From positions 81,456-145,455 of the forward strand of contig CAIRGJ010000013.1 in NCBI GenBank assembly GCA_903878085.1: a DNA stretch of 64,000 nt. The letters are read 5' to 3'. This document shows, one piece after another, positions 1-64,000 of this stretch. Position 1 is the first letter of the stretch; each line of letters begins with the position of its first letter. Source of the stretch: an uncultured Hyphomicrobiales bacterium (GTDB lineage Bacteria > Pseudomonadota > Alphaproteobacteria > Rhizobiales > Xanthobacteraceae). Under the pieces are notes generated by a model. The model saw only the letters and a program-made list of their open reading frames with translations, had not been told where the DNA came from and searched no databases. The position numbers were made by a program, and so were the translations under genes.

Positions 1-1162
1 CAATCGGCTTGAACTGTGCGTCGATATGCGCGCAATGCAGCGTCTTCACCTGGCCATTTTCGCCGGTGAACTTCTGCGTCGCCACCGCGAAGTCGCGTGC
101 GGCGCCTTCCAGGTGGCTCGACGAAGTGCGCATCTTGAGCGGCCAGTTCGGCCAGGTCAGTTCCTTGTTCTCGTGCTCGGGCGGTCGCGGCATGATCTCG
201 AAATTGGTCACCGACACCGCGCCTTGGCGGATTGAGGTGCCGATGCAGTCGGAGCCGGTATCGCCGCCGCCGATCACCACGACTTTCTTACCGCTGGCAA
301 GGATCGGTTCGACGGTGCCGAGCGGCTCGTTGCCGACGCGGCGATTCTGCTGCGGCAGGAAATCCATGGCAAAGTGAATGCCCTTGAGCTCGCGGCCCGG
401 AATCGGCAGATCGCGCGCCTTTTCGGCGCCGCCCGAAAGCACCACGGCGTCGTGGTCCTTGAGCAGTCTGTCGACCGGCAGATTGACACCGACATCGGCG
501 CCGTAATGGAAAGTGACGCCCTCCGCTTCCATCTGCGCGACGCGGCGGTCGACATGGACCTTTTCCATCTTGAAGTCAGGGATTCCGTAGCGCAGCAGGC
601 CGCCGGCCTTGGCCCAGCGCTCGTAGACATGCACGTCATGACCGGCGCGGGCGAGCTGCTGAGCGCAGGCCAGGCCCGCTGGGCCGGAGCCGACCACCGC
701 GACTTTCTTACCGGTTTTGTGCGTCGCGACGTCGGGCTTGAGGCCCTGCGCGATGGCGCGGTCGGCGATCTCGCATTCGATGGTTTTGATGGTGACCGGA
801 TTGTCGTCGATGTTGAGCGTGCAGGACGCCTCGCACGGCGCCGGGCAGACGCGGCCAGTGAATTCAGGAAAATTATTGGTCGAGTGCAGGTTGCGCGCGG
901 CTTCGTCCCAGTTGCCGCGGTAGACCAGATCGTTCCAGTCCGGAATCTGGTTATTGACCGGGCAACCGGTCGGCTGGCCGGTGAGCTTGCTGGTGCCGTG
1001 GCAATAGGGCACGCCGCAATCCATGCAGCGCGCCGCCTGCTCGCGGATTTCCTTCTCCGGAAGGGGGATGACGAACTCATGATAGTGCTTGATACGCTCC
1101 TCGACCGGGGCGTATTTGCGATCGTGACGTTCGATTTCGAGAAACCCGGTGACCTTACCCAT
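1..1162 (-). CDS. gltD: Glutamate synthase (NADPH) small subunit, 3' end cut by window edge
   Basis: This is the beta subunit of NADPH-dependent glutamate synthase, which passes electrons from NADPH through FAD and iron-sulfur clusters to the large subunit GltB. I translated it from the complement of 1160-1162 ([18 protein letters not shown]). The N-terminal ferredoxin-like cysteines are visible ([14 protein letters not shown], then [12 protein letters not shown]), as are the FAD Rossmann motif ([18 protein letters not shown]) and the NADPH motif ([13 protein letters not shown]). About 387 of the usual 480 or so residues lie in the window; the C-terminus continues beyond position 1. It starts one base after the gltB stop codon, so the two genes form a gltBD operon and are probably translationally coupled. 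Confidence 0.97.
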
Positions 1163-1163
1163 A

Positions 1164-5891
<4,728 letters not shown>

Positions 5892-6342
5892 CTCGTCCTA
5901 CCTCGCCGGTGGTCCGCGGACCTCCCAGCGTACTCACCGCTGCTTCTGGCCCGCAGGCACCGCGCCGACGTGCAACCAAACGCGAAAAGGGCAGACTTAT
6001 TTCCAAGACTTGTCCCGGCGCCGCCGTTCTGCCCACACCCGCCGGCACAGCATTAGGACAGCAATGCTGTCCTAATAGACCATGCCAAATTTTGCACTGC
6101 CACACAAGACTGGTCCACGCCGGAATTGGTGAAACCAGACCTTTTGTTGCGGCGCTCTGCCAGCACCAAGCAAGAAGAGGACCACGCGCGGGCAGTTCAC
6201 GCAATGCCGTTGCGTGGCGGGCAATTGGGAAAGTGCTTGGCGGGTTAACCGTTTAACCGTGGTTTGTAACCGTGCTGACGGGATTTAGCGGCGGCCTGCC
6301 GAGCGGCGGCTATGGTGCAAAAAATAGCATTGGAGAGGCTCT
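5892..6342. other. 451-bp intergenic region between gltB and the doxX-family gene
   Basis: No convincing gene is seen here. The region lies between the divergent gltB (minus) and DoxX-family (plus) genes, so it must hold both promoters. Its one striking feature is the palindrome at 6052-6076. GGAGAGG just before 6343 is the ribosome-binding site of the DoxX gene. I looked for NtrC or sigma-54 elements appropriate to gltB and found no convincing match. Confidence 0.6.
6052..6076. promoter_or_regulatory. Perfect 25-bp palindrome, candidate operator upstream of gltBD
   Basis: The arms are ATTAGGACAGCA (6052-6063) and TGCTGTCCTAAT (6065-6076), separated by one base. A perfect 12-bp dyad in an intergenic region, about 160 bp upstream of gltB and 270 bp upstream of the DoxX gene, looks like the binding site of a dimeric repressor or activator. 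It is not followed by a T-run in either direction, so it is unlikely to be a terminator. I do not recognise the cognate regulator. Confidence 0.6.
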
Positions 6343-7047
6343 ATGACCGATATCACCACCGCGCATCGCCCGGTCGAACTCGGCTCCGGCGAAGCGGCCA
6401 TGTCGCGCCTTGCCGACCGGCTGGCGGCATTGGCGCCGCCGCCCCTCGATCTGCCACCGAATTCGATCATGCGGCCGTCGCCGGCGGTGGCGGCAGCAAT
6501 GGCCACCAGCCAGGCGATCTCCAAACGCGCCGCCGAACGGGCCCGGCGCTCGCGCTCGATCGTCGGCCTGCTGGTCGATAGCTTCGTTGCCGCCTGTTCG
6601 TTTGTTCCCTATGCGCTGATCGCGCTCGGGCTGCGGCTGTTGATGGCACGGGTATTCTTCTTCGACGGCCAAACCAAGGTCACGGGGTCGCTGATGTCGT
6701 TCGACCTCTACAATTTCAATTTCTCGATGGTGCTGCCGATGCAGGTGAAGGCCGAGACCTTCAATGCATTCCTCACCGCCTATCCGCCGCTGGCGGTGCC
6801 GCCGATGCTCGCCGCCTATGCACTGAGCTATGCCGAATTCGTCCTGCCGATCCTGCTGGTCATCGGCTTTGCCACGCGCTTTGCCGCGCTCGGCCTGCTG
6901 ATCGTCACGGCGATGCTTTTCTACCTGATGCCGGCCGGGTTGTGGACTGCGCAAGTCTATTGGGCGGGAATCCTGCTGGTGCTGCTGTCGCGCGGCGCCG
7001 GACAACTCTCGATCGATAACATCATCCGCCTCATCGCGCGGCGCTAG
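6343..7047 (+). CDS. DoxX family membrane protein
   Basis: A 234-residue integral membrane protein of the DoxX family. The first 85 or so residues are hydrophilic and unusually long for the family. They are followed by about four hydrophobic segments typical of DoxX (FVPYALIALGLRLLMARVFFF, PPMLAAYALSYAEFVLPILL, ALGLLIVTAMLFYLMPAG, VYWAGILLVLLSRG). DoxX-like proteins are quinone-interacting or thiol-redox membrane proteins, but the substrate of this subgroup is not known. The start is supported by GGAGAGG seven bases or so before the ATG. A copy of the palindromic repeat lies just downstream. Confidence 0.85.
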   Translation: MTDITTAHRPVELGSGEAAMSRLADRLAALAPPPLDLPPNSIMRPSPAVAAAMATSQAISKRAAERARRSRSIVGLLVDSFVAACSFVPYALIALGLRLLMARVFFFDGQTKVTGSLMSFDLYNFNFSMVLPMQVKAETFNAFLTAYPPLAVPPMLAAYALSYAEFVLPILLVIGFATRFAALGLLIVTAMLFYLMPAGLWTAQVYWAGILLVLLSRGAGQLSIDNIIRLIARR

Positions 7048-7053
7048 AGTAAC

Positions 7054-7103
7054 GCGCATGATCCCGAAAAGTGGGAACCGGTTTTCGGAGAAAGATCATG
7101 CGC
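7054..7103 (+). repeat. Palindromic intergenic repeat, copy 1
   Basis: A 50-bp element with ends GCGCATGAT and ATCATGCGC and inner arms CCGAAAA / TTTTCGG around GTGGGAACCGG. The same element occurs at 23163-23206, 42739-42785 and 45393-45441. It lies just after the DoxX stop codon and overlaps an upstream ATG (7058) of the next reading frame, which argues that the true start of that gene is further down. Confidence 0.9.
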
Positions 7104-7114
7104 AAGGAAATATT

Positions 7115-7906
7115 TTGAAAAAGGCCCTGACGATCGGTTTGGTGGCAGCGGCGCTGGCTGCCACCTTGCCGTTCGTCTTTGCCGGCTCGAATAGCGAAGC
7201 CGTGACCGAGGCCGACGCCGTGCCGGCCTACGAAATCGTCCGCAGCGTGCGTGCGATGCGCCTCAACCCCACCGCTGAGCCGTCGCGTCAGGGGGCTTAT
7301 TACGTTCTCAATGCGATCGACCCGCGCGGCGTCGAGGTGCGCGTGGTCGCCGATGCCCGTTTCGGCGACATTCTCTCGGTCGCACCGGTCCGCACGGCGA
7401 ATATTGTGCCGAGCTATCAGCGCGGCCCGCGCATCATCCAGGTGCCTCAGAACGGCGAGCGCAATGCGCGCGCGAGCGTCAACGATCGCGACGATCCGGA
7501 TGTCTACAACAATGATGATGACGACGTAGCCCCGCCGCCGCCGCGCCGCGTTGCGCCGCCAGTGCGCAATACGCCGCGTTGGCCGCCGCGGCGCGAAGCT
7601 TCGCCGCCGCCAAAGCCGCCACGCCGCGCTGAGTTACCGAAATCCCGTAGCAGCGATGCGCCCGCACCGCGGCCGCCTGTGCCGCAGCCGCCGAGCCCGC
7701 GCCGCGCCGTGTTAAGCGCGCCGCCACCGCCAGCTGAAGGCCCGACGCCCATAAGACCGACGCCGCGCTTTCGCGCCAAAGCCGAGGCGGGCGAGAAATT
7801 CGCTGGCCCGCGTGAACTGTCGCCGGTTACGGCAGATGCGCCGCCACCTGGCTATACGCCACCGGCTGCGGCGCCGCACGTCGACGACAGCGACGCCTCA
7901 CAATAG
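7115..7906 (+). CDS. Exported proline-rich hypothetical protein
   Basis: A protein of unknown function, 263 residues if started at the TTG at 7115, which has AAGGAAA about four bases upstream. An in-frame ATG at 7058 lies inside the palindromic repeat and is probably not used. The N-terminus is a signal peptide (MKKALTIGLVAAALAATLPF, cut near FAGS). Residues of about 30 to 100 form a compact domain in which a conserved-looking stretch reads AYYVLNAIDPRGVEVRVV. From about residue 140 the sequence is a low-complexity Pro/Arg-rich tail, likely periplasmic or wall-spanning. It ends just before a strong terminator. The function cannot be inferred. Confidence 0.75.
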   Translation: MKKALTIGLVAAALAATLPFVFAGSNSEAVTEADAVPAYEIVRSVRAMRLNPTAEPSRQGAYYVLNAIDPRGVEVRVVADARFGDILSVAPVRTANIVPSYQRGPRIIQVPQNGERNARASVNDRDDPDVYNNDDDDVAPPPPRRVAPPVRNTPRWPPRREASPPPKPPRRAELPKSRSSDAPAPRPPVPQPPSPRRAVLSAPPPPAEGPTPIRPTPRFRAKAEAGEKFAGPRELSPVTADAPPPGYTPPAAAPHVDDSDASQ

Positions 7907-7910
7907 AAAA

Positions 7911-7941
7911 CGCCCCGGAAAATTTCCGGGGCGCCGCGTTT
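7911..7941. terminator. Rho-independent terminator between convergent genes
   Basis: A stem of CGCCCCGGAAA with ATTTCCGGGGCG (7911-7933) is followed by CCGCGTTTTTC. It lies between the stop codons of the proline-rich gene (plus) and the small heat-shock gene (minus). The T-run suits plus-strand termination; the reverse direction has A-rich sequence upstream (AATAGAAAA), so it may work both ways. Confidence 0.8.
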
Positions 7942-7962
7942 TTCAGGGCCGATGGCCGGAGG

Positions 7963-8418
7963 TTAGGCCGCGGCTTTGGTCTCGATCGTCTGCGGCTTGG
8001 TCTGCTGACCGCTGCCGATCGGAATCTGGCGCGTCTTCTTGGCCTCGGGAATCTCCCGCACGAGATCGACGTGCAGCAAACCGTTCTCGAGGGCGGCAGC
8101 CTTCACCTGGACGTAGTCGGCAAGCTGGAACACGCGCTCGAAGGCGCGCGCCGCGATGCCCTGATAGAGCACGTCGGCGTTGTTTTCCTTGGCCTGCTTG
8201 GAGCCCTTGATGGTCAGGGTATTTTCTTTCGACTCGATCGAAAGCTCGTTCTCGCTGAAACCGGCGACCGCGACGCTGACGCGGTATTCATTCTCGGCGG
8301 TGCGCTCGATGTTATAGGGCGGGTAGCCCGGGGCGGATTCGAAGCCGTCCAGCATCGAGAACAGCCGGTCGAAGCCGACGGTGGAACGATAGAGGGGAGC
8401 AAGGTCAAATGTACGCAT
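7963..8418 (-). CDS. hsp20: Small heat-shock protein, Hsp20 family
   Basis: An ATP-independent holdase chaperone of the alpha-crystallin family, 151 residues. The N-terminal RTFDLAPLYRSTVGFDRLF is characteristic of proteobacterial IbpA-like proteins, and the alpha-crystallin domain runs from about residue 35 to 125 (PPYNIERT, VAVAGFSENEL, ENGLLHVDLVREIPE). The start at 8418 is chosen because AGGAGG lies eight bases upstream; a longer open frame upstream runs through the regulatory RNA and is not coding. The leader carries a ROSE-type thermometer and an RpoH-type promoter, so expression should be heat induced at both the transcription and translation levels. Confidence 0.95.
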   Translation of the reverse strand: MRTFDLAPLYRSTVGFDRLFSMLDGFESAPGYPPYNIERTAENEYRVSVAVAGFSENELSIESKENTLTIKGSKQAKENNADVLYQGIAARAFERVFQLADYVQVKAAALENGLLHVDLVREIPEAKKTRQIPIGSGQQTKPQTIETKAAA

Positions 8419-8506
8419 AAGCATATCCTCCTGATAGGTGAGCGACATGCGGGCAGCCCGCCAAATGGCCGAACCGAGCCCGTGCGCAGCCGGTATGGCC
8501 TGCGCA
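8419..8506 (-). promoter_or_regulatory. ROSE-type RNA thermometer in the hsp20 leader
   Basis: The predicted 5' untranslated RNA of about 88 nt has the ROSE layout. There are two upstream GC hairpins (8483-8506 with TGCGCA arms, and 8449-8461, GCGGGC/GCCCGC). A 3' hairpin (8421-8450) then buries the ribosome-binding site. In that hairpin the strand opposite AGGAGGAU reads GUCGCUC, which contains the ROSE signature U(U/C)GCU, and its G is bulged when the flanking C, U and C pair with the Shine-Dalgarno. GCAU/AUGC closes the stem. In known ROSE elements this hairpin melts on heat shock and releases the ribosome site. Confidence 0.85.
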
Positions 8507-8512
8507 AGGCAG

Positions 8513-8541
8513 ATATGGGAGTGTCGGTTTGGCCTCGCAAG
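8513..8541 (-). promoter_or_regulatory. RpoH (sigma-32)-type heat-shock promoter of hsp20
   Basis: Read on the minus strand, CTTG (complement of 8538-8541) is followed after 18 bases by CCCATAT (complement of 8513-8519). The alphaproteobacterial RpoH consensus is CTTG-N17/18-CYTATNT; this matches at all four -35 bases and at all but one of the specified -10 bases. Transcription should start near 8506, giving the thermometer leader. Confidence 0.75.
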
Positions 8542-8590
8542 AGGCCGGCACCGATCCAGTAATCCAAAGAAAATCAATTAGTTATAGAAC

Positions 8591-9535
8591 ATGCGACTTA
8601 TTTCGATTCCCGCCAATCCAGTGCCCGACCATGCGGTGACCGGCACCATTAAAACCCCAGACGGGGTTACGCTGCGCTTTGCGCGCTGGGATCCGCCGCC
8701 CGGCCGCAAAGGCACGGTGGTGCTGATGCAGGGCCGCGCCGAATACATCGAGAAATATTTCGAGACCGTGCGCGATCTGCAGGCGCGCGGCTTCGCGGTC
8801 GCGACCTTCGACTGGCGCGGGCAGGGCCTGTCGGACCGCGCTTTGGCCGACCCGCAGAAAGGCCACATCCGCAATTTTTCCGAATACGCCACCGATCTCG
8901 GCGCCATCATGGAGCAGGTGGTCTTGCCCGATTGCCCGCCGCCGATCTTTGCGCTCGGCCATTCGATGGGCGGCGCGGTCGCCATTCGCGCCTGCCACGA
9001 CGGCAGCCGCTGGTTCGAACGCGTGGTGCTGTCGGCGCCGATGATCGCGTTGCGCTCCGGGCCGCTGCTGCGCGCCGCCGGTCCGCTCGCCCGCGCTTTG
9101 CGCCTGATGGGACGCGGCACGTCCTATATTCCGACCGGCCACGGCAAAGCCACCGGTTCGGAAGATTTTCTCGGCAATGTGCTGACGTCCGATCCGGTGC
9201 GCTTCTCGCGCAACGCCGCGGTGCTGGAGGAAGAACCCGCGCTGGGCATTGCCGCGCCGACCATTGCCTGGGTCGATGCCGCGATCCGCGCGATGAAGCA
9301 ATTCGCGGCGCCGTCTTATGCGGCGCACATTCGCCAGCCGATGTTGATGGTGGCGGCCGGTCGCGACGACGTTGTGTCGACGCCGGCGATCGAAACCTTC
9401 GGCATGAATCTGCTCGCCGGCCGGCATCTCATCCTGCCGGGCAGCAGCCATGAGATCTTGCAGGAGCAGGATTTTTATCGCGCGCAGTTCTGGGCGGCGT
9501 TCGATGCTTTTGTGCCCGGTACACCGCGGTATTGA
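8591..9535 (+). CDS. Alpha/beta hydrolase, lysophospholipase / monoacylglycerol lipase-like
   Basis: A 314-residue serine hydrolase of the Hydrolase_4 (PldB / monoacylglycerol lipase) group. The nucleophile elbow is GHSMGG (Ser about 125), the acid is probably the Asp in AAGRDDVV, and the base is the His in GSSHEILQE. The DWRGQGLSDR segment near residue 75-83 is typical of lysophospholipase-like members. No signal peptide is seen, so it is probably cytoplasmic. It is divergent from hsp20 with a short shared intergenic region. No good ribosome site precedes the ATG, so the start is less certain than the family. Confidence 0.85.
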   Translation: MRLISIPANPVPDHAVTGTIKTPDGVTLRFARWDPPPGRKGTVVLMQGRAEYIEKYFETVRDLQARGFAVATFDWRGQGLSDRALADPQKGHIRNFSEYATDLGAIMEQVVLPDCPPPIFALGHSMGGAVAIRACHDGSRWFERVVLSAPMIALRSGPLLRAAGPLARALRLMGRGTSYIPTGHGKATGSEDFLGNVLTSDPVRFSRNAAVLEEEPALGIAAPTIAWVDAAIRAMKQFAAPSYAAHIRQPMLMVAAGRDDVVSTPAIETFGMNLLAGRHLILPGSSHEILQEQDFYRAQFWAAFDAFVPGTPRY

Positions 9536-9660
9536 CCGCGCCGAGGCCACTTAGTTGAGCGGATAACCCCTCGCTTGTGGAAATAAGGTTCACCGATCAG
9601 GTCGATGATGCGGGCAGAAAGATCGCGTGAGGGTGCAGACCCGCTCCGGATCGGCACGTT

Positions 9661-12600
9661 CTAGAAAGGAAGACGGGCCTGAACTTGTCCTGACCAAACG
9701 AGGAAGTTTGCGCCGAGGCCGCCAATTTCCGTCATAAAGCCGAGTGAAGCTCCGTTCTGTGACATATACGTTACGCCCGACGTCACGCGTGCCGACCAGC
9801 CGCTGGAAATGCCGACCACTGGCTGCCCGGCAGGCACGGAATTGTCCGATTGAAAATAATAGTCGCCGTAAAGGCCAACGAACGGACTCAACTTCCCATC
9901 CATGAAATCGAACACACGTCCGATCTTGCTGCCGCCACTGGCGCGGCCCGCCGAGAAGTTGCGAGCCTCCTGAAGGGTAGCGAGACTATCGGTCCACTCA
10001 TTCTGATGTTCCCACAGCGCGAAGACCTTCAGCGATGGTTCGAGCAGATAGGGTCCGAGTTTTTCATTGCCGGTGACGCCAGTCGAGAACAGCCAGCGGC
10101 TGCCCACGAGCGAACCGTTAGCCGTACCGGCCGTCACATCATAGGACATCGCAGACCACGCAATCGTCGCATCGAAGCGGATGCGATCGAAGCGTCGCGA
10201 GAAATAGCCGCCGACGGCTTCCCCGCGGCCTTTCAGGCCGCCGCCCAGGGAGGCGATGTCGTATTTAAACATTTCGTGGCCAAGGATAACGCCAACAAGC
10301 ATGTCGCTGTTGAGTTTGCGGCTCAGGCCACCGGTAATATTGAGCTGGCTGCCGGTGAGATCGTTGCCGCCAGGCGTGCTGCTGGGAGCCGTGTCGCGAA
10401 CCTTCCAGCCGGTACCGCGAATGTCGAGCCAGAGATTCCAGTCACGCTGCGCCGGCATCACAGGCTTTGTCTTTGGACGAGACGCCATGGCGAGAGCCTG
10501 GAATGCGTCATCGAAGCGGCTATTACGGGCGGACCGTTCCTCGCGAGTCTCGGCGGCAAAATTGATGCGCGCGCCGTTCGCACCGATATTGATCTGGCTG
10601 CTGCCGCCATCAGCGAAAGCGTCGGCAATCGCGGTGTCCACCGCAGAGCTGATCAGTTGGCCGGAGCTGTTTGCCACCATTTTCGTGATGGTCTTCTGCA
10701 CCATTTGCGCTTTTTGACTGTCAGCCGGCATGCCATATGCGAAGCGGTCGGCCGAACTCGTGCTGCTGGTGCCTCCTGCCGTGGTGACGGTGATATCGAC
10801 CGTGCCCGTGCCTGCCGGAGATGTGACGACTATCTGGGTGGACGTATTCGACGCGATCGTTGCTGCAGTGGCGCCGAATTTGACGGCTGTCGCGCCACTC
10901 AGATTGGTGCCCGTAACCGTCACGCTGGTGCCACCCGCGGAAGGGCCCGTCGATGGCAATACCGCGGTTACCGTCGGGCTTGGTGTTGCATAAGTAAAAA
11001 GATCGGCGGCGCTCGTCGTGCTCGTTCCGCCTACCGTGGTTACTGTGATATCGACCGCCCCGGTTCCCGCAGGAGAGACGGCCACAATTTGCGTTGCCGT
11101 GTTCGAACTGATGGTGGCGGCGGTCGCACCAAACTTCACCAATGTCGCGCTGGTGAGATTCGTACCTGTGATGGTGACACTGGTGCCGCCGGCCGGGATG
11201 CCGTTGCTTGGCGTAACCGCCGTAACCGTGGGAGAGGTGGCGCTATACGTATAGCCGTTGGTGAGCGTGGCGCTACCGACGCCGTTGTTGACGACGACGT
11301 CTTTGACAAGGCTGCCAGAGACGTATGCAGGCGTCGTTGCGGTCAGTGTCGTACTGTTGGTCACAGAGACGCCGGTAGCTGAGACACCACCGATGGTTAC
11401 CGTGGTGCCAGGCGCGTAATTCGTACCGGCGATGGTAACGCTCGTTCCGCCCGCAGTGCTTCCGGTGTTGGGCGTGATGCTGCTGATCGTCGGCGCGCCG
11501 ACGGTGTAGGTGAAGCCACCAGAGAGCGTCGCAGTACCGGAACCGTTATTAACGACAACGTCCTTGGCAAGACTGCCCGAGACATAGGCCGGCGTGTTCG
11601 CCGTGAGCGTCGTGCTGTTGGTAACTGACACCCCGGTTGCCGCGACTCCGCCGATGGTGACCGTCGTACCTGGCGCGAAATTGCTTCCGCTGACGGTTAC
11701 CGACGTGCCGCCCGCTGCGGTGCCGGTGTTTGGCGTGATGCTGCCGACGGTTGGCGCAGACGCCGAATAGGTAAAGCCGTTGGTCAGAGTGGCGCTACTG
11801 ACGCCGTTGTTGACGACAACGTCCTTGGTCAGGCTGCCGGAGACGTACGCAGGCGTCGTTGCGGTGAGCGTCGTGCTGTTGGTCACCGAGACGCCGGTGG
11901 CTGCGACGCCACCGATAGTCACCGTGGTCCCCGGCACAAACTGTGTGCCGGTGATGGTGACACCCGTCCCGCCTGCCGTGCTGCCGGTGCTGGGGGTGAT
12001 GTTGCTGATGGTCGGGGCAGAGGCCGTATAGGTGAAGCCGTTTGTCAGCGTCGCGGTGCTTGTGCCGTTATTGACAACGACGTCCTTGGCAAGAGCGCCG
12101 GAAGCATAGGCCGGGGTGTTGCCCGTCAACGTCGTGGCGTTCGTGACCGAAATGCTGGTCGCCGAGACGCCACCGATGGTCACGGTAGTGCCGGGCACGA
12201 AGCCGGTGCCGGTGAGGGTGAACCCTGTGCCGCCCGCTGTGGTGCCCGAGGTCGGGTTAATGCTGCTCACCGTTGGCGCCGCCGCGGTGTAGGTGAATCC
12301 GTTTGAAAGTGTGGCGCTCCCGGAGCCATTGTTGACGACGACATCCTTGGCGAGGCTGCCCGAGGCGTAAGCCGGGGTATTGGCGGTGAGAGTTGTGCTG
12401 TTCGTGACCGACACACCGGTCGCCGACACGCCGCCAATCGTCACAGTGGTGCCCGATACGAAATTGGTGCCCGTAATGGTGACGCTCGTGCCGCCTGCCG
12501 TGCTGCCGGTGCTGGGGGTGACGTTCGAGATCGTCGGCGCCGCCGCCGTATACGTGAATTGATCGGCGGAACTGGTCGTGCTGGTACCGTTGCTATTAGT

Positions 12601-12969
12601 AACGGTCACATCAACAATACCGGCAGCGCCGGCGGGCGACGTGGCGGTGATCTGGGTGTCGCTGTTGATCGTGAAAGTGGCCGACGTCGCTCCGAAATTA
12701 ACGGTCGTCGCACTTGAGAAACTGACGCCGGTAATGACCACCGAAGTACCGCCTGCCACCGGACCGGATGAAGTCCCTAGCGACGTGACACTCGGAGCAA
12801 TGGGCGTACAGGTCGCAGAGGCGACAACGGTGCCGTTGTCGGCGGTGCTGGTGCGTCCGGAAAAAATGTAGACCTTTGTTACGCCTGACGGCAGCGTCTG
12901 CGAGTAACTGCCCGACGTCGGATTTTGATTGCTCGGATTGTAGCTGATACCCGGGTGATTATACCGCAA
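9661..12969 (-). CDS. TIG-repeat autotransporter, main fragment (frame broken from its N-terminus)
   Basis: The 1102-residue fragment carries eight IPT/TIG immunoglobulin-like repeats of about 85 residues each (repeat opening APTISNVTPSTGSTAGGTSV, closing GFTYTA). A linker follows, then a C-terminal autotransporter beta-barrel of about 270 residues that ends in the terminal phenylalanine expected of an outer-membrane protein (QARLPF). The family is surface-exposed or secreted by the type V route. The fragment opens at a TTG with no ribosome site. Its natural N-terminus with the signal peptide lies in another frame just upstream (12975-13259), so one indel near 12975-12985 separates them. Central repeats 2-6 are nearly identical to each other. 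Confidence 0.8.
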   Translation of the reverse strand: MRYNHPGISYNPSNQNPTSGSYSQTLPSGVTKVYIFSGRTSTADNGTVVASATCTPIAPSVTSLGTSSGPVAGGTSVVITGVSFSSATTVNFGATSATFTINSDTQITATSPAGAAGIVDVTVTNSNGTSTTSSADQFTYTAAAPTISNVTPSTGSTAGGTSVTITGTNFVSGTTVTIGGVSATGVSVTNSTTLTANTPAYASGSLAKDVVVNNGSGSATLSNGFTYTAAAPTVSSINPTSGTTAGGTGFTLTGTGFVPGTTVTIGGVSATSISVTNATTLTGNTPAYASGALAKDVVVNNGTSTATLTNGFTYTASAPTISNITPSTGSTAGGTGVTITGTQFVPGTTVTIGGVAATGVSVTNSTTLTATTPAYVSGSLTKDVVVNNGVSSATLTNGFTYSASAPTVGSITPNTGTAAGGTSVTVSGSNFAPGTTVTIGGVAATGVSVTNSTTLTANTPAYVSGSLAKDVVVNNGSGTATLSGGFTYTVGAPTISSITPNTGSTAGGTSVTIAGTNYAPGTTVTIGGVSATGVSVTNSTTLTATTPAYVSGSLVKDVVVNNGVGSATLTNGYTYSATSPTVTAVTPSNGIPAGGTSVTITGTNLTSATLVKFGATAATISSNTATQIVAVSPAGTGAVDITVTTVGGTSTTSAADLFTYATPSPTVTAVLPSTGPSAGGTSVTVTGTNLSGATAVKFGATAATIASNTSTQIVVTSPAGTGTVDITVTTAGGTSSTSSADRFAYGMPADSQKAQMVQKTITKMVANSSGQLISSAVDTAIADAFADGGSSQINIGANGARINFAAETREERSARNSRFDDAFQALAMASRPKTKPVMPAQRDWNLWLDIRGTGWKVRDTAPSSTPGGNDLTGSQLNITGGLSRKLNSDMLVGVILGHEMFKYDIASLGGGLKGRGEAVGGYFSRRFDRIRFDATIAWSAMSYDVTAGTANGSLVGSRWLFSTGVTGNEKLGPYLLEPSLKVFALWEHQNEWTDSLATLQEARNFSAGRASGGSKIGRVFDFMDGKLSPFVGLYGDYYFQSDNSVPAGQPVVGISSGWSARVTSGVTYMSQNGASLGFMTEIGGLGANFLVWSGQVQARLPF
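10733..12798 (-). repeat. Eight tandem TIG-domain coding repeats
   Basis: Eight head-to-tail units of about 255 bp each encode one IPT/TIG domain. Units 2 to 6 share near-identical stretches such as VSVTNSTTLTA and KDVVVNNG. Units 1, 7 and 8 belong to a second sub-type (FGATSATF or FGATAATI, then VDVTV or VDITV). The pattern suggests recent unequal recombination or gene conversion in the central array. These are protein repeats, not a CRISPR. Confidence 0.9.
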
Positions 12970-12974
12970 GTAGC

Positions 12975-13259
12975 CTAGAGGTTCGATGAGATCGTCAGAT
13001 CGAAGTTGACGACATCGCCCGCGTTGAACGAAAGCGTGGTTGCCCGGTCAGATGCAAATGCGGTCGTGTTGATGGACTCAACAGTCCCCGTGTCTGTCGG
13101 GTTACCGGTGCCGGCGAACGTCGCGGTGCCATTCAGAACGCCGGAATTGACGGCATCGCAGCCGGGGGAAGCCAAAGCGCCGGTCGATGAAAATAATCCC
13201 AGCACCAAAAGCAGTGCGGAGGCAGAAACCCATCGACGCAACATCGCTTGCAAACCCAC
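12975..13259 (-). CDS. N-terminal fragment of the TIG-repeat autotransporter (signal peptide part)
   Basis: A 94-residue reading frame (GTG at 13259, or ATG at 13244) begins with a classic signal peptide (MLRRWVSASALLLVLGLFSS, cut after ALA). It continues as a passenger start (GDVVNFDLTISSNL) and hits TAG at 12975-12977. The downstream fragment continues in another frame as GYLRYNHPGISYNP. Gaining one base, or losing two, near AACCTCTAG would join them into one protein of about 1200 residues. This is therefore probably the 5' part of a disrupted gene, or a sequencing error, rather than a separate small protein. Confidence 0.7.
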   Translation of the reverse strand: MGLQAMLRRWVSASALLLVLGLFSSTGALASPGCDAVNSGVLNGTATFAGTGNPTDTGTVESINTTAFASDRATTLSFNAGDVVNFDLTISSNL

Positions 13260-13471
13260 CCAAGCGGAACGGTCGCCACCGACCGCTTATCCCCAGATGA
13301 GGCATACCACGCCGCCTTGCGTAGTTGCGGGTTCACACACGTAATATTTGTGCGGTTAAATATGCCAATTTTCTTTGACTGGGTTTTCGCGGTATTGCAG
13401 CGCACCGCGACCGGCCCAAGAACATTGTTTGGATGACGAGTACGTCAGCATGGGTGCAATCTGCGTGCGTC

Positions 13472-14251
13472 CTACCCGCTCAACATCTCCAGCGCTGCCT
13501 GATGCACGCGCTTGTCGCCGGCGGCGACGATGCGGCCGCCGTTCTGCGCCGGGCCGTCCTCCCAGGTGGTGACGATGCCGCCGGCGCCGACAATGATCGG
13601 GATCAGCGGCACGATGTCGTGCGGCTTGATCTCGGTCTCGATCACCAGATCGATGTGGCCCGCCGCCAGCATGGCGTAGGCGTAACAGTCGCCGCCGTAG
13701 CGCGAGAGTTTGGCGACTTTTTCCACCTTGCCGAATTGCGCGCGGTCGGCTTCGTTCATCAGCAGCGGGCTGGTGGTGAATAGCACGGCGTCGTTGAGCG
13801 CCGCACAGGCGCGCACGTGCAAGTCGCGATCGCCGCCCGGTCCCTGGTAACGCGCCGCGCCGCCGTCGCCGGTAAAGCGCTCGCGCGTGAACGGCTGATG
13901 CATCATGCCGAACACCGGCTCGCCGAAACGCATCAGGCCGATCAGCGTGCCCCAGGCCACCATGCCCGAGATGAAGGACTTGGTGCCGTCGATCGGGTCG
14001 AGCACCCAGACATATTCGGCATCGGTGCGTTCGGCGCCGCGTTCCTCGCCCAGGATGCCGTGCGCCGGGAAGTTCTTGCGGATCAGCGCGCGCATGGCGT
14101 CTTCGGCGGCGCGGTCGGCCACGGTAACCGGGTCGAAGCCGCGGGACAGCTTGTTCTCGATCGCCAGCGTGGTCCGGAAGAACGGCAGGATGGTCTCGCC
14201 CGAGACGCTGGCGAGTTGATCGACAAAGCTGGAAAAATCGATGGCCGTCAT
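13472..14251 (-). CDS. hisN: Inositol-monophosphatase-like histidinol-phosphatase
   Basis: A 259-residue member of the inositol monophosphatase superfamily, of the HisN type that dephosphorylates histidinol phosphate in histidine synthesis; a SuhB-like role is the alternative. Metal-binding motifs are intact: GEERG (Glu 69-70), the signature WVLDPIDGTKSF (Asp 85 and 88) and GGDCYAY near the C-terminus. The ATG at 14251 (MTAIDFSSFV) gives the usual family length; a longer frame to 14302 has nothing to support it. Next to it, divergently, lies the MmgR-like sRNA, a family once named after a suhB neighbour. Confidence 0.85.
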   Translation of the reverse strand: MTAIDFSSFVDQLASVSGETILPFFRTTLAIENKLSRGFDPVTVADRAAEDAMRALIRKNFPAHGILGEERGAERTDAEYVWVLDPIDGTKSFISGMVAWGTLIGLMRFGEPVFGMMHQPFTRERFTGDGGAARYQGPGGDRDLHVRACAALNDAVLFTTSPLLMNEADRAQFGKVEKVAKLSRYGGDCYAYAMLAAGHIDLVIETEIKPHDIVPLIPIIVGAGGIVTTWEDGPAQNGGRIVAAGDKRVHQAALEMLSG

Positions 14252-14502
14252 GGCGTTTGCCTGCCCCGGCACCGGCCTATCGGAGAGTGGCGGCGTCGGC
14301 AACTGCCGCGATTCGGAGCGGCGTTATGCCATTTAACTGCTGTAGAATAGACGTTTTTGTACTGGTATGCGAGCTTATTGCTCATATTGTTTCGCATAGC
14401 CCAACAGAAAACCTCGATTCCAGGATTTAGCTATGCAAAAAAATGGGTCGAAAAGGGCCCGGGAACCTTGATTTTTGTGCAGCGCGGTGTAGGTTATTGC
14501 AA

Positions 14503-14582
14503 TGCGGTAGCGATACCGTTGCCCTCCTTGGGCGTTTCCTCCCTAGACTTGGGCCGCTCTTCAATGAGCGGCCCTTTTTTTT
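14503..14582 (+). ncRNA. mmgR: MmgR-like (suhB / alpha-r8 family) small regulatory RNA
   Basis: An RNA of about 80 nt is predicted from three features in the right order. A short hairpin GCCC-TCCTT-GGGC (14521-14533) is followed by the decamer TTTCCTCCCT (14535-14544) in a single-stranded stretch, then a strong terminator (14551-14582). That decamer is the ultraconserved CU-rich motif of the rhizobial MmgR sRNA, which controls polyhydroxybutyrate accumulation in Sinorhizobium. The 5' end is estimated from a weak promoter (TTGATT at 14468-14473 and a -10 near 14490). No open reading frame explains the sequence. Confidence 0.8.
14551..14582 (+). terminator. Rho-independent terminator of the MmgR-like sRNA
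   Basis: A 9-bp perfect stem GGGCCGCTC / GAGCGGCCC with the loop TTCAAT is followed by eight T residues. It is one of the clearest terminators in the window and reads on the plus strand. Confidence 0.92.
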
Positions 14583-14607
14583 GGTCGGGTGGCGACCGCA
14601 GTCCAGG

Positions 14608-15495
14608 TTATTCGGCCGCGGCGCGATAGGGACGCAGCTCTTCCAGTGGAATCTCGCCGAGCCGCCGCGCCAGCGTCTCCAGATCGGCCGCCAGCCGATC
14701 GAAATGCCCGGTCCGCTCGTAGCGGCGCTCGTCCATGTAGAGCGCGCGGTTGATCTCGAGCTGGATGGCGTGCAGGCCCGCGGAGGGGTTGCCGTAGTGC
14801 TCGGTGATAAAGCCGCCGGCATAGGGCTTATTGCGGCTGACGGTGTAGCCCAGGGTCCGTAGCGTCGATTCCACGGTCTCCGCCACCACGCCGACACAAC
14901 TGGTGCCGTAGCGGTCGCCGAGCACGAATTCGGGACGTGGTCGTTCGTCCTTTTGCCCCGTGCTTGACGGCATCGAGTGACAGTCGACGAGCATTGCGGC
15001 GCCAAAATCACGGTGCATTTTGCCGAAAAGCCGCCGCAGCGCACGGTGGTAGGGCTTGTACAGGGTCTCGATCCGCTGGAGCGCGTCGTCGACCGGAATA
15101 CGCTGATCGTAGATCTCCATGGCGTCGCCCACCACCCGCGCCACGGTTCCCAGACCGCCGGCGACCCGCATCGAACGGGTATTGGCAAACGAGGGCAGGC
15201 GGCCGTCGAACATGCGTGGATCGAGTTCATAGGGTTCGCGGTTGACGTCCACGAAGCAGCGCGGGAAATGCGCCCGCATCAGCGGATAGCCATGCCCGAC
15301 CACGCCGGCGACCAGGGCGTCGACAAAGCTGTCTTCCGAGCGGCGCAGCGTCCCCACATCCAGCCGCGACAGCTCCAGGAAGGTGCGGGGGTAGGTCGAC
15401 CCGCTATGCGGGGAATTGAACAAAACCGGCGCGGCATAGGCCGCCGGCTCGATGATCTCGAAGGCTGGGTCGAGTTCGTGGCTAGCGTCAGTCAT
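14608..15495 (-). CDS. N-formylglutamate amidohydrolase family protein
   Basis: A 295-residue protein of the N-formylglutamate amidohydrolase (FGase / HutG-like) family, zinc-dependent enzymes that release formate from N-formylglutamate. Family hallmarks are seen: NSPHSGSTYP near residue 28, the RSEDSFVDALVAG segment, FVDVNREPYELDPRMFDG near residue 81, and LVDCHSMPS with the metal ligands in the middle. No histidine-use genes are adjacent, so it may serve another N-acyl amino acid. It is divergent from cpdR, an arrangement I believe is common in Rhizobiales. Confidence 0.9.
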   Translation of the reverse strand: MTDASHELDPAFEIIEPAAYAAPVLFNSPHSGSTYPRTFLELSRLDVGTLRRSEDSFVDALVAGVVGHGYPLMRAHFPRCFVDVNREPYELDPRMFDGRLPSFANTRSMRVAGGLGTVARVVGDAMEIYDQRIPVDDALQRIETLYKPYHRALRRLFGKMHRDFGAAMLVDCHSMPSSTGQKDERPRPEFVLGDRYGTSCVGVVAETVESTLRTLGYTVSRNKPYAGGFITEHYGNPSAGLHAIQLEINRALYMDERRYERTGHFDRLAADLETLARRLGEIPLEELRPYRAAAE

Positions 15496-15691
15496 GCGGG
15501 AAACCGGCGATGGGTAGCCATAAAACCATTACGGAAGGCAGTTCTAACAGCCCTTACACTTTCTATTGTCCATGCGCAGGAGGACAATGCCAAGCTTTGC
15601 TTTGGGTTCACGCGTTATTTACCCGGGGTAAGTCTTATGGGGGCTCGTTACCGGGGCCTTTGGGGTCGGTGGTTAAGGGGCGTTAAGGCGT

Positions 15692-16051
15692 ATGTCGAAA
15701 ATCCTGCTGGCTGAAGACGATACCGATATGCGCCGCTTTCTGGTCAAGGCGCTGCAAAACGCTGGATTCGACGTGACCTCCTATGACAACGGTCTGTCTG
15801 CCTATCAGCGCCTGCGCGAGGAGCCGTTCGAGCTTCTGCTCACCGATATCGTGATGCCGGAAATGGACGGGATCGAGCTGGCACGCCGCGCCGCCGAACT
15901 CGACCCCGACATCAAGATCATGTTCATCACCGGCTTTGCCGCGGTCGCGCTCAATGCCGATTCTACCGCGCCCAAACAGGCCAAGGTGCTGTCCAAACCG
16001 ATCCATCTGCGCGATCTGGTCAACGAAGTGCACAAGATGCTCGCGGCCTGA
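15692..16051 (+). CDS. cpdR: Single-domain response regulator CpdR
   Basis: A 119-residue stand-alone receiver domain. In alphaproteobacteria, unphosphorylated CpdR primes ClpXP to degrade cell-cycle regulators, and the CckA-ChpT phosphorelay turns this off. The acidic pair (EDD), the phosphoacceptor Asp about 52 in LLTDIVMPEMDG, the Thr/Ser switch region MFITGFAAVAL and the Lys in LSKPIHLRDLV are all present. ITGFAAVAL and the closing Ala-Ala are typical of CpdR. AAGG just before the ATG supports the start. Two TTAA half-sites with a 6-base gap lie immediately upstream (15673-15686). Confidence 0.9.
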   Translation: MSKILLAEDDTDMRRFLVKALQNAGFDVTSYDNGLSAYQRLREEPFELLLTDIVMPEMDGIELARRAAELDPDIKIMFITGFAAVALNADSTAPKQAKVLSKPIHLRDLVNEVHKMLAA

Positions 16052-16272
16052 CGCGATTGCCGGCGTGCGGGGAGGGGGAGATTTTCCATCCTTCCCTGGT
16101 GGCCGAAGCTGCATCCCTTGCTTCTCTTTGCCGTCGGCGCCGAGCTTCTTGGCGCCGCACCGGCCCGTTTCGGCCCTCCGGCCCCAAATTAAGCGCCGGT
16201 CGGACCGGCCGGGAATTCCCTTCGCGGCGGCCTTGTCACTCCCGTGGGGAGCCGATAAGACCACCCACAATA

Positions 16273-16347
16273 GGGCGCGTAGCTCAGCGGAAGAGCACCT
16301 CCTTGACATGGAGGGGGTCACAGGTTCGATCCCTGTCGCGCCCACCA
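16273..16347 (+). tRNA. tRNA-Val (GAC)
   Basis: A 75-base cloverleaf. The acceptor stem is GGGCGCG / CGCGCCC, and the D arm contains AGCTCAGCGG. The anticodon stem CCTCC / GGAGG encloses the loop TTGACAT with anticodon GAC. The T arm is ACAGG-TTCGATC-CCTGT. Discriminator A and CCA are encoded in the DNA (16344-16347). Confidence 0.97.
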
Positions 16348-16405
16348 TCGCATATGTAATAGTTTCGAAATCAGCCCCCTGAAGTCCTCCATCACAAACC
16401 GGGCA

Positions 16406-17062
16406 ATGGCGCATCCACGACGCTGGTTCCTTGCCCTGATTGTGCTGCTCGTTTTTGCCGGCGCCGCGGCGGCGTTCTGGGCCTTCGACGGCGTCATCAC
16501 CACCGAAGCGCTGGAAGCGCGGATCGCCAGCCTCGGCGTCTGGGCGCCGGTCGGCTTCGTGCTGCTGTACGGAATTGCCACGGTGGCGATGGTCCCCGGC
16601 AGCATCTTCGATTTGATCGGCGGCGCGCTGTTCGGCCCCTATTTCGGCAGCGCGCTCAACCTCGCCGGCGGCAGTCTCGGTGCGGCGCTGGCTTTTTTGG
16701 TGGCGCGCTACATTGCCCGCGACTGGGTCGAAGCCCGCGCCGGGCGCCGGACCAGAGGCGTTGTCAAAAGCGCCGATGCGGATGGCTGGCAGTTCGTCGC
16801 CTTCGTGCGCCTGGTGCCGATCTTTCCCTACAACGTGTTGAACTACCTGTTGGGCTTAACGCACATCCCATTTCCCCACTATCTGCTCGCCACGATCGTG
16901 TTCATGGCGCCATCGACCCTCGTCTACACCTGGATCGGCGTCGCCGGCCGCGAAGCTATTGCCGGCGATGCCAACAATCTGCGCTACGCTTTGCTCGCGC
17001 TCGGCTTGCTGGCGGTAATGCTGATGGTGCCGCGCTTCTACAAGCGCATGCGCAAGCGCTAG
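16406..17062 (+). CDS. TVP38/TMEM64 family membrane protein
   Basis: A 218-residue DedA-superfamily (VTT/SNARE-associated domain) membrane protein. It begins with a transmembrane segment (WFLALIVLLVFAGAAAAFW). The first re-entrant motif GSIFDLIGGALFGPYFG is followed by the second conserved motif FVRLVPIFPYNVLNYLLGL and two further membrane helices, ending in a basic tail. Family members are thought to act in lipid scrambling or envelope homeostasis; the role of this one is not known. It follows tRNA-Val with no terminator between them. Confidence 0.9.
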   Translation: MAHPRRWFLALIVLLVFAGAAAAFWAFDGVITTEALEARIASLGVWAPVGFVLLYGIATVAMVPGSIFDLIGGALFGPYFGSALNLAGGSLGAALAFLVARYIARDWVEARAGRRTRGVVKSADADGWQFVAFVRLVPIFPYNVLNYLLGLTHIPFPHYLLATIVFMAPSTLVYTWIGVAGREAIAGDANNLRYALLALGLLAVMLMVPRFYKRMRKR

Positions 17063-17078
17063 GCGCGAAACAGAATTG

Positions 17079-19829
17079 CTAACTTGCGCGGGCCAGGGCC
17101 GCTGGCGGCGCAGCGGACTTCAGCGCCAGCCGTACCATTCGCGCCAGATCGGATTTCCGATAAGGTTTGGTGAGCAGCAACACGCCCGCGTCAAGCCGGC
17201 CATGGTGGACGATGGCGCTCTCGGTGTAACCGGAAGTGTGCAGGATTTTGATTTCCGGCCGGCGCTTCGCGACCAGTTCTGCAAGCTCGCGGCCGTTCAT
17301 GCCGCCGGGCATGATGACGTCGGTGAACAGCAGATCGAACGGCGCGCCGCTGTCGACATGCGCCAGCGCCGCTTTGGCATTGGCGGCCGTCAAGGTCTTG
17401 TAGCCAAGGCCGTGCAACTGCGCGATCAGGAACTGGCGCACCATATGATCGTCTTCCACTACCAGAATCGTCTCGGTGCCGCCGAGGACCGGCGTTGTTG
17501 CCGAAGGCGCCTCGGCCTGCGCACCACCGCGCGGCAGATACAGCTTGATGGTGGTGCCGTGGCCTTCCTCGCTGTAAATTTTGATGTGCCCGTTCGACTG
17601 CTTGACGAAGCCGTAGACCATGCTCAGCCCGAGGCCGGTTCCCTTGCCGACTTCCTTGGTGGTGAAGAACGGCTCGAACACCTTGTCGCGCAAGGCGGCA
17701 GGAATGCCGGTGCCGGTGTCGCTGACGGCGATCATGACATAAGCGCCTGGGCGAACGTCCGCGTTCATTTGCAAGTAGGATTCATCGAGCACGACGTTGG
17801 CGGTCTCAAGCGTCAGTTTGCCGCCGTTCGGCATGGCGTCGCGGGCATTGACCGCGAGGTTGAGCAACGCCGTCGAGAGTTGAGAAGGATCGATGAGCGC
17901 CGAATCGATGCCCTCCTGCAGAGTTGACTCGATCTCGATATGCTCGCCGAGCGTCGGGCGCAGCAGCATTGCCGTCTCAATCACCATGGTGTTGATGTCG
18001 ATATTTTGCGGCTGCAGCGGCTGCTTACGCGCAAAGGCGAGCAGATGCTTGGTCAGCTCCGCGCCCCGGTCCGCCGCTTGATCGATCAGTTTGGCGATGG
18101 CGTGAAGATCCGGACGGTCGGCAACGCCATCGGCCAGAATCTCGATGGTGCCGGTAATGACGGTGAGCATATTGTTGAAGTCATGAGCGATGCCGCCGGT
18201 CAGTTGGCCGATGGCGTCGAGCTTTTGCGACTGACGCAGCTGGTGCTGCATTTCCTTGGCTTCGGTAACGTCGCGGAACACGACCACGGCGCCGGTTTGC
18301 TTACCTACTGCGTCGCGGATCGGCCGGGCGCTGCCAATCACGTGCCGGAGCTTTTGCGAACCGAGCGCGCGAAACATCAACTCGTATTCTTCGACGATCT
18401 CGCCGCGCAGGCTGCGGCGGCTCGGCCAGCCCTCGGCAGGAATCGGGGTGATACCGTCGGTCAGAAAGGCCTCTAGACTTTGCGCCCATGCCGGCGCCTC
18501 GACGCCGTCCGGAGTGCCCAACATCGCCTTGGCGGTGTCGTTCTTATAAATCACCTCGCCCTGCATATTCAGCAGCAACACGGCTTCGCCCATCGAGGCC
18601 ATGATGGTCTTGAAAATCTCGGTGTCGCGACCGATCGCTGCGTTCTTCTCGCGCACCTCGCGCGCGGTATCTGCAAAGGCCCGCGCCAGGATTCCGATCT
18701 CGCCGCCGGCGGCTTGCGGCATCGCGAACGGGGCGCCCTGGGCGAATCCGGAGACGGCCTTGGTCATCTGGGTCAAGGGCCGGGTCAAGGTTCTAGCGAG
18801 CAGGATCGCAAGCAGCGTGGCGCAAAGCACCGCAATGCCGCCGCCGATAAGGCTTGAATTGTGCACCGCTTCCATGGCGGCGGCGCCGATCTTCGCCTCG
18901 GGTGTCACCTCGACCACCGAAATGCGCGGGCCGCCACCCAGACGCACCGAGGCAATTGCGACGCCGAAGCTGTTGCCGCTACGATCCTTAAGCAGTTCGG
19001 GAAGCCGCTCCCCTGACGCAACGGCGTCTTCCAAACCGGGGAAGTCGTCCTGGATTCGAAATCGTTTGCCGAAGTCGAAGCCGAATTCCCGGCTGTCGTC
19101 GGGATGCGCGAGGAAATCCCCCTGTTCGTTCACGACATAAACCGTGGTGTCCGGCTCGGTCGCCTTATCGATAAGCTGAAACGCCGAACGAAGGTCGACG
19201 TCGATGACGACAATGCCAAACGGCGCGCCGTCGGGCGCGAATAACGGTGATGAAATCCGCATCGACGGCACGTGTGGCGTTTCGATCTCGCCGCTTTGCC
19301 GGTTAAGATCGATCGGCGAAATGGTGAAAGTGCCTGCGGGTCGGTTGATGGTCTGCTGGAAAAATTCGCGGTCGGCTCTCGGCAGCAGTTCGGCGTCCGG
19401 GGTGACGCGAACTTCGCCGCTTGGCAGGCGCTCGGCGCGGATCAATTCGCGCCCGGAATTGGCAAGGCCGATGATGCGGAATTTCAGATAGTGCGGCTTG
19501 GCCCGCAGTTCGCCTGCAAAGCGCTGGCCGATCCGCGTCCGCCATTCAACCAGCGTTCGGCCATTGGCACGCTCAAGCGACGGGTTGCGGCTCAGTTCGA
19601 TGACCTCATCCAGCGAGGTGCCCCGGCGAAATCCGTCAACATCGGCGCGCGCATTTACCACGATACGCTCAAGATCGCTGGCCAGCGCACGGGCATGAGC
19701 GTCGGCGCGTGCCAGCGTGCGCGGCACGGCAACGGCCGAGATGTTGCGATAAGTGAGAAGGCCGACTGTCCCGGCGGTCACCACAACGAGGGTCACGATC
19801 GCAATGGTGAGTCGCGTCGAAAGATTCAT
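17079..19829 (-). CDS. Hybrid sensor histidine kinase with Cache, HAMP, PAS and receiver domains
   Basis: A 916-residue membrane sensor. A first transmembrane helix (residues 5-25) is followed by a periplasmic dCache-like domain to about residue 325, a second helix (LIGGGIAVLCATLLAILLA), HAMP and PAS. The HisKA domain holds the phosphorylated His in GGIAHDFNNML, and the HATPase has DTGTGIP and GKGTGLGLSMV. A C-terminal receiver follows (VEDDHMV, phosphoacceptor in LLFTDVIMPGG, Lys in LLTKPYRK). The GGIAHDFNNML type is that of soluble-ligand hybrid kinases. ATG 19829 is preferred over the TTG at 19850. No partner regulator is adjacent. Confidence 0.9.
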   Translation of the reverse strand: MNLSTRLTIAIVTLVVVTAGTVGLLTYRNISAVAVPRTLARADAHARALASDLERIVVNARADVDGFRRGTSLDEVIELSRNPSLERANGRTLVEWRTRIGQRFAGELRAKPHYLKFRIIGLANSGRELIRAERLPSGEVRVTPDAELLPRADREFFQQTINRPAGTFTISPIDLNRQSGEIETPHVPSMRISSPLFAPDGAPFGIVVIDVDLRSAFQLIDKATEPDTTVYVVNEQGDFLAHPDDSREFGFDFGKRFRIQDDFPGLEDAVASGERLPELLKDRSGNSFGVAIASVRLGGGPRISVVEVTPEAKIGAAAMEAVHNSSLIGGGIAVLCATLLAILLARTLTRPLTQMTKAVSGFAQGAPFAMPQAAGGEIGILARAFADTAREVREKNAAIGRDTEIFKTIMASMGEAVLLLNMQGEVIYKNDTAKAMLGTPDGVEAPAWAQSLEAFLTDGITPIPAEGWPSRRSLRGEIVEEYELMFRALGSQKLRHVIGSARPIRDAVGKQTGAVVVFRDVTEAKEMQHQLRQSQKLDAIGQLTGGIAHDFNNMLTVITGTIEILADGVADRPDLHAIAKLIDQAADRGAELTKHLLAFARKQPLQPQNIDINTMVIETAMLLRPTLGEHIEIESTLQEGIDSALIDPSQLSTALLNLAVNARDAMPNGGKLTLETANVVLDESYLQMNADVRPGAYVMIAVSDTGTGIPAALRDKVFEPFFTTKEVGKGTGLGLSMVYGFVKQSNGHIKIYSEEGHGTTIKLYLPRGGAQAEAPSATTPVLGGTETILVVEDDHMVRQFLIAQLHGLGYKTLTAANAKAALAHVDSGAPFDLLFTDVIMPGGMNGRELAELVAKRRPEIKILHTSGYTESAIVHHGRLDAGVLLLTKPYRKSDLARMVRLALKSAAPPAALARAS

Positions 19830-20016
19830 TCGCTCAGCAATCGAATCCAAAGGGGCCGAATCGGACCGAAGATTCTACATAAGCCGCGGCCGTCGCTGCT
19901 CGCAACACTTTAAGATCATCCCGATTCGATTATGACGCGAATGACCGGCATGCGGTACGTGACTACCGACGTGGCTTGCTGACATGCGATCAATCAAAAA
20001 AACTTCAACGCAGAGT

Positions 20017-21162
20017 TTAGTGCCAGAATTCGCGCGACGCGATCCGTGCGCCTTCCGCCATCGCGGCGAACTTCGCGAACACGACGTCGGGATCGACCGC
20101 GGCCTGTCCGACCCAGGTTCCATAGCCGCAATCCGAGCCGGCGATGACGTTCTCGCGCCCGACCAATTTGGCGTAGCGCCCGATGCGTTGCGCGATCAAT
20201 TCGGGATGCTCGATGAAGTTCGATTTCGATTCCAGTACGCCGGGGATCAGAACCTTGCCGTCGGGCAGCTTCACGGTTTCGAACAGCTTCCACTCGTGGG
20301 CGTGGCGCGGATTGGCGGCTTCGAATGAGATTGCGTTCGGCCGCGCGCCGAACACGATGTCGACGATGTCGGCGAGCGGCACGTCGCGGTGATGCGGGCC
20401 CTCGTAGTTGCCCCAGCACACATGCATGCGAAGCTGCTCGGGTGGAATGCCGGCGAGCGCGTGATTGAGCGCCTCGACATGCAACTGCGCGCGCTTGCGG
20501 AATTCCGGCACGGTGAGATCGGCATATTGAATATGGCGGCCCATGGCGAGGTCGGGACAGTCGATTTGCAACACGAAGCCGGCGTTCGCCACCGTCTGGT
20601 ATTCATGCTTCATCGCATCGGCGATGGCGTAAATGTAGCTCTCGAAGTCTTTGTAATAATCATTGCGGAAAAACAGCGACACCACACCGGGCGATGCCGC
20701 GCTCATGAAGCCGCCGGCGGCCTTTACACCGCTGAGCGCCGCTTTGAGGTTGTCGGCGTCGACAACCGGCGCCTCGCGGTCGTGCACGCTGATCGGCGCG
20801 TTGCAGGCCGGCGTCTTGCGGCGCGAGCGGCCGGGATCGCCAAACACCCGTCTTTCCAGCATCGGAAATTCGTGGACGTCCTGATAGACGAAAGTGTTGC
20901 CAGTGCCGCCGAAACCGTCGAGCCGGTCCTTAATGTAGGTGGCGTAGCTCGGCTTTGACATTTCCCCGTCATTGATCAGGTCGATGCCGGCGTCGGCCTG
21001 CTTCTTGACCAGTTCGGCTACCGCCGTCTTGACCCGCGCCGCCAGGGCCTCGGCATCCACGGGGACGCCTTCCTCCTTGGCGTACATGGTCTTAATCAGG
21101 TCGTCCGGGCGGGGCAGGCTGCCGGTATGCGTGGTGAGAAAGCGGTCGGTGCTGCGTTGCAT
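20017..21162 (-). CDS. Cobalamin-independent methionine synthase (MetE C-terminal) family protein
   Basis: A 381-residue zinc-dependent methyltransferase resembling only the C-terminal half of MetE; it also resembles epoxyalkane:coenzyme M transferases. Zinc ligands appear as His and Cys in RMHVCWGNYEG and the Cys in IAGSDCGYGT. The N-terminus TTHTGSLPRPDDL is typical of this stand-alone subgroup. The substrate is not known; because the folate-binding N-terminal half of MetE is missing, the methyl donor may not be methyltetrahydrofolate. GGAG eight bases before 21162 sets the start; an ATG at 21186 lacks such a site. Confidence 0.85.
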   Translation of the reverse strand: MQRSTDRFLTTHTGSLPRPDDLIKTMYAKEEGVPVDAEALAARVKTAVAELVKKQADAGIDLINDGEMSKPSYATYIKDRLDGFGGTGNTFVYQDVHEFPMLERRVFGDPGRSRRKTPACNAPISVHDREAPVVDADNLKAALSGVKAAGGFMSAASPGVVSLFFRNDYYKDFESYIYAIADAMKHEYQTVANAGFVLQIDCPDLAMGRHIQYADLTVPEFRKRAQLHVEALNHALAGIPPEQLRMHVCWGNYEGPHHRDVPLADIVDIVFGARPNAISFEAANPRHAHEWKLFETVKLPDGKVLIPGVLESKSNFIEHPELIAQRIGRYAKLVGRENVIAGSDCGYGTWVGQAAVDPDVVFAKFAAMAEGARIASREFWH

Positions 21163-21289
21163 GGCGGGAACTCCGGGGAAGGGCACTGTAGAGCAGGGGA
21201 AATGCGGTAACCACGGGTGGGCAGCTTGCGTTGACAGGGGCCGGTAGCCCCCCTATTAACCCGGCTAACAGAGAACCCAGAGCTGATCC

Positions 21290-21415
21290 ATGAAAGTTCG
21301 TAACTCGTTGAAATCGTTGCGCACCCGCCACCGTGACAACAAAATTGTCCGGCGCAAGGGCCGCGTCTACATCATCAACAAGACCAATAGCCGCTATAAA
21401 GCGCGCCAGGGCTAA
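21290..21415 (+). CDS. rpmJ: 50S ribosomal protein L36 (41-residue, zinc-free form)
   Basis: A 41-residue basic protein ([14 protein letters not shown]..., ending [12 protein letters not shown]) with the L36 fold sequence [20 protein letters not shown]. The four zinc-binding positions of the C+ type are absent, so this is the C- (YkgO-like) form that is the normal L36 in many alphaproteobacteria. It is monocistronic here, 75 bases or so before the TPR gene. Confidence 0.95.
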
Positions 21416-21499
21416 GCCCTTTCGCGGTCTTTCGCGCGCGGGAATACCCCTCATTACCCCAAGATTTGCGTTCGCCGGAGGAGGCATTATTCTCCGGTG

Positions 21500-22123
21500 A
21501 TGCGCACGCGACTCATAGCGCTTGTTGTCGGGACCGCCTTGGCTGCGGTCCAAGGATTGGTCTGCGCCCTGCCGGCTGCGGCCGAGCCGGGCGGCTGGCT
21601 GGAGCCGCCAAAAAAGCTGCCGTCCGTCTCCCGCGCCGACCGCACCCAGAATCTCGATTTCCTGTTCGGCGCGCTCAAGCTGGCGCCCGATGACACCACC
21701 GCCAAGGCGATCGAGGAGCGCATCTGGGCGCTCTGGGTGGTTTCGCGCAGCGACACCACCAATTTGCTGATGATCCGGGTGCGCCAGGCGGTCGAACAGC
21801 AGGACAGCGATCTGGCGATCAAGCTGCTCGACGCCATTATCAAGATCAAGCCGGACTACATCGAGGCCTGGAACCGCCGCGCCACGCTCTATTACACGAA
21901 GAAGGATTACGGCCACTCGCTCGCCGACATCCGCGAAGTGCTCAAGCGCGAGCCGCGCCATTTCGGCGCGCTGGCGGGGTTAGGCCTGATCATGCAGGAC
22001 ATCGGCGACGACAAGCAGGCACTGGAAATCTATCGCCGCGCGCTCGCGGTCTACCCGCGCCTGCAGCGCATCCCCGATGTGGTCAAGACGCTGCAGGAAA
22101 AAGTCGAAGGCCGGGATATCTAG
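21500..22123 (+). CDS. Exported TPR-repeat protein
   Basis: A 207-residue protein with a signal peptide (MRTRLIALVVGTALAAVQGL, cut near AAAEPGG) and about three tetratricopeptide-like helical hairpins from residue 50 to 195 (AIEERIWALWVVS, YIEAWNRRATLYYTKKDYGH, HFGALAGLGLIMQDIGDDKQ). It is likely a periplasmic protein-interaction scaffold. A GTG directly before the ATG gives an alternative start one codon earlier. The function is not known from sequence. Confidence 0.85.
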   Translation: MRTRLIALVVGTALAAVQGLVCALPAAAEPGGWLEPPKKLPSVSRADRTQNLDFLFGALKLAPDDTTAKAIEERIWALWVVSRSDTTNLLMIRVRQAVEQQDSDLAIKLLDAIIKIKPDYIEAWNRRATLYYTKKDYGHSLADIREVLKREPRHFGALAGLGLIMQDIGDDKQALEIYRRALAVYPRLQRIPDVVKTLQEKVEGRDI

Positions 22124-22222
22124 CCTCCGACTGCCGCTCTCAATGATTCGCGCGCGGGGTCATCCCATTTCATCTGCGGACCGTATCGATCGAATGTGGA
22201 CGGTCCCTTGTATGTTTTCCGA

Positions 22223-23161
22223 ATGACCGCTGTTGTCGTCATCGCCATTTTCGTGGCGCTGGCCGGCGTGACGCTGGCCGGAACCTGGGCGATTGAGCGC
22301 GCCAATCCGCCGTCCGGCCGTTTCGTCGACGTCGATGGCGGGCGCCTGCATGTCGAGGAACTTGGCGCGGCGGATGCGCCGCCAGTGCTGCTGCTGCACG
22401 GCGCCAGCGGCAATCTCGGCGACATGCGCCTGGCGCTAGGCGAGCGCCTGGCGCAGCGCTATCGCGTCATCCTGATCGACCGGCCGGGGCACGGCTGGAG
22501 CGATCGGCCGGGCGGCCGCGACGATGCGTCGCCGGCGCGGCAGGCCGAACTCATTCATCAGGTGCTGATAAAAATCGGCATCGGCAAAGTCATCGTGCTT
22601 GGACATTCGTGGTCGGGCGCGCTCGCGACGGCTTACACGCTGGCTTATCCGGACGCCGTCTCAGGCCTGGTGCTGCTGGCGCCGGTCACGCATCCGTGGC
22701 CCGGCGGCATCGGCTGGATCAACAATGTTGTCGCCACGCCGGTGATCGGTGCGTTGATCGCCCACACGCTGATCCTGCCGATGGGATATTTTGTGCTGAC
22801 GCCCGGCGTCGCCTTCGTGTTCGCGCCCGACATTCCGCCGCCGGATTACGGCGCGCGCACCGGCGTTGCGATGCTGTTGCGGCCGCGCGAGTTCATCGCC
22901 AATGCGCAGGATCTTGCCGGTCTCAAGGACTTCGTCCGTGCGCAATCGCCGCGTTACGGCGAGATAAAGGTCCCGACCGCGATCATCGCCGGCGACAAGG
23001 ACCATGTCGTCTATACCGACATTCATGCGCGCGCGATCGCCAGGCAATTGCCGCAGGCGACGCTCACCGTGCTGCCCGGCGTCGGCCATATGGTGGAATA
23101 CGCCGCGACCGATCTGGTGGTGCAGGCCATCGATGATGTCGCGGCGAAAGGCGGGCGCTAA
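22223..23161 (+). CDS. Alpha/beta hydrolase with N-terminal membrane anchor
   Basis: A 312-residue alpha/beta hydrolase starting at ATG 22223. An N-terminal hydrophobic helix (MTAVVVIAIFVALAGVTLAG) anchors or exports it. The oxyanion loop reads LLLHGASGNLGDMR, the nucleophile elbow GHSWSGA, the acid Asp lies in AGDKDHVV, and the base His in GVGHMVEYAA. The set is complete, so it should be active; the substrate (ester, lactone, haloalkane or peroxide) cannot be told. A palindromic repeat copy follows two bases after the stop codon. Confidence 0.87.
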   Translation: MTAVVVIAIFVALAGVTLAGTWAIERANPPSGRFVDVDGGRLHVEELGAADAPPVLLLHGASGNLGDMRLALGERLAQRYRVILIDRPGHGWSDRPGGRDDASPARQAELIHQVLIKIGIGKVIVLGHSWSGALATAYTLAYPDAVSGLVLLAPVTHPWPGGIGWINNVVATPVIGALIAHTLILPMGYFVLTPGVAFVFAPDIPPPDYGARTGVAMLLRPREFIANAQDLAGLKDFVRAQSPRYGEIKVPTAIIAGDKDHVVYTDIHARAIARQLPQATLTVLPGVGHMVEYAATDLVVQAIDDVAAKGGR

Positions 23162-23162
23162 C

Positions 23163-23206
23163 GCATGATCCCGAAAAGTGGGAACCAGCTTTCGGACAAG
23201 ATCATG
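23163..23206 (+). repeat. Palindromic intergenic repeat, copy 2
   Basis: It carries the same core as the other copies (GCATGATCCCGAAAAGTGGG ... CAAGATCATG) but has AGCTTTCGG where the others have GGTTTTCGG. It begins two bases after the hydrolase stop codon. Confidence 0.88.
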
Positions 23207-23217
23207 GGTCGACAAGT

Positions 23218-23280
23218 CTAAAGCCCGTCGCCCGCGTCCGCCTCCACATAGCCAATGCGCAGCATGTTGGGGCGGCGCGA
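23218..23280 (-). pseudogene. Duplicated scrap of the pyruvate-kinase 3' end
   Basis: Read on the minus strand, this ends ...PNMLRIGYVEADAGDGL and TAG (complement of 23218-23220). The true pyruvate kinase in this window ends TNMLRIAYVGGDTAED. Over the 26 bases at 23244-23269 and 25499-25524 only three positions differ. Upstream of this the similarity is lost and no gene is attached. It is best read as a leftover of a duplicated pyk end. The LVIVD and cytochrome b561-like genes lie between the two copies. Confidence 0.55.
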
Positions 23281-23309
23281 GCGTTCGGTTTCATCGCCGC
23301 TGCGGCCAT

Positions 23310-24572
23310 TCAACCCCGATACTCCAGGATATAAAGGCCGCCATTGAAGTCGGTGCAGTAGATCAATCCGTCGGCGGACACCCACACGTCGCAGGACTGG
23401 ATGACTTTGGGCCGGTTCGGACGGTGGTCGACCAGCCGATTGGGAGCGGGCGGAACGAAAGCGGCGACCTCTTCGGGACGATGAGCGTTGCCGATGTCGA
23501 AGACGCGGATGCCGGCGTTCTGATAGGTCGCGAAAATGGTGTCCGAGCTGACCATGCTGTCCGGACGATTTTCATGGATATTGTGCGGCCCGAAATGGCC
23601 GCCCTTATTCGGATAGTCAGCCTCGCTCGGTGTGGGGAATGTCGCAATGCTGACCGGATTGGTCGGCTCGCGGATGTCGAACATCCAAGTGTATTTGATG
23701 CCGTCCTCGCAATTATCCAGCACCGCCTCATCGAGCACGACCATCAACTGACGATCCGGCAAAGGAAGGCAGTTGTGCGTTCCGCCGCCAAAGGGCGGCG
23801 ACCAGTTGCGATGGGCGATGAGTTTGGGCGCCGTCCGGTCGGATACGTCCATCATCACCAGTCCGCCATCGCGCCAGGCGCCATAGGCTGTGTCGCCGTC
23901 GACGATGGCGTGATGCAATCCGTAGCGTCGAGTCGGCGCCCAGTCGGGGTGTTCGCCGGCAGCGGTGTTCATACCGGGTAGCCAGTAACGGCCGGCTTCT
24001 TTCGGCCGGGTGGGATCTGTCATGTCGACGGTCATGAAGATGTAATCGGTGAAGCCGTCGAGCATCGCCGAGACATAGGCCCAGCGGCCGCCGACATACC
24101 AGACGCGATGAATGCCGCCGCCCTCGATCGGCATGAAGCCGATTCGGCGCGGCTCTTCCGGGTTTGCAATGTCATAGACGGCCAAGCCTGCGGTCCAATT
24201 GCGCTCGCTTGTCGGCGCAGTTTTGGCCGTCACGGCCTTCTCGCTATGCGAGCCGCGGTAATATTGCCGCTCGTCCTGGAATTCCGCGGCGGCGAACATG
24301 TCACGCGCATTGATCACCAGCAGCAAGTCGCCGTGCGTCTGCAAGTGGATGGTCCAGGTATTTTCCGGGGCAGGGATATATTTGACCGCCCTGGGCTGGC
24401 GCGGATCGCGCACGTCGATCACGCTGAACCCTTTGGAAAACATATGGCCGACGAAGGCGTAGCCCTTGTTGACCATGACTTGGACGCCGTCGGGCCGTCC
24501 GCCCTGATCGGAATGTCCGATCAGTTTCATGTTCTTGACGAAATCCGGCTTGGGCAGGTTTTGACCGGTCAT
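23310..24572 (-). CDS. LVIVD repeat-containing (beta-propeller-like) protein
   Basis: A 420-residue protein with repeated LVIVD-type blades of the form VYDIANPEEPRRIG, MMDVSDRTAPKLIA, MFDIREPTNPVSIA and VFDIGNAHRPEEVA, suggesting a beta-propeller. Many conserved-looking His, Trp and Asp residues stand between the blades (GLHHAIVDGD, GHFGPHNIHENRPD), which may bind metal. No signal peptide is seen. The ATG at 24572 has AGGAG eight bases upstream. It follows the cytochrome b561-like gene by 57 bases on the same strand, so the two are probably one unit. The biochemical function is unknown. Confidence 0.8.
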   Translation of the reverse strand: MTGQNLPKPDFVKNMKLIGHSDQGGRPDGVQVMVNKGYAFVGHMFSKGFSVIDVRDPRQPRAVKYIPAPENTWTIHLQTHGDLLLVINARDMFAAAEFQDERQYYRGSHSEKAVTAKTAPTSERNWTAGLAVYDIANPEEPRRIGFMPIEGGGIHRVWYVGGRWAYVSAMLDGFTDYIFMTVDMTDPTRPKEAGRYWLPGMNTAAGEHPDWAPTRRYGLHHAIVDGDTAYGAWRDGGLVMMDVSDRTAPKLIAHRNWSPPFGGGTHNCLPLPDRQLMVVLDEAVLDNCEDGIKYTWMFDIREPTNPVSIATFPTPSEADYPNKGGHFGPHNIHENRPDSMVSSDTIFATYQNAGIRVFDIGNAHRPEEVAAFVPPAPNRLVDHRPNRPKVIQSCDVWVSADGLIYCTDFNGGLYILEYRG

Positions 24573-24629
24573 GCGTGTCGCTCCTGACGTGGCGTGGCGC
24601 AAGCCTCAAGCGGCCGCCACGCGCCCCTG

Positions 24630-25367
24630 CTAGAGATGTTCACGTTCTTTGTTGAAAGGGTGTTCGGGGTTGTAACCGTGGGCCGCGCGGTAACCGTCGT
24701 AGCGCAGCCCTTTGTATTCCAGCACGATACACAGCATGAAAGCGACGAGCGCGACGATGAGAATAACGGCCGCCAGCACCGGCATCGGAAATTGCATCAG
24801 GCCGGAGGCCACCGCGCCGGCTGCGAAGAAGATGGAAAAATAGCCCGCGTTCTTGTGATAGGCCTCGAACTTCCGCCGGCGCGGGGTCATGTCGTAATGA
24901 TCGCCACGCCACGTCGCGGGATCGTTCGGATCCGCGGTGTAATAATTTCGTCCGCCGTGGATGCCTCTGAGCCAGCCGGAGACGACCTGCAGGCAACCCA
25001 GAGTGACGGTCGAAATCCCGAATATCGAATGGATCGAGCCGCTAAAGCCGCGGCTGGCGGTTAACGCGACGGCCGCGACGGCCGCGCCGACGAGCGATAG
25101 ACCGACCGCCAGCATCAGACCGTATTTGTGAACGCTGAACCACCACCAGACTAGATTTTTGATACTGACCTTTTCCTGGATGCCATTGAGCGTCGGCTTC
25201 GGCTTTCCGAATCTGATTACGATAATGCAGAGCGGAACCAGTACGATCCATATCCCAACCATCAGGATGGCGTGGTATTCCCAGTGAATAGGAATCGTCT
25301 TGCCGAGGAAGCCGAGATAAACTTCTTTCGGAATATGCGGTTGACTGCCGTTCACCATTTTCTCCAT
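24630..25367 (-). CDS. Cytochrome b561-like membrane protein
   Basis: A protein of about 245 residues with five probable transmembrane helices and paired histidines placed as in b561-type dihaem proteins (IPIHWEYHAILM, FSVHKYGLMLA, GSIHSIFGIS, AYHKNAGYFSIFF). This implies trans-membrane electron transfer. An insertion between helices 3 and 4 (GGRNYYTADPNDPATWRGDH) is distinctive. The start is uncertain: ATG 25367, ATG 25358 (with GGAG close by) or TTG 25388. It is encoded just upstream of the LVIVD protein, a plausible soluble partner. Confidence 0.75.
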   Translation of the reverse strand: MEKMVNGSQPHIPKEVYLGFLGKTIPIHWEYHAILMVGIWIVLVPLCIIVIRFGKPKPTLNGIQEKVSIKNLVWWWFSVHKYGLMLAVGLSLVGAAVAAVALTASRGFSGSIHSIFGISTVTLGCLQVVSGWLRGIHGGRNYYTADPNDPATWRGDHYDMTPRRRKFEAYHKNAGYFSIFFAAGAVASGLMQFPMPVLAAVILIVALVAFMLCIVLEYKGLRYDGYRAAHGYNPEHPFNKEREHL

Positions 25368-25476
25368 CCAACTGCCGGGATGGGACAATAGGGTCGCTAA
25401 TTCGCCGGCCTTTGATCCCTGTCAATTAACGCGCTGGCCGCAACGGCGTGTCTTATGCCAACGCGGTCGCGTCCGT

Positions 25477-26910
25477 CTAATCTTCCGCCGTGTCGCCACC
25501 CACATAAGCAATACGCAGCATGTTGGTCGCGCCCGGCGTGCCGAGCGGAACGCCGGCGACCACGATGACGCGCTGGCCGGCCTTGGCAAAACCTTCCTTG
25601 AAGGCGATGCGGCAGGCGCGCTCGACCATGTCGTCCTGGTCGTGCGCATCTTCGGTGACCACGCAATGCACGCCCCACACCACCGCGAGCCTGCGGCCGG
25701 TGCTCAAATTGGGCGTCAACGTCAGCACCGGCGGTCGCGGCCGTTCGCGCGCGATGCGTAAGCCCGTCGAGCCCGACGAGGTCCAGCACATCACCGCCGC
25801 GAGATCGAGAGTGTCGGCGATGTGACGCGCCGCGTCGGCGATAGCGTCGGCGCCAGTGGCTTCCGGTACCGCGCGCTGGGCGTCGATGATGCCGCGATAC
25901 AGCGGATCGGCTTCGACCTCTTCCGCAATGCGGTTCATGGTGGCGACGGCTTCGATCGGGAACTGTCCGGCCGCGGATTCCGCCGACAGCATCACCGCGT
26001 CGGCGCCTTCGTAAATCGCGGTGGCGACGTCGGAGACTTCGGCGCGGGTCGGCACCGGCGACGTGATCATCGATTCCAGCATCTGCGTCGCGACCACCAC
26101 CGGCTTGCCGGTGGCGCGGCCGGCGCGCGTCATCATCTTCTGCACGCCCGGCACCTTCTCCAGCGGCATCTCGACGCCGAGATCGCCGCGCGCCACCATC
26201 AGCGCATCGGCAAGCTCGATGATCTCGTCGAGGCGGTGAACGGCCTGCGGCTTTTCGATCTTGGCCATGATCAGCGCGCGCCCGCGCGTCAGCTTCTTGG
26301 CTTCGGCGATGTCCTCGGGCCGCTGAATGAACGATAGCGCGATCCAGTCGATGCCGGTTTCCAGCGCCGCTTCGAGATCGGAGGTGTCCTTGGTGGTCAG
26401 CGCCGAGAAGGGGATCGTCGAATCCGGCAGGCTGACGCCCTTGCGGTCGGACAATTTGCCGCCGACCACGACGCGGGTGGTGATGCGCTTGGGCTCGGCC
26501 TGGGTGACGATCAGACGGACCTTGCCGTCGTCGATCAGCAGCGTGTGGCCGGTCTCGACGCCGGCGAAAATCTCCGGATGCGGCAGGTAGACGCGGGTGG
26601 CGTCGCCGATCGCGGGATCCTGATCCAGCACGAAGATATCGCCATTCTTCACGGTGACCGCGCCGCCGGCGATGCTGCCGAGCCGCAGCTTCGGTCCCTG
26701 CAGATCGACCAGAATGCCGATCGGACGGCCGGTGTCCTGTTCGACTTTGCGGATCATCGCCACCAGCTCGCGCATGCGGTCATGGCTGGTGTGACTCATA
26801 TTGATGCGGAACACGTCGGCGCCGGCCGCAAACAGCTTGCCGATCATCTCGGTGGTCGAGGAGGCGGGCCCCAGCGTGGCGACGATCTTGGCGCGGCGCA
26901 GACGTCTCAT
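25477..26910 (-). CDS. pyk: Pyruvate kinase
   Basis: Catalyses phosphoenolpyruvate plus ADP to pyruvate plus ATP. The 477-residue protein opens RRAKIVATLGPASS. The nucleotide and metal sites are in RINMSHTSHD and LVDLQGPKLRLG, the catalytic signature is LIMAKIEKPQAVHRLDEII, and the substrate loop is MVARGDLGVEMP. The B domain and the C-terminal regulatory domain are complete, ending NMLRIAYVGGDTAED. Its ATG overlaps the DUF1036 stop codon by four bases (ATGA), showing translational coupling in a glycerate kinase - DUF1036 - pyk operon. Confidence 0.97.
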   Translation of the reverse strand: MRRLRRAKIVATLGPASSTTEMIGKLFAAGADVFRINMSHTSHDRMRELVAMIRKVEQDTGRPIGILVDLQGPKLRLGSIAGGAVTVKNGDIFVLDQDPAIGDATRVYLPHPEIFAGVETGHTLLIDDGKVRLIVTQAEPKRITTRVVVGGKLSDRKGVSLPDSTIPFSALTTKDTSDLEAALETGIDWIALSFIQRPEDIAEAKKLTRGRALIMAKIEKPQAVHRLDEIIELADALMVARGDLGVEMPLEKVPGVQKMMTRAGRATGKPVVVATQMLESMITSPVPTRAEVSDVATAIYEGADAVMLSAESAAGQFPIEAVATMNRIAEEVEADPLYRGIIDAQRAVPEATGADAIADAARHIADTLDLAAVMCWTSSGSTGLRIARERPRPPVLTLTPNLSTGRRLAVVWGVHCVVTEDAHDQDDMVERACRIAFKEGFAKAGQRVIVVAGVPLGTPGATNMLRIAYVGGDTAED

Positions 26911-27440
26911 TGCTTGCCGCTCCCGAGCGGGGCGGAGGGCGCCGGCGATGGCGGCCGCGACGCGCCGGGCAGGCGCGGCGTCAGGGGGCGATCGGGGGTC
27001 TGCTCGGCATTGTCAGTCAATTGTACCGTCCAGGAGCGTTGCTCGGTAGTATCCACTTCGAAATAGCCGGTGCGGTCATAACCGCGCGCCAGACAGTCTT
27101 CGGTGCCGCGAATGGTGAACTCCTTCTCGCGTGAACACATGTAGGCTTTGCCGGACCATTCGCCGCCACGGTCGTAGTCTACCGCGTAAATGTAATAGTA
27201 TCGTGCCACCAGCGCGCCCCGCAGCAGGGTATCGCACGAACGCGCCGAGATGTTCCACCAGCCTTCGGTGGTCCAGCCTTCGGCGTCCTTGTAGCCGATG
27301 GCGACGCCGACGCGACTGCCGGTGTTATTGCATAGCCGGAAGTCGGCCAGCGCCGGCTGGGCCAGCGCCGTCCACAGCAACGCAGCCCCGGCAAGGACAA
27401 AGGTGAGGTGCCTGGCAGTGGTCGAAGGCAATGCGGTCAC
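26907..27440 (-). CDS. DUF1036 exported protein
   Basis: A 177-residue protein of the DUF1036 family. It has a signal peptide (LTFVLAGAALLWTALAQPALA) and then the conserved domain with FRLCNNTGSRVGVAIGYKD, WTTEGWWNISARSC and the later cysteines in YMCSREKEFTIRGTEDC. These cysteines probably form disulfides in the periplasm. The C-terminus is Pro/Ser-rich. The role is unknown, yet the gene is coupled by a four-base overlap to pyk, an arrangement I recall from other Rhizobiales. Confidence 0.87.
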   Translation of the reverse strand: MTALPSTTARHLTFVLAGAALLWTALAQPALADFRLCNNTGSRVGVAIGYKDAEGWTTEGWWNISARSCDTLLRGALVARYYYIYAVDYDRGGEWSGKAYMCSREKEFTIRGTEDCLARGYDRTGYFEVDTTEQRSWTVQLTDNAEQTPDRPLTPRLPGASRPPSPAPSAPLGSGKQ

Positions 27441-27485
27441 ACTGGTTGTTTCACAGGCATCATGGTCGCGTTTTGACGTGACCCG

Positions 27486-28823
27486 TCATGGCCTGTCAAC
27501 GACGATGGCGCGGAAGTCGTTGACGTTGGTGTAAGTCGGCCCCGGGGCCACCAGATCCCCGAGGGCTTCGAAGAAACCGGTCGAATCGTTGTCGCCAAGA
27601 AAGGCGGCAGGATCGAGGCCCAGGGCCTTGGCCCGCGCCACCGTCTCGCCGTCACAATAGGCCCCGGCCGGATCGGTGGCGGCGCCGGCGCCGCCGTCGG
27701 TGCCGTCGGTGTCGCCGGCCAGCGCCGCAACCCCCGGCATACCCGCGAGCGCGAGGCTGAGCGCCAAGGCATATTCCTGATTGGGTCCGCCGCGGCCCTT
27801 GCCACGGATGGTGACGGTCAATTCGCCGCCCGACAGGATCACCGCACGCTTGCCTTGTGCGCGCAGGCCGCGGGCGAGTGCGGCGTGTTGCGCGGCGACG
27901 TCGCGGGCCTCGCCCTCAAGATTGGCGCCGAGCGAAACGCATTCGTACCCGGCCTTGAGCACCGCGGCTTCCGCCGCGCGCAGCGAATCCGCCGGACGCG
28001 CCGCGAGCGCAAATGAAGTCTTGGCGAAGGCCGGGTCGCCGGGCTTGGGCGATTCGTTGTTCGCATCGTTGAGGGCGCGCGTGACGCTTTCGGGAAGCGC
28101 GAGCCGGTACTTCGCGACGATGGCGCGGGCATCGGCCAGCGTGGTCGGATCGGGTACCGTCGGACCGGAGCCGATCGCGGACGGATCGTCGCCCGGCACG
28201 TCGGAGATGGCGATGGTGCTAAGCTGTGCAGGGTAGGCGTGGCGCGCCAGGCGGCCGCCTTTGATGCGCGACAAATGTTTGCGCACGGTGTTGATCTCGC
28301 CGATGTTGGCGCCCGAGCGCAGCAGCGCCCGCGTCACCGCCTGCTTGTCGGCGAAGGAAACGCCGTCCGCCGGCGCGATCCAGTTGGCCGAGGCGCCACC
28401 CGACATCAGCACCAGCACCAGATCGTTGGGGCCCCCACTATCGGCCAGTTCGAGCGCTTGGGCGGCGGCTGCAAGCCCGGCAGCATCGGGCACCGGGTGG
28501 CCGGCCTCGATCATCGTTATGACCTGTAACGGACGGCCATAGCCGTGACGCGCCACGGCGATCCCACAGAGCCGTTCCGGGGATAGGCCTAACTGATTGA
28601 GATAAAAGCGTTCCGCGGTTTCCGCCATCGAGCCCGCGGCCTTGCCCGCGGCGAGCAGGATGAGGCGGCCATTTGGCGGCGCTGGTAGCGGTGGCGGCAA
28701 ACACGTCGCCGGGTGCGCCGCGTCTACCGCAGTGCGAAACAGGTCTGCGAGAAAAGCGCGCAGGGGGCCATCCATCAAGCGACTCTGGCTGCACAGTGCA
28801 TCGGAAACCTGCTTATAATTCAT
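27486..28823 (-). CDS. Glycerate 2-kinase, MOFRL family
   Basis: A 445-residue glycerate kinase of the TtuD / GckA type (often mislabelled hydroxypyruvate reductase), which phosphorylates D-glycerate to 2-phosphoglycerate. The N-terminal DUF4147 domain shows ILLAAGKAAGSMAE and LVLMSGGASANW, with INTVRKHLSRIKGGRLA near the middle. The MOFRL domain shows AVILSGGELTVTIRGKGRGG and AGDTDGTDGGAGAA. The start at 28823 (MNYKQVSDAL) is preferred over an upstream ATG. With pyk 600 bases downstream it would feed glycerate into lower glycolysis, as ttuD-ttuE does in tartrate use. Confidence 0.92.
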   Translation of the reverse strand: MNYKQVSDALCSQSRLMDGPLRAFLADLFRTAVDAAHPATCLPPPLPAPPNGRLILLAAGKAAGSMAETAERFYLNQLGLSPERLCGIAVARHGYGRPLQVITMIEAGHPVPDAAGLAAAAQALELADSGGPNDLVLVLMSGGASANWIAPADGVSFADKQAVTRALLRSGANIGEINTVRKHLSRIKGGRLARHAYPAQLSTIAISDVPGDDPSAIGSGPTVPDPTTLADARAIVAKYRLALPESVTRALNDANNESPKPGDPAFAKTSFALAARPADSLRAAEAAVLKAGYECVSLGANLEGEARDVAAQHAALARGLRAQGKRAVILSGGELTVTIRGKGRGGPNQEYALALSLALAGMPGVAALAGDTDGTDGGAGAATDPAGAYCDGETVARAKALGLDPAAFLGDNDSTGFFEALGDLVAPGPTYTNVNDFRAIVVDRP

Positions 28824-28913
28824 CGATCCGCGCGCGGACTGCGATGGCAGTTCACGCGCCCATAAACGCGGAAACATCCGCACACCACAATGGAAATCCC
28901 TGGGGAGGGACGA

Positions 28914-29372
28914 ATGGCAGCGATTGCACTCACAATAAACGGCAAGTCAGCGACGGTCGAGGCGGAGCCCGACACACCGTTGCTTTGGGTCGTGCGCGAA
29001 CATCTCAAACTCACCGGCACCAAATTCGGCTGCGGCTCCGGCCTGTGCGGCGCCTGCACCGTCCACATCGACGGCAAGGCGATGCGCTCGTGCCAGCTCT
29101 CCGTGTCGCAGGTGGCCGGCAAGAAGGTCACCACGATCGAGGGCCTGTCGCCGAACGGCACGCACGCGCTGCAAAAGGCCTGGGTTGCCGAGCAGGTGCC
29201 GCAATGCGGCTACTGCCAGTCCGGACAGATCATGCAGGCGGCAGCGCTGCTCGCCGTCAACAAGAAGCCGTCGCGCGATCAGATCGTCGCCCACATGGAT
29301 GGCAACATCTGCCGCTGCGGCACCTATCCGCGCATCGTGCGCGCCATTCAACGCGCCGCGAAGGAGGCCTGA
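28914..29372 (+). CDS. (2Fe-2S)-binding small subunit of an isoquinoline 1-oxidoreductase-like enzyme
   Basis: A 152-residue electron-transfer subunit of a molybdenum hydroxylase. The plant-type 2Fe-2S cluster is held by Cys 40, 45, 48 and 60 ([11 protein letters not shown]), the second cluster by Cys 98, 101, 133 and 135 ([20 protein letters not shown]). This resembles IorA, which passes electrons from the Mo-cofactor subunit. The start at 28914 has GGAGG five bases upstream. It is three bases from the large subunit gene and divergent from the glycerate kinase gene. Confidence 0.92.
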
Positions 29373-29375
29373 GCC

Positions 29376-31595
29376 ATGACCATTCACATCAAGAACGGCT
29401 CGATCGACACCGACATCAGCCGCCGCGGGTTCGTTTACGGCGCTGCCGGTCTGACTTTCGCCTTCTCGCTCGGCGGTCTCGGCCGCACCGGCGAAGCGCT
29501 CGGCGCGACCCAGCCGACCAAGTTCAACGCCTTTGTCAGCATCGGCGCCGACAACTCCATCGTCATCATCTGTCCGTCCGCGGAAATGGGGCAGGGCGTT
29601 TACACGTCGTTGCCGCTGATCCTGGCCGAGGAGCTCGATGCCGACTGGTCGAAAGTGAAGACCGAGTTCGCGCCGGCCAATCCGAAGGTCTACGGCAACT
29701 ACCATCACTTGATGGGCGGCGCGCAGATCACCGCGGCGAGCATCTCGGTGCCCGGCTATTACATGCCGTTGCGCATGGCCGGCGCGCAGGCGCGCAAGGT
29801 TCTCGTCGACGCGGTGGCGGACAAATGGAAAGTGCCGGCGGCCGAATTGACCACCGACAAGAGTACCATCCTCCACAAGAAGTCCGGCAAGCGCATCAGC
29901 TATGGCGAGGTCGTGGCTTTCGCGACCGTGCCGGCCGAGCCGCCGAAGATCACCGAAGCCGATCTCAAGAAGCCGTCGCAGTTCAAGCTGATCGGCCGCA
30001 AGGATATCGGCCGCAACGACGTGCCGATGAAGTCGAACGGCACGGCGCAATACGGCATCGACGTTCAAGTGCCGGGCATGGTCTACGCCTCGGTGCTGCA
30101 ATCGCCGATGGAAGGCGCCAAGCCGAAGGACGTCAACGTGCCCGACGTCATGAAGGTCAAGGGCGTCACCAAGGTCATCCCGCTGCCCTTCGGCGTCGCG
30201 GTGATCGGCGACACCGTCGAGGCGACCCGCGCCGGCGTCCAGGCGCTCAAGGTGACTTGGGATACCAGCGGCGCCGCTGCGGCGAGCTTCGATTCGGAAA
30301 AAGCCAAGGAGGCCTACGCCGCCAAGGGAAAGGATGCGAACGCGGAAACCAAGGTCGAGTATCAGGTCGGCGATGCCAAAGCGGGCATCAGCGGCGCTGC
30401 CAAGACCGTGGAGGCGACGTTCTGGACCGAGCACACCTATCACGCCCAGATGGAGCCGATGAACGCGGTCGCCCAGGTGTCGGAGGACGGCAAGTCGGCT
30501 GATATCTGGACCGGCACCCAGTTCGGCGCGCTGGCGGGTCAGATCATTTCCGGCATCCTCAAGACGACGCCGGATCAGATCAGGATCCATAACCAGTTTC
30601 TGGGCGGCGGCTACGGCCGGCGCATCTGGCCGGATGCGGCGATCCAGGCGACCATCCTGTCCAACATCACCAAGAAGCCGGTGAAGCTGATCCTGACGCG
30701 CGAGGAGGACATCGCGGCGGCGCGGCCGCGGCCGATGACCCACCACGTGCTCAAGGCCGGTCTCGACGCCAAAGGCAACATCGTCGGCTGGCACCATCGT
30801 CTGGTGTCGGAGAACGTCGATGCGGTGGCGGCGCCGCCGCGCTTCAAGGCGACCGGCGGCAAGGATTATATCGGCGCGCGCGGCCTCGATCAGGCCATGT
30901 ACGCCATTCCCAACGCACTGGCCGAATATGTCCGCGAGGAACGCGGCATGCGCGTGCATGCCTGGCGCGGCATCGGCTCCGGCTACAACAAGTTTGCCGC
31001 CGAAGCCTTCCTCGACGAAGTTGCGACCTCGGCCGGCAAGGACCCGCTGGCGCTGCGGCTCGAACTGACCAAGGACAAGCCGCGCGCCAACGCGGTGATC
31101 AAGGCGGTGGTCGAGATGTCGGATTACAAACGCAAGCGCCCGGGTCATGCCTTGGGCCTGGCGTTCTCCGACTATCACGACACGTTGTCGGCGGGCGTCG
31201 CCGAAGTTTCGTTCGACGCCAAGACCGGCAAGATCAAGGTCCACAATTACTGGATCGCGGTCGATCCCGGTCAGGTGATCCAGCCCGATCACGTCATCGC
31301 GCAAACCGAAAGCGCGGTGGTCTACGGATTGAGCGCCGCCTTGATCGAGGAATTCGCGGTCAAGGCGGGCGCGGTTCAGGCCACGAACTTCGACAGCTAT
31401 CCGGTCATGCGCATGAGCGAGGTGCCGGAGATCCACGTCAAGATCGTCACCACCGACAATCCGCCCTCGGGCATGGGCGAGATCGGCGTGGTGACGGTGG
31501 CGCCCGCGATCGCCAATGCCATGTTCCAACTCACCGGCAAGCGGCTGCGCCATCTGCCGATGACCGCTGAGCGGGTGAAAAAGGCGCTGGCTTAG
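29376..31595 (+). CDS. Isoquinoline 1-oxidoreductase-like molybdopterin-binding large subunit
   Basis: A 739-residue IorB-like catalytic subunit of the xanthine dehydrogenase / aldehyde oxidase family. A twin-arginine signal (DISRRGFVYGAAG) exports the folded enzyme to the periplasm. Molybdopterin-contact regions include PSAEMGQGVYTSLP, QFLGGGYGRR and MRVHAWRGIGSG, and the catalytic Glu lies in PPSGMGEIGVVTVAPAIANA near the C-terminus. The substrate may be an N-heterocycle or an aldehyde; sequence alone does not tell. No third (FAD) subunit or XdhC-type maturation gene is nearby, so electrons probably go to a cytochrome c. A strong terminator follows. Confidence 0.92.
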   Translation: MTIHIKNGSIDTDISRRGFVYGAAGLTFAFSLGGLGRTGEALGATQPTKFNAFVSIGADNSIVIICPSAEMGQGVYTSLPLILAEELDADWSKVKTEFAPANPKVYGNYHHLMGGAQITAASISVPGYYMPLRMAGAQARKVLVDAVADKWKVPAAELTTDKSTILHKKSGKRISYGEVVAFATVPAEPPKITEADLKKPSQFKLIGRKDIGRNDVPMKSNGTAQYGIDVQVPGMVYASVLQSPMEGAKPKDVNVPDVMKVKGVTKVIPLPFGVAVIGDTVEATRAGVQALKVTWDTSGAAAASFDSEKAKEAYAAKGKDANAETKVEYQVGDAKAGISGAAKTVEATFWTEHTYHAQMEPMNAVAQVSEDGKSADIWTGTQFGALAGQIISGILKTTPDQIRIHNQFLGGGYGRRIWPDAAIQATILSNITKKPVKLILTREEDIAAARPRPMTHHVLKAGLDAKGNIVGWHHRLVSENVDAVAAPPRFKATGGKDYIGARGLDQAMYAIPNALAEYVREERGMRVHAWRGIGSGYNKFAAEAFLDEVATSAGKDPLALRLELTKDKPRANAVIKAVVEMSDYKRKRPGHALGLAFSDYHDTLSAGVAEVSFDAKTGKIKVHNYWIAVDPGQVIQPDHVIAQTESAVVYGLSAALIEEFAVKAGAVQATNFDSYPVMRMSEVPEIHVKIVTTDNPPSGMGEIGVVTVAPAIANAMFQLTGKRLRHLPMTAERVKKALA

Positions 31596-31611
31596 ACGGC
31601 CCGAAACAAAC

Positions 31612-31649
31612 GCCCGCCGCGTTCCGAGAGGGGCGCGGCGGGCTTTTTT
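31612..31649 (+). terminator. Rho-independent terminator after the molybdenum hydroxylase operon
   Basis: A 10-bp stem GCCCGCCGCG / CGCGGCGGGC (31612-31621 and 31634-31643) is followed by six T residues. It lies 17 bases after the large-subunit stop codon. Confidence 0.9.
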
Positions 31650-31714
31650 ATTGGCTATGGAACTGCAGCCGTTCCGCGCCTATCTTGATCGTCGAGATAG
31701 GCAGGAACATCGCC

Positions 31715-32023
31715 ATGGATGACAAAATGGACGACAAGACCCGCACCGAATTGGAAGCCGCCGTGTACCGGCGCCTGGTCGCGCACTTACGCGAGCGCAC
31801 CGACGTGCAGAATATCGATCTGATGAATCTGGCCGGGTTCTGCCGCAATTGCCTGTCGAACTGGATGAAGGAGGCCGCCGACGCCAAGGGACTGCCCATG
31901 AGCAAGGACGAGAGCCGCGAGATCGTCTACGGCATGCCCTACGATGAATGGCGCAAGAAGCATCAAATAGAAGCCAGCGTCGAGCAGAAGGCGGCCTTCG
32001 AAAAGTCCAGCCCCAAGCACTAG
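31715..32023 (+). CDS. DUF1244 family protein
   Basis: A small 102-residue cytosolic protein of the DUF1244 family. The conserved core DLMNLAGFCRNCLSNWMKEA carries two closely spaced cysteines, followed by VYGMPYDEWRKKHQ. The function is not known. The start at 31715 (MDDKMDDKTR) has AGGA about eight bases upstream; ATG or ATC codons further up are less likely. gapR follows 116 bases downstream. Confidence 0.88.
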   Translation: MDDKMDDKTRTELEAAVYRRLVAHLRERTDVQNIDLMNLAGFCRNCLSNWMKEAADAKGLPMSKDESREIVYGMPYDEWRKKHQIEASVEQKAAFEKSSPKH

Positions 32024-32139
32024 GGACTGTGAACAGCGTGGATGAAGTGGGTCGCTGCTTGACCTGACGCGCGCTAACTCCGAATGCTCTCCTTCAAGAT
32101 CGCGGCATCTAATGCCGAAATACTCAAGGAGACGTTCGC

Positions 32140-32409
32140 ATGTCCGCAGCGGCAGAACACGACCAGCCCGCAACCCGCTTCGCCAAGGATCAGCTCAAAT
32201 CCATCGTCGAGCGCATCGAGAAGCTCGAGGAAGAGAAGAAGGCGACCTCCGACGACATCCGCGACGTCTATGCCGAGGCCAAGGGCAACGGCTTCGACGC
32301 CAAGGCGCTGCGCACCATCGTGCGCATGCGTAAGATGGACGTCGACGAGCGCCGCGAACAGCAGGACGTGCTCGACACCTACCTGCACGCCTTGGGCATG
32401 TTGCAGTAG
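32140..32409 (+). CDS. gapR: GapR (DUF2312) nucleoid-associated protein
   Basis: An 89-residue coiled-coil DNA-binding protein. It matches the GapR family through [19 protein letters not shown], the [20 protein letters not shown] segment and [14 protein letters not shown]. In Caulobacter GapR binds overtwisted, AT-rich DNA ahead of forks and RNA polymerase, stimulating gyrase and topoisomerase IV. AAGGAGA lies seven bases or so before the ATG. It is single-copy in the window and stands alone. Confidence 0.93.
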
Positions 32410-32522
32410 GCGGTTCTTTTCCCGGGCGCAGCACAGTACCATAAGCGCGTTTACGCGCGTCTTCGACGCGCTATGGCGATGCGCTGCAGACCCGGGATCT
32501 TTCCAAATTCAGGCTGTGTAAC

Positions 32523-32581
32523 GGTCCCGGATCTGCGGAGCAGCGCTACGCAATGCTCCGCGCTGCACCGCGTCCGGGACC
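32523..32581. repeat. Nested inverted repeat between gapR and the DUF882 gene
   Basis: Outer arms GGTCCCGGA (32523-32531) and TCCGGGACC (32573-32581) enclose inner arms GCGGAGCA (32535-32542) and TGCTCCGC (32554-32561). A related CCCGGGATC stands at 32491-32499. The form is that of a REP-like palindromic intergenic element. It ends three bases from the DUF882 stop codon and has no T-run, so it is not a classic terminator, though it could protect the 3' ends of transcripts. Confidence 0.65.
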
Positions 32582-32583
32582 GG

Positions 32584-34152
32584 TTACCGCAGCGACGCGG
32601 TCTTCTGCGTCGTGAAGGTGGCGGTGGCGACGAACACCACCGCGTTGCCGGTGAAGCGTTCGGCCACCATGCCGAGGTGCGGATCGGCCGAGAACGTCAT
32701 CGCCAGCGACTGCGCCGGCTTGTGCAACAGGTTCTGCAGCGGTGTCGGATCGAGGGCGCCAAGTTGCGTCGTGGTCATGAAGCCGCTGACGCTGGGCGTG
32801 AGCATCGCGGCGCGCATCCACGGGCTGTCGGCGCTTTGCCCGCCGCCGGTGAGCGGCGGCTTTGCCACCATGGCGGTGTTGGCGGGGATCGCGGCGGCGG
32901 CCGGCAGGCGCGGCATGGTCGAACCCATCGGCCGAACGCGCGCGGGTGCCGGCGTTTCGCTCGGCGCGGCATAGGCCAGCGCCGCGATGCCGGCGGTGTC
33001 GGCGCTGGCGACTTCAAACGGCGACAATTGCTGCGGCGGGCTCAGGTCCGAGCTCTCGACCGCGCCGCGCCAATAGCCGCGATTGTCGAACACCGAGGCG
33101 GACGACAGCGACGCCATCATCAGCGCCGGCTCGGCCGGCTTCGGCGTCAAAGCAGCAACCGCGACCGCTTTCGGCCGCGCCGTCGGCAGCGGCACGATCT
33201 TCTCGACCGCGACCGGCTTGGCCGGCATCATGCTTGCGACGACGACCGGCAGACGGCCCCGTAAATTGGCAGGTTTGGCCGCCAGCTCTTCGCTGGCTTC
33301 GTCGGCATCGGCATCTTTGCGGCCGAACAGGCTGGCGAGCAGGCTGCGCTTCGGCTTGGTATCCAGGCTGGCGGTGACGATGCCGTTATCGCGCGCCGCC
33401 GCCAACGATGTCGCCGACGGCGTAGCGCCGCGGCGCTCGACATCGGCCAGCGCCAGCGCATAGCCCGGCAGCGGCACGCCATCGGCGGGAACATGCACGG
33501 TGCGGCCGTCGGGAAACACTTTGGCAAGCTGGTCGTGCGTCATGCGCGGCCAGTGGCGGATGGTGCCGGTGTCGAGATGGACGAAGGGCGAGCCCGAGGT
33601 CGGATAGAAGCCGACGCCGCCGCGCTGCATGCGCAGGCCGATGGCCCGGATTTTATCGAGCGGCACGCCGGGGATGAAGAAATCCATGGCGTGACCCTGG
33701 GTGTGCTGTCTGAGTTGCGCGACGCCGGTCGAGCGGGCGCGCAGCATCGAATTGGTTTCCGGCGAGCGATAGCCGCACACCACCTGGATCGGCTCGCTGG
33801 CGTCTAACTCGCGGGAGGCCTCCCACAGCAGATCGAACAGATGCGGGTCCATGCTGATGGTTTCGTCGCGCCGCCAGTCGCGCATGAACCAGTCGAGCTT
33901 CTTCAGCGCGGCCTCGTCGTAACGGCCGTTGCGCTTGTAGGTGATGGTGATGTCTTCGTTGGTATGTAGGTGGTGGAACGTGATGGTGCGGGTGTCGCCT
34001 TCGGCGACCGCGGTCTGCAGCGAGTTGTTGGTGCCGAACAGGAACAGCCCGGCAAAGCCCAGACAAACGCCGGCGCGCAGCGCGAACGCAACAGATGGCA
34101 TACGCGCCGCACACCGCAACACTGCACTCTTTCGTGAAAGGAGCCGTCCCAC
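32584..34152 (-). CDS. DUF882 / YcbK-like M15 peptidase with long low-complexity tail
   Basis: A 522-residue exported protein. After an N-terminal signal-anchor (LRAGVCLGFAGLFLFG), residues 50-215 form the DUF882 / peptidase M15A domain. Zinc-ligand motifs are visible in HTQGHAMDFFIPGVP and SPFVHLDTGTIRHW, with VCGYRSPETN upstream. The family is related to D,D-carboxypeptidases and cuts or remodels peptidoglycan cross-links. Residues from about 240 to 520 are Ala/Pro-rich and poorly conserved. The neighbouring L,D-transpeptidase gene on the same strand fits a cell-wall module. Confidence 0.88.
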   Translation of the reverse strand: MGRLLSRKSAVLRCAARMPSVAFALRAGVCLGFAGLFLFGTNNSLQTAVAEGDTRTITFHHLHTNEDITITYKRNGRYDEAALKKLDWFMRDWRRDETISMDPHLFDLLWEASRELDASEPIQVVCGYRSPETNSMLRARSTGVAQLRQHTQGHAMDFFIPGVPLDKIRAIGLRMQRGGVGFYPTSGSPFVHLDTGTIRHWPRMTHDQLAKVFPDGRTVHVPADGVPLPGYALALADVERRGATPSATSLAAARDNGIVTASLDTKPKRSLLASLFGRKDADADEASEELAAKPANLRGRLPVVVASMMPAKPVAVEKIVPLPTARPKAVAVAALTPKPAEPALMMASLSSASVFDNRGYWRGAVESSDLSPPQQLSPFEVASADTAGIAALAYAAPSETPAPARVRPMGSTMPRLPAAAAIPANTAMVAKPPLTGGGQSADSPWMRAAMLTPSVSGFMTTTQLGALDPTPLQNLLHKPAQSLAMTFSADPHLGMVAERFTGNAVVFVATATFTTQKTASLR

Positions 34153-34326
34153 TCGTCGCTGCGCCCCGTCTGGCCGTCAACGACGGCCGCAGTGTTATCG
34201 GGAACGGTTAACGCGCCCTTAGCGGCGGTCCCCCCGTATGGCTAACGTTCGGGGGATATCGGGCGAACATGGCAAAAAATGGCCGAGGCCGCGGCTTTGC
34301 GATGGAACTCTATGACCCAAACGATA

Positions 34327-34351
34327 ATGGCCGGGGAATGACCCCGGCCAT
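34327..34351 (-). terminator. Strong hairpin after the L,D-transpeptidase gene
   Basis: A perfect 10-bp stem ATGGCCGGGG / CCCCGGCCAT with a five-base loop lies 27 bases after the stop codon of the L,D-transpeptidase gene. On the minus strand it is followed only by ATCGTTTGGG, a weak T-run, so it may be a terminator or a stabilising 3' hairpin. Confidence 0.55.
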
Positions 34352-34377
34352 GCGATCGAAAAGTTCCAAACTGCGAT

Positions 34378-36333
34378 TTAGCGGAACAGCCGCTCGAAGA
34401 ACGAGAACGGGTTCTGCGCCTCGCGCCGCTCGACCCGGCTCAGGATATCCTGGTTGCTCTTCTCGTTCGCGGTGTCGCGTTTGGGGTCCTGCGGCGGCGC
34501 CACGTCGGCGACGCGGCGTTCGTCGCTGCGCATGATGGCGTTGATGCGGGCGTCGAAGCCGTAGATGTCGTCGCGGATGACAAGCTTGCCCTCGTCGACA
34601 TAGGCGGTCTGATAGGTCAGGTGCACCATCGGCCGCTGCATCAGCTTGTAGATTTTCTCGTCATGCCCGAACATCTGGTCGAGCGTCTGCGAGGTCGGCG
34701 TCGGACCCGACATCGCCAGCGACAGCATGACCTCGCCGAACTTGGTCGGATTTTCCACGCGCATGCAGCCGTGGCTGAAGGCGCGCTTCTCCGGCGCGAA
34801 CAGCCGCTTCTCCGGCGTGTCGTGCAGGTAGACCTGGAACTTGTTCGGGAACGCGAACTTGATGCGGCCGAGCGCGTTGGCGGCGCCGGGCGGCTGCACC
34901 ACGTTGATGTGGCCGTCCGGACCGCGCTTCACTTCAAGACCCATGCGGTCGAAGATCTGCGGGTCGCTGGCATATTGCGGCAGCAGTTCATTTTGGATGA
35001 TCGACTGCGGCACGTACCAGGACGGATTGACGATGACTTCCTGCATCGGCGCGGTCAAAAGCGGCGTCGGCGTCTGCGGCTTGCCGGCGACGATCTTGGT
35101 GCGCCACTGGATGTTTTGATCGCGTACGACCTTGAGCGTGAAGTCCGGAATGTTGACCATCACATAGGTCTTGCCGAGATCGCGCGGCAGCCAGCGCCAG
35201 CGTTCCATGTTGGCGACGACGTGGTCGACCTGCTGATTGGCCGCCAGCGGCTTCGGGCCGTTGATGGTGGCCAGCGTCTTGCCGTCGATGACGCCGGTCG
35301 GCTTGATGTCGGCGCGCGCTTGCACGTTCTTGATCGCGTTCCACAGCGCCTTGTCATAGACGAGGTCGTCGGCCTTGTTCTTGAGGCCGAGTTTCTGGCG
35401 CAGCGCCGGGATGCGCGGATCCTTGTCGCCCGGATTGATGCGGTGGCCGTCGGGAATGCGGTCGTCGGCGGCTTCGGCGCGCGGCGCAGTGCTGCGCAGG
35501 TCGGCGAGCTTGGCCTTCAGCGCGCGGAAGCCTTCATGCGGCGGATTGAAGCCATCGATCGCCGCATCCATGTCGCGGGCGTCGGCGAACTTCTTGAGAA
35601 TGTCGGCGGGCTCCGGTGTGTGGTTGCCGTAATCGACTTCGGCCGAGACACGCGTCGGCGCGATGCGGCCGACCGCGAGATGGCGCGCATAGGTCAGCAT
35701 CGAATTGGTCATCTTGATATCGACGTCGGCCAAAGCTTCGGCGCCGGTCAGGCTGGTGAATTCCGGCACCGGATAATCCGGCGCGTCGAGCGCGTCGGCC
35801 GCGGCATTCTTGAGGTGCAGGATGGCCGCCTTGGCCTGCGGCGTCAGCTGGCCGTCGCGGATCCACAGCGGCGCGTAATTGCGCTGGGCGTAGAAGGCTT
35901 CCATCGCCTTGCGCTCGGGCTCGCGGTCGACGCGGTGCGCCATTTGCTTGGCGGCGATGTCGCGCAATCTGTCGGTGATCGCCGCGTCGCTGGCGGCGAG
36001 CTGCTTGTCGAGCGCGCTCTTGGCTTCGGCGGCGCCGGCATTGGGTTCGGCAGCCGCGGGCGGCGCAGCTTGCACCATTGGCTCGATGGCAGCCGGCGCT
36101 TGTGCGCGCGGCTCCAGCGCGGGAGCGGTGCGCTGCACGGCGGGCGCGGTGTAACCGGCCGGCGGCGGTGTCGGCGATGCTTCGCGGCGGCGCGGCATCT
36201 GGCCGTTGAGGGAGGGCGGCATCGGGCCGACCGACTGCACGCGATCGGGCGCCGCCATCGACATCGTCGGTGCGGCGACGATCGCCGCCAACATCGTACC
36301 GGCCAGCAATCGCTCGAAGCTCTGTTTACGCAT
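34378..36333 (-). CDS. L,D-transpeptidase, YcbB-like
   Basis: A 651-residue peptidoglycan L,D-transpeptidase of the large YcbB/LdtD type, forming 3-3 cross-links. The start is ATG 36333 (MRKQSFERLLAG) with a signal peptide ending near SMAAPD. A Pro/Ala-rich stretch (residues 45-110) is followed by the scaffold domain, a peptidoglycan-binding domain (DPRIPALRQKLGL ... GVIDGKTLATIN), and the YkuD catalytic domain with SHGCMRVENP holding the nucleophile Cys. Alphaproteobacteria of this group rely heavily on LD cross-links for polar growth. A strong hairpin follows the stop. Confidence 0.93.
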   Translation of the reverse strand: MRKQSFERLLAGTMLAAIVAAPTMSMAAPDRVQSVGPMPPSLNGQMPRRREASPTPPPAGYTAPAVQRTAPALEPRAQAPAAIEPMVQAAPPAAAEPNAGAAEAKSALDKQLAASDAAITDRLRDIAAKQMAHRVDREPERKAMEAFYAQRNYAPLWIRDGQLTPQAKAAILHLKNAAADALDAPDYPVPEFTSLTGAEALADVDIKMTNSMLTYARHLAVGRIAPTRVSAEVDYGNHTPEPADILKKFADARDMDAAIDGFNPPHEGFRALKAKLADLRSTAPRAEAADDRIPDGHRINPGDKDPRIPALRQKLGLKNKADDLVYDKALWNAIKNVQARADIKPTGVIDGKTLATINGPKPLAANQQVDHVVANMERWRWLPRDLGKTYVMVNIPDFTLKVVRDQNIQWRTKIVAGKPQTPTPLLTAPMQEVIVNPSWYVPQSIIQNELLPQYASDPQIFDRMGLEVKRGPDGHINVVQPPGAANALGRIKFAFPNKFQVYLHDTPEKRLFAPEKRAFSHGCMRVENPTKFGEVMLSLAMSGPTPTSQTLDQMFGHDEKIYKLMQRPMVHLTYQTAYVDEGKLVIRDDIYGFDARINAIMRSDERRVADVAPPQDPKRDTANEKSNQDILSRVERREAQNPFSFFERLFR

Positions 36334-36518
36334 CGCACTCAACTCCACACACAACGTCACCAGGACGCATAAATTTGTATGCAGCGCTTTAACCGGCGGC
36401 GCACGCCGCTCGCCATGAACAAGACTGCATCGCTATTATGCGACCGCCGACGCGCGGATACGAAATGAATTTGCCGTGTTAACGACGTTACTTGCGATCA
36501 AAGTGAACGCGGCGAAGG

Positions 36519-36538
36519 ATCGTTAAAATTTTAACGAT
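36519..36538. repeat. Perfect 20-bp AT-rich palindrome at the end of the NtrC-type gene
   Basis: The palindrome reads ATCGTTAAAA / TTTTAACGAT and touches the last base of the stop codon of the NtrC-type gene. It may act as a hairpin in the 3' end of that transcript, or as a protein site upstream of the L,D-transpeptidase gene. TTAA half-sites occur here, but not with the seven-base spacing of a CtrA site. Confidence 0.5.
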
Positions 36539-38082
36539 TAACCAACGCCCGCCGTCTCGTTTACGTTGATGCCGGCGGCGGTGTTATCCAAACCGAGGCC
36601 TTCGAGCTTGCGATACAGCGTCGAACGGCCGATTTTCAAGCGCCGCGCCACTTCCGACATCTGCTCGTCGTAATGCGCGATGGCGAAGCGAATGACGTCG
36701 CGTTCGATGTCTTCGAGCGGCCGCACGTTACCATGCGAGTCGGTGAGCAACAGCGACGGCGACGACAGCGTTAACGGCGCGGCGTTGTTCGCCGGCATCG
36801 CCGAATGGTTACCGGCGCCCGGCCAGCTCGCGGCCATCGCCGGCGACGACGCGATCCAAGGTTCGCGGGAAGATTCGGACGGCGGCGCGCCGTCGGTTCC
36901 GACCTGCGCCAATATCTGCGGGAATTCGTTGACGCCGACTTCTTCGCTGTCGGACAGCACTACGGCGCGGAAGATCGCGTTCTCCAACTGGCGCACATTG
37001 CCCGGCCATCGATAGGACGCGAGCAGGTCGAGCGCCGCCGTGCCGATGCTGCGCACGCGCTTGCCTTCTTCGGCGGCGATGCGGACCAGGAAGTGCCGGG
37101 CGAGCGCGGGAATATCGTCGAGCCGCTGGCGCAGCGGCGGGATCATGATCGGAAATACGTGCAGGCGGTAGAACAGGTCTTCGCGGAAGCGGCCGGCCTT
37201 CACGTCGGCGATCAGGTCGCGGTTGGTGGCCGAGACGATGCGGACATCGACCTTGATGTTTCTGCGCCCGCCGACCGGTTCGACTTCGCCTTCCTGCAGC
37301 GCGCGCAGCAGTTTGACCTGCGCCGCCGGCGGCAACTCGCCGACTTCGTCGAGGAACAGCGTGCCGCCATCGGCCTCGATGAATTTGCCGTTGTGCTTTT
37401 CGGTGGCGCCGGTGAACGAGCCCTTTTCGTGGCCGAACAGTATAGACTCGACCAGGTTTTCCGGCATGGCGCCGCAGTTGACCGCGACGAATGGCTTGGC
37501 GCGGCGCGAGCCGCTGCCGTGGATGGCGCGGGCGATCAGTTCCTTGCCGACGCCGGATTCGCCTTCGATCAGAACCGGAATGGTGGAGTCCGCCGCCTTC
37601 TCCGCGGCGCGCAGCACCGGGCGCATCGCGGCCGAGCGGGTGATGACGTCGGAGATGACTAGTGTGCCGTCGCGGCCGCGCTTGATGCGCTGCAATTCGC
37701 CGGTCAGCGCCTTGGTCGCCAGCGCATTGCGCAGCGACACCTGCAGGCGCTCGGGGCTTGCCGGCTTGACGACGAAATCGATGGCGCCGGCGCGCATGGC
37801 GGCGACCGCATTGTCGATGCCGCCATGGGCGGTCTGCACGATCACGGGCAGGTCGAGGCCGGCTTCGCGCAAGCGCGCCAGCACGCCGAGGCCGTCGAGG
37901 TCGGGCATCACCATGTCGAGCACAACGCAGTCGATGGGCGTAGCGCCGGGGCCGAGCAATGCCGCGACGGCGGCGTCGCCGCCTTCGGCCAGCATGGCCT
38001 GGTAGCCGAAGCGCTGCACCATGGCTTCGAGCAGACGGCGCTGGACCGGATCGTCATCGACGATCAACACGACTTGCGACAT
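36538..38082 (-). CDS. Sigma-54-dependent NtrC-type response regulator
   Basis: A 514-residue enhancer-binding response regulator. The receiver (residues 1-120) has phosphoacceptor Asp 56 in VVLDMVMPDLDG. The AAA+ domain shows Walker A GESGVGKE (174-181), the sigma-54-contact loop GSFTGA (221-226; usual form GAFTGA) and Walker B GGTLFLDEVG. A Fis-type helix-turn-helix ends the protein (MSEVARRLKIGRSTLYRKLE). GGAGG four bases before ATG 38082 fixes the start. No kinase gene is adjacent, so the signal is unknown. The 80-residue linker between AAA+ and HTH is Ser/Ala/Pro-rich. Confidence 0.93.
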   Translation of the reverse strand: MSQVVLIVDDDPVQRRLLEAMVQRFGYQAMLAEGGDAAVAALLGPGATPIDCVVLDMVMPDLDGLGVLARLREAGLDLPVIVQTAHGGIDNAVAAMRAGAIDFVVKPASPERLQVSLRNALATKALTGELQRIKRGRDGTLVISDVITRSAAMRPVLRAAEKAADSTIPVLIEGESGVGKELIARAIHGSGSRRAKPFVAVNCGAMPENLVESILFGHEKGSFTGATEKHNGKFIEADGGTLFLDEVGELPPAAQVKLLRALQEGEVEPVGGRRNIKVDVRIVSATNRDLIADVKAGRFREDLFYRLHVFPIMIPPLRQRLDDIPALARHFLVRIAAEEGKRVRSIGTAALDLLASYRWPGNVRQLENAIFRAVVLSDSEEVGVNEFPQILAQVGTDGAPPSESSREPWIASSPAMAASWPGAGNHSAMPANNAAPLTLSSPSLLLTDSHGNVRPLEDIERDVIRFAIAHYDEQMSEVARRLKIGRSTLYRKLEGLGLDNTAAGINVNETAGVG

Positions 38083-38200
38083 GGAACCTCCGGGCACGGC
38101 TTGTGTGCCGATTTGGTGCAATGTCGTCCTTTTCGCTTAATGGCCTCTTAAAATGATCGCGGAGACACGGCATGCTCCGGGCAAAATCGGAGAGAATCGC

Positions 38201-38875
38201 GTGTCAAAGCTTCGCATCTACGGCATCGCCCGCACCCGGGCCTTTCGCGCCCTCTGGGTGGCGAAGGAAGTCGGGCTCGACTACGAGCATTTGCCGATCG
38301 AGATCGGCGACGCCGGCGCGCGCACGCCGGAATTCCTTGCCATCAATCCGAACGGACGCCTGCCGGTCATCGTCGACGGCGATTTCGTGCTGTTCGAGTC
38401 GCTGGCGATCACGCTCTATCTCGCCAAGAAGCATTCGTTCGATAAACTCTATCCTGCCACGCTGGAAGGCGAGGCGAGGGCATGGCAATGGAGCCTGTGG
38501 GCGGTCACCGAGGTCGACCGCGGCGTCAACATCTGGTCGCTCAACGCCGTGCGCTTGCCGCCGGCCGAGCGCGACGCCGCCAAGCGCGACGAGGCGCTGA
38601 AGGTTCTGGTGGCGCCGTTCAAAGTGCTGGATGCGGCGGTCGCCCAGCAGGACTACCTGCTCGGTCCTGCGTTCACGGTGGCGGATCTCAACGTTGCCGC
38701 CGTCATTAGCCGCGCCGTTGACATGGACTTGTCGGCCACCCCGCATCTCAAGGCCTGGCTGATGCGCTGCCTCGATCGCCCGGCCGCGCGCGAGGCGCTG
38801 GCGCTCAAGGCCAAGGCCGACGCGGAAACGCCGGCGGACGTGACCCGGCGCATCGCCAAAAATAACCGGCTGTAA
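38201..38875 (+). CDS. Glutathione S-transferase family protein
   Basis: A 224-residue GST. The thioredoxin-like N-terminal domain runs from KLRIYGIARTRAFRALWVAK to the cis-Pro/Ser motif NGRLPVIVDGDFVLFESLAI. The helical C-terminal domain includes LLGPAFTVADLNVAA, the usual N-capping box. GTG 38201 is taken as the start because GGAGAG lies upstream and the family N-terminus begins there; an ATG at 38153 would add 16 unrelated residues. The substrate is unknown. It is divergent from the NtrC-type gene. Confidence 0.9.
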   Translation: MSKLRIYGIARTRAFRALWVAKEVGLDYEHLPIEIGDAGARTPEFLAINPNGRLPVIVDGDFVLFESLAITLYLAKKHSFDKLYPATLEGEARAWQWSLWAVTEVDRGVNIWSLNAVRLPPAERDAAKRDEALKVLVAPFKVLDAAVAQQDYLLGPAFTVADLNVAAVISRAVDMDLSATPHLKAWLMRCLDRPAAREALALKAKADAETPADVTRRIAKNNRL

Positions 38876-38990
38876 GGCCGCGCGGCTGCAATTGTGTTGA
38901 AAAAGTTGCGCGCCGCCATCGCGTCGCCATGTCTGACAGCCTAGATGTGTGCCAGCCCGCCAGTTCCCCGCACCATAAAGACCCCCTGCC

Positions 38991-40838
38991 ATGGCCAAAG
39001 CCGCGACCCTGAAAAAGCCCGTGAAAGCCGCCAAACCGGGCGCCAAGCCCGATGCCAAGCTAGGCCGGTTGCCGGAATGGGACCTGAACGACCTTTATCC
39101 GGGCATCGACAGCCCCGAGCTCAAGCGCGATCTGGAGAGCGCCGAGAAGCGGAGCGCGGAATTCGAGAAGACCTACAAAGGCCGGCTGGCGGCCTTGGCT
39201 GCCGAAGCCGGCGCGCCCGGTTTTGTCGATGCCGTGAAGGCCTATGAGGCGCTGGGCGACGTGCTCGGCCGCATCGGCTCGTACTCGGGCCTGCTGCACG
39301 CGACCGACAGCACCAATCCGATCTATTCCAAATTCTACGGCGACATGAGCGAGCGCATCACCGGCGCTTATTCGCACCTCTTGTTCTTCGATCTCGAGAT
39401 CAACCGCATCGACGATGCCGTGCTCGACGCCGCGATGGACAGCGGCTCGCTCGGCCATTACCGGCCGTGGATCGAGGATGTGCGCAAGGAAAAGCCGTAC
39501 CAGCTCGAAGACCGCATCGAGCAGCTGTTCCACGAGAAGTCGCTGACCGGATACTCGGCGTGGAACCGGCAATATGACGATACCGTCGCTGCGCTGCGCT
39601 TCAAGATCGGCGGCAAATCGCTCGGCATCGAGCAAGCGCTGAACTTCATGCAGGACGCCGACGGCAAGAAGCGCAAGGCCGCAGCCGAAGCGCTTGCGCA
39701 GACCTTCAAGGAAAACCTGCGCCCGTTCACGATGATCACCAACACGCTGGCCAAGGACAAGGAAATCTCCGACCGCTGGCGCGGCTTCAAGGATGTCGCT
39801 GACTCGCGGCATCTGGCCAACCGCGTCGAGCCCGAGGTCGTCGAGGCTTTGGTCGAGGCGGTGCGCGCTGCCTATCCGAAGCTGTCGCACCGCTATTATG
39901 CGCTCAAGGCGAAATGGTTCGGCAAGAAGAAGCTGCCCTATTGGGATCGCAACGCGCCGTTGCCGAAGGTGGCGCAGCGCACGATCCCATGGACCGATGC
40001 GCGCGCGACGGTGCTGACCGCTTACGGCGCGTTCTCGCCGAAAATGGCGGAGGTCGCCGACCGCTTCTTCACCAATGCCTGGATCGACGCGCCGGTGCGC
40101 GCGGGCAAGCAGCCGGGCGCCTTCGCGCATCCGACCGTGCCGTCGGCGCATCCTTATGTGCTGCTCAACTATCAGGGCAAGCCGCGCGACGTCATGACCC
40201 TGGCTCATGAATTGGGCCACGGCGTGCATCAAGTCTTGGCCGCGCCGAACGGTCCGCTGATGGCGCCGACGCCGCTGACGCTGGCCGAGACGGCGAGCGT
40301 GTTCGGCGAGATGCTGACGTTCAAGAAGCTGTTGGCGCAGACCACCGACAAGAAGCAGCGCAAAGCCATGCTCGCCGCCAAGGTCGAGGACATGATCAAC
40401 ACGGTGGTGCGCCAGATCGCGTTCTACTCGTTCGAGCGCAAGGTGCATCTGGAACGCCGCAACGGCGAACTGACCGCCGACAAGCTGTGCGAATTGTGGA
40501 TGTCGGTGCAGAGCGAGAGTTTGGGGCCGGCGATCGAGTTGAAGGCAGGCTACGAGACCTTCTGGACCTACATCCCGCACTTCATCCATTCGCCGTTCTA
40601 CGTCTACGCTTACGCCTTCGGCGATTGCCTGGTGAATTCGCTTTATGCGGTTTACGAGAAATCGAACGAAGGCTTTGCCGAGCGCTATCTGGCGATGCTC
40701 GCCGCCGGCGGCACCAAGCATCACTCCGAACTGCTCAAGCCCTTCGGCCTCGACGCCACCGATCCGAAATTCTGGGACGGGGGCCTCAGCGTGATCGCCG
40801 GGATGATCGACGAATTGGAAAAACTCGAAGCCCGCTAA
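38991..40838 (+). CDS. pepF: Oligoendopeptidase F (peptidase family M3)
   Basis: A 615-residue cytosolic zinc endopeptidase that degrades short peptides. The zinc motif is LAHELGHGVHQ (HEXXH), with the third ligand region PTPLTLAETASVFGEM downstream. The catalytic-site tyrosines and histidines of M3 enzymes are in FIHSPFYVYAYAFGD. The N-terminal 25 or so residues are Lys/Ala-rich. The stop codon overlaps the stop of the convergent gene at 40835. Confidence 0.95.
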   Translation: MAKAATLKKPVKAAKPGAKPDAKLGRLPEWDLNDLYPGIDSPELKRDLESAEKRSAEFEKTYKGRLAALAAEAGAPGFVDAVKAYEALGDVLGRIGSYSGLLHATDSTNPIYSKFYGDMSERITGAYSHLLFFDLEINRIDDAVLDAAMDSGSLGHYRPWIEDVRKEKPYQLEDRIEQLFHEKSLTGYSAWNRQYDDTVAALRFKIGGKSLGIEQALNFMQDADGKKRKAAAEALAQTFKENLRPFTMITNTLAKDKEISDRWRGFKDVADSRHLANRVEPEVVEALVEAVRAAYPKLSHRYYALKAKWFGKKKLPYWDRNAPLPKVAQRTIPWTDARATVLTAYGAFSPKMAEVADRFFTNAWIDAPVRAGKQPGAFAHPTVPSAHPYVLLNYQGKPRDVMTLAHELGHGVHQVLAAPNGPLMAPTPLTLAETASVFGEMLTFKKLLAQTTDKKQRKAMLAAKVEDMINTVVRQIAFYSFERKVHLERRNGELTADKLCELWMSVQSESLGPAIELKAGYETFWTYIPHFIHSPFYVYAYAFGDCLVNSLYAVYEKSNEGFAERYLAMLAAGGTKHHSELLKPFGLDATDPKFWDGGLSVIAGMIDELEKLEAR

Positions 40839-41338
40839 TCGCAGCCCTTGCGCCCGCCACGGGTGGAGAGCTGATACTCGATGCACTGCATGGTGATCTC
40901 GCGGGCCGGTTCGTTTTCGCGCTGGTAGCTGTAGACCTTGCGCGTGATGTCGGTCGACTCGTCGCGGCCGCAGATAAGTTTGGATCGGCTGGAAATCTTG
41001 CGTGACGATTTTTCGATCAGCGTCAGTTTGCGTTTCGGATCGGCGCTGTGCAGGAACTCGATCGTCCTCTCGAACCCGTCATTGGTATTCTGCGGCTCGT
41101 AGCGGACGCTGTCGCCTGTGATCAGATCGTCGATTTTGTCGTTGGTCAGTTTGTCGAGCTTGCCGAGCGGTTTCTTGCTGTCGACGACGGCCAATGCGTA
41201 GCGGTTGAATATCACCTGCTGGCCGCCGAGCTGGCCCTGACAGCCCCACGCCCATACCGCCGCGGACGCACCACTGGACGCGGCAATGACGCCGAACGCG
41301 GCCAAGGCGATAATTCGGATTGTCATGGCTCGTTTCAT
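40835..41338 (-). CDS. Exported hypothetical protein
   Basis: A 167-residue protein of unknown function with a signal peptide (ALAAFGVIAASSGASA). The mature part begins VWAWGCQGQLGGQQVIFNRY and ends with MQCIEYQLSTRGGRKGCD, giving Cys residues likely to be paired in the periplasm. The start may be 41338 (ATG right next to GAGG) or 41326 (MTIRIIALAAF). It ends convergently with pepF with overlapping stop codons. Confidence 0.75.
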   Translation of the reverse strand: MKRAMTIRIIALAAFGVIAASSGASAAVWAWGCQGQLGGQQVIFNRYALAVVDSKKPLGKLDKLTNDKIDDLITGDSVRYEPQNTNDGFERTIEFLHSADPKRKLTLIEKSSRKISSRSKLICGRDESTDITRKVYSYQRENEPAREITMQCIEYQLSTRGGRKGCD

Positions 41339-41383
41339 CCTCGCTGCTTCCTATATTCGTAGCACACTGGTACCCCGGGACTC

Positions 41384-42739
41384 ATGACCGACCGCGAAAA
41401 GAACCGCTTCTCCGCCCGCGCCAAACGCTACGCCAATGTCGGCACCAAGGTCGGCGGCGTCGCCGCGCGCATGGCGGGCCAGCGGCTGTTCGGTAGCGGG
41501 CCGCAGGATCGCGCCGGTAACGCGCTGGCGCTGGCGTCCGCGCTCGGCGGCCTGAAGGGCCCGATCATGAAGGTGGCGCAGTTGCTCGCCACCATTCCCG
41601 ACGCGCTGCCGGCGGAATATGCCGGCGAATTGATGAAGCTGCAGAGCCAGGCGCCGCCAATGGGTTGGGCTTTCGTCAAGCGCCGCATGAGCGCGGAGCT
41701 TGGGGCCGGCTGGCAAAGCAAGTTCAAGGACTTCGAGCATCACCCGGCGGCCGCGGCCTCGCTTGGCCAGGTGCATCGCGCCACCGCGATGAGCGGCGAG
41801 GAACTGGCCTGCAAGCTGCAATATCCCGACATGCAGTCGGCAGTCGAAGCCGATCTCACGCAACTGCAATTGTTGATGTCGCTCCGCAAGCGCTTCGATC
41901 CGGCGATCGACGCCAGCGAGATCGCGGTCGAGATCGGCGCGCGCTTACGCGAAGAACTCGATTACGTTCGCGAGGCCAAGCACGTGGCGCTGTACCGGCA
42001 CATGCTGAAAGACGAGGAATCCATCCGCGTGCCGAAGGTCTTTCCGGAGCTGTCGACCGGCCGGCTGCTGACGATGGAGTGGATGACCGGCAGCAAGCTG
42101 CTCGATCACAAGAGCGCCTCGCTCGACCTGCGCAACAAGCTCGCCACCGCGATGTTCACCGCCTGGTGGTTTCCGTTCAGCCGTTTCGGCGTCATTCACG
42201 GCGACCCGCATCTCGGCAATTACACGGTGTTCGACGATACCAAGGGCCAGCCCGCCGGCATCAATCTGCTCGACTATGGCTGCATCCGGATTTTCCCGCC
42301 GAGCTTTGTCGGCGGCGTGGTCGATCTCTATCGCGGTCTGCTCAAGGGCGACGACGCGCTGGTGGTGCACGCCTACGAAACCTGGGGCTTCAAGCGGCTA
42401 TCGCGCGAGTTGATCGACTCGCTCAACATCTGGGCACGCTTTATCTACGGCCCGCTGCTCGACGACCGCGTCCGCAGCATCGCCGACGGCGTCAAACCGT
42501 CGCAATACGGCCGCAAGGAAGCGTTCGAAGTACATCAGGCGTTGAAGAAGCAGGGCCCGGTCACGGTGCCGCGCGAATTCGTATTCATGGACCGCGCGGC
42601 TTTAGGCCTCGGCGCGGTGTTCCTGCATCTCAGCGCCGAGTTGAATTTCTATAGATTGTTCAACGAGGCCATCGAGCGCTTCGACATTGCGCAGGTCGCC
42701 AAGCGGCAACGCGACGCGCTCGATCTCGTCGGGCTCTAG
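41384..42739 (+). CDS. AarF/ABC1/UbiB kinase family protein
   Basis: A 451-residue atypical kinase of the ABC1/UbiB/ADCK family. The family-specific KxGQ-like helix is GGLKGPIMKVAQLLAT. The nucleotide loop is Ala-rich (AAAASLGQVHRA), the ATP lysine lies in LACKLQYPD, and the catalytic loop is VIHGDPHLGNYTVF with the metal Asp in LLDYGCIR. UbiB-type members assist ubiquinone synthesis; whether this paralogue does is not shown. The stop codon is fused to a palindromic repeat copy. Confidence 0.9.
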   Translation: MTDREKNRFSARAKRYANVGTKVGGVAARMAGQRLFGSGPQDRAGNALALASALGGLKGPIMKVAQLLATIPDALPAEYAGELMKLQSQAPPMGWAFVKRRMSAELGAGWQSKFKDFEHHPAAAASLGQVHRATAMSGEELACKLQYPDMQSAVEADLTQLQLLMSLRKRFDPAIDASEIAVEIGARLREELDYVREAKHVALYRHMLKDEESIRVPKVFPELSTGRLLTMEWMTGSKLLDHKSASLDLRNKLATAMFTAWWFPFSRFGVIHGDPHLGNYTVFDDTKGQPAGINLLDYGCIRIFPPSFVGGVVDLYRGLLKGDDALVVHAYETWGFKRLSRELIDSLNIWARFIYGPLLDDRVRSIADGVKPSQYGRKEAFEVHQALKKQGPVTVPREFVFMDRAALGLGAVFLHLSAELNFYRLFNEAIERFDIAQVAKRQRDALDLVGL

Positions 42740-42785
42740 CATGATCCCGAAAAGTGGGAGCCGGTTTTCGGATCAGATCATGCGC
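42739..42785 (+). repeat. Palindromic intergenic repeat, copy 3
   Basis: The core GCATGATCCCGAAAAGTGGG is followed by AGCCGGTTTTCGG and GATCATGCGC. Its first base is the last base of the UbiB-like stop codon. Confidence 0.9.
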
Positions 42786-42798
42786 CAATATAAAAAGA

Positions 42799-43660
42799 TT
42801 ATTTATCGGCGGTGATGAACAGAAAGCCGCCGCGCTCGCGCACTTTGCGCTTGAGATAGTCTTCCGAGAACAAAGGCCGCACCAGCGCGCGCAAGCGGCG
42901 GGGCAGGGGAATGGCGTCGGCCTCCTGGCCGTAGACCTCGACCTTGGTCTGCGCAAAGAAGGTGTTGAACAGGTCGGCCAGCGTGTCGCGGGTGTAATAG
43001 CGCGCGCTGAAGCCGTCGGTGTCGGCCCACAGCGCGCGATCCAATGACTGGCCGCGCCAGAAGCCGATGAGATGCTTGCGCACCATCGTCATGTAAGCCG
43101 GCATGCCTTCGAGATTGTAGACCATGACGCGCGCCTGGCCGCCGGGCTTGAGCACGCGGTGGATCTCTCTGACGATGCGCCCGGTGGTGGCGGCGTGATG
43201 GATCGCGCCCCACGACCAGACGAAGTCGAAACTCGCGTCGGCAAAGTCCATCGCTGCCGCGTCGCCTTGCCGGACGTCGCAAGCAAAGCCCTTGAGCGCG
43301 GCGCGCTGACGCGTCGCTGCCACTTGAAGTGTCGGAAATGTCGATGGCGGTGACGCGGGCGCCGGCCGATGCCATCAACTCGCTGTGCAGCCCCATGCCG
43401 CAGCCGATCTCCAGCACCGCGCGGTCATTCAGGTCGGCAAAGGGAATAATGCGGTCGAACGGGGTGCGCTCGTGGGCGAACAGCCGGGCGGCGTCGATGA
43501 AACGGCGGTCGATTTCGTCGAACCAAGGACTGGAGAATCGCTCCGCCGCGACCTTGTCGTTCCAGTCGTAGGACATGGTGTGGTCGGTCCACCAGCGGCG
43601 GTTGCCAGCCGACACAGTATCCAAAGCCTGCCGCTCGGTTCGCTTGTCGGAGGTGTCCAT
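42799..43660 (-). pseudogene. SAM-dependent methyltransferase, frame broken by one base
   Basis: Two overlapping frames make up one class I methyltransferase. The 5' part (from 43660) has RRWWTDHTMSYDWNDKVAAE and the SAM motif VLEIGCGMGLHSELMASAGA. The 3' part continues from about 43323 as VAATRQRAALKGFACDVRQG, FDFVWSWGAIHHA and RVLKPGGQARVMVYN. Removing one A from TCAAGTGG (43324-43325 on the plus strand) restores a single protein of about 287 residues. It is either a recent pseudogene or a sequencing error. The substrate is unknown. The frame from 43660 remains open but is nonsense after the break. Confidence 0.85.
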
Positions 43661-43774
43661 CCCGTTGCCCCAAGCGGTTTCCCAGCCGAAATGCCTTTTT
43701 TTTCTACAAATCCGGCATCACCGCCTTAAGCCTTCCACAGCCTAGCGCATGCCATCGATAAATCTGCCGCGAAC

Positions 43775-43788
43775 TTGATACGGATCAA
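43775..43788 (+). promoter_or_regulatory. Perfect FNR/FixK-type binding site upstream of the oxidase subunit IV gene
   Basis: TTGAT-ACGG-ATCAA is an exact match to the anaerobox TTGAT-N4-ATCAA. A -10-like TGTTAT (43807-43812) lies where a class II site centred near -40 would need it. The site lies 140 bases before the subunit IV start, and the transhydrogenase genes follow on the same strand. This predicts oxygen-dependent control by FixK or FnrN. Confidence 0.8.
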
Positions 43789-43927
43789 AGACGCGGCCAT
43801 CCAGAATGTTATCGGAGTGGCCGAAATAGATACGAACAGGCCAGACTCTCTGAGGGCCGCAACCGTTGCCCTTGGTCCCTAATTGCGCTACCTCACTGCC
43901 GCCAGGTTACCTCGGAGAGCTTCCCTC

Positions 43928-44218
43928 ATGGCCGATCACGGCACTGTCGAATACGCGACCGCTACCGGAAACGACTATCCGGCGCACGAGAACACCTACG
44001 AAACATTCGTCAAATTCGCCTTCGTCGGCACCATCCACGTCATCAACCTGATGCTCGGCCTCGCGGTCGGCGGGGTGATGGGGCACTGGTTCATGGCGCT
44101 GCCGATCTTCATCATCGCGATTATTGGCTTGATCCCGGGTCTGGTGACCGGCTCGAAGACTTCGAGCGTCGTCGCTTTCGTGATCTGCTTCCTAATCTTC
44201 GCGTTCAACGGACTGTAA
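43928..44218 (+). CDS. aa3-type cytochrome c oxidase subunit IV
   Basis: A 96-residue membrane protein of the bacterial aa3 oxidase subunit IV family. The N-terminal motif VEYATATGNDYPAHENTYET is characteristic. It is followed by two hydrophobic segments (FVGTIHVINLMLGLAVGGVM and FIIAIIGLIPGLV with a C-terminal hydrophobic part). It is an accessory subunit of the haem-copper oxidase, whose core genes are not in this window. GGAGAG ten bases before the ATG supports the start. It lies directly upstream of the pnt genes. Confidence 0.88.
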   Translation: MADHGTVEYATATGNDYPAHENTYETFVKFAFVGTIHVINLMLGLAVGGVMGHWFMALPIFIIAIIGLIPGLVTGSKTSSVVAFVICFLIFAFNGL

Positions 44219-44259
44219 TCGCCACCCGAAACCGGTTGGACTGCGAGGGGGAGACGCGA

Positions 44260-45393
44260 ATGCGAATTGCCGTAGCGCGTGAGACCGATGCCGGCGAACC
44301 TCGGGTCGCCGCCACGGCGGAAACCGTCAAGAAATTCAAGGCGCTCGGCGCCGACGTCGCGGTCGCTCGCGGCGCGGGCATCGCTTCGGGCATCCTCGAC
44401 GCCGATTACGAAGCCGCCGGCGCCACGATCGGCGAGGACGTCACCAAGGACGCCGATATCGTCCTCAAGGTGCGCCGCCCCGCGCCCAACGAATTGTCGC
44501 AATACAAGAAGGGCGCGCTCGTCGTCGCCATCATGGACCCCTACGGCAACGAGGCTGCGCTCAAGCAGATGGCCGATGCCGGGTTGGCCGCCTTCGCCAT
44601 GGAATTGATGCCGCGCATCACCCGCGCGCAGTCGATGGACGTGCTGTCGAGCCAGGCCAATCTCGCCGGCTATCGCGCGGTGGTCGATGCCGCCGGCGAA
44701 TACGGCCGCGCGCTGCCGATGATGATGACCGCGGCCGGCACCGTGCCGGCGGCCAAAGTCTTTATCATGGGTGTCGGCGTCGCCGGCCTGCAGGCGATCG
44801 CGACCGCGCGCCGCATGGGCGCGGTGGTCACCGCCACCGACGTGCGGCCCGCCACCAAGGAGCAGGTCGAAAGCCTCGGCGCCAAGTTCCTCGCGGTCGA
44901 GGACGAGGAATTCAAGAACGCGCAGACCGCCGGCGGCTACGCCAAGGAAATGTCGAAAGAGTATCAGGCCAAGCAAGCCGCACTCGTCGCCGAGCACATC
45001 AAGAAGCAGGACATCGTCATCACCACCGCGTTGATCCCGGGCCGTCCGGCGCCGCGGCTGATCACTGCGGCAATGGTGGCTTCGATGCGGCCCGGCTCGG
45101 TGATCATCGATCTCGCGGTCGAGCGCGGCGGCAATGTCGAAGGCGCCAAACCAGGCAATGTCGAGGTCGTCGGCGGCGTCAAGATCGTCGGCCATCTCAA
45201 TGTCGCGGGACGCCTGGCGGCGTCGGCCTCGGCGCTCTATGCCAAGAACCTCTACACATTCGTCGAAACGCTGATCGACAAGAAAGAAAAGAAGCTTGCG
45301 ATCAACTGGGACGACGAGATCGTCAAGGGCACCGCGCTGACGCGCGACGGCGCCATTATTCATCCGAATTTCATGCCGAAGACGGCGGCCTAG
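44260..45393 (+). CDS. pntAA: NAD(P) transhydrogenase subunit alpha part 1
   Basis: The NAD(H)-binding domain I of proton-translocating transhydrogenase, 377 residues, in the split three-gene form usual in alphaproteobacteria. It opens MRIAVARETDAGEPRVAATA. The loop contacting domain III is AMELMPRITRAQSMDVLSSQ, and the Rossmann motif is VFIMGVGVAGLQAIATARRMG followed by ATDVRP. The soluble domain transfers hydride to NADP+ bound by PntB. The ATG at 44260 has GGGGAG six bases upstream. A palindromic repeat separates it from pntAB. Confidence 0.97.
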   Translation: MRIAVARETDAGEPRVAATAETVKKFKALGADVAVARGAGIASGILDADYEAAGATIGEDVTKDADIVLKVRRPAPNELSQYKKGALVVAIMDPYGNEAALKQMADAGLAAFAMELMPRITRAQSMDVLSSQANLAGYRAVVDAAGEYGRALPMMMTAAGTVPAAKVFIMGVGVAGLQAIATARRMGAVVTATDVRPATKEQVESLGAKFLAVEDEEFKNAQTAGGYAKEMSKEYQAKQAALVAEHIKKQDIVITTALIPGRPAPRLITAAMVASMRPGSVIIDLAVERGGNVEGAKPGNVEVVGGVKIVGHLNVAGRLAASASALYAKNLYTFVETLIDKKEKKLAINWDDEIVKGTALTRDGAIIHPNFMPKTAA

Positions 45394-45441
45394 CGCATGA
45401 TCCCGAAAAGTGGGAACCGGTTTTCGGACAAGATCATGCGC
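45393..45441 (+). repeat. Palindromic intergenic repeat, copy 4, inside the pnt operon
   Basis: Ends GCGCATGAT and ATCATGCGC with the same inner hairpin as the other copies. It overlaps the last base of the pntAA stop codon and ends 20 bases before pntAB. In this position it would form an intercistronic hairpin in the mRNA. Confidence 0.92.
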
Positions 45442-45460
45442 CGTTTAGCGAGAGCCTGAC

Positions 45461-45784
45461 ATGGACCACATAGCAACGGCAGTCGATCCCTTCGTTTTTC
45501 GACTCTCGATCTTCGTGCTCGCCGTGTTCGTCGGCTACTACGTGGTCTGGTCGGTGACGCCGGCGCTGCACACGCCGCTGATGTCGGTGACCAACGCCAT
45601 CTCATCGGTGATCGTGGTCGGCGCGCTGCTCGCGGTCGGCGTACCGCTGATCACCGCCCATGACGGCCCGCTCTGGGCGCGCGCGCTCGGTTTCGTCGCG
45701 CTGATCTTCGCATCGATCAATATTTTCGGCGGCTTCCTGGTCACGCAGCGAATGCTGGCGATGTACCAGAAGAAAAAGAAGTGA
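45461..45784 (+). CDS. pntAB: NAD(P) transhydrogenase subunit alpha part 2
   Basis: A 107-residue membrane subunit with three or four transmembrane helices, forming part of the proton channel (domain II). Features include [40 protein letters not shown] and a basic C-terminal end (MYQKKKK). [12 protein letters not shown] is a family signature. Seven bases separate it from pntB. Confidence 0.97.
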
Positions 45785-45791
45785 TCGCGCC

Positions 45792-47186
45792 ATGAGCAAC
45801 AATCTCGCCGCGCTGCTTTATCTCGTCGCCGGTGTCCTGTTCATTCAGGCGCTGCGCGGTCTGTCGAACCCCGCCACCAGCCGGCGCGGCAATCTGTTCG
45901 GTATGATCGGCATGACCATCGCCGTGCTGACGACGCTGGCGGCGCATCCGCCGGCCGACACCATCGCCTGGGTCCTGGTAATCGCTGGCATCGTCATCGG
46001 CGGCGGCATCGGCGCGGTGATCGCGCGCCGCGTGCCGATGACCTCGATGCCGGAATTGGTCGCGGCCTTCCACTCGCTGGTCGGCATGGCCGCGGTGCTG
46101 GTCGCGGCGGGCGCGTTCTATGCGCCGGAAGCCTTCGACATCGGCAGCGAAGGCCATATCCATCAGGCGAGCCTGATCGAGATGGCGCTCGGCGTCGCCA
46201 TCGGCGCCTTGACCTTCACCGGTTCGGTGATCGCCTTCCTCAAGCTGTCCGCGCGCATGAGCGGCGCGCCGATCACGCTGCCCGGCCGCCACATCATCAA
46301 TATCGCCATCGCGCTGGCCTTGGTGTTCTTCATCTACCAGTTTTATGCCTCGCAGAGCGTGCTCAGCTTCTGGCTGATCGTCGCTTTGGCGCTGCTGCTC
46401 GGCGTTCTGATGATCATCCCGATCGGCGGTGCCGATATGCCGGTGGTGATCTCGATGCTCAACTCCTATTCGGGTTGGGCCGCCGCCGGCATCGGCTTCA
46501 CGCTCGGCAATTCCGCGCTGATCATCACCGGCGCGCTGGTCGGCTCGTCGGGCGCGATCCTGTCCTACATCATGTGCCACGCGATGAACCGCTCGTTCGT
46601 GTCGGTCATTCTCGGCGGCTTCGGCGGCGAGACCGCGGCGGTCGGCGGCGCGGTCGAGCAGCGTCCGGTCAAGCTCGGCTCGGCCGAGGACGCCGCCTAC
46701 ATCATGAAGAACGCGCAGAAAGTCATCATCGTGCCGGGCTACGGCATGGCGGTGGCGCAGGCGCAGCACGCCCTTCGCGAGATGGCCGATCGTCTCAAGA
46801 AGGAAGGCGTCGAGGTCAAATACGCCATCCATCCGGTGGCCGGCCGTATGCCCGGCCACATGAACGTGCTCTTGGCCGAAGCCAACGTGCCTTACGACGA
46901 AGTGTTCGAGCTGGAAGACATCAATTCGGAATTCGCCCAGGCCGACATCGCCTTCGTCATCGGCGCCAACGACGTGACCAATCCGGCGGCGGAAGACGAC
47001 AAGACCTCGCCGATCTACGGCATGCCGGTGCTGCAAGTGTGGAAGGCCGGCACCGTGATGTTCATCAAGCGCTCGCTGGCGTCCGGCTATGCCGGCATCG
47101 ACAACCCGCTGTTCTACCGCGACAACACCATGATGCTGCTCGGCGACGCCAAGAAGATGACCGAGAGCATCGTCAAGGGGATGTAG
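45792..47186 (+). CDS. pntB: NAD(P) transhydrogenase subunit beta
   Basis: A 464-residue subunit. Residues 1-265 form about nine membrane helices that carry protons. The soluble domain III (residues 290-464) binds NADP(H) through VIIVPGYGMAVAQAQHALRE, the HPVAGRMPGHMNVLLAEA loop and FVIGANDVTNPAA. It uses the proton gradient to make NADPH from NADH. The last 14 bases overlap the convergent formyltransferase gene. Confidence 0.97.
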   Translation: MSNNLAALLYLVAGVLFIQALRGLSNPATSRRGNLFGMIGMTIAVLTTLAAHPPADTIAWVLVIAGIVIGGGIGAVIARRVPMTSMPELVAAFHSLVGMAAVLVAAGAFYAPEAFDIGSEGHIHQASLIEMALGVAIGALTFTGSVIAFLKLSARMSGAPITLPGRHIINIAIALALVFFIYQFYASQSVLSFWLIVALALLLGVLMIIPIGGADMPVVISMLNSYSGWAAAGIGFTLGNSALIITGALVGSSGAILSYIMCHAMNRSFVSVILGGFGGETAAVGGAVEQRPVKLGSAEDAAYIMKNAQKVIIVPGYGMAVAQAQHALREMADRLKKEGVEVKYAIHPVAGRMPGHMNVLLAEANVPYDEVFELEDINSEFAQADIAFVIGANDVTNPAAEDDKTSPIYGMPVLQVWKAGTVMFIKRSLASGYAGIDNPLFYRDNTMMLLGDAKKMTESIVKGM

Positions 47187-47868
47187 CTTCGGCGCTTTGC
47201 GCCTCCGGAGCGACATAGCGAAACTGGCGGCCGTGCAGCGTAATGGTCGGGCTCAGCCCGAAATGCCCGGCGCCAAAGACGCCGATCCGCCGCTCCAACT
47301 CTTCTTTTGATATTTCGGCGGGAATCTCGCATAGCGCGGCGTATTTGCGGCGCGTCGTGCGGCGGCCCTTCCATGCGACGGCAAGCTGCGCCAGCGGCTC
47401 GGCTTGGATCGCCAGCGTTTTGGCGAGATGCCAGAATAGCCGCGCCAGCGTGACCAAGGACAACTGCTCAAGGCCTTCCACGGACGTATCGGGCGGGACG
47501 TGAAACAACTCGGTACCGACGATCGGCCCGGAGTCCACGCGTTCGTGCATCACATGCGCGGTGACGCCGAACTCGGTCGCGCCGTCATAGAGCGCAAAAT
47601 GCGACGGTAGCCAGCCGGGATAGTGCGGCGGACCGGGGTGAAAATTATAGGCGCCGTAGCCAAGGTTTTCGAGAATGCGCTTCGGCACGATCACCGGCGT
47701 GATAAATCCGATCAGCCGCGCACGTGCCAGCAGCTCGGGCGTCAGCGCCTCAAGCTCGGCGCCGGAGTTGACGCCGCGAATATCCAGCCGCGGATTGTGC
47801 TGGCGCAGGACGGCAGCCAGAGCCGCTTCCTCGACAGGTCCGGTGAGCAAGATGATGATGTCAAACAT
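47173..47868 (-). CDS. Formyltransferase-fold protein (methionyl-tRNA formyltransferase-like)
   Basis: A 231-residue protein of the formyl_transferase superfamily. The catalytic Asn-His region is seen in GAYNFHPGPPHYPGWLPSHF, with VTAHVMHERVDSGPIVG following, where the Asp is the usual third catalytic residue. It is shorter than Fmt and lacks its C-terminal tRNA-binding domain, so it more likely formylates or hydrolyses a small molecule. The start is ATG 47868 (MFDIIILLTGP). It is convergent with pntB and overlaps it by 14 bases. Confidence 0.82.
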   Translation of the reverse strand: MFDIIILLTGPVEEAALAAVLRQHNPRLDIRGVNSGAELEALTPELLARARLIGFITPVIVPKRILENLGYGAYNFHPGPPHYPGWLPSHFALYDGATEFGVTAHVMHERVDSGPIVGTELFHVPPDTSVEGLEQLSLVTLARLFWHLAKTLAIQAEPLAQLAVAWKGRRTTRRKYAALCEIPAEISKEELERRIGVFGAGHFGLSPTITLHGRQFRYVAPEAQSAEATSP

Positions 47869-47926
47869 GGCAAGCTGCTGCCGCAAAAGCTGCGCCGCAA
47901 GAATGATGGAATATCGGGAATGCCGC

Positions 47927-48331
47927 TTAGGCGCTCACGTCCAGAAGGTTCGCTGAGGTTGACGATGCCGTCGATGCCGTCGATGCCGGGGCGGCCGCAG
48001 CCGCAGGCTGAGATTTATCGCCGTCGCTGCCGCTGGTGTGATGATGGCCGCCGTGATGGTGCGCACCCTTGGCGAGTTGCTGCAACGATGCCAGGGCCTG
48101 CTGCGCCTTGCCGAGGTCGCCCGATTGCAAGGCATCGCCGATCTGGCTGACGGCTTGCGCGAACGGCCCGCCGCTTTGGCCCGCCGATGTTTGCGTGAAG
48201 GCGGAATAAGCCTGCTGCGCCGCGTCGAGATCGCCGGATCGGATGGCGTTGACCAATTGGCCAAAGCTCTGCTGCTGGCCAGATGGCGGCGGAAGATTTG
48301 CTGATGTGTTTGAGATGGCCGCTATGGTCAT
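47927..48331 (-). CDS. Hypothetical protein with two internal helical repeats
   Basis: A 134-residue protein of unknown function. Two similar helical units occur (FGQLVNAIRSGDLDAAQQAY and VSQIGDALQSGDLGKAQQAL), followed by a His-rich stretch (KGAHHHGGHHHTSG) and an Ala/Ser-rich tail. GGAG seven bases before the ATG supports the start. No signal peptide or membrane segment is clear. The His-rich part may bind metal. Confidence 0.75.
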   Translation of the reverse strand: MTIAAISNTSANLPPPSGQQQSFGQLVNAIRSGDLDAAQQAYSAFTQTSAGQSGGPFAQAVSQIGDALQSGDLGKAQQALASLQQLAKGAHHHGGHHHTSGSDGDKSQPAAAAAPASTASTASSTSANLLDVSA

Positions 48332-48490
48332 GACACGTCTCCGGTAGGACTCTCGGTCCCGTTCGAATCGCGTCGCCCCCCGGCGTGCTCTGGTAATAAT
48401 CCGACGTGATTTTCAAACGGTTAACGGCGCGGCGTTCGTGAATCTTTCGGCGCGCCGAGACGCTTTTTTTATGCCAGTTTTATCCCAGCG

Positions 48491-49600
48491 CTAGCCGGGC
48501 CCGTCCAGCGGCATCGGCACCGAGCAATGCATGCGCACGCCCTCGGGACGGTAATCGATGCTGGCGGTGGCCTGGATCTGTCCAGGCAGCACGAATTCCA
48601 ACAGCCGCGAGCCGAAACCCTGACGCTCAGGCGGTGACACCACCGGTCCGCCGCTTTCGGCCCAATCGAAATCGAGCCGGCGGCGCGTGGCCTCGATGGT
48701 CATGCTCCAGGTCACGTCGATCTTGCCGCCATAGACCGACAGCGAGCCGTATTTCGCGGCGTTGGTCGTGAGTTCATGCATGGCCATGCCGAGCGACACC
48801 GCAAGCTGCGCGGGCAGCGGCACTTCCGGTCCGCTCAAGGTGATGCGGTTGTCGCTGCCGTCGTCGAAGGCGTCGAGTTCGTTGTGCAGGATGTCGCCGA
48901 AAGTGACGGCGCCGGCTTCTTCGGTCAGCAGGCGATGGGTCTTCGCCAGCGCGGCGATGCGCCCGATCAGCGCGGTCTTGAACTCTTCGATCGTATCGGA
49001 GGAGCGCGCGGTCGAGCCCATGACCGCCTGCACGGTGGCCAGCGTATTGCGGACGCGGTGGTGCAGTTCGCGGATCAGCAGCGCCTGTTGCTCCTCGGCG
49101 CGTTTGCGCTCGGTGATATCGACCAGCATGTTGACGGCGCCGACCAGCCGGCCGGCATCGTCATGCAGTGGCGTCGGATAGGGGATGAACGAAATCCGCG
49201 TGCCATCGGGGCGCTCGGCGATCGCTTCCATGCCGCGCACCACCCGGTCTTCCTTGAGGGCAATCGCCATCGGGCATTGATCGTGCCGCATCGGCGTGCC
49301 GTCGGCCCAATATAGCTTCCAGGACCCGCACCATTCGCTGGTGCCGAGCGCCGGCCTGTGGCCCCACAGTTCCGCGGCGGCATTGTTGTAATAAGTCAGC
49401 CGTCCTTCGGCGTCGGTGGTGTAGATCGCGGCCGGCAAGGCTTCGAGCAGGGCGTGGAACCGGCGGTCGCGCTCTTGCAGGCTGACATGCGGGGTCCCTT
49501 GGGACCGGCTTGCGTTGGAAATCGGCACGACATTGCCGTCGCCCGGCCCTTCGCCCCGGGCAGCCATCGCGCGTTCCAGCTCGCTTTCCAGAAAACTCAC
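48491..49600 (-). CDS. PAS-domain HWE-family histidine kinase
   Basis: A soluble sensor kinase of about 369 residues. A PAS domain (FHALLEALPAAIYTTDAEGR ... VNMLVDITERKRAEEQ) is followed by the HWE dimerisation motif with the phosphorylated His in LIRELHHRVRNTLATVQAV, then the HATPase with MAMHELTTNAAKYGSLS and GFGSRLLEF. HWE kinases are typical of Rhizobiales and often feed the general stress response (PhyR) or light/redox sensing. GTG 49600 (VSFLESELER) is the chosen start; the open frame upstream to 49897 is of poor coding quality. No regulator is adjacent. Confidence 0.88.
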   Translation of the reverse strand: MSFLESELERAMAARGEGPGDGNVVPISNASRSQGTPHVSLQERDRRFHALLEALPAAIYTTDAEGRLTYYNNAAAELWGHRPALGTSEWCGSWKLYWADGTPMRHDQCPMAIALKEDRVVRGMEAIAERPDGTRISFIPYPTPLHDDAGRLVGAVNMLVDITERKRAEEQQALLIRELHHRVRNTLATVQAVMGSTARSSDTIEEFKTALIGRIAALAKTHRLLTEEAGAVTFGDILHNELDAFDDGSDNRITLSGPEVPLPAQLAVSLGMAMHELTTNAAKYGSLSVYGGKIDVTWSMTIEATRRRLDFDWAESGGPVVSPPERQGFGSRLLEFVLPGQIQATASIDYRPEGVRMHCSVPMPLDGPG

Positions 49601-49794
49601 CGGCTCATCATCCCTGCAGCCCGAATCGACACAAAACCCGGCGCCACCGCCATTTAAAGACCTGAAATCCCCAACCCCGTCAGGAGGAACGCGCTTCCCG
49701 GCGATAGGTTGCGTCGATGGCGCAATTTTACCCGTGTTTTGCCGATTTTCTCTTAACGAGGTCAAAGGCCTGGCAGGTGGAACCCGGCCGAGGG

Positions 49795-50289
49795 CTACAG
49801 CGCCCGCACCATCACCAAAGCATCGACCGGCCCCAGCGCGGGGTGCCGGAACGCCAGAGGCAGGCGGCCCACGGTCGCAAAGCCGCAGGATTGCCACAGC
49901 CGCACGGCGCGCTCGTTGGTCGCGACCACGAAATTGAATTGCATGGCGGTGAAGCCGCGCTCGCGCGCCGCATTAAGCGAGTGCGCGCACATGGCGCGGG
50001 CGACGCCGCGGCCGGCCGCCTCGGCAGCGACCATATAGCCGCAGTTGGCGACGTGGCCGCCGCCGCCGCGCTGGTTGGCGCGCAGATAATAGGTGCCGGC
50101 GATGGCGCCTGCGTTCTCGGCGACAAAAACGGAGTGGCCCGGCGCGCGCCAATAGGCCAGCGCATCGGCGCGGCCGATGTCGCGCGGGATCGGATAGGTC
50201 TCGCCGGCGCGGAAGGTCGGTTCGAGAATTGCCCAGATCGCGTCGTCGTCGGCGGCAATAGCGGGGCGGATGGCGACGGTGGCGCTCAT
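49795..50289 (-). CDS. GNAT family N-acetyltransferase
   Basis: A 164-residue acetyltransferase. The acetyl-CoA-binding signature is in VAAEAAGRGVARAMCAHSL (the R/Q-x-x-G-x-G/A-type loop), with MQFNFVVATNERAVRLWQSC downstream, a typical GNAT motif B. The start ATG 50289 (MSATVAIRPA) fits the family better than 50319. The acceptor substrate is unknown. It is divergent from the following hydrolase gene with only 23 bases between the starts. Confidence 0.87.
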   Translation of the reverse strand: MSATVAIRPAIAADDDAIWAILEPTFRAGETYPIPRDIGRADALAYWRAPGHSVFVAENAGAIAGTYYLRANQRGGGGHVANCGYMVAAEAAGRGVARAMCAHSLNAARERGFTAMQFNFVVATNERAVRLWQSCGFATVGRLPLAFRHPALGPVDALVMVRAL

Positions 50290-50312
50290 GGCCGCTGTGA
50301 TATCATTGTTCG

Positions 50313-51110
50313 ATGGCATGGCTGAAAGGTTTGATCGTCGTCGCGGCGTTTGGCTACGGCGTCTTGCTGGTGGCGATCTATCTGCTGCAGCGCGCGATCA
50401 TGTATCCGGCGCCGCAAACTTATCGCACGGCGCCGGACGCGGCCGGCTTGCCGCAGGCGCAGGAAGTCGTGCTCGATACCGCCGACGGCGAGAAGGCCAT
50501 CGTCTGGCACGTGGCGCCGAAAGGCGACAGGCCGGTCGTCATCTTCTTCCACGGCAATGGCGAGGTGCTGGCGTGGCGCGTGCCGCGCTTCCGCGAATTG
50601 ATTGCCGACGGCTACGGTCTCGTGGCGCTGTCATTTCGCGGCTATGCCGGGTCGTCGGGCAAGCCCAGCGAAGCCGGCCTGATCGCCGACGGCGAGGCCG
50701 CCTACCGGTTTGCCGCCGCGCGCTATGCGCCGGCGCGGCTGGTGCCGTGGGGTTATTCGCTCGGCAGCGGCGTCGCGGTCGCCATCGCCTCCACCCATCC
50801 GGTCGGCAAGCTGATCCTGGAGGCGCCCTATACGTCGACCGTCGATGTCGCCGCTGCCGCCTTTCCGTTTTTGCCGGTGCGCTGGCTGCTGAAGGACAGC
50901 TTTCATTCCGATGAGCGCATCGGCGCGGTGCACGCGCCATTGCTGGTGCTGCATGGCGAGAAAGATGCCGTCGTCGACATTCGCTTCGGCGCGCGGCTGT
51001 TCGCGCTCGCCAACGAGCCCAAACGCATGCGGCGTTTTCCGCAAGGCGACCACGTCAATTTGGAAGAGCAGGGCGTCATCGAGGTGGCGAAAGAGTTTCT
51101 GGCCGATTGA
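50313..51110 (+). CDS. Alpha/beta hydrolase, BEM46/ABHD17-like, membrane anchored
   Basis: A 265-residue serine hydrolase. It has an N-terminal membrane anchor (GLIVVAAFGYGVLLVAIYLL). The oxyanion region is VIFFHGNGEVLAW, the nucleophile elbow WGYSLGSG, the acid Asp lies in LHGEKDAVVDI, and the His in PQGDHVNL. This is the BEM46 / ABHD13 group, enzymes of the membrane surface that may act on thioesters or lipids. The exact substrate is unknown. Confidence 0.87.
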   Translation: MAWLKGLIVVAAFGYGVLLVAIYLLQRAIMYPAPQTYRTAPDAAGLPQAQEVVLDTADGEKAIVWHVAPKGDRPVVIFFHGNGEVLAWRVPRFRELIADGYGLVALSFRGYAGSSGKPSEAGLIADGEAAYRFAAARYAPARLVPWGYSLGSGVAVAIASTHPVGKLILEAPYTSTVDVAAAAFPFLPVRWLLKDSFHSDERIGAVHAPLLVLHGEKDAVVDIRFGARLFALANEPKRMRRFPQGDHVNLEEQGVIEVAKEFLAD

Positions 51111-51130
51111 GGCTCATCGCTTAGCGGACT

Positions 51131-51817
51131 CTAGGCTCGCACGCCGCTGACGAAATACTGGCCGCCGAGCGGCAGCCAGCTCAGATATTTTTCCAGCGGG
51201 CGCAGGCTTGCGAGCTGCGCCGGAAAAAACAGGCAATAGCCGGTCGCGGCGATATCGAATTTCGCCTCGCGCATCCGCCGCATTGTCTCGCGCATGGTCA
51301 GCAGCACAGCGTCGGCGTCGAACGGGCAGGTGTTGACCAGATGCCGCGTCACCGGATTGAACGGATTGTGCTCGAAGATGACGAAATGTCCGCCGGGCTT
51401 GAGGCGGTCGTGGCAATAGCGCAACGCATCCTGCCGCTCGGCCGGTGCTATGTGGTGAAACACGCAGGACGCCAGCACCAGATCGAACTTGGTGGCAGCG
51501 CTCAATTTGTCCAGGCCAAGAAAGCGGCAATCCGGATTGTCGCGCCGGGCGATCGTCAGGCTGTCGGCGGAAGGGTCGCAGCCGACGACATCGGCGTTGG
51601 GAAACGCGGCGCGGAAATGCGGCATGGCGCGGCCGACGCCGCAGCCGAAATCGAGCACCGCGGCGACTTCGTCGGTCAAGCTTTGGCCGGCCAATTGTTT
51701 GGCGCGCTCGACTTTGTAGCGGACGAAATAATCGTTATCGCGATCGAAGAAGCCGGTCTGCGCGGCGATCAGCGCTTCGTATTGCCCGGCATATTGATCG
51801 AAATCGATTTTCGTCAT
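51131..51817 (-). CDS. Class I SAM-dependent methyltransferase
   Basis: A 228-residue methyltransferase. The SAM motif is VLDFGCGVGRAMPHFRAAFP with the acidic VVGCDPSADSL. FDLVLASCVFHHIAP and CHDRLKPGGHFVIFEHNP are the usual motifs III-IV. The ATG at 51817 is chosen; a TTG directly before it is less likely. The substrate is not clear, though the later part (FNPVTRHLVNTCPFDADAVL) recalls methyltransferases near polysaccharide genes. It is convergent with the hydrolase. Confidence 0.87.
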   Translation of the reverse strand: MTKIDFDQYAGQYEALIAAQTGFFDRDNDYFVRYKVERAKQLAGQSLTDEVAAVLDFGCGVGRAMPHFRAAFPNADVVGCDPSADSLTIARRDNPDCRFLGLDKLSAATKFDLVLASCVFHHIAPAERQDALRYCHDRLKPGGHFVIFEHNPFNPVTRHLVNTCPFDADAVLLTMRETMRRMREAKFDIAATGYCLFFPAQLASLRPLEKYLSWLPLGGQYFVSGVRA

Positions 51818-51870
51818 CAACCGGCCTTTGGGCGTTCGCGCTTACGACGATTAGAACTCCAGCCGCTTAC

Positions 51871-51902
51871 CAAAAAGAAAACGCGGGCGATAAACGCCCG
51901 CG
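51871..51902 (-). terminator. Rho-independent terminator of rpsU
   Basis: A stem CGCGGGCG / CGCCCGCG (51882-51889 and 51895-51902) with the loop ATAAA. On the minus strand it is followed by TTTTCTTTTTGG. It lies about 28 bases after the rpsU stop codon. Confidence 0.87.
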
Positions 51903-51930
51903 CTTAATTCTAAACCCGTCCGTTCGGCCG

Positions 51931-52254
51931 TTAGAAGCGCGGTGCGCTGCCGCCGCCAGCGCCGCCACGACCGCCACGGCCACCGGCGCCGCCCGGACCA
52001 CCCGCACCGCCGGGGCCAGCGGCACCCGGAACGACACGCGGCTTCATCGGCAACAGGCCTTCGCGCTGCATCTTCTTGCGCGCGAGCTTGCGGGCGCGGC
52101 GGATCGCTTCCGCCTTTTCCCGGGCCTTCTTTTCCGACGGCTTTTCGTAATGGCCGCGAAGCTTCATTTCGCGGAAAATACCCTCACGCTGCATCTTCTT
52201 CTTGAGCGCCTTGAGGGCTTGATCGACGTTGTTGTCGCGAACGAGAACTTGCAC
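51931..52254 (-). CDS. rpsU: 30S ribosomal protein S21 with glycine-rich C-terminal extension
   Basis: S21 of the small ribosomal subunit, near the mRNA exit site. The N-terminal 70 residues match the family ([20 protein letters not shown], the basic [20 protein letters not shown]). After [19 protein letters not shown] comes a tail of about 30 residues made of Gly, Ala, Pro and Arg. Such tails occur in Rhizobiales S21 but not in E. coli. It is monocistronic, with its own terminator downstream and another terminator just upstream. Confidence 0.95.
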
Positions 52255-52290
52255 GCATGCTCCTTGGTATGTGGCTCGGCCGGGTTTTAA

Positions 52291-52313
52291 TCAAAAAGCC
52301 CGTAAAGACGGGC
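52291..52313 (-). terminator. Rho-independent terminator upstream of rpsU
   Basis: A stem GCCCGT / ACGGGC with a four-base loop, followed on the minus strand by TTTTTGATT. It ends transcription coming from the hydroxylase remnant and isolates rpsU. Confidence 0.85.
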
Positions 52314-52444
52314 CTTAGAGTCGGGCGGCAGTAGCAGAATTGGGCGGATGAGTCCATCAGAACGGCGCAAAACCGCCGATCCATGGCTCTTTTCCATATA
52401 GGGCGAGGGGTTACAGGTTGAAAGCCACCCCGTCAAATAGGGTT

Positions 52445-53044
52445 TTAGGCGGCCTGGGACTGGCGGGCCTCCTCGAACAGGGCCTCGACCCAGCCGTCGG
52501 CCACCGCGGTCGATCACCAGGTGCACCCGGTCGCTGGAACCCCGGTTGGCGACGCTGTGCGGGTCGGACAGCCGCAAATACCAGGTGGAACCGGCCGACA
52601 TCGGGCAGCGGACGCCGTTGAGGCGGAAATCGACCCCGTCATTGGTCACCACAGGGATATGGAGCCGCACCATGCCCTGCTCGAAGCTTAGGTCGTTGTC
52701 GTGGTGTTCCTTGATGACCGAGCCGGGGTGAGCCGCATCAGCCGCACCGCGTGCAGCGGGCAGGCGAAGGCCCCCAACACCTCCCGGAAATAGTGCGAGC
52801 CGGCCAGTGCCGGGGTGTCCGCGAAGGTCGAGCAGCCCGGGTCGGAATAGATCATCTGTATCGGGTGCGTGGCCCCCGCCGGGCCGCGCAGCGCGATCAC
52901 GTCCCAGTCGCCGTCATAGTTCTGTTTGACGAAATGCTCGATCCAGGCCGCTCGGGAAAAATTCGCCATGGCGGCGGCCAGCCGCTCCGGATCGAAGTCC
53001 AGCGGCAAGCGCAGGCGGTCGGGGAAGCGGGGGTCATATAACAA
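52445..53044 (-). pseudogene. Aspartyl/asparaginyl beta-hydroxylase, two frame breaks
   Basis: A 2-oxoglutarate/iron-dependent hydroxylase of the aspartyl/asparaginyl beta-hydroxylase family, about 200 residues if repaired. Part 1 reads LYDPRFPDRLRLPLDFDPER ... ACPLHAVRLMRLTP. After one missing C near 52723 it should continue GSVIKEHHDNDLSFEQGMVR, then LHIPVVTNDGVDFRLNG and LRLSDPHSVANRGSSDRVHL. A second break near 52508 (one extra G) is needed to reach VADGWVEALFEEARQSQAA and TAA at 52445-52447. The iron ligands HHDND and PHSVAN are intact. It begins near an AT-rich junction with the toxin-antitoxin locus. Decay or sequencing error are both possible. Confidence 0.8.
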
Positions 53045-53083
53045 CTTTAAAGTGAAAATAATAATGACTCAATCAACAAAATA

Positions 53084-53134
53084 GTATCGCCTCACGATAC
53101 GAAACCGTTGCAAACGTATCGTATTATGATACGT
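53084..53134 (+). promoter_or_regulatory. Two inverted repeats upstream of higBA, likely autorepression operators
   Basis: GTATCG-CCTCA-CGATAC (53084-53100) and ACGTATC-GTATTAT-GATACGT (53114-53134) share the core GTATCG/GATAC. The second is seven bases from the higB start. Paired palindromes of this kind are typical antitoxin operators. The stretch from 53041 to 53134 is much more AT-rich than the surroundings. Confidence 0.8.
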
Positions 53135-53141
53135 TGCGGCG

Positions 53142-53426
53142 GTGATCAAAGGTTTCAAAGGCAAATTCGCCGAGACGATCTTTCGGGAGCGCGCAATTCC
53201 GAAAGGTTTTCCGGCCGATATTGCTCAAGTCGCACGGCGAAAATTGGTCATGGTGAATAACGCCGGGGCGCTAGGCGATTTGAAGTCGCCGCCGGGCAAT
53301 CGCCTTGAAGCGCTGCATGGCGATCTGGCTGGCAAGCATTCCGTCCGTATCAACGATCAATGGCGAATCGTGTTTCGATGGACAGAAACGGGTCCCGATG
53401 AAGTTGAAATTACGGACTATCACTAG
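53142..53426 (+). CDS. higB: HigB-type toxin (RelE superfamily)
   Basis: A 94-residue ribosome-dependent mRNA interferase of the HigB / plasmid-killer family. Family features include FKGKFAETIFRERAIPKGFP, DLKSPPGNRLEALHGDLAG and HSVRINDQWRIVFRW near the C-terminus, ending EVEITDYH. The start is GTG 53142. It precedes its antitoxin, the usual HigBA order, with 12 bases between them. Confidence 0.95.
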   Translation: MIKGFKGKFAETIFRERAIPKGFPADIAQVARRKLVMVNNAGALGDLKSPPGNRLEALHGDLAGKHSVRINDQWRIVFRWTETGPDEVEITDYH

Positions 53427-53438
53427 GGAGAACTGACA

Positions 53439-53735
53439 ATGGCAAAGAAACTCGCACCGGTTCATCCTGGCGAAGTCTTGCGGGAAGAGTTTCTCAAGCC
53501 GCTAAAGCTGACGCCTTATGCGGTAGCGGCAAAGATTGGCGTTCCTCGTACGCGCGTTGAACGGCTATCGCGCGAGGAAGCGCCAGTCACGGCCGACACG
53601 GCGCTGCGGCTTGGAAAATTCTTCAAGACCACGGCGGCGTTCTGGATGAACATGCAGGCGCAGTATGATCTGGAAACCGCCGAAGATAAGATCGCGCCTC
53701 AGATCAAGAAGATCGTGAGCCACGAAGCGGCCTGA
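53439..53735 (+). CDS. higA: HigA-type antitoxin (XRE family)
   Basis: A 98-residue helix-turn-helix antitoxin of the HigA/VapI family. It opens APVHPGEVLREEFLKPLKLT. The DNA-binding helices are in YAVAAKIGVPRTRVERLSRE and VTADTALRLGKFFKTTAAFW, followed by MNMQAQYDLETAED. It should neutralise HigB and repress its own operon through the two upstream palindromes. AGGGAG about nine bases upstream supports the ATG. Confidence 0.95.
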   Translation: MAKKLAPVHPGEVLREEFLKPLKLTPYAVAAKIGVPRTRVERLSREEAPVTADTALRLGKFFKTTAAFWMNMQAQYDLETAEDKIAPQIKKIVSHEAA

Positions 53736-53748
53736 GCAGGCAGACTTG

Positions 53749-54822
53749 CTATTTCGAAATCACCTTCGTCACATGCCCCATCTTGCGGCCCGCCCGGGCG
53801 TCCTTCTTGCCGTAGAGATGCAGCGAGGCGCCCGGCACCGTGAGCCAGTGCGACGCCTGGTTCACTTCGGCGCCGATCAGGTTGATCATCTCGACGCGGC
53901 CGAGCCGAATCGGCTTGCCCAGCGGCCAGCCCGCCACGGCGCGGATATGCTGCTCGAATTGCGACACGGTGGCGCCGTCGATGGTCCAGTGCCCGGAATT
54001 GTGCACGCGCGGCGCGATCTCGTTGACCAGCACGGTGCGCTTCTTGCCGGTGCGGACCACGAACATTTCCACCGCCAGCACGCCGACATAATCGAACGCC
54101 TTGGCGATGCGGGTGGCGATTCTGCGCGCCTCGGCGGCGAGCGCCGGCGACACCTTGGCCGGCACTTTCGAGATGTGCAGGATATGGTCGCGGTGCTCGT
54201 TCTCGGTCACCTCGAAGCATTCGATCTTGCCGTCGGCCGAGCGCGCCGCGATCACCGAAACCTCGCGTTCGAAATCGATGAAACCTTCGAGGATGCAGGG
54301 CTCGTTCTTCAGGCTGCGCCAGGCGGCATTGGCGTCGCCGCCTTTGGCGATCTTGGCCTGGCCCTTGCCGTCGTAGCCCAGCCGTTTTGTCTTGAGCACG
54401 GCCGGCAGGCCGACTTTTGCAACGCCATCGGCGAGCTGCGAGGCGCTATGCACCGCAGCGTAAGGCGCGGTGCCGATTCTCAATTCGCTGATGAAATTCT
54501 TTTCGATCAGCCGGTCCTGCGTGAGCTCGAGCACGCGCGGGTCCGGCAGCACCGGCTTACGTTTGGCGAGAAACGCCGCAGTCTTGGCCGGCACGTTCTC
54601 GAACTCATAGGTGATGACATCGACGCTATTGGCAAAGCGGCCGAGCGCGGCCTCGTCGTCGTAGTCCGCGCAGGTAAAGGTGTGCACCACGTCGAAGGCG
54701 CAGGAATCCTTGTCCGGCGAATAGATATGAACCTTCAGCCCGAGCTGCTGGGCCGCGAGCGCCAGCATGCGGCCGAGCTGGCCGCCGCCGAGAATTCCGA
54801 TGGTCGCGCCGGGTTTGAGCAA
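53749..54822 (-). CDS. purK: N5-carboxyaminoimidazole ribonucleotide synthase
   Basis: PurK carboxylates AIR with ATP and bicarbonate in purine synthesis. The 357-residue ATP-grasp enzyme shows IGILGGGQLGRMLALAAQQL at the N-terminus, the ATP-grasp segments VLKTKRLGYDGKGQ and CILEGFIDFEREVSVIA, and catalytic NEIAPRVHNSGHWTIDGA. Its ATG lies two bases after the purE stop codon, so the two are one operon in the order purE-purK. Confidence 0.97.
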   Translation of the reverse strand: MLKPGATIGILGGGQLGRMLALAAQQLGLKVHIYSPDKDSCAFDVVHTFTCADYDDEAALGRFANSVDVITYEFENVPAKTAAFLAKRKPVLPDPRVLELTQDRLIEKNFISELRIGTAPYAAVHSASQLADGVAKVGLPAVLKTKRLGYDGKGQAKIAKGGDANAAWRSLKNEPCILEGFIDFEREVSVIAARSADGKIECFEVTENEHRDHILHISKVPAKVSPALAAEARRIATRIAKAFDYVGVLAVEMFVVRTGKKRTVLVNEIAPRVHNSGHWTIDGATVSQFEQHIRAVAGWPLGKPIRLGRVEMINLIGAEVNQASHWLTVPGASLHLYGKKDARAGRKMGHVTKVISK

Positions 54823-54824
54823 GG

Positions 54825-55310
54825 TTAAGCTTTCGGCCGCTTGGCGACGGCTTTGGTCTGCCGCGCGCGCCAGGCTGCGAGCCGCGCCGCGATCTTGGCG
54901 TCCGACAGCGCCAGCACCGCCGCCGACAGCAGCGCGGCATTGATCGCGCCCGGCTTGCCGATGGCCAGCGTGCCGACCGGAATACCGGCCGGCATCTGCA
55001 GGATCGATAGCAGCGAGTCTTTGCCGTCCAGCGCGTGGGTGTTCATCGGCACGCCGAACACCGGCAGCAGCGTCATCGAGGCCGTCATGCCGGGCAGGTG
55101 GGCGGCGCCGCCGGCGCCGGCGATGATCACCTTGAAGCCGTTTTCGCCGGCATTGGTGGCAAATTCATACAGCCGCTTCGGCGTGCGATGCGCCGACACG
55201 ATCAGCGCCTCGTAGCCGATCTTGAGCGCGTCGAGCGTTTCGGCGGCATGCTGCATCGTGGCCCAGTCCGACTGACTGCCCATGATGATCGCGACCGGTT
55301 TTGCAGCCAT
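54825..55310 (-). CDS. purE: N5-carboxyaminoimidazole ribonucleotide mutase
   Basis: PurE (class I) moves the carboxyl group from N5-CAIR to CAIR. The 161-residue protein shows [54 protein letters not shown] and [10 protein letters not shown], all class I hallmarks. ATG 55310 ([12 protein letters not shown]) is chosen with GGGGGC just upstream; ATC-ATG 55343 would add a poorly supported extension. Confidence 0.97.
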
Positions 55311-55438
55311 TGAGCCCCCGAGCGCTCGATCTTCGACGATCATGCGCCAATAAAACCCGCCCGAATCCCGGCGGAAGGAAGCGGCGGATTATAGGTTCAG
55401 ACCCCCCTCTGGCAAGGCGAAACCGCTATGGTGCGGGC

Positions 55439-56041
55439 TTGACCAGCAAGCAATGTGATTCGTCCGTGGCCGCAGATAGTTCCGATCGACCGCAAGCCGT
55501 CCCGCCAGCCGATGCGGCGCTGCTGGCCGAGATCGGGCGGCTCCAAGCCGAACTGATGCAGGCGAAATGGCAGATCGCCGAGTTGGAGGCCCGCGCCGAC
55601 ATCGATCCGCTGCTCGATATCCTCAACCGGCGCGGTTTCGACCGCGAATTGGCGCGCGCGGTGGCTTACGTCAACCGCTACGGCACCGCCGCGGCGCTGG
55701 TGTTCATCGATCTCGACGGCTTCAAGGCGGTCAACGACCGCCACGGCCACGCCGCCGGCGACGAGCTGCTCAAGGCGGTGGCGCGTCAGTTGACCGCCTT
55801 AGTCCGCGCCTCCGATGTGGTGGCCCGGTTCGGCGGCGACGAATTCGCGGTGCTGCTGTGGAACCTCGGCGAGGCGCAGGCGGCCGCCAAGGCGCGCGAA
55901 CTGGAGGACACGATTGCGTCGCTCGGCGTCGGTGCCAGCGCCGGCATGGTGGCGCTCTCGAGCAAAGCGACTCCGGCCGCGATTGTCGCTGCCGCCGACA
56001 TGGCGATGTATGAGCGCAAGAAAGCGCGGCGGGGGTCGTAG
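55439..56041 (+). CDS. GGDEF-domain diguanylate cyclase
   Basis: A soluble protein of about 200 residues. A short coiled-coil (LLAEIGRLQAELMQAKWQIAEL) leads into a GGDEF domain (IDPLLDILNRRGFDRELARA, VFIDLDGFKAVNDRHGHAAG, RFGGDEFAVLLW). The GGDEF motif is intact, so c-di-GMP synthesis is expected. No sensory domain or obvious inhibitory site is seen. The start is uncertain: TTG 55439 or GTG 55466; the frame upstream lies over purE. Confidence 0.85.
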   Translation: MTSKQCDSSVAADSSDRPQAVPPADAALLAEIGRLQAELMQAKWQIAELEARADIDPLLDILNRRGFDRELARAVAYVNRYGTAAALVFIDLDGFKAVNDRHGHAAGDELLKAVARQLTALVRASDVVARFGGDEFAVLLWNLGEAQAAAKARELEDTIASLGVGASAGMVALSSKATPAAIVAAADMAMYERKKARRGS

Positions 56042-56158
56042 GCGCAGTCCCTTTCGTGCGCCGCGTCGTTATCGATATCGGCGAGCTGCGGGCGTTGCGT
56101 CAGCGCGCCGGATCGGGCCGCCGTCAGGCAAGAACCGGATCGAGAACGAGATCGAAAA

Positions 56159-56461
56159 CTAGAAGACGTCGTTTTCGTCGGCGATGCGCTTTTCGATTGT
56201 GGCGCGGAAAGCGCCAAGATCCAGCACGCACTGCGCATGCACTGGGGTCCCGGTAGGCATGCCGAATTTCTCGCAATAGAAATCATGCTCCGCCGCAATT
56301 TCCTGGATGCGGAGCCGTTCGGCGCGCGCCTGCGCCGCGGGCATATTCGGTGCAACAAAGGCCACGAAATATACAACGAAGGCCAGCAACGCCGCCCAGA
56401 GACCGATCTCCACGTTGTTGTGAATTTGGCCGGCGATGGCCTGCAATCTGTCGGAATTCAT
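56159..56461 (-). CDS. Small single-pass membrane protein
   Basis: A 100-residue hypothetical protein. One transmembrane helix (IGLWAALLAFVVYFVAFVAP) follows a short N-terminal segment. The rest is a soluble domain with EHDFYCEKFGMPTGTPVHAQCVLD, whose two Cys may pair. GGGGG five bases or so before ATG 56461 supports the start. The function is unknown. Confidence 0.7.
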   Translation of the reverse strand: MNSDRLQAIAGQIHNNVEIGLWAALLAFVVYFVAFVAPNMPAAQARAERLRIQEIAAEHDFYCEKFGMPTGTPVHAQCVLDLGAFRATIEKRIADENDVF

Positions 56462-56597
56462 CAAAGCCCCCAATGAGAATGTCCCGCGCATAGTCTCCTC
56501 AGGGTTGCCACAAGCAAGAGTCGGGCCGCGACTGCCTTGCACGCAATCGGTTGCCGGAATGGGCTTCGGCGAGTGGCCGGGCGTGTGGGGGCGCAGG

Positions 56598-56804
56598 CTA
56601 CGCGATGATATCCGGCGTCAGCGCGTCTTCGAGTTGGCGGATCTTGTCGCGCAGCACCAGCTTGCGCTTCTTCAGCCGTTGCACCTGGATCAGGTCGGAG
56701 CCGGGCGATAGCGCCAAGGCCGCAATCGCGGCGTCGAGGTCGCGGTGCTCCTGCTGCAGGCGCGCCAGCTGCTCGCGCAATGCGAGTTCGTCGTTGTCGT
56801 TCAT
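56598..56804 (-). CDS. DUF465 (YdcH-like) protein
   Basis: A 68-residue helical-hairpin protein of the DUF465/YdcH family, with LREQLARLQQEHRDLDAAIA and LIQVQRLKKRKLVLRDKIRQ. The function is unknown. It is divergent from a second DUF465 gene at 57024. The ATG at 56804 is used; a GTG two codons earlier is also possible. Confidence 0.85.
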   Translation of the reverse strand: MNDNDELALREQLARLQQEHRDLDAAIAALALSPGSDLIQVQRLKKRKLVLRDKIRQLEDALTPDIIA

Positions 56805-56963
56805 CGCCACCGCTGCTTCGCCGCGCGCCGGTATCAGCTTAGGCCGCCGCAGAAATAATTATCGCGTTTTCCACAGCGGGCTTCAAGCACAGATAAAAAT
56901 AGACGCCAATCCAATGGCTTCGGATCCGATTGCTGCGGCGCAAAGCGGCGTGAAAAATTGCCC

Positions 56964-56991
56964 TTGCAGTAAGTCTGAGACAGACTTATTT
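56964..56991 (+). promoter_or_regulatory. Palindrome inside a promoter upstream of the second DUF465 gene
   Basis: TAAGTCTG-AGA-CAGACTTA (56970-56988) lies in the spacer between a possible -35 (TTGCAG, 56964-56969) and -10 (TTATTT, 56986-56991). A dimeric repressor bound here would block RNA polymerase. I do not recognise the site as Irr, RirA or Fur. Confidence 0.55.
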
Positions 56992-57023
56992 CATAGGGAC
57001 CACAGATTGAGGAGACATGCTGA

Positions 57024-57209
57024 ATGTCGCTGCAATCGCACCTTGCGGAACTTGAAAAAAAGCACCGGGCGCTCGAAGTTCAGATTAACGATTGCTTGGT
57101 ACACCCCGCTACCGACGACCTTAAGGTCGTCGAACTTAAACGCCAAAAATTGCACCTGAAAGACGAGATCGAACGGCTCAGGCACGGCGAAAACGCCAGC
57201 GTGCACTGA
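57024..57209 (+). CDS. DUF465 (YdcH-like) protein
   Basis: A 61-residue DUF465 protein (LQSHLAELEKKHRALEVQIN, LKVVELKRQKLHLKDEIERL). It forms a small coiled-coil hairpin; the role is unknown. GAGGAG lies nine bases before the ATG. Its likely promoter contains the palindrome at 56970-56988. Confidence 0.88.
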   Translation: MSLQSHLAELEKKHRALEVQINDCLVHPATDDLKVVELKRQKLHLKDEIERLRHGENASVH

Positions 57210-57386
57210 CTCGATTCGGCGCCTATTGAACTTTCGGCTTAACCGCCGGCCCGCCGCCCAGTCCGGACTTGCCCGGGTTTGGCGGCGAGCCGGCGGTTTT
57301 GTGTTTCCGCTTCGGTCGAACTTGATTCATACTGGCTGCAAATCAAAGTGGCCGACCCACGGCCCACGTCGTTCGGGGAGAAGTTA

Positions 57387-58391
57387 ATGCGCCTGTTCGC
57401 GAAGGCCCCCGGCATGAGCCGGCCCCTCATTGTTGCCTTGGCGATGACGCTGGCGGTCACCTTCTCCGGTCCGTGCCGCGCCGATAGCGCCGAATATCCG
57501 ACCCGGCCGATCACGCTGATCGTGCCCTATCCACCCGGTGGCGGCGTCGACGCCATGGCGCGGGTGGTCGGACAGAAGCTGTCGGAGACGCTGCACCAGC
57601 CGGTCATCGTCGACAATCGCGGCGGTGCCGGCGGCACGCTCGGCACCCGCGCGGTGGCGCGCGCGCATCCCGACGGCTACACGCTGCTGCTCGGCCATAC
57701 CGGCACACTGTCGATCAACCCCAGCCTGTACAGCCATGCCGGCTACGATCCGCGCGCCGACTTCGACGCCATCGGTCTGGTCGCCTCGATGCCGGTGGCG
57801 CTGATCGCGCATCCGTCGTTTCCGGCGAAATCGATCGCCGAGTTCATCGCGCTGGCCAAGGCGTCGCCGGGCAAGATCAACCTCGGCACCTCGCCGCTCG
57901 GCACCGGCGGCTACATGTGCGCCGAGCTGTTCAAGTCGGTGGCCGGCCTCGACCTCGCCATCATTCCCTACAAGGGTTCGGCGCCGGTGATGAGCGATCT
58001 GCTCGGCGGCCATGTGCCGGTAGCGTTCGGTACACTGCCGCCGGCGCTCGGCAATATCGCTGCCGGCAATCTGCGCGCCATCGCGGTCACCAGCGCCAAG
58101 CGCACCAGCCTGCTGCCCGACGTGCCGACCTTCGACGAATCCGGGCTGCCCGGCTTCGAGGCGGTGTTGCATTACGGCCTGCTGGCGCCGGCCGGCACGC
58201 CGAAGGAGATCATCGATCAGCTCAATTTCGAGATCCGGCGCGCGGTCGCGACCGACGAGGTCAAGGAGCGCATCCGCGCCGAGGGCGGCGACCCGATGAC
58301 CTCGACGCCGGCGGAATACACCGCCGATATCGACAAAGAAGAAAAGAAATGGGGCGATCTGGTGCGCCAGCTCAATTTAAAGGTCGAATAG
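57387..58391 (+). CDS. Bug-family periplasmic tricarboxylate receptor (first copy)
   Basis: A 334-residue substrate-binding protein of the tripartite tricarboxylate transporter (TctC/Bug) family. The signal peptide (PLIVALAMTLAVTFSGPCRA) is followed by YPTRPITLIVPYPPGGGVDA, the ligand-binding VDNRGGAGGTLGTRAVARAH and IPYKGSAPVMSDLLGGHVP, and FDESGLPGFEAVLHYGLLAP. ATG 57387 has GGGGAG six bases or so upstream. No TctA/TctB membrane genes are nearby, so it is an orphan receptor, which is common in this family. The ligand is unknown. Confidence 0.92.
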   Translation: MRLFAKAPGMSRPLIVALAMTLAVTFSGPCRADSAEYPTRPITLIVPYPPGGGVDAMARVVGQKLSETLHQPVIVDNRGGAGGTLGTRAVARAHPDGYTLLLGHTGTLSINPSLYSHAGYDPRADFDAIGLVASMPVALIAHPSFPAKSIAEFIALAKASPGKINLGTSPLGTGGYMCAELFKSVAGLDLAIIPYKGSAPVMSDLLGGHVPVAFGTLPPALGNIAAGNLRAIAVTSAKRTSLLPDVPTFDESGLPGFEAVLHYGLLAPAGTPKEIIDQLNFEIRRAVATDEVKERIRAEGGDPMTSTPAEYTADIDKEEKKWGDLVRQLNLKVE

Positions 58392-58480
58392 AGCGTCTTT
58401 CTGCCTAAAAGAAATCCCGGCAGGCACTGCCTTTATGCCTGCATATGGCTTACCTATAGCGCATGAAGGAACCCAAAACG

Positions 58481-58705
58481 ATGAGCGAACCCGCCGACAA
58501 GCGGCCCAAAAACACGCGCGGCGATGCCTTTCCGGTCGAAGGCTTTGCGCTGACCGTCGATGGCAAGATCAAGTCGCAATATCCGGATTTGGCCGACGCC
58601 ATGAAAGTCGCCGTGGCGCTGAAGACCAAGTTTCCCGTGATCCAGGTTACGATATACGATGCCGCGGCAAAGACCCGCACACCGGTGAACCTGCCGGAGG
58701 CCTGA
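58481..58705 (+). CDS. Small hypothetical protein between two Bug genes
   Basis: A 74-residue protein of unknown function (MSEPADKRPKNTRGDAFPVE, then GFALTVDGKIKSQYPDLADA and KTKFPVIQVTIYDAA). It appears soluble, with a beta-alpha-beta pattern. AAGGAA about nine bases before ATG 58481 makes this start likelier than ATG 58463. It may be a metal or nucleotide cofactor-binding helper, but there is no evidence for that. Confidence 0.7.
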   Translation: MSEPADKRPKNTRGDAFPVEGFALTVDGKIKSQYPDLADAMKVAVALKTKFPVIQVTIYDAAAKTRTPVNLPEA

Positions 58706-58771
58706 GGCTCCCAGCCTGACGTCTCTCCCGCATGGTCCCGTCAAGAGCGGGCGCATCAGGGGAGGCTGTTC

Positions 58772-59743
58772 GTGCGCATTTCGCAAAGCATTGTCGCTGC
58801 ACTCGTATTGACCGTGGCGTTTATTGGCGCGGCGCGCGCCGACGACTACCCCAGCCGCCCGATCACGCTGGTGGTGCCGTTCCCGCCCGGCGGCAGCACC
58901 ACCGTAATGGCGCGCAACGTCGCCGATAAAATGTCGGCCGCGCTCGGCCAGCCGATCGTGGTGGAAAACCGCGGTGGCGCCGGCGGCACCATCGGCACGC
59001 GCTACGTCGCCAAGTCGGCGCCCGACGGCTACACCATCCTGCTCAGCTATACCGGCACGTTCTCGATCGCGCCCACCGCCTATGGCAATCCAGGCTACGA
59101 CCCGCGCAAGGATTTCGCGCCCATCGGCATGATCGGCGCCGCACCCAATCTGTTGCTGGTGACGACGTCGCTGCCCGTCAAATCGCTCGCCGAACTCATA
59201 AAGTATGCAAAGTCCTTGCCGTCGCCGATGCAATATGGCTCGCCCGGCGTCGGCACCGTCAATCATCTCGCCGGCGAGATGCTGGCGAACTCGATCGGCG
59301 TGCCGATGTTGCACATTCCCTATAAAGGCAACGGCCCCGCGCTCGGCGATCTGATCGGCGGTCACATCCCGATGATGTTCATGCCGATCCCGGCCTCGCT
59401 CGGCAATGTCAAAGCCGGCACGCTGCGGGCACTGGCGATCTCGAGCGCGACGCGCTCGAGCCTGGTGCCCGACGTGCCGACGCTGGTGGAATCCGGCGTG
59501 CCCGGTTTCGACGTGGCGTTGCGCTACGGTCTGGCGGCGCCGGCCGGCACGCCGCGTCCGATCATCGATCGGCTCAACAAAGAACTCAACGCTGCGCTGG
59601 CATCCGAGGAAGTGCAGAAGCGCTTGGCCAACGAAGGCGCCGAGGCGCTGCCCGGCACTGTCGCGGATTACGTCGCCGATCTCGACAAAGAAGAGACCAA
59701 GTGGAGCGCGCTGGTCCGCAAGATCGGGCTCAAGCTCGAGTAG
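58772..59743 (+). CDS. Bug-family periplasmic tricarboxylate receptor (second copy)
   Basis: A 323-residue receptor of the same family as the protein at 57387 (DDYPSRPITLVVPFPPGGST, VENRGGAGGTIGTRYVAKSA, IPYKGNGPALGDLIGGHIP). It starts at GTG 58772 with GGGGAGG six bases upstream, and has a signal peptide (SIVAALVLTVAFIGAARA). It probably arose by tandem duplication with the small gene at 58481 between the copies. The ligand is unknown. Confidence 0.92.
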   Translation: MRISQSIVAALVLTVAFIGAARADDYPSRPITLVVPFPPGGSTTVMARNVADKMSAALGQPIVVENRGGAGGTIGTRYVAKSAPDGYTILLSYTGTFSIAPTAYGNPGYDPRKDFAPIGMIGAAPNLLLVTTSLPVKSLAELIKYAKSLPSPMQYGSPGVGTVNHLAGEMLANSIGVPMLHIPYKGNGPALGDLIGGHIPMMFMPIPASLGNVKAGTLRALAISSATRSSLVPDVPTLVESGVPGFDVALRYGLAAPAGTPRPIIDRLNKELNAALASEEVQKRLANEGAEALPGTVADYVADLDKEETKWSALVRKIGLKLE

Positions 59744-59855
59744 GCAACGATTTTAATGACGAATTTATGCGACCGCGTCGCTGCTGCAAGCGTATCGCGT
59801 TGATGGGTCGCGGCGTGTGCCTTATACTGACCGCTCATTCACCAAGGAGGCGGGC

Positions 59856-60293
59856 ATGCTGCGGCGGAAGCTGGAAGCAATCGGCTGGGTGGTTGTCACA
59901 CTTACATCGATGTCGCAGGCCGCGTTGGCCGAAGGCCGCGACGGCGCCTATCGCGGCACGATCGTCTGCGAAAAACTGAAAAATTCGCAATTCATCTTGC
60001 GCGCGCCGCTCGATGTCACGATCAGCGGCAAGAGCGTGGTCGCCGCGCGGCCGGTGTTTAATCTTCCCGGTACGCTCGTGGTCGCCAGCGAGATCGCGAC
60101 CGGCAGCATCGCCGACGACGGCACCATCAAGTTCAACTCGACGTGGCACGGCGGCGGTTCGAGCTTTGAAGGCAGCTACAGCGGCACGATCACTGAGAAA
60201 ACCGGCACGCTGACGGGAACGCAGAACTGGACCACAGCGACCGGCAAGGAAACCCGCAACTGCACCGCGGCCATTGTGCTGACCGGCTCGTAG
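59856..60293 (+). CDS. Exported hypothetical protein
   Basis: A 145-residue exported protein. The signal peptide (EAIGWVVVTLTSMSQAALAE) precedes a beta-rich domain (DGAYRGTIVCEKLKNSQFIL, EGSYSGTITEKTGTLTGTQN) that ends TRNCTAAIVLTGS with a paired Cys likely. AAGGAGG five bases before ATG 59856 fixes the start. The function is unknown. Confidence 0.82.
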   Translation: MLRRKLEAIGWVVVTLTSMSQAALAEGRDGAYRGTIVCEKLKNSQFILRAPLDVTISGKSVVAARPVFNLPGTLVVASEIATGSIADDGTIKFNSTWHGGGSSFEGSYSGTITEKTGTLTGTQNWTTATGKETRNCTAAIVLTGS

Positions 60294-60300
60294 ACCGGAC

Positions 60301-60492
60301 TTAATTTGCGGCAACCCGCTGCATGACTTCGACCTCGCTCAGGGAGTGGGCCGGCGCCGACACATAGAATTCCATCTCCACCATCACCATGGCGGTGAGG
60401 AACAGCGCGGACGCCACCAGCACGGACTTGAGCATGAAACTTTCGCGCGGCGGTTCGCCGGGCCGGCGGGTGGGAATTTTTGGGACTCGCAT
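60301..60492 (-). CDS. Small single-pass membrane protein
   Basis: A 63-residue protein with a basic N-terminus (RVPKIPTRRPGEPPRESFM), one transmembrane helix (LKSVLVASALFLTAMVMVEM) and a short outer tail. GAGG eight bases before the ATG supports it as a real gene. The function is unknown. Confidence 0.65.
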   Translation of the reverse strand: MRVPKIPTRRPGEPPRESFMLKSVLVASALFLTAMVMVEMEFYVSAPAHSLSEVEVMQRVAAN

Positions 60493-60670
60493 GCGGCCGT
60501 CCTCGGTTGGTGTCTGCGTTTATCGAAGCAAATAGCAGGCCAGCGCCGGGTGCCGCGTCTTGTGCCGCTTCTTGGATTGCAATTGGCCGCGGTCCAGCCA
60601 TATTCTTGAGACTTGCTTTGGCAAGCCTAACGGCTCTTGTTGAATCTTCGGTGAACCTGGCGAGGCCGCA

Positions 60671-60979
60671 ATGACGCTTCCGCTCACACTACGAATTTAC
60701 CGTCACCGTGCGGCGATGCTCGCTGCCACGCTCGGCTTGAGCCTCTTGGCGGCGCCCGCGCAGGCCTTCACCTTCGACAACACCACCAACACCAATAGCG
60801 ACGGCTCGGCCAAATATACCGATCCGGATTCGCGGTTCTCGAACGGCGCCAACGGCCAGACCAAATACAATTTCGGCAGCGGCACGTTGCAATTCGGCCG
60901 GCAGCGCTCGCTCACCGACGAGCGCTACAACACCGACCGGATGTTCAATCCGAACGGCCGCCCTGGCGACGGCCGCTGA
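60671..60979 (+). CDS. Small exported Asn/Gly-rich hypothetical protein
   Basis: A 102-residue protein with a signal peptide (AAMLAATLGLSLLAAPAQA) and a hydrophilic, Asn/Ser/Gly-rich mature part (FDNTTNTNSDGSAKYTDPDS, FGSGTLQFGRQRSL). It may be a secreted or envelope-attached protein. The function is unknown. Its stop is a few bases from the convergent acyl-CoA synthetase gene. Confidence 0.75.
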   Translation: MTLPLTLRIYRHRAAMLAATLGLSLLAAPAQAFTFDNTTNTNSDGSAKYTDPDSRFSNGANGQTKYNFGSGTLQFGRQRSLTDERYNTDRMFNPNGRPGDGR

Positions 60980-60985
60980 GGGGCC

Positions 60986-62613
60986 TCACACCCCCTTCGC
61001 TACGTCCCGCAGCTTGAACTTCTGAATCTTCCCCGTTGAGGTCTTGGGGATGTCCGCGAACACGAAGTGCCGCGGCACTTTGTAGTCGGCGAGATGTTTC
61101 TTGCACCATTGCTGCAACTCGTCGGCGCTCGCCGTTGCGCCCGGCTTGAGTTCGACGAAGGCGCAGGGCGTCTCGCCCCATTTGTCGTCGGGCTTGGCCA
61201 CCACCGCGACCGCGCCGACCGCGGGGTGCTTGTACAGCGCGTCCTCGACCTCGATCGACGAGATGTTCTCGCCGCCGGAAATGATGATGTCCTTGGAGCG
61301 GTCCTTGAGCTGCACATAGCCGTCCGGATAAATCACGCCGAGGTCGCCGGTGTGAAACCAGCCGCCGGCAAAGGCCTTGGCGGTCGCGGCCTTGTTCTTG
61401 AGATAGCCTTTCATCACGACGTTGCCGCGCATCATCACTTCACCCATGCTCTCGCCGTCGCGCGCAACCGGCACCATGGTGTCGGGATCGCGCACGGCGA
61501 GGCCTTCGAGCACCGGGTAGCGCACGCCCTGGCGCGCTTTTTTCGCCGCCTGCTCGGGACCGGGCAGGGCGTCCCAGGCGTCGTGCCATTCATTGACCAC
61601 CGAAGGCCCGTAGACTTCGGTCAGGCCGTAGACATGGGTGACGTTGAAGCCCGCGCTCTTCATCGCCGCCAGCACCGCTTCCGGCGGCGGCGCCGCGGCG
61701 GTGGCGAAATTGACCACGTGCGGCAGCGGTTTTTTCTCGGCTTCGGTGGCGTTGAGCAGCGTCGCCATTACGATCGGCGCGCCGCACAGATGCGTCACCT
61801 TGTGCTGGTGAATCGCGTCGAACATCGCGGCGGCGCGCACCGTGCGCAGACAGACATGCGTGCCGGCGACGATCGACAGCGTCCACGGGAAGCACCAGCC
61901 GTTGCAGTGGAACATCGGCAGCGTCCACAGATAGACCGGATGCTGCGTCATGCGGCAGGTGATGACATTGCCCATCGCCAAGAGATGCGCGCCGCGGTGA
62001 TGATAGACCACGCCCTTGGGATCGCCGGTGGTGCCCGAGGTGTAGTTGAGCGTGATGGCGTCCCACTCGTCGTCCGGCATGGCCCAGCGATAATCGGCAT
62101 CGCCGGCGGCGACGAAGGCCTCGTAGTCGATGTCGCCGATACGCTCACCGCCGCCGGAATATTCCGGATCGTCGTAGTCGATCACCAAGGGCTTCGCCTT
62201 GCACAGGCTCAGCGCTTCTTTCATCACTTTGGAAAATTCGCGGTCGACGATCACGGATTTGGCCTCGGCGTGGTCGAGCGAGAAAGCGATGATCGCGGCA
62301 TCGAGCCGCGTGTTGAGCGTGTTGAGCACACCTTGCGTCATCGGCACGCCGTAATGACACTCCAGCGCCGCCGGCGTATTGGCCAGCATCACCGACACGG
62401 TGTCGCCACGCTTGATGCCGCGCGAAGCCAGCGCCGAGGCCAGCCGCCGGGTGCGGGCATAGAACTCCGCGTAAGAGCGCCGCAACGGCCCGTGGATGAT
62501 GGCGGTGTGGTCCGGAAACACGCTGGCGGCGCGCTCGAGAAAGCCGAGCGGCGTCAGGGCTGGAAATTGGCCGGATTGCGGTCGAGGTCGGTGTCGTAGG
62601 GCGTTTTCGCCAT
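60986..62613 (-). pseudogene. Acyl-CoA synthetase (AMP-binding), single-base frame break near its start
   Basis: An AMP-forming acyl-CoA ligase of about 542 residues, of the fatty-acyl / 3-methylmercaptopropionyl-CoA ligase (DmdB-like) group. The signature P-loop YTSGTTGDPKG, the hinge region (FHTGDLGVIYPDGYVQLKDR), and the catalytic Lys in PKTSTGKIQKFKLRD are intact. From ATG 62613 the protein reads AKTPYDTDLDRNPANFQP and then TGA. One added C in the CCC at 62557-62559 (complement) restores LTPLGFLERAASVF and the rest. GGGGAG six bases before ATG 62613 supports that start. The frame from 62521 alone would encode 511 residues and may still be expressed. Decay or sequencing error are both possible. 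Confidence 0.85.
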
Positions 62614-62659
62614 CGCAGTCTCCCCTGAGGGAAGACGTTAGCCAAGGCCCACGCGCTTG

Positions 62660-63427
62660 TCAGCCGTGCAGAATTTCCGTGATGCCGCTGCGCGTGAGTT
62701 CGATCGAGATCACGAACAGCACGATCATGGTGATTTTGTAGAACAGCGCGGTCGGCGTGATGCGAACCACCCAGAAGCCGAGCTGGTTGGTCAGGATCGC
62801 CAGCGGCAGCAGCACCAGCGACGTGGCGAAGCCCTTGAGCGAGAATTGCCCGAGCGCGGCATAGGGCACCACTTTGATAAAATTCATGGTGGCGAAGAAG
62901 ATCGCGGTGGTGCCGACGAAGGTCATTTTCGTCAGATGCTGCGAAAGCACATACATCTGGTAGGGCGGCGCGCCGGCCTGGCAGATGGTCGAGGTGAAGC
63001 CGGACAGCGCCCCCCAGAACAGGCCGCTGGGGACGTTGGCGCTCGGCAGTTCCTTCGCCACCCGGGCCGGCCCGATCCAGGCGTAGAGCACGAAGGCGAT
63101 GGTGGTGACGCCAATGAACACGCGCACCGCGGCATCGGAAATATGCGCCGCCACCAGCCAGGCGATGCCGATGCCGAGAATGGCGCCCGGAATCAACACC
63201 GTGAGGATTCGGCCGTTCCAGTCCTTGCGATAGACCCACAAAGCGAAGCCGTCCTGCACCAGCATGATCGGCAGCAGGATGGCGGCGGCTTCCAGCGGCG
63301 GCATGACCAGCGCCAGCAGCGGCGTTGCCATCTGGCCGACGCCGGCAAAGCCGCCTTTGGACAGGCCGAGCGCGACCACGGCCGGAATGGCCAAGGCGTA
63401 GAACAGCGGATCGGTGATGAAGGTCAC
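62660..63427 (-). CDS. TauE/SafE family sulfite/sulfonate exporter-like protein
   Basis: A 255-residue membrane protein with eight or so transmembrane helices of the TauE/SafE (DUF81) family. LGLSKGGFAGVGQMATPLLA near the N-terminus and LFWGALSGFTSTICQAGAPP after the middle are the two family repeats. Members export sulfite, sulfoacetate or other small anions; the substrate here is unknown. It lies 46 bases upstream of the acyl-CoA synthetase on the same strand. Confidence 0.9.
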   Translation of the reverse strand: MTFITDPLFYALAIPAVVALGLSKGGFAGVGQMATPLLALVMPPLEAAAILLPIMLVQDGFALWVYRKDWNGRILTVLIPGAILGIGIAWLVAAHISDAAVRVFIGVTTIAFVLYAWIGPARVAKELPSANVPSGLFWGALSGFTSTICQAGAPPYQMYVLSQHLTKMTFVGTTAIFFATMNFIKVVPYAALGQFSLKGFATSLVLLPLAILTNQLGFWVVRITPTALFYKITMIVLFVISIELTRSGITEILHG

Positions 63428-63577
63428 GAAATAAGCCTAGCGTGGCGGGGTGGGAGCCGATTTGCGCGGGATCAAAGCCCGCCGGCAGCATTGGTGCCAG
63501 CCTCATTTTTGCATGACTTGTTTGCGGTGGCCGGGCGCTCCACAATCGCGGCCAAAGACCAAGGGGAGGGCCATCCA

Positions 63578-64000
63578 ATGGAAGCCCGCACAAGCAAATA
63601 CCGCGACGTTTATGCGCGCTGGAACCAAGACCCGGAGGGCTTCTGGGGGGAGGCGGCGCAAGCGATCGATTGGATCGAGAAGCCGAAGAAAATCTTCGAC
63701 GCCTCCGCCGGCATCTACGGCCGCTGGTTTCCCGATGCGGTCTGCAACACCTGCTACAACGCGCTCGACCGCCACGTCGCCAATGGCCGCAACGACCAGC
63801 CGGCGCTGATCTACGATTCCCCGGTCACTAATACCAAGCAGACCTTCACCTACGGCCGCCTGCTGTCCGAGGTGCAATTGCTCGGCGCCATGCTGCGCGA
63901 TTTTGGCGTGACCAAAGGCGACCGCGTCCTTCTCTATATGCCGATGGTGCCGGAGGCGGTGTTCGCGATGCTGGCCTGCGCCCGCATCGGCGCCGTTCAC
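63578..64000 (+). CDS. prpE: Propionate-CoA ligase (acetyl-CoA synthetase family), cut by window edge
   Basis: The first 141 residues of a protein of the PrpE / AcsA group, which activates propionate or related short acids. It shows MEARTSKYRDVYARWNQDPE, WIEKPKKIFDASAGIYGRWF, NTCYNALDRHVANGRNDQPA and VLLYMPMVPEAVFAMLACAR. GGGGAGGG about seven bases before ATG 63578 supports the start. The C-terminal catalytic part lies beyond position 64000. The N-terminal ACAS_N style and KIFDAS segment favour PrpE over AcsA. Confidence 0.92.
   Translation, partial: MEARTSKYRDVYARWNQDPEGFWGEAAQAIDWIEKPKKIFDASAGIYGRWFPDAVCNTCYNALDRHVANGRNDQPALIYDSPVTNTKQTFTYGRLLSEVQLLGAMLRDFGVTKGDRVLLYMPMVPEAVFAMLACARIGAVH

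Follow-up and report, generated by a model that had tools for sequence, protein, structure and literature searches.

A predicted MmgR (aR8) small RNA gene between hisN and an FGase gene in a Pseudolabrys-like bacterium, with solute-binding proteins as candidate targets

The window, a stretch of 64,000 nucleotides from an uncultured Hyphomicrobiales bacterium, carries a predicted mmgR small RNA gene in the intergenic space between two protein-coding genes that both lie on the opposite strand (Table 1). hisN starts 251 nt upstream, head to head with mmgR, and its assignment bears out the SuhB/HisN-type phosphatase that the first-pass annotation had proposed as a neighbour. The FGase gene, absent from that annotation, is the nearer of the two; it stands tail to tail with mmgR, its stop 25 nt beyond the T run, and is followed by cpdR (NF046022) and then by a tRNA gene. 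Elsewhere in the window, a 1102-aa frame at 9661-12969 (-) contains many near-repeats and has a C-terminal part that by eye resembles surface or autotransporter proteins.

Table 1. Features of the predicted mmgR locus and its neighbours (positions in the window).
Feature	Position	Strand	Basis
hisN, histidinol-phosphatase, divergent neighbour	13472..14251	-	TIGR02067, 312 bits (cut-off 275.15)
-35-like CTTGAT (14467-14472), weak -10-like TAGGTT (14490-14495)	14467..14495	+	By eye, aligned with relatives
PhaR/AniA-type box 1, TGCAGCGCG	14478..14486	+	Motif core YGCRNYGCR
PhaR/AniA-type box 2, TGCAATGCG, 20 bp downstream of box 1; overlaps predicted start	14498..14506	+	Motif core
Predicted mmgR (aR8) small RNA, 80 nt	14503..14582	+	Rfam match; promoter-like elements and SL1 set the start, T run the end
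SL1, CGGTA-GCGA-TACCG	14505..14518	+	Read from sequence; register kept over 63 distinct segments
Rfam RF00519 match, beginning within SL1	14514..14589	+	Covariance-model score
SL2, GCCC-TCCTT-GGGC	14521..14533	+	Rfam match and fold; GCCCTCCTTGGGCG in 117/123 units
Unpaired seed TTTCCTCCCT	14535..14544	+	Rfam match and fold
Intrinsic terminator, 9-bp stem and eight T	14551..14582	+	Terminator caller
FGase gene, convergent conserved neighbour	14608..15495	-	PF05013, 244.6 bits

The full-length match to Rfam RF00519 (suhB/mmgR) scores 83.8 bits (cut-off 41, E 6.2e-16), a wide margin that upholds the earlier assignment to the MmgR (suhB/alpha-r8) family; the hairpin, the anti-Shine-Dalgarno-like decamer and the strong terminator on which that assignment had leaned are all present. 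In a whole-genome Rfam scan of the 4.41-Mb genome this is the single place above the RF00519 cut-off. A second copy was considered and rejected, the next matches scoring just 28.7 and 27.8 bits. The 28.7-bit runner-up overlaps BjrC1505 (RF02356, 124.2 bits; L002:1509-1649, minus strand), which also has a CCTCCCT stretch, and another weak place adjoins BjrC174 (RF02355, 62.3 bits; L006:1565-1738, minus strand). Matches above the cut-off occur in 48 of 60 genomes, this one included, and in 235 of 297 across the order. The 80-nt segment is securely placed as a genuine, ordinary member of the known aR8/MmgR family, as judged from its sequence; its host is probably a Pseudolabrys-like bacterium.

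In the predicted fold the decamer, UUUCCUCCCU in its RNA form, is free between the two hairpins and the terminator. The 14510-14583 strand has a folding energy of -29.8 kcal/mol (z -4.86), which none of 200 dinucleotide shuffles equalled. Conservation is strongest around the seed: counted over 123 units from relatives, identical ones not merged, the 16-nt core TTTCCTCCCTAGACTT is exact in 121, and GCCCTCCTTGGGCG precedes it in 117. The outer six pairs of SL1 are standard in 90.5% of cells over the 63 distinct segments, a count that leaves out nine units lacking box 2; when the register is slid the figure falls to 29-62%, and in 500 permutations it reaches at most 89.2%, a small margin that arises because there is little variation on the 5' side, where SL1 overlaps box 2.

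Upstream of the RNA, the start at 14503 given by the first-pass annotation agrees with a by-eye guess from the CTTGAT and TAGGTT elements; a sigma-70 consensus scan found no promoter for mmgR. All 30 loci among the mmgR matches listed (this one, 28 from the genus and one from another family) have the two PhaR-type boxes, at a spacing of 20 or 21 bp. Among 81 distinct promoters at FGase loci, 72 have two boxes at 20-21 bp and one has them at 19 bp, while three have one box and five none; such a pair arises in fewer than 0.0002 of composition-shuffled segments. A further 18 units (eight extra copies and ten from other families; L158, L163 and L168 yielded no unit) divide evenly, nine with a box in the same region and nine without. 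Of 27 phasin promoter loci in the genus (five further loci lacking a usable ATG were left out), 24 share the box core, frequently as two boxes about 30 bp apart; it was not found in the phasin promoter L128 of this genome. The genome encodes a PhaR-type domain, three phasins and hfq (112 bits). In S. meliloti, PhaR is reported to bind the mmgR promoter in gel shift at CAATTGTGCACCGCAGCATTA, a site rated efficient, with the motif core YGCRNYGCR (PMC12542648), and the consensus given for B. diazoefficiens PhaR is TGCRNYGCASMA (PMC6201568). A term search of the available text of PMC6201568 and PMC10888616 found no mention of an sRNA.

Relatives keep this gene order. In the best 80 of 580 confirmed relatives from the FGase scan, whose closest records are Pseudolabrys, Xanthobacteraceae and Hyphomicrobiales assemblies, the 16-nt core (at most two mismatches) lies past FGase on the opposite strand in all 80 fetched loci, with an exact copy in 79; the nearest copy is 51-630 nt past the end of the FGase match. 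cpdR is present in all 80 and hisN in 79, the exception (L100) having just 206 bases there. Among the 48 genomes with an RF00519 match above the cut-off, 45 have a convergent FGase-linked copy (32 of 33 within the genus, 13 of 15 outside it); the link was not found in G042, G057 and G015, and no FGase-mmgR linkage in any other orientation was found in these 48. The 30 mmgR-match loci and the 80 FGase loci share some genomes and are all related, so that their counts are not independent. The linkage itself is already known: aR8 is reported to adjoin FGase in most species (PMC12559287), and sm8 of S. meliloti is described as opposite to both neighbours (PMC2573895). Four loci (L064, L066, L077 and L165) have two or three tandem mmgR cores downstream of FGase.

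Extra copies appear in a different setting. The core TTTCCTCCCAAGACTT lies 22-41 nt past the stop of a same-strand gene in six relatives (G027, G004, G030, G010, G029 and G032), and that gene reads as glutamine synthetase II. Five of the six glnII-linked copies score above the Rfam cut-off and the sixth, L164, below it at 39.7 bits; G031 has a 43-bit match beside a homologous gene, and no glnII-linked copy above the cut-off was found in the present genome. In Pseudolabrys-group loci L157, L159, L160, L161, L162 and L164 (and L163), aR8-like elements sit right after a glutamine synthetase II-like gene and could possibly be 3'-UTR-derived RNAs tied to nitrogen assimilation.

Among the closest known systems is MmgR (sm8, SmelC689; RF00519) of Sinorhizobium meliloti, which shares the family, the decamer, the terminator and a length of about 80 nt (reported as 80 nt in PMC2873474; predicted here), likewise lies opposite both flanking genes and has a PhaR-type promoter box. 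Transcripts in the family measure about 77-80 nt, and the function of MmgR in S. meliloti involves NtrC activation, Hfq dependence, a lowering of phasins and a limit on granules. One PhaR site is given for S. meliloti mmgR (PMC12542648), whereas two boxes, identified by motif, stand 20 bp apart here. SisA-D (aR8) of Caulobacter crescentus have the identical 10-mer behind a weak hairpin; the sisA gene too is downstream of FGase, and the 10-mer of SisA is reported to repress mRNAs (PMC12559287). Caulobacter, which also has a CrfA sponge, has four aR8 copies, in contrast to the one above the cut-off here. AbcR1/2 (ar15) of S. meliloti offer a functional analogy, with anti-Shine-Dalgarno motifs and, reportedly, transporter genes in their regulon (PMC7143759), but they belong to another family, are 114-120 nt long and occur as tandem copies near lsrB.

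Candidate targets were sought at ribosome-binding sites. The pattern GGGAGGAA-N3-12-ATG has 26 sites in the genome against none for its reverse. Removal of L131, presumably RNase P RNA, and L148, a 3-aa frame, leaves 24 gene candidates. Ten of these are solute-binding proteins over Pfam cut-offs, and L154 has just a sub-cut-off SsuA-type match; in two samples drawn from this genome, solute-binding genes number 19 of 344 and 19 of 299, here labelled by homology rather than by Pfam as in the octamer list. The control octamers GAGAGGAA (9 sites) and GGAAGGAA (12 sites) yield 13 products 60 aa or longer, of which none is solute-binding by Pfam and two lack a Pfam match; being weaker Shine-Dalgarno sequences, they are a poor control. 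AAGGAGGT precedes ATG at five sites, as does its reversed control, the products being read by eye.

Predicted pairing with the seed separates solute-binding genes from others in both samples. In sample 1 the median is -12.5 kcal/mol for 17 solute-binding genes against -7.8 for 253 others (AUC 0.794, p 2.5e-5), and in sample 2 it is -13.5 for 17 against -6.7 for 225 (AUC 0.857, p 4.8e-7; 0.837 without two octamer-list genes). When only genes bearing a Shine-Dalgarno sequence are compared, the difference persists (p 0.00077 in sample 1; 2.5e-5 in sample 2, or 0.00026 without the two octamer-list genes). The 16S anti-Shine-Dalgarno alone reaches AUC 0.727 in sample 1 and 0.794-0.813 in sample 2, and a control stretch from the terminator loop reaches 0.684 and 0.727-0.748, so that part of the signal reflects composition or Shine-Dalgarno strength; BjrC1505 gives 0.702 and 0.71. 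Under the stricter gene caller used for these figures the MmgR seed outperforms the others compared, by a modest margin. An earlier, laxer caller, whose GC rule can pass antisense frames, gave 0.834 and 0.927; in two of the analyses made with it the solute-binding L241 and L242 were counted among the others, and in sample 2 it overlooked the two octamer-list genes, L129 and L154. With that caller the seed of the glnII-linked copies equals MmgR's own (AUC 0.853), and replication failed in G011 (two solute-binding genes with ATG, AUC 0.442, leaning against) and G229 (one such gene, AUC 0.833) because they offer too few solute-binding genes. Taken as sequence evidence, the pairing is a correlation within one genome. 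In the window, two genes at 57387-58388 and 58772-59740 (+), whose starts read GGGGAGAA and GGGGAGGC, resemble, by phmmer, a TctC-type solute-binding protein that this genome encodes; neither product has an NCBIfam match.

These observations fit an explanation that is considered probable as a whole, from promoter to targets. The mmgR gene of this Pseudolabrys-group bacterium would be expressed as a trans-acting, Hfq-dependent type of RNA, 80 nt long, whose unpaired UUUCCUCCCU would pair with GGGAGGAAA-like ribosome-binding sites and block translation. PhaR (AniA) would repress the promoter by binding one or both boxes, and polyhydroxybutyrate granules would draw PhaR away, raising MmgR. Periplasmic solute-binding proteins appear to be better target candidates than phasins: with the laxer caller, the three phasin start regions rank by seed pairing within the top 9.3, 8.5 and 15.9% among 258 genes, a mediocre result on which phasins were rejected as clear MmgR targets.

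Other readings of the same locus differ in what they leave to the RNA. That the segment is no RNA gene, just an intergenic hairpin resembling a terminator, is hardly credible: a shuffled stretch does yield a mean of 0.7 terminator-like sites, but the full-length Rfam match, the fold z-score, the near-invariant core and the conserved promoter boxes all speak against it, as does a terminator that points away from hisN on the strand opposite FGase. Mainly cis action would make more of the neighbour. On the FGase strand of 80 loci, the terminator caller detects no intrinsic terminator ahead of mmgR or within it, and in a single locus it detects one in the 300 nt beyond mmgR, although it recovers mmgR's own terminator in all 80; FGase readthrough towards hisN would consequently be fully antisense to MmgR, and the two transcripts might remove or control each other. 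The convergent arrangement in the 80 fetched loci and in 45 of 48 genomes, along with the position of S. meliloti sm8 opposite both neighbours (PMC2573895), suits such a scheme. It is nevertheless improbable, given that Rho-dependent ends are invisible to the caller and an FGase transcript end set by Rho is equally possible, that the gap from FGase stop to mmgR is variable (median 81.5 nt, up to 558, over the 80 loci), that three genomes with a match lack a detected FGase link, and that relatives are reported to have a demonstrated trans-acting role (PMC12559287).

A closer contender keeps the same RNA in a storage-centred role, as in S. meliloti, acting on phasins and granules, with the solute-binding correlation a side effect of the strong Shine-Dalgarno sequences that highly expressed uptake genes carry. 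A storage-polymer role for this mmgR would rest on the S. meliloti papers together with the presence here of phaR, of phasin genes and of PhaR-type boxes. S. meliloti mutants are reported to overproduce PhaP1 and PhaP2 with mRNA unchanged (PMC8401924), phasin promoters share the box core, and the anti-Shine-Dalgarno and terminator-loop controls separate solute-binding genes too. Set against this are the mediocre phasin pairing, a seed pairing of solute-binding genes that exceeds their anti-Shine-Dalgarno pairing (p 0.00069 in sample 1; 0.0007 in sample 2, or 0.0052 without the two octamer-list genes), and the scarcity of shuffled seeds that do as well as MmgR's (one and three of 200 in the sample 1 runs, none of 200 in both sample 2 runs); the storage-centred role is accordingly rated a serious possibility, though somewhat doubtful. 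The trans-acting, PhaR-repressed MmgR directed at solute-binding proteins can be extended, speculatively and with rather low expectation, to a storage-to-uptake feedback: granules would pull PhaR off two operators, MmgR would rise, and its GGGAGGAAA-seeking seed would halt translation of many solute-binding proteins of the periplasm (TctC, DctP, NMT1 and Peripla_BP types), FGase readthrough RNA serving as a possible antisense sink. Among the literature matches listed, no title joins MmgR to solute-binding proteins or sets FGase readthrough against MmgR, which is weak evidence with subscription journals mostly outside the search.

For the biology of these bacteria, the promoter suggests that the predicted mmgR is under the control of a carbon-store sensor, and the paired PhaR-type boxes would connect this RNA with carbon storage among Pseudolabrys- and Bradyrhizobium-type bacteria. 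Should the antisense reading prove correct, the conservation of the FGase-mmgR order would have an explanation. The seed-pairing result points to a concrete gene class: the predicted MmgR may turn down nutrient-uptake genes and, if the storage-to-uptake feedback is real, uptake would slow when stores are full.
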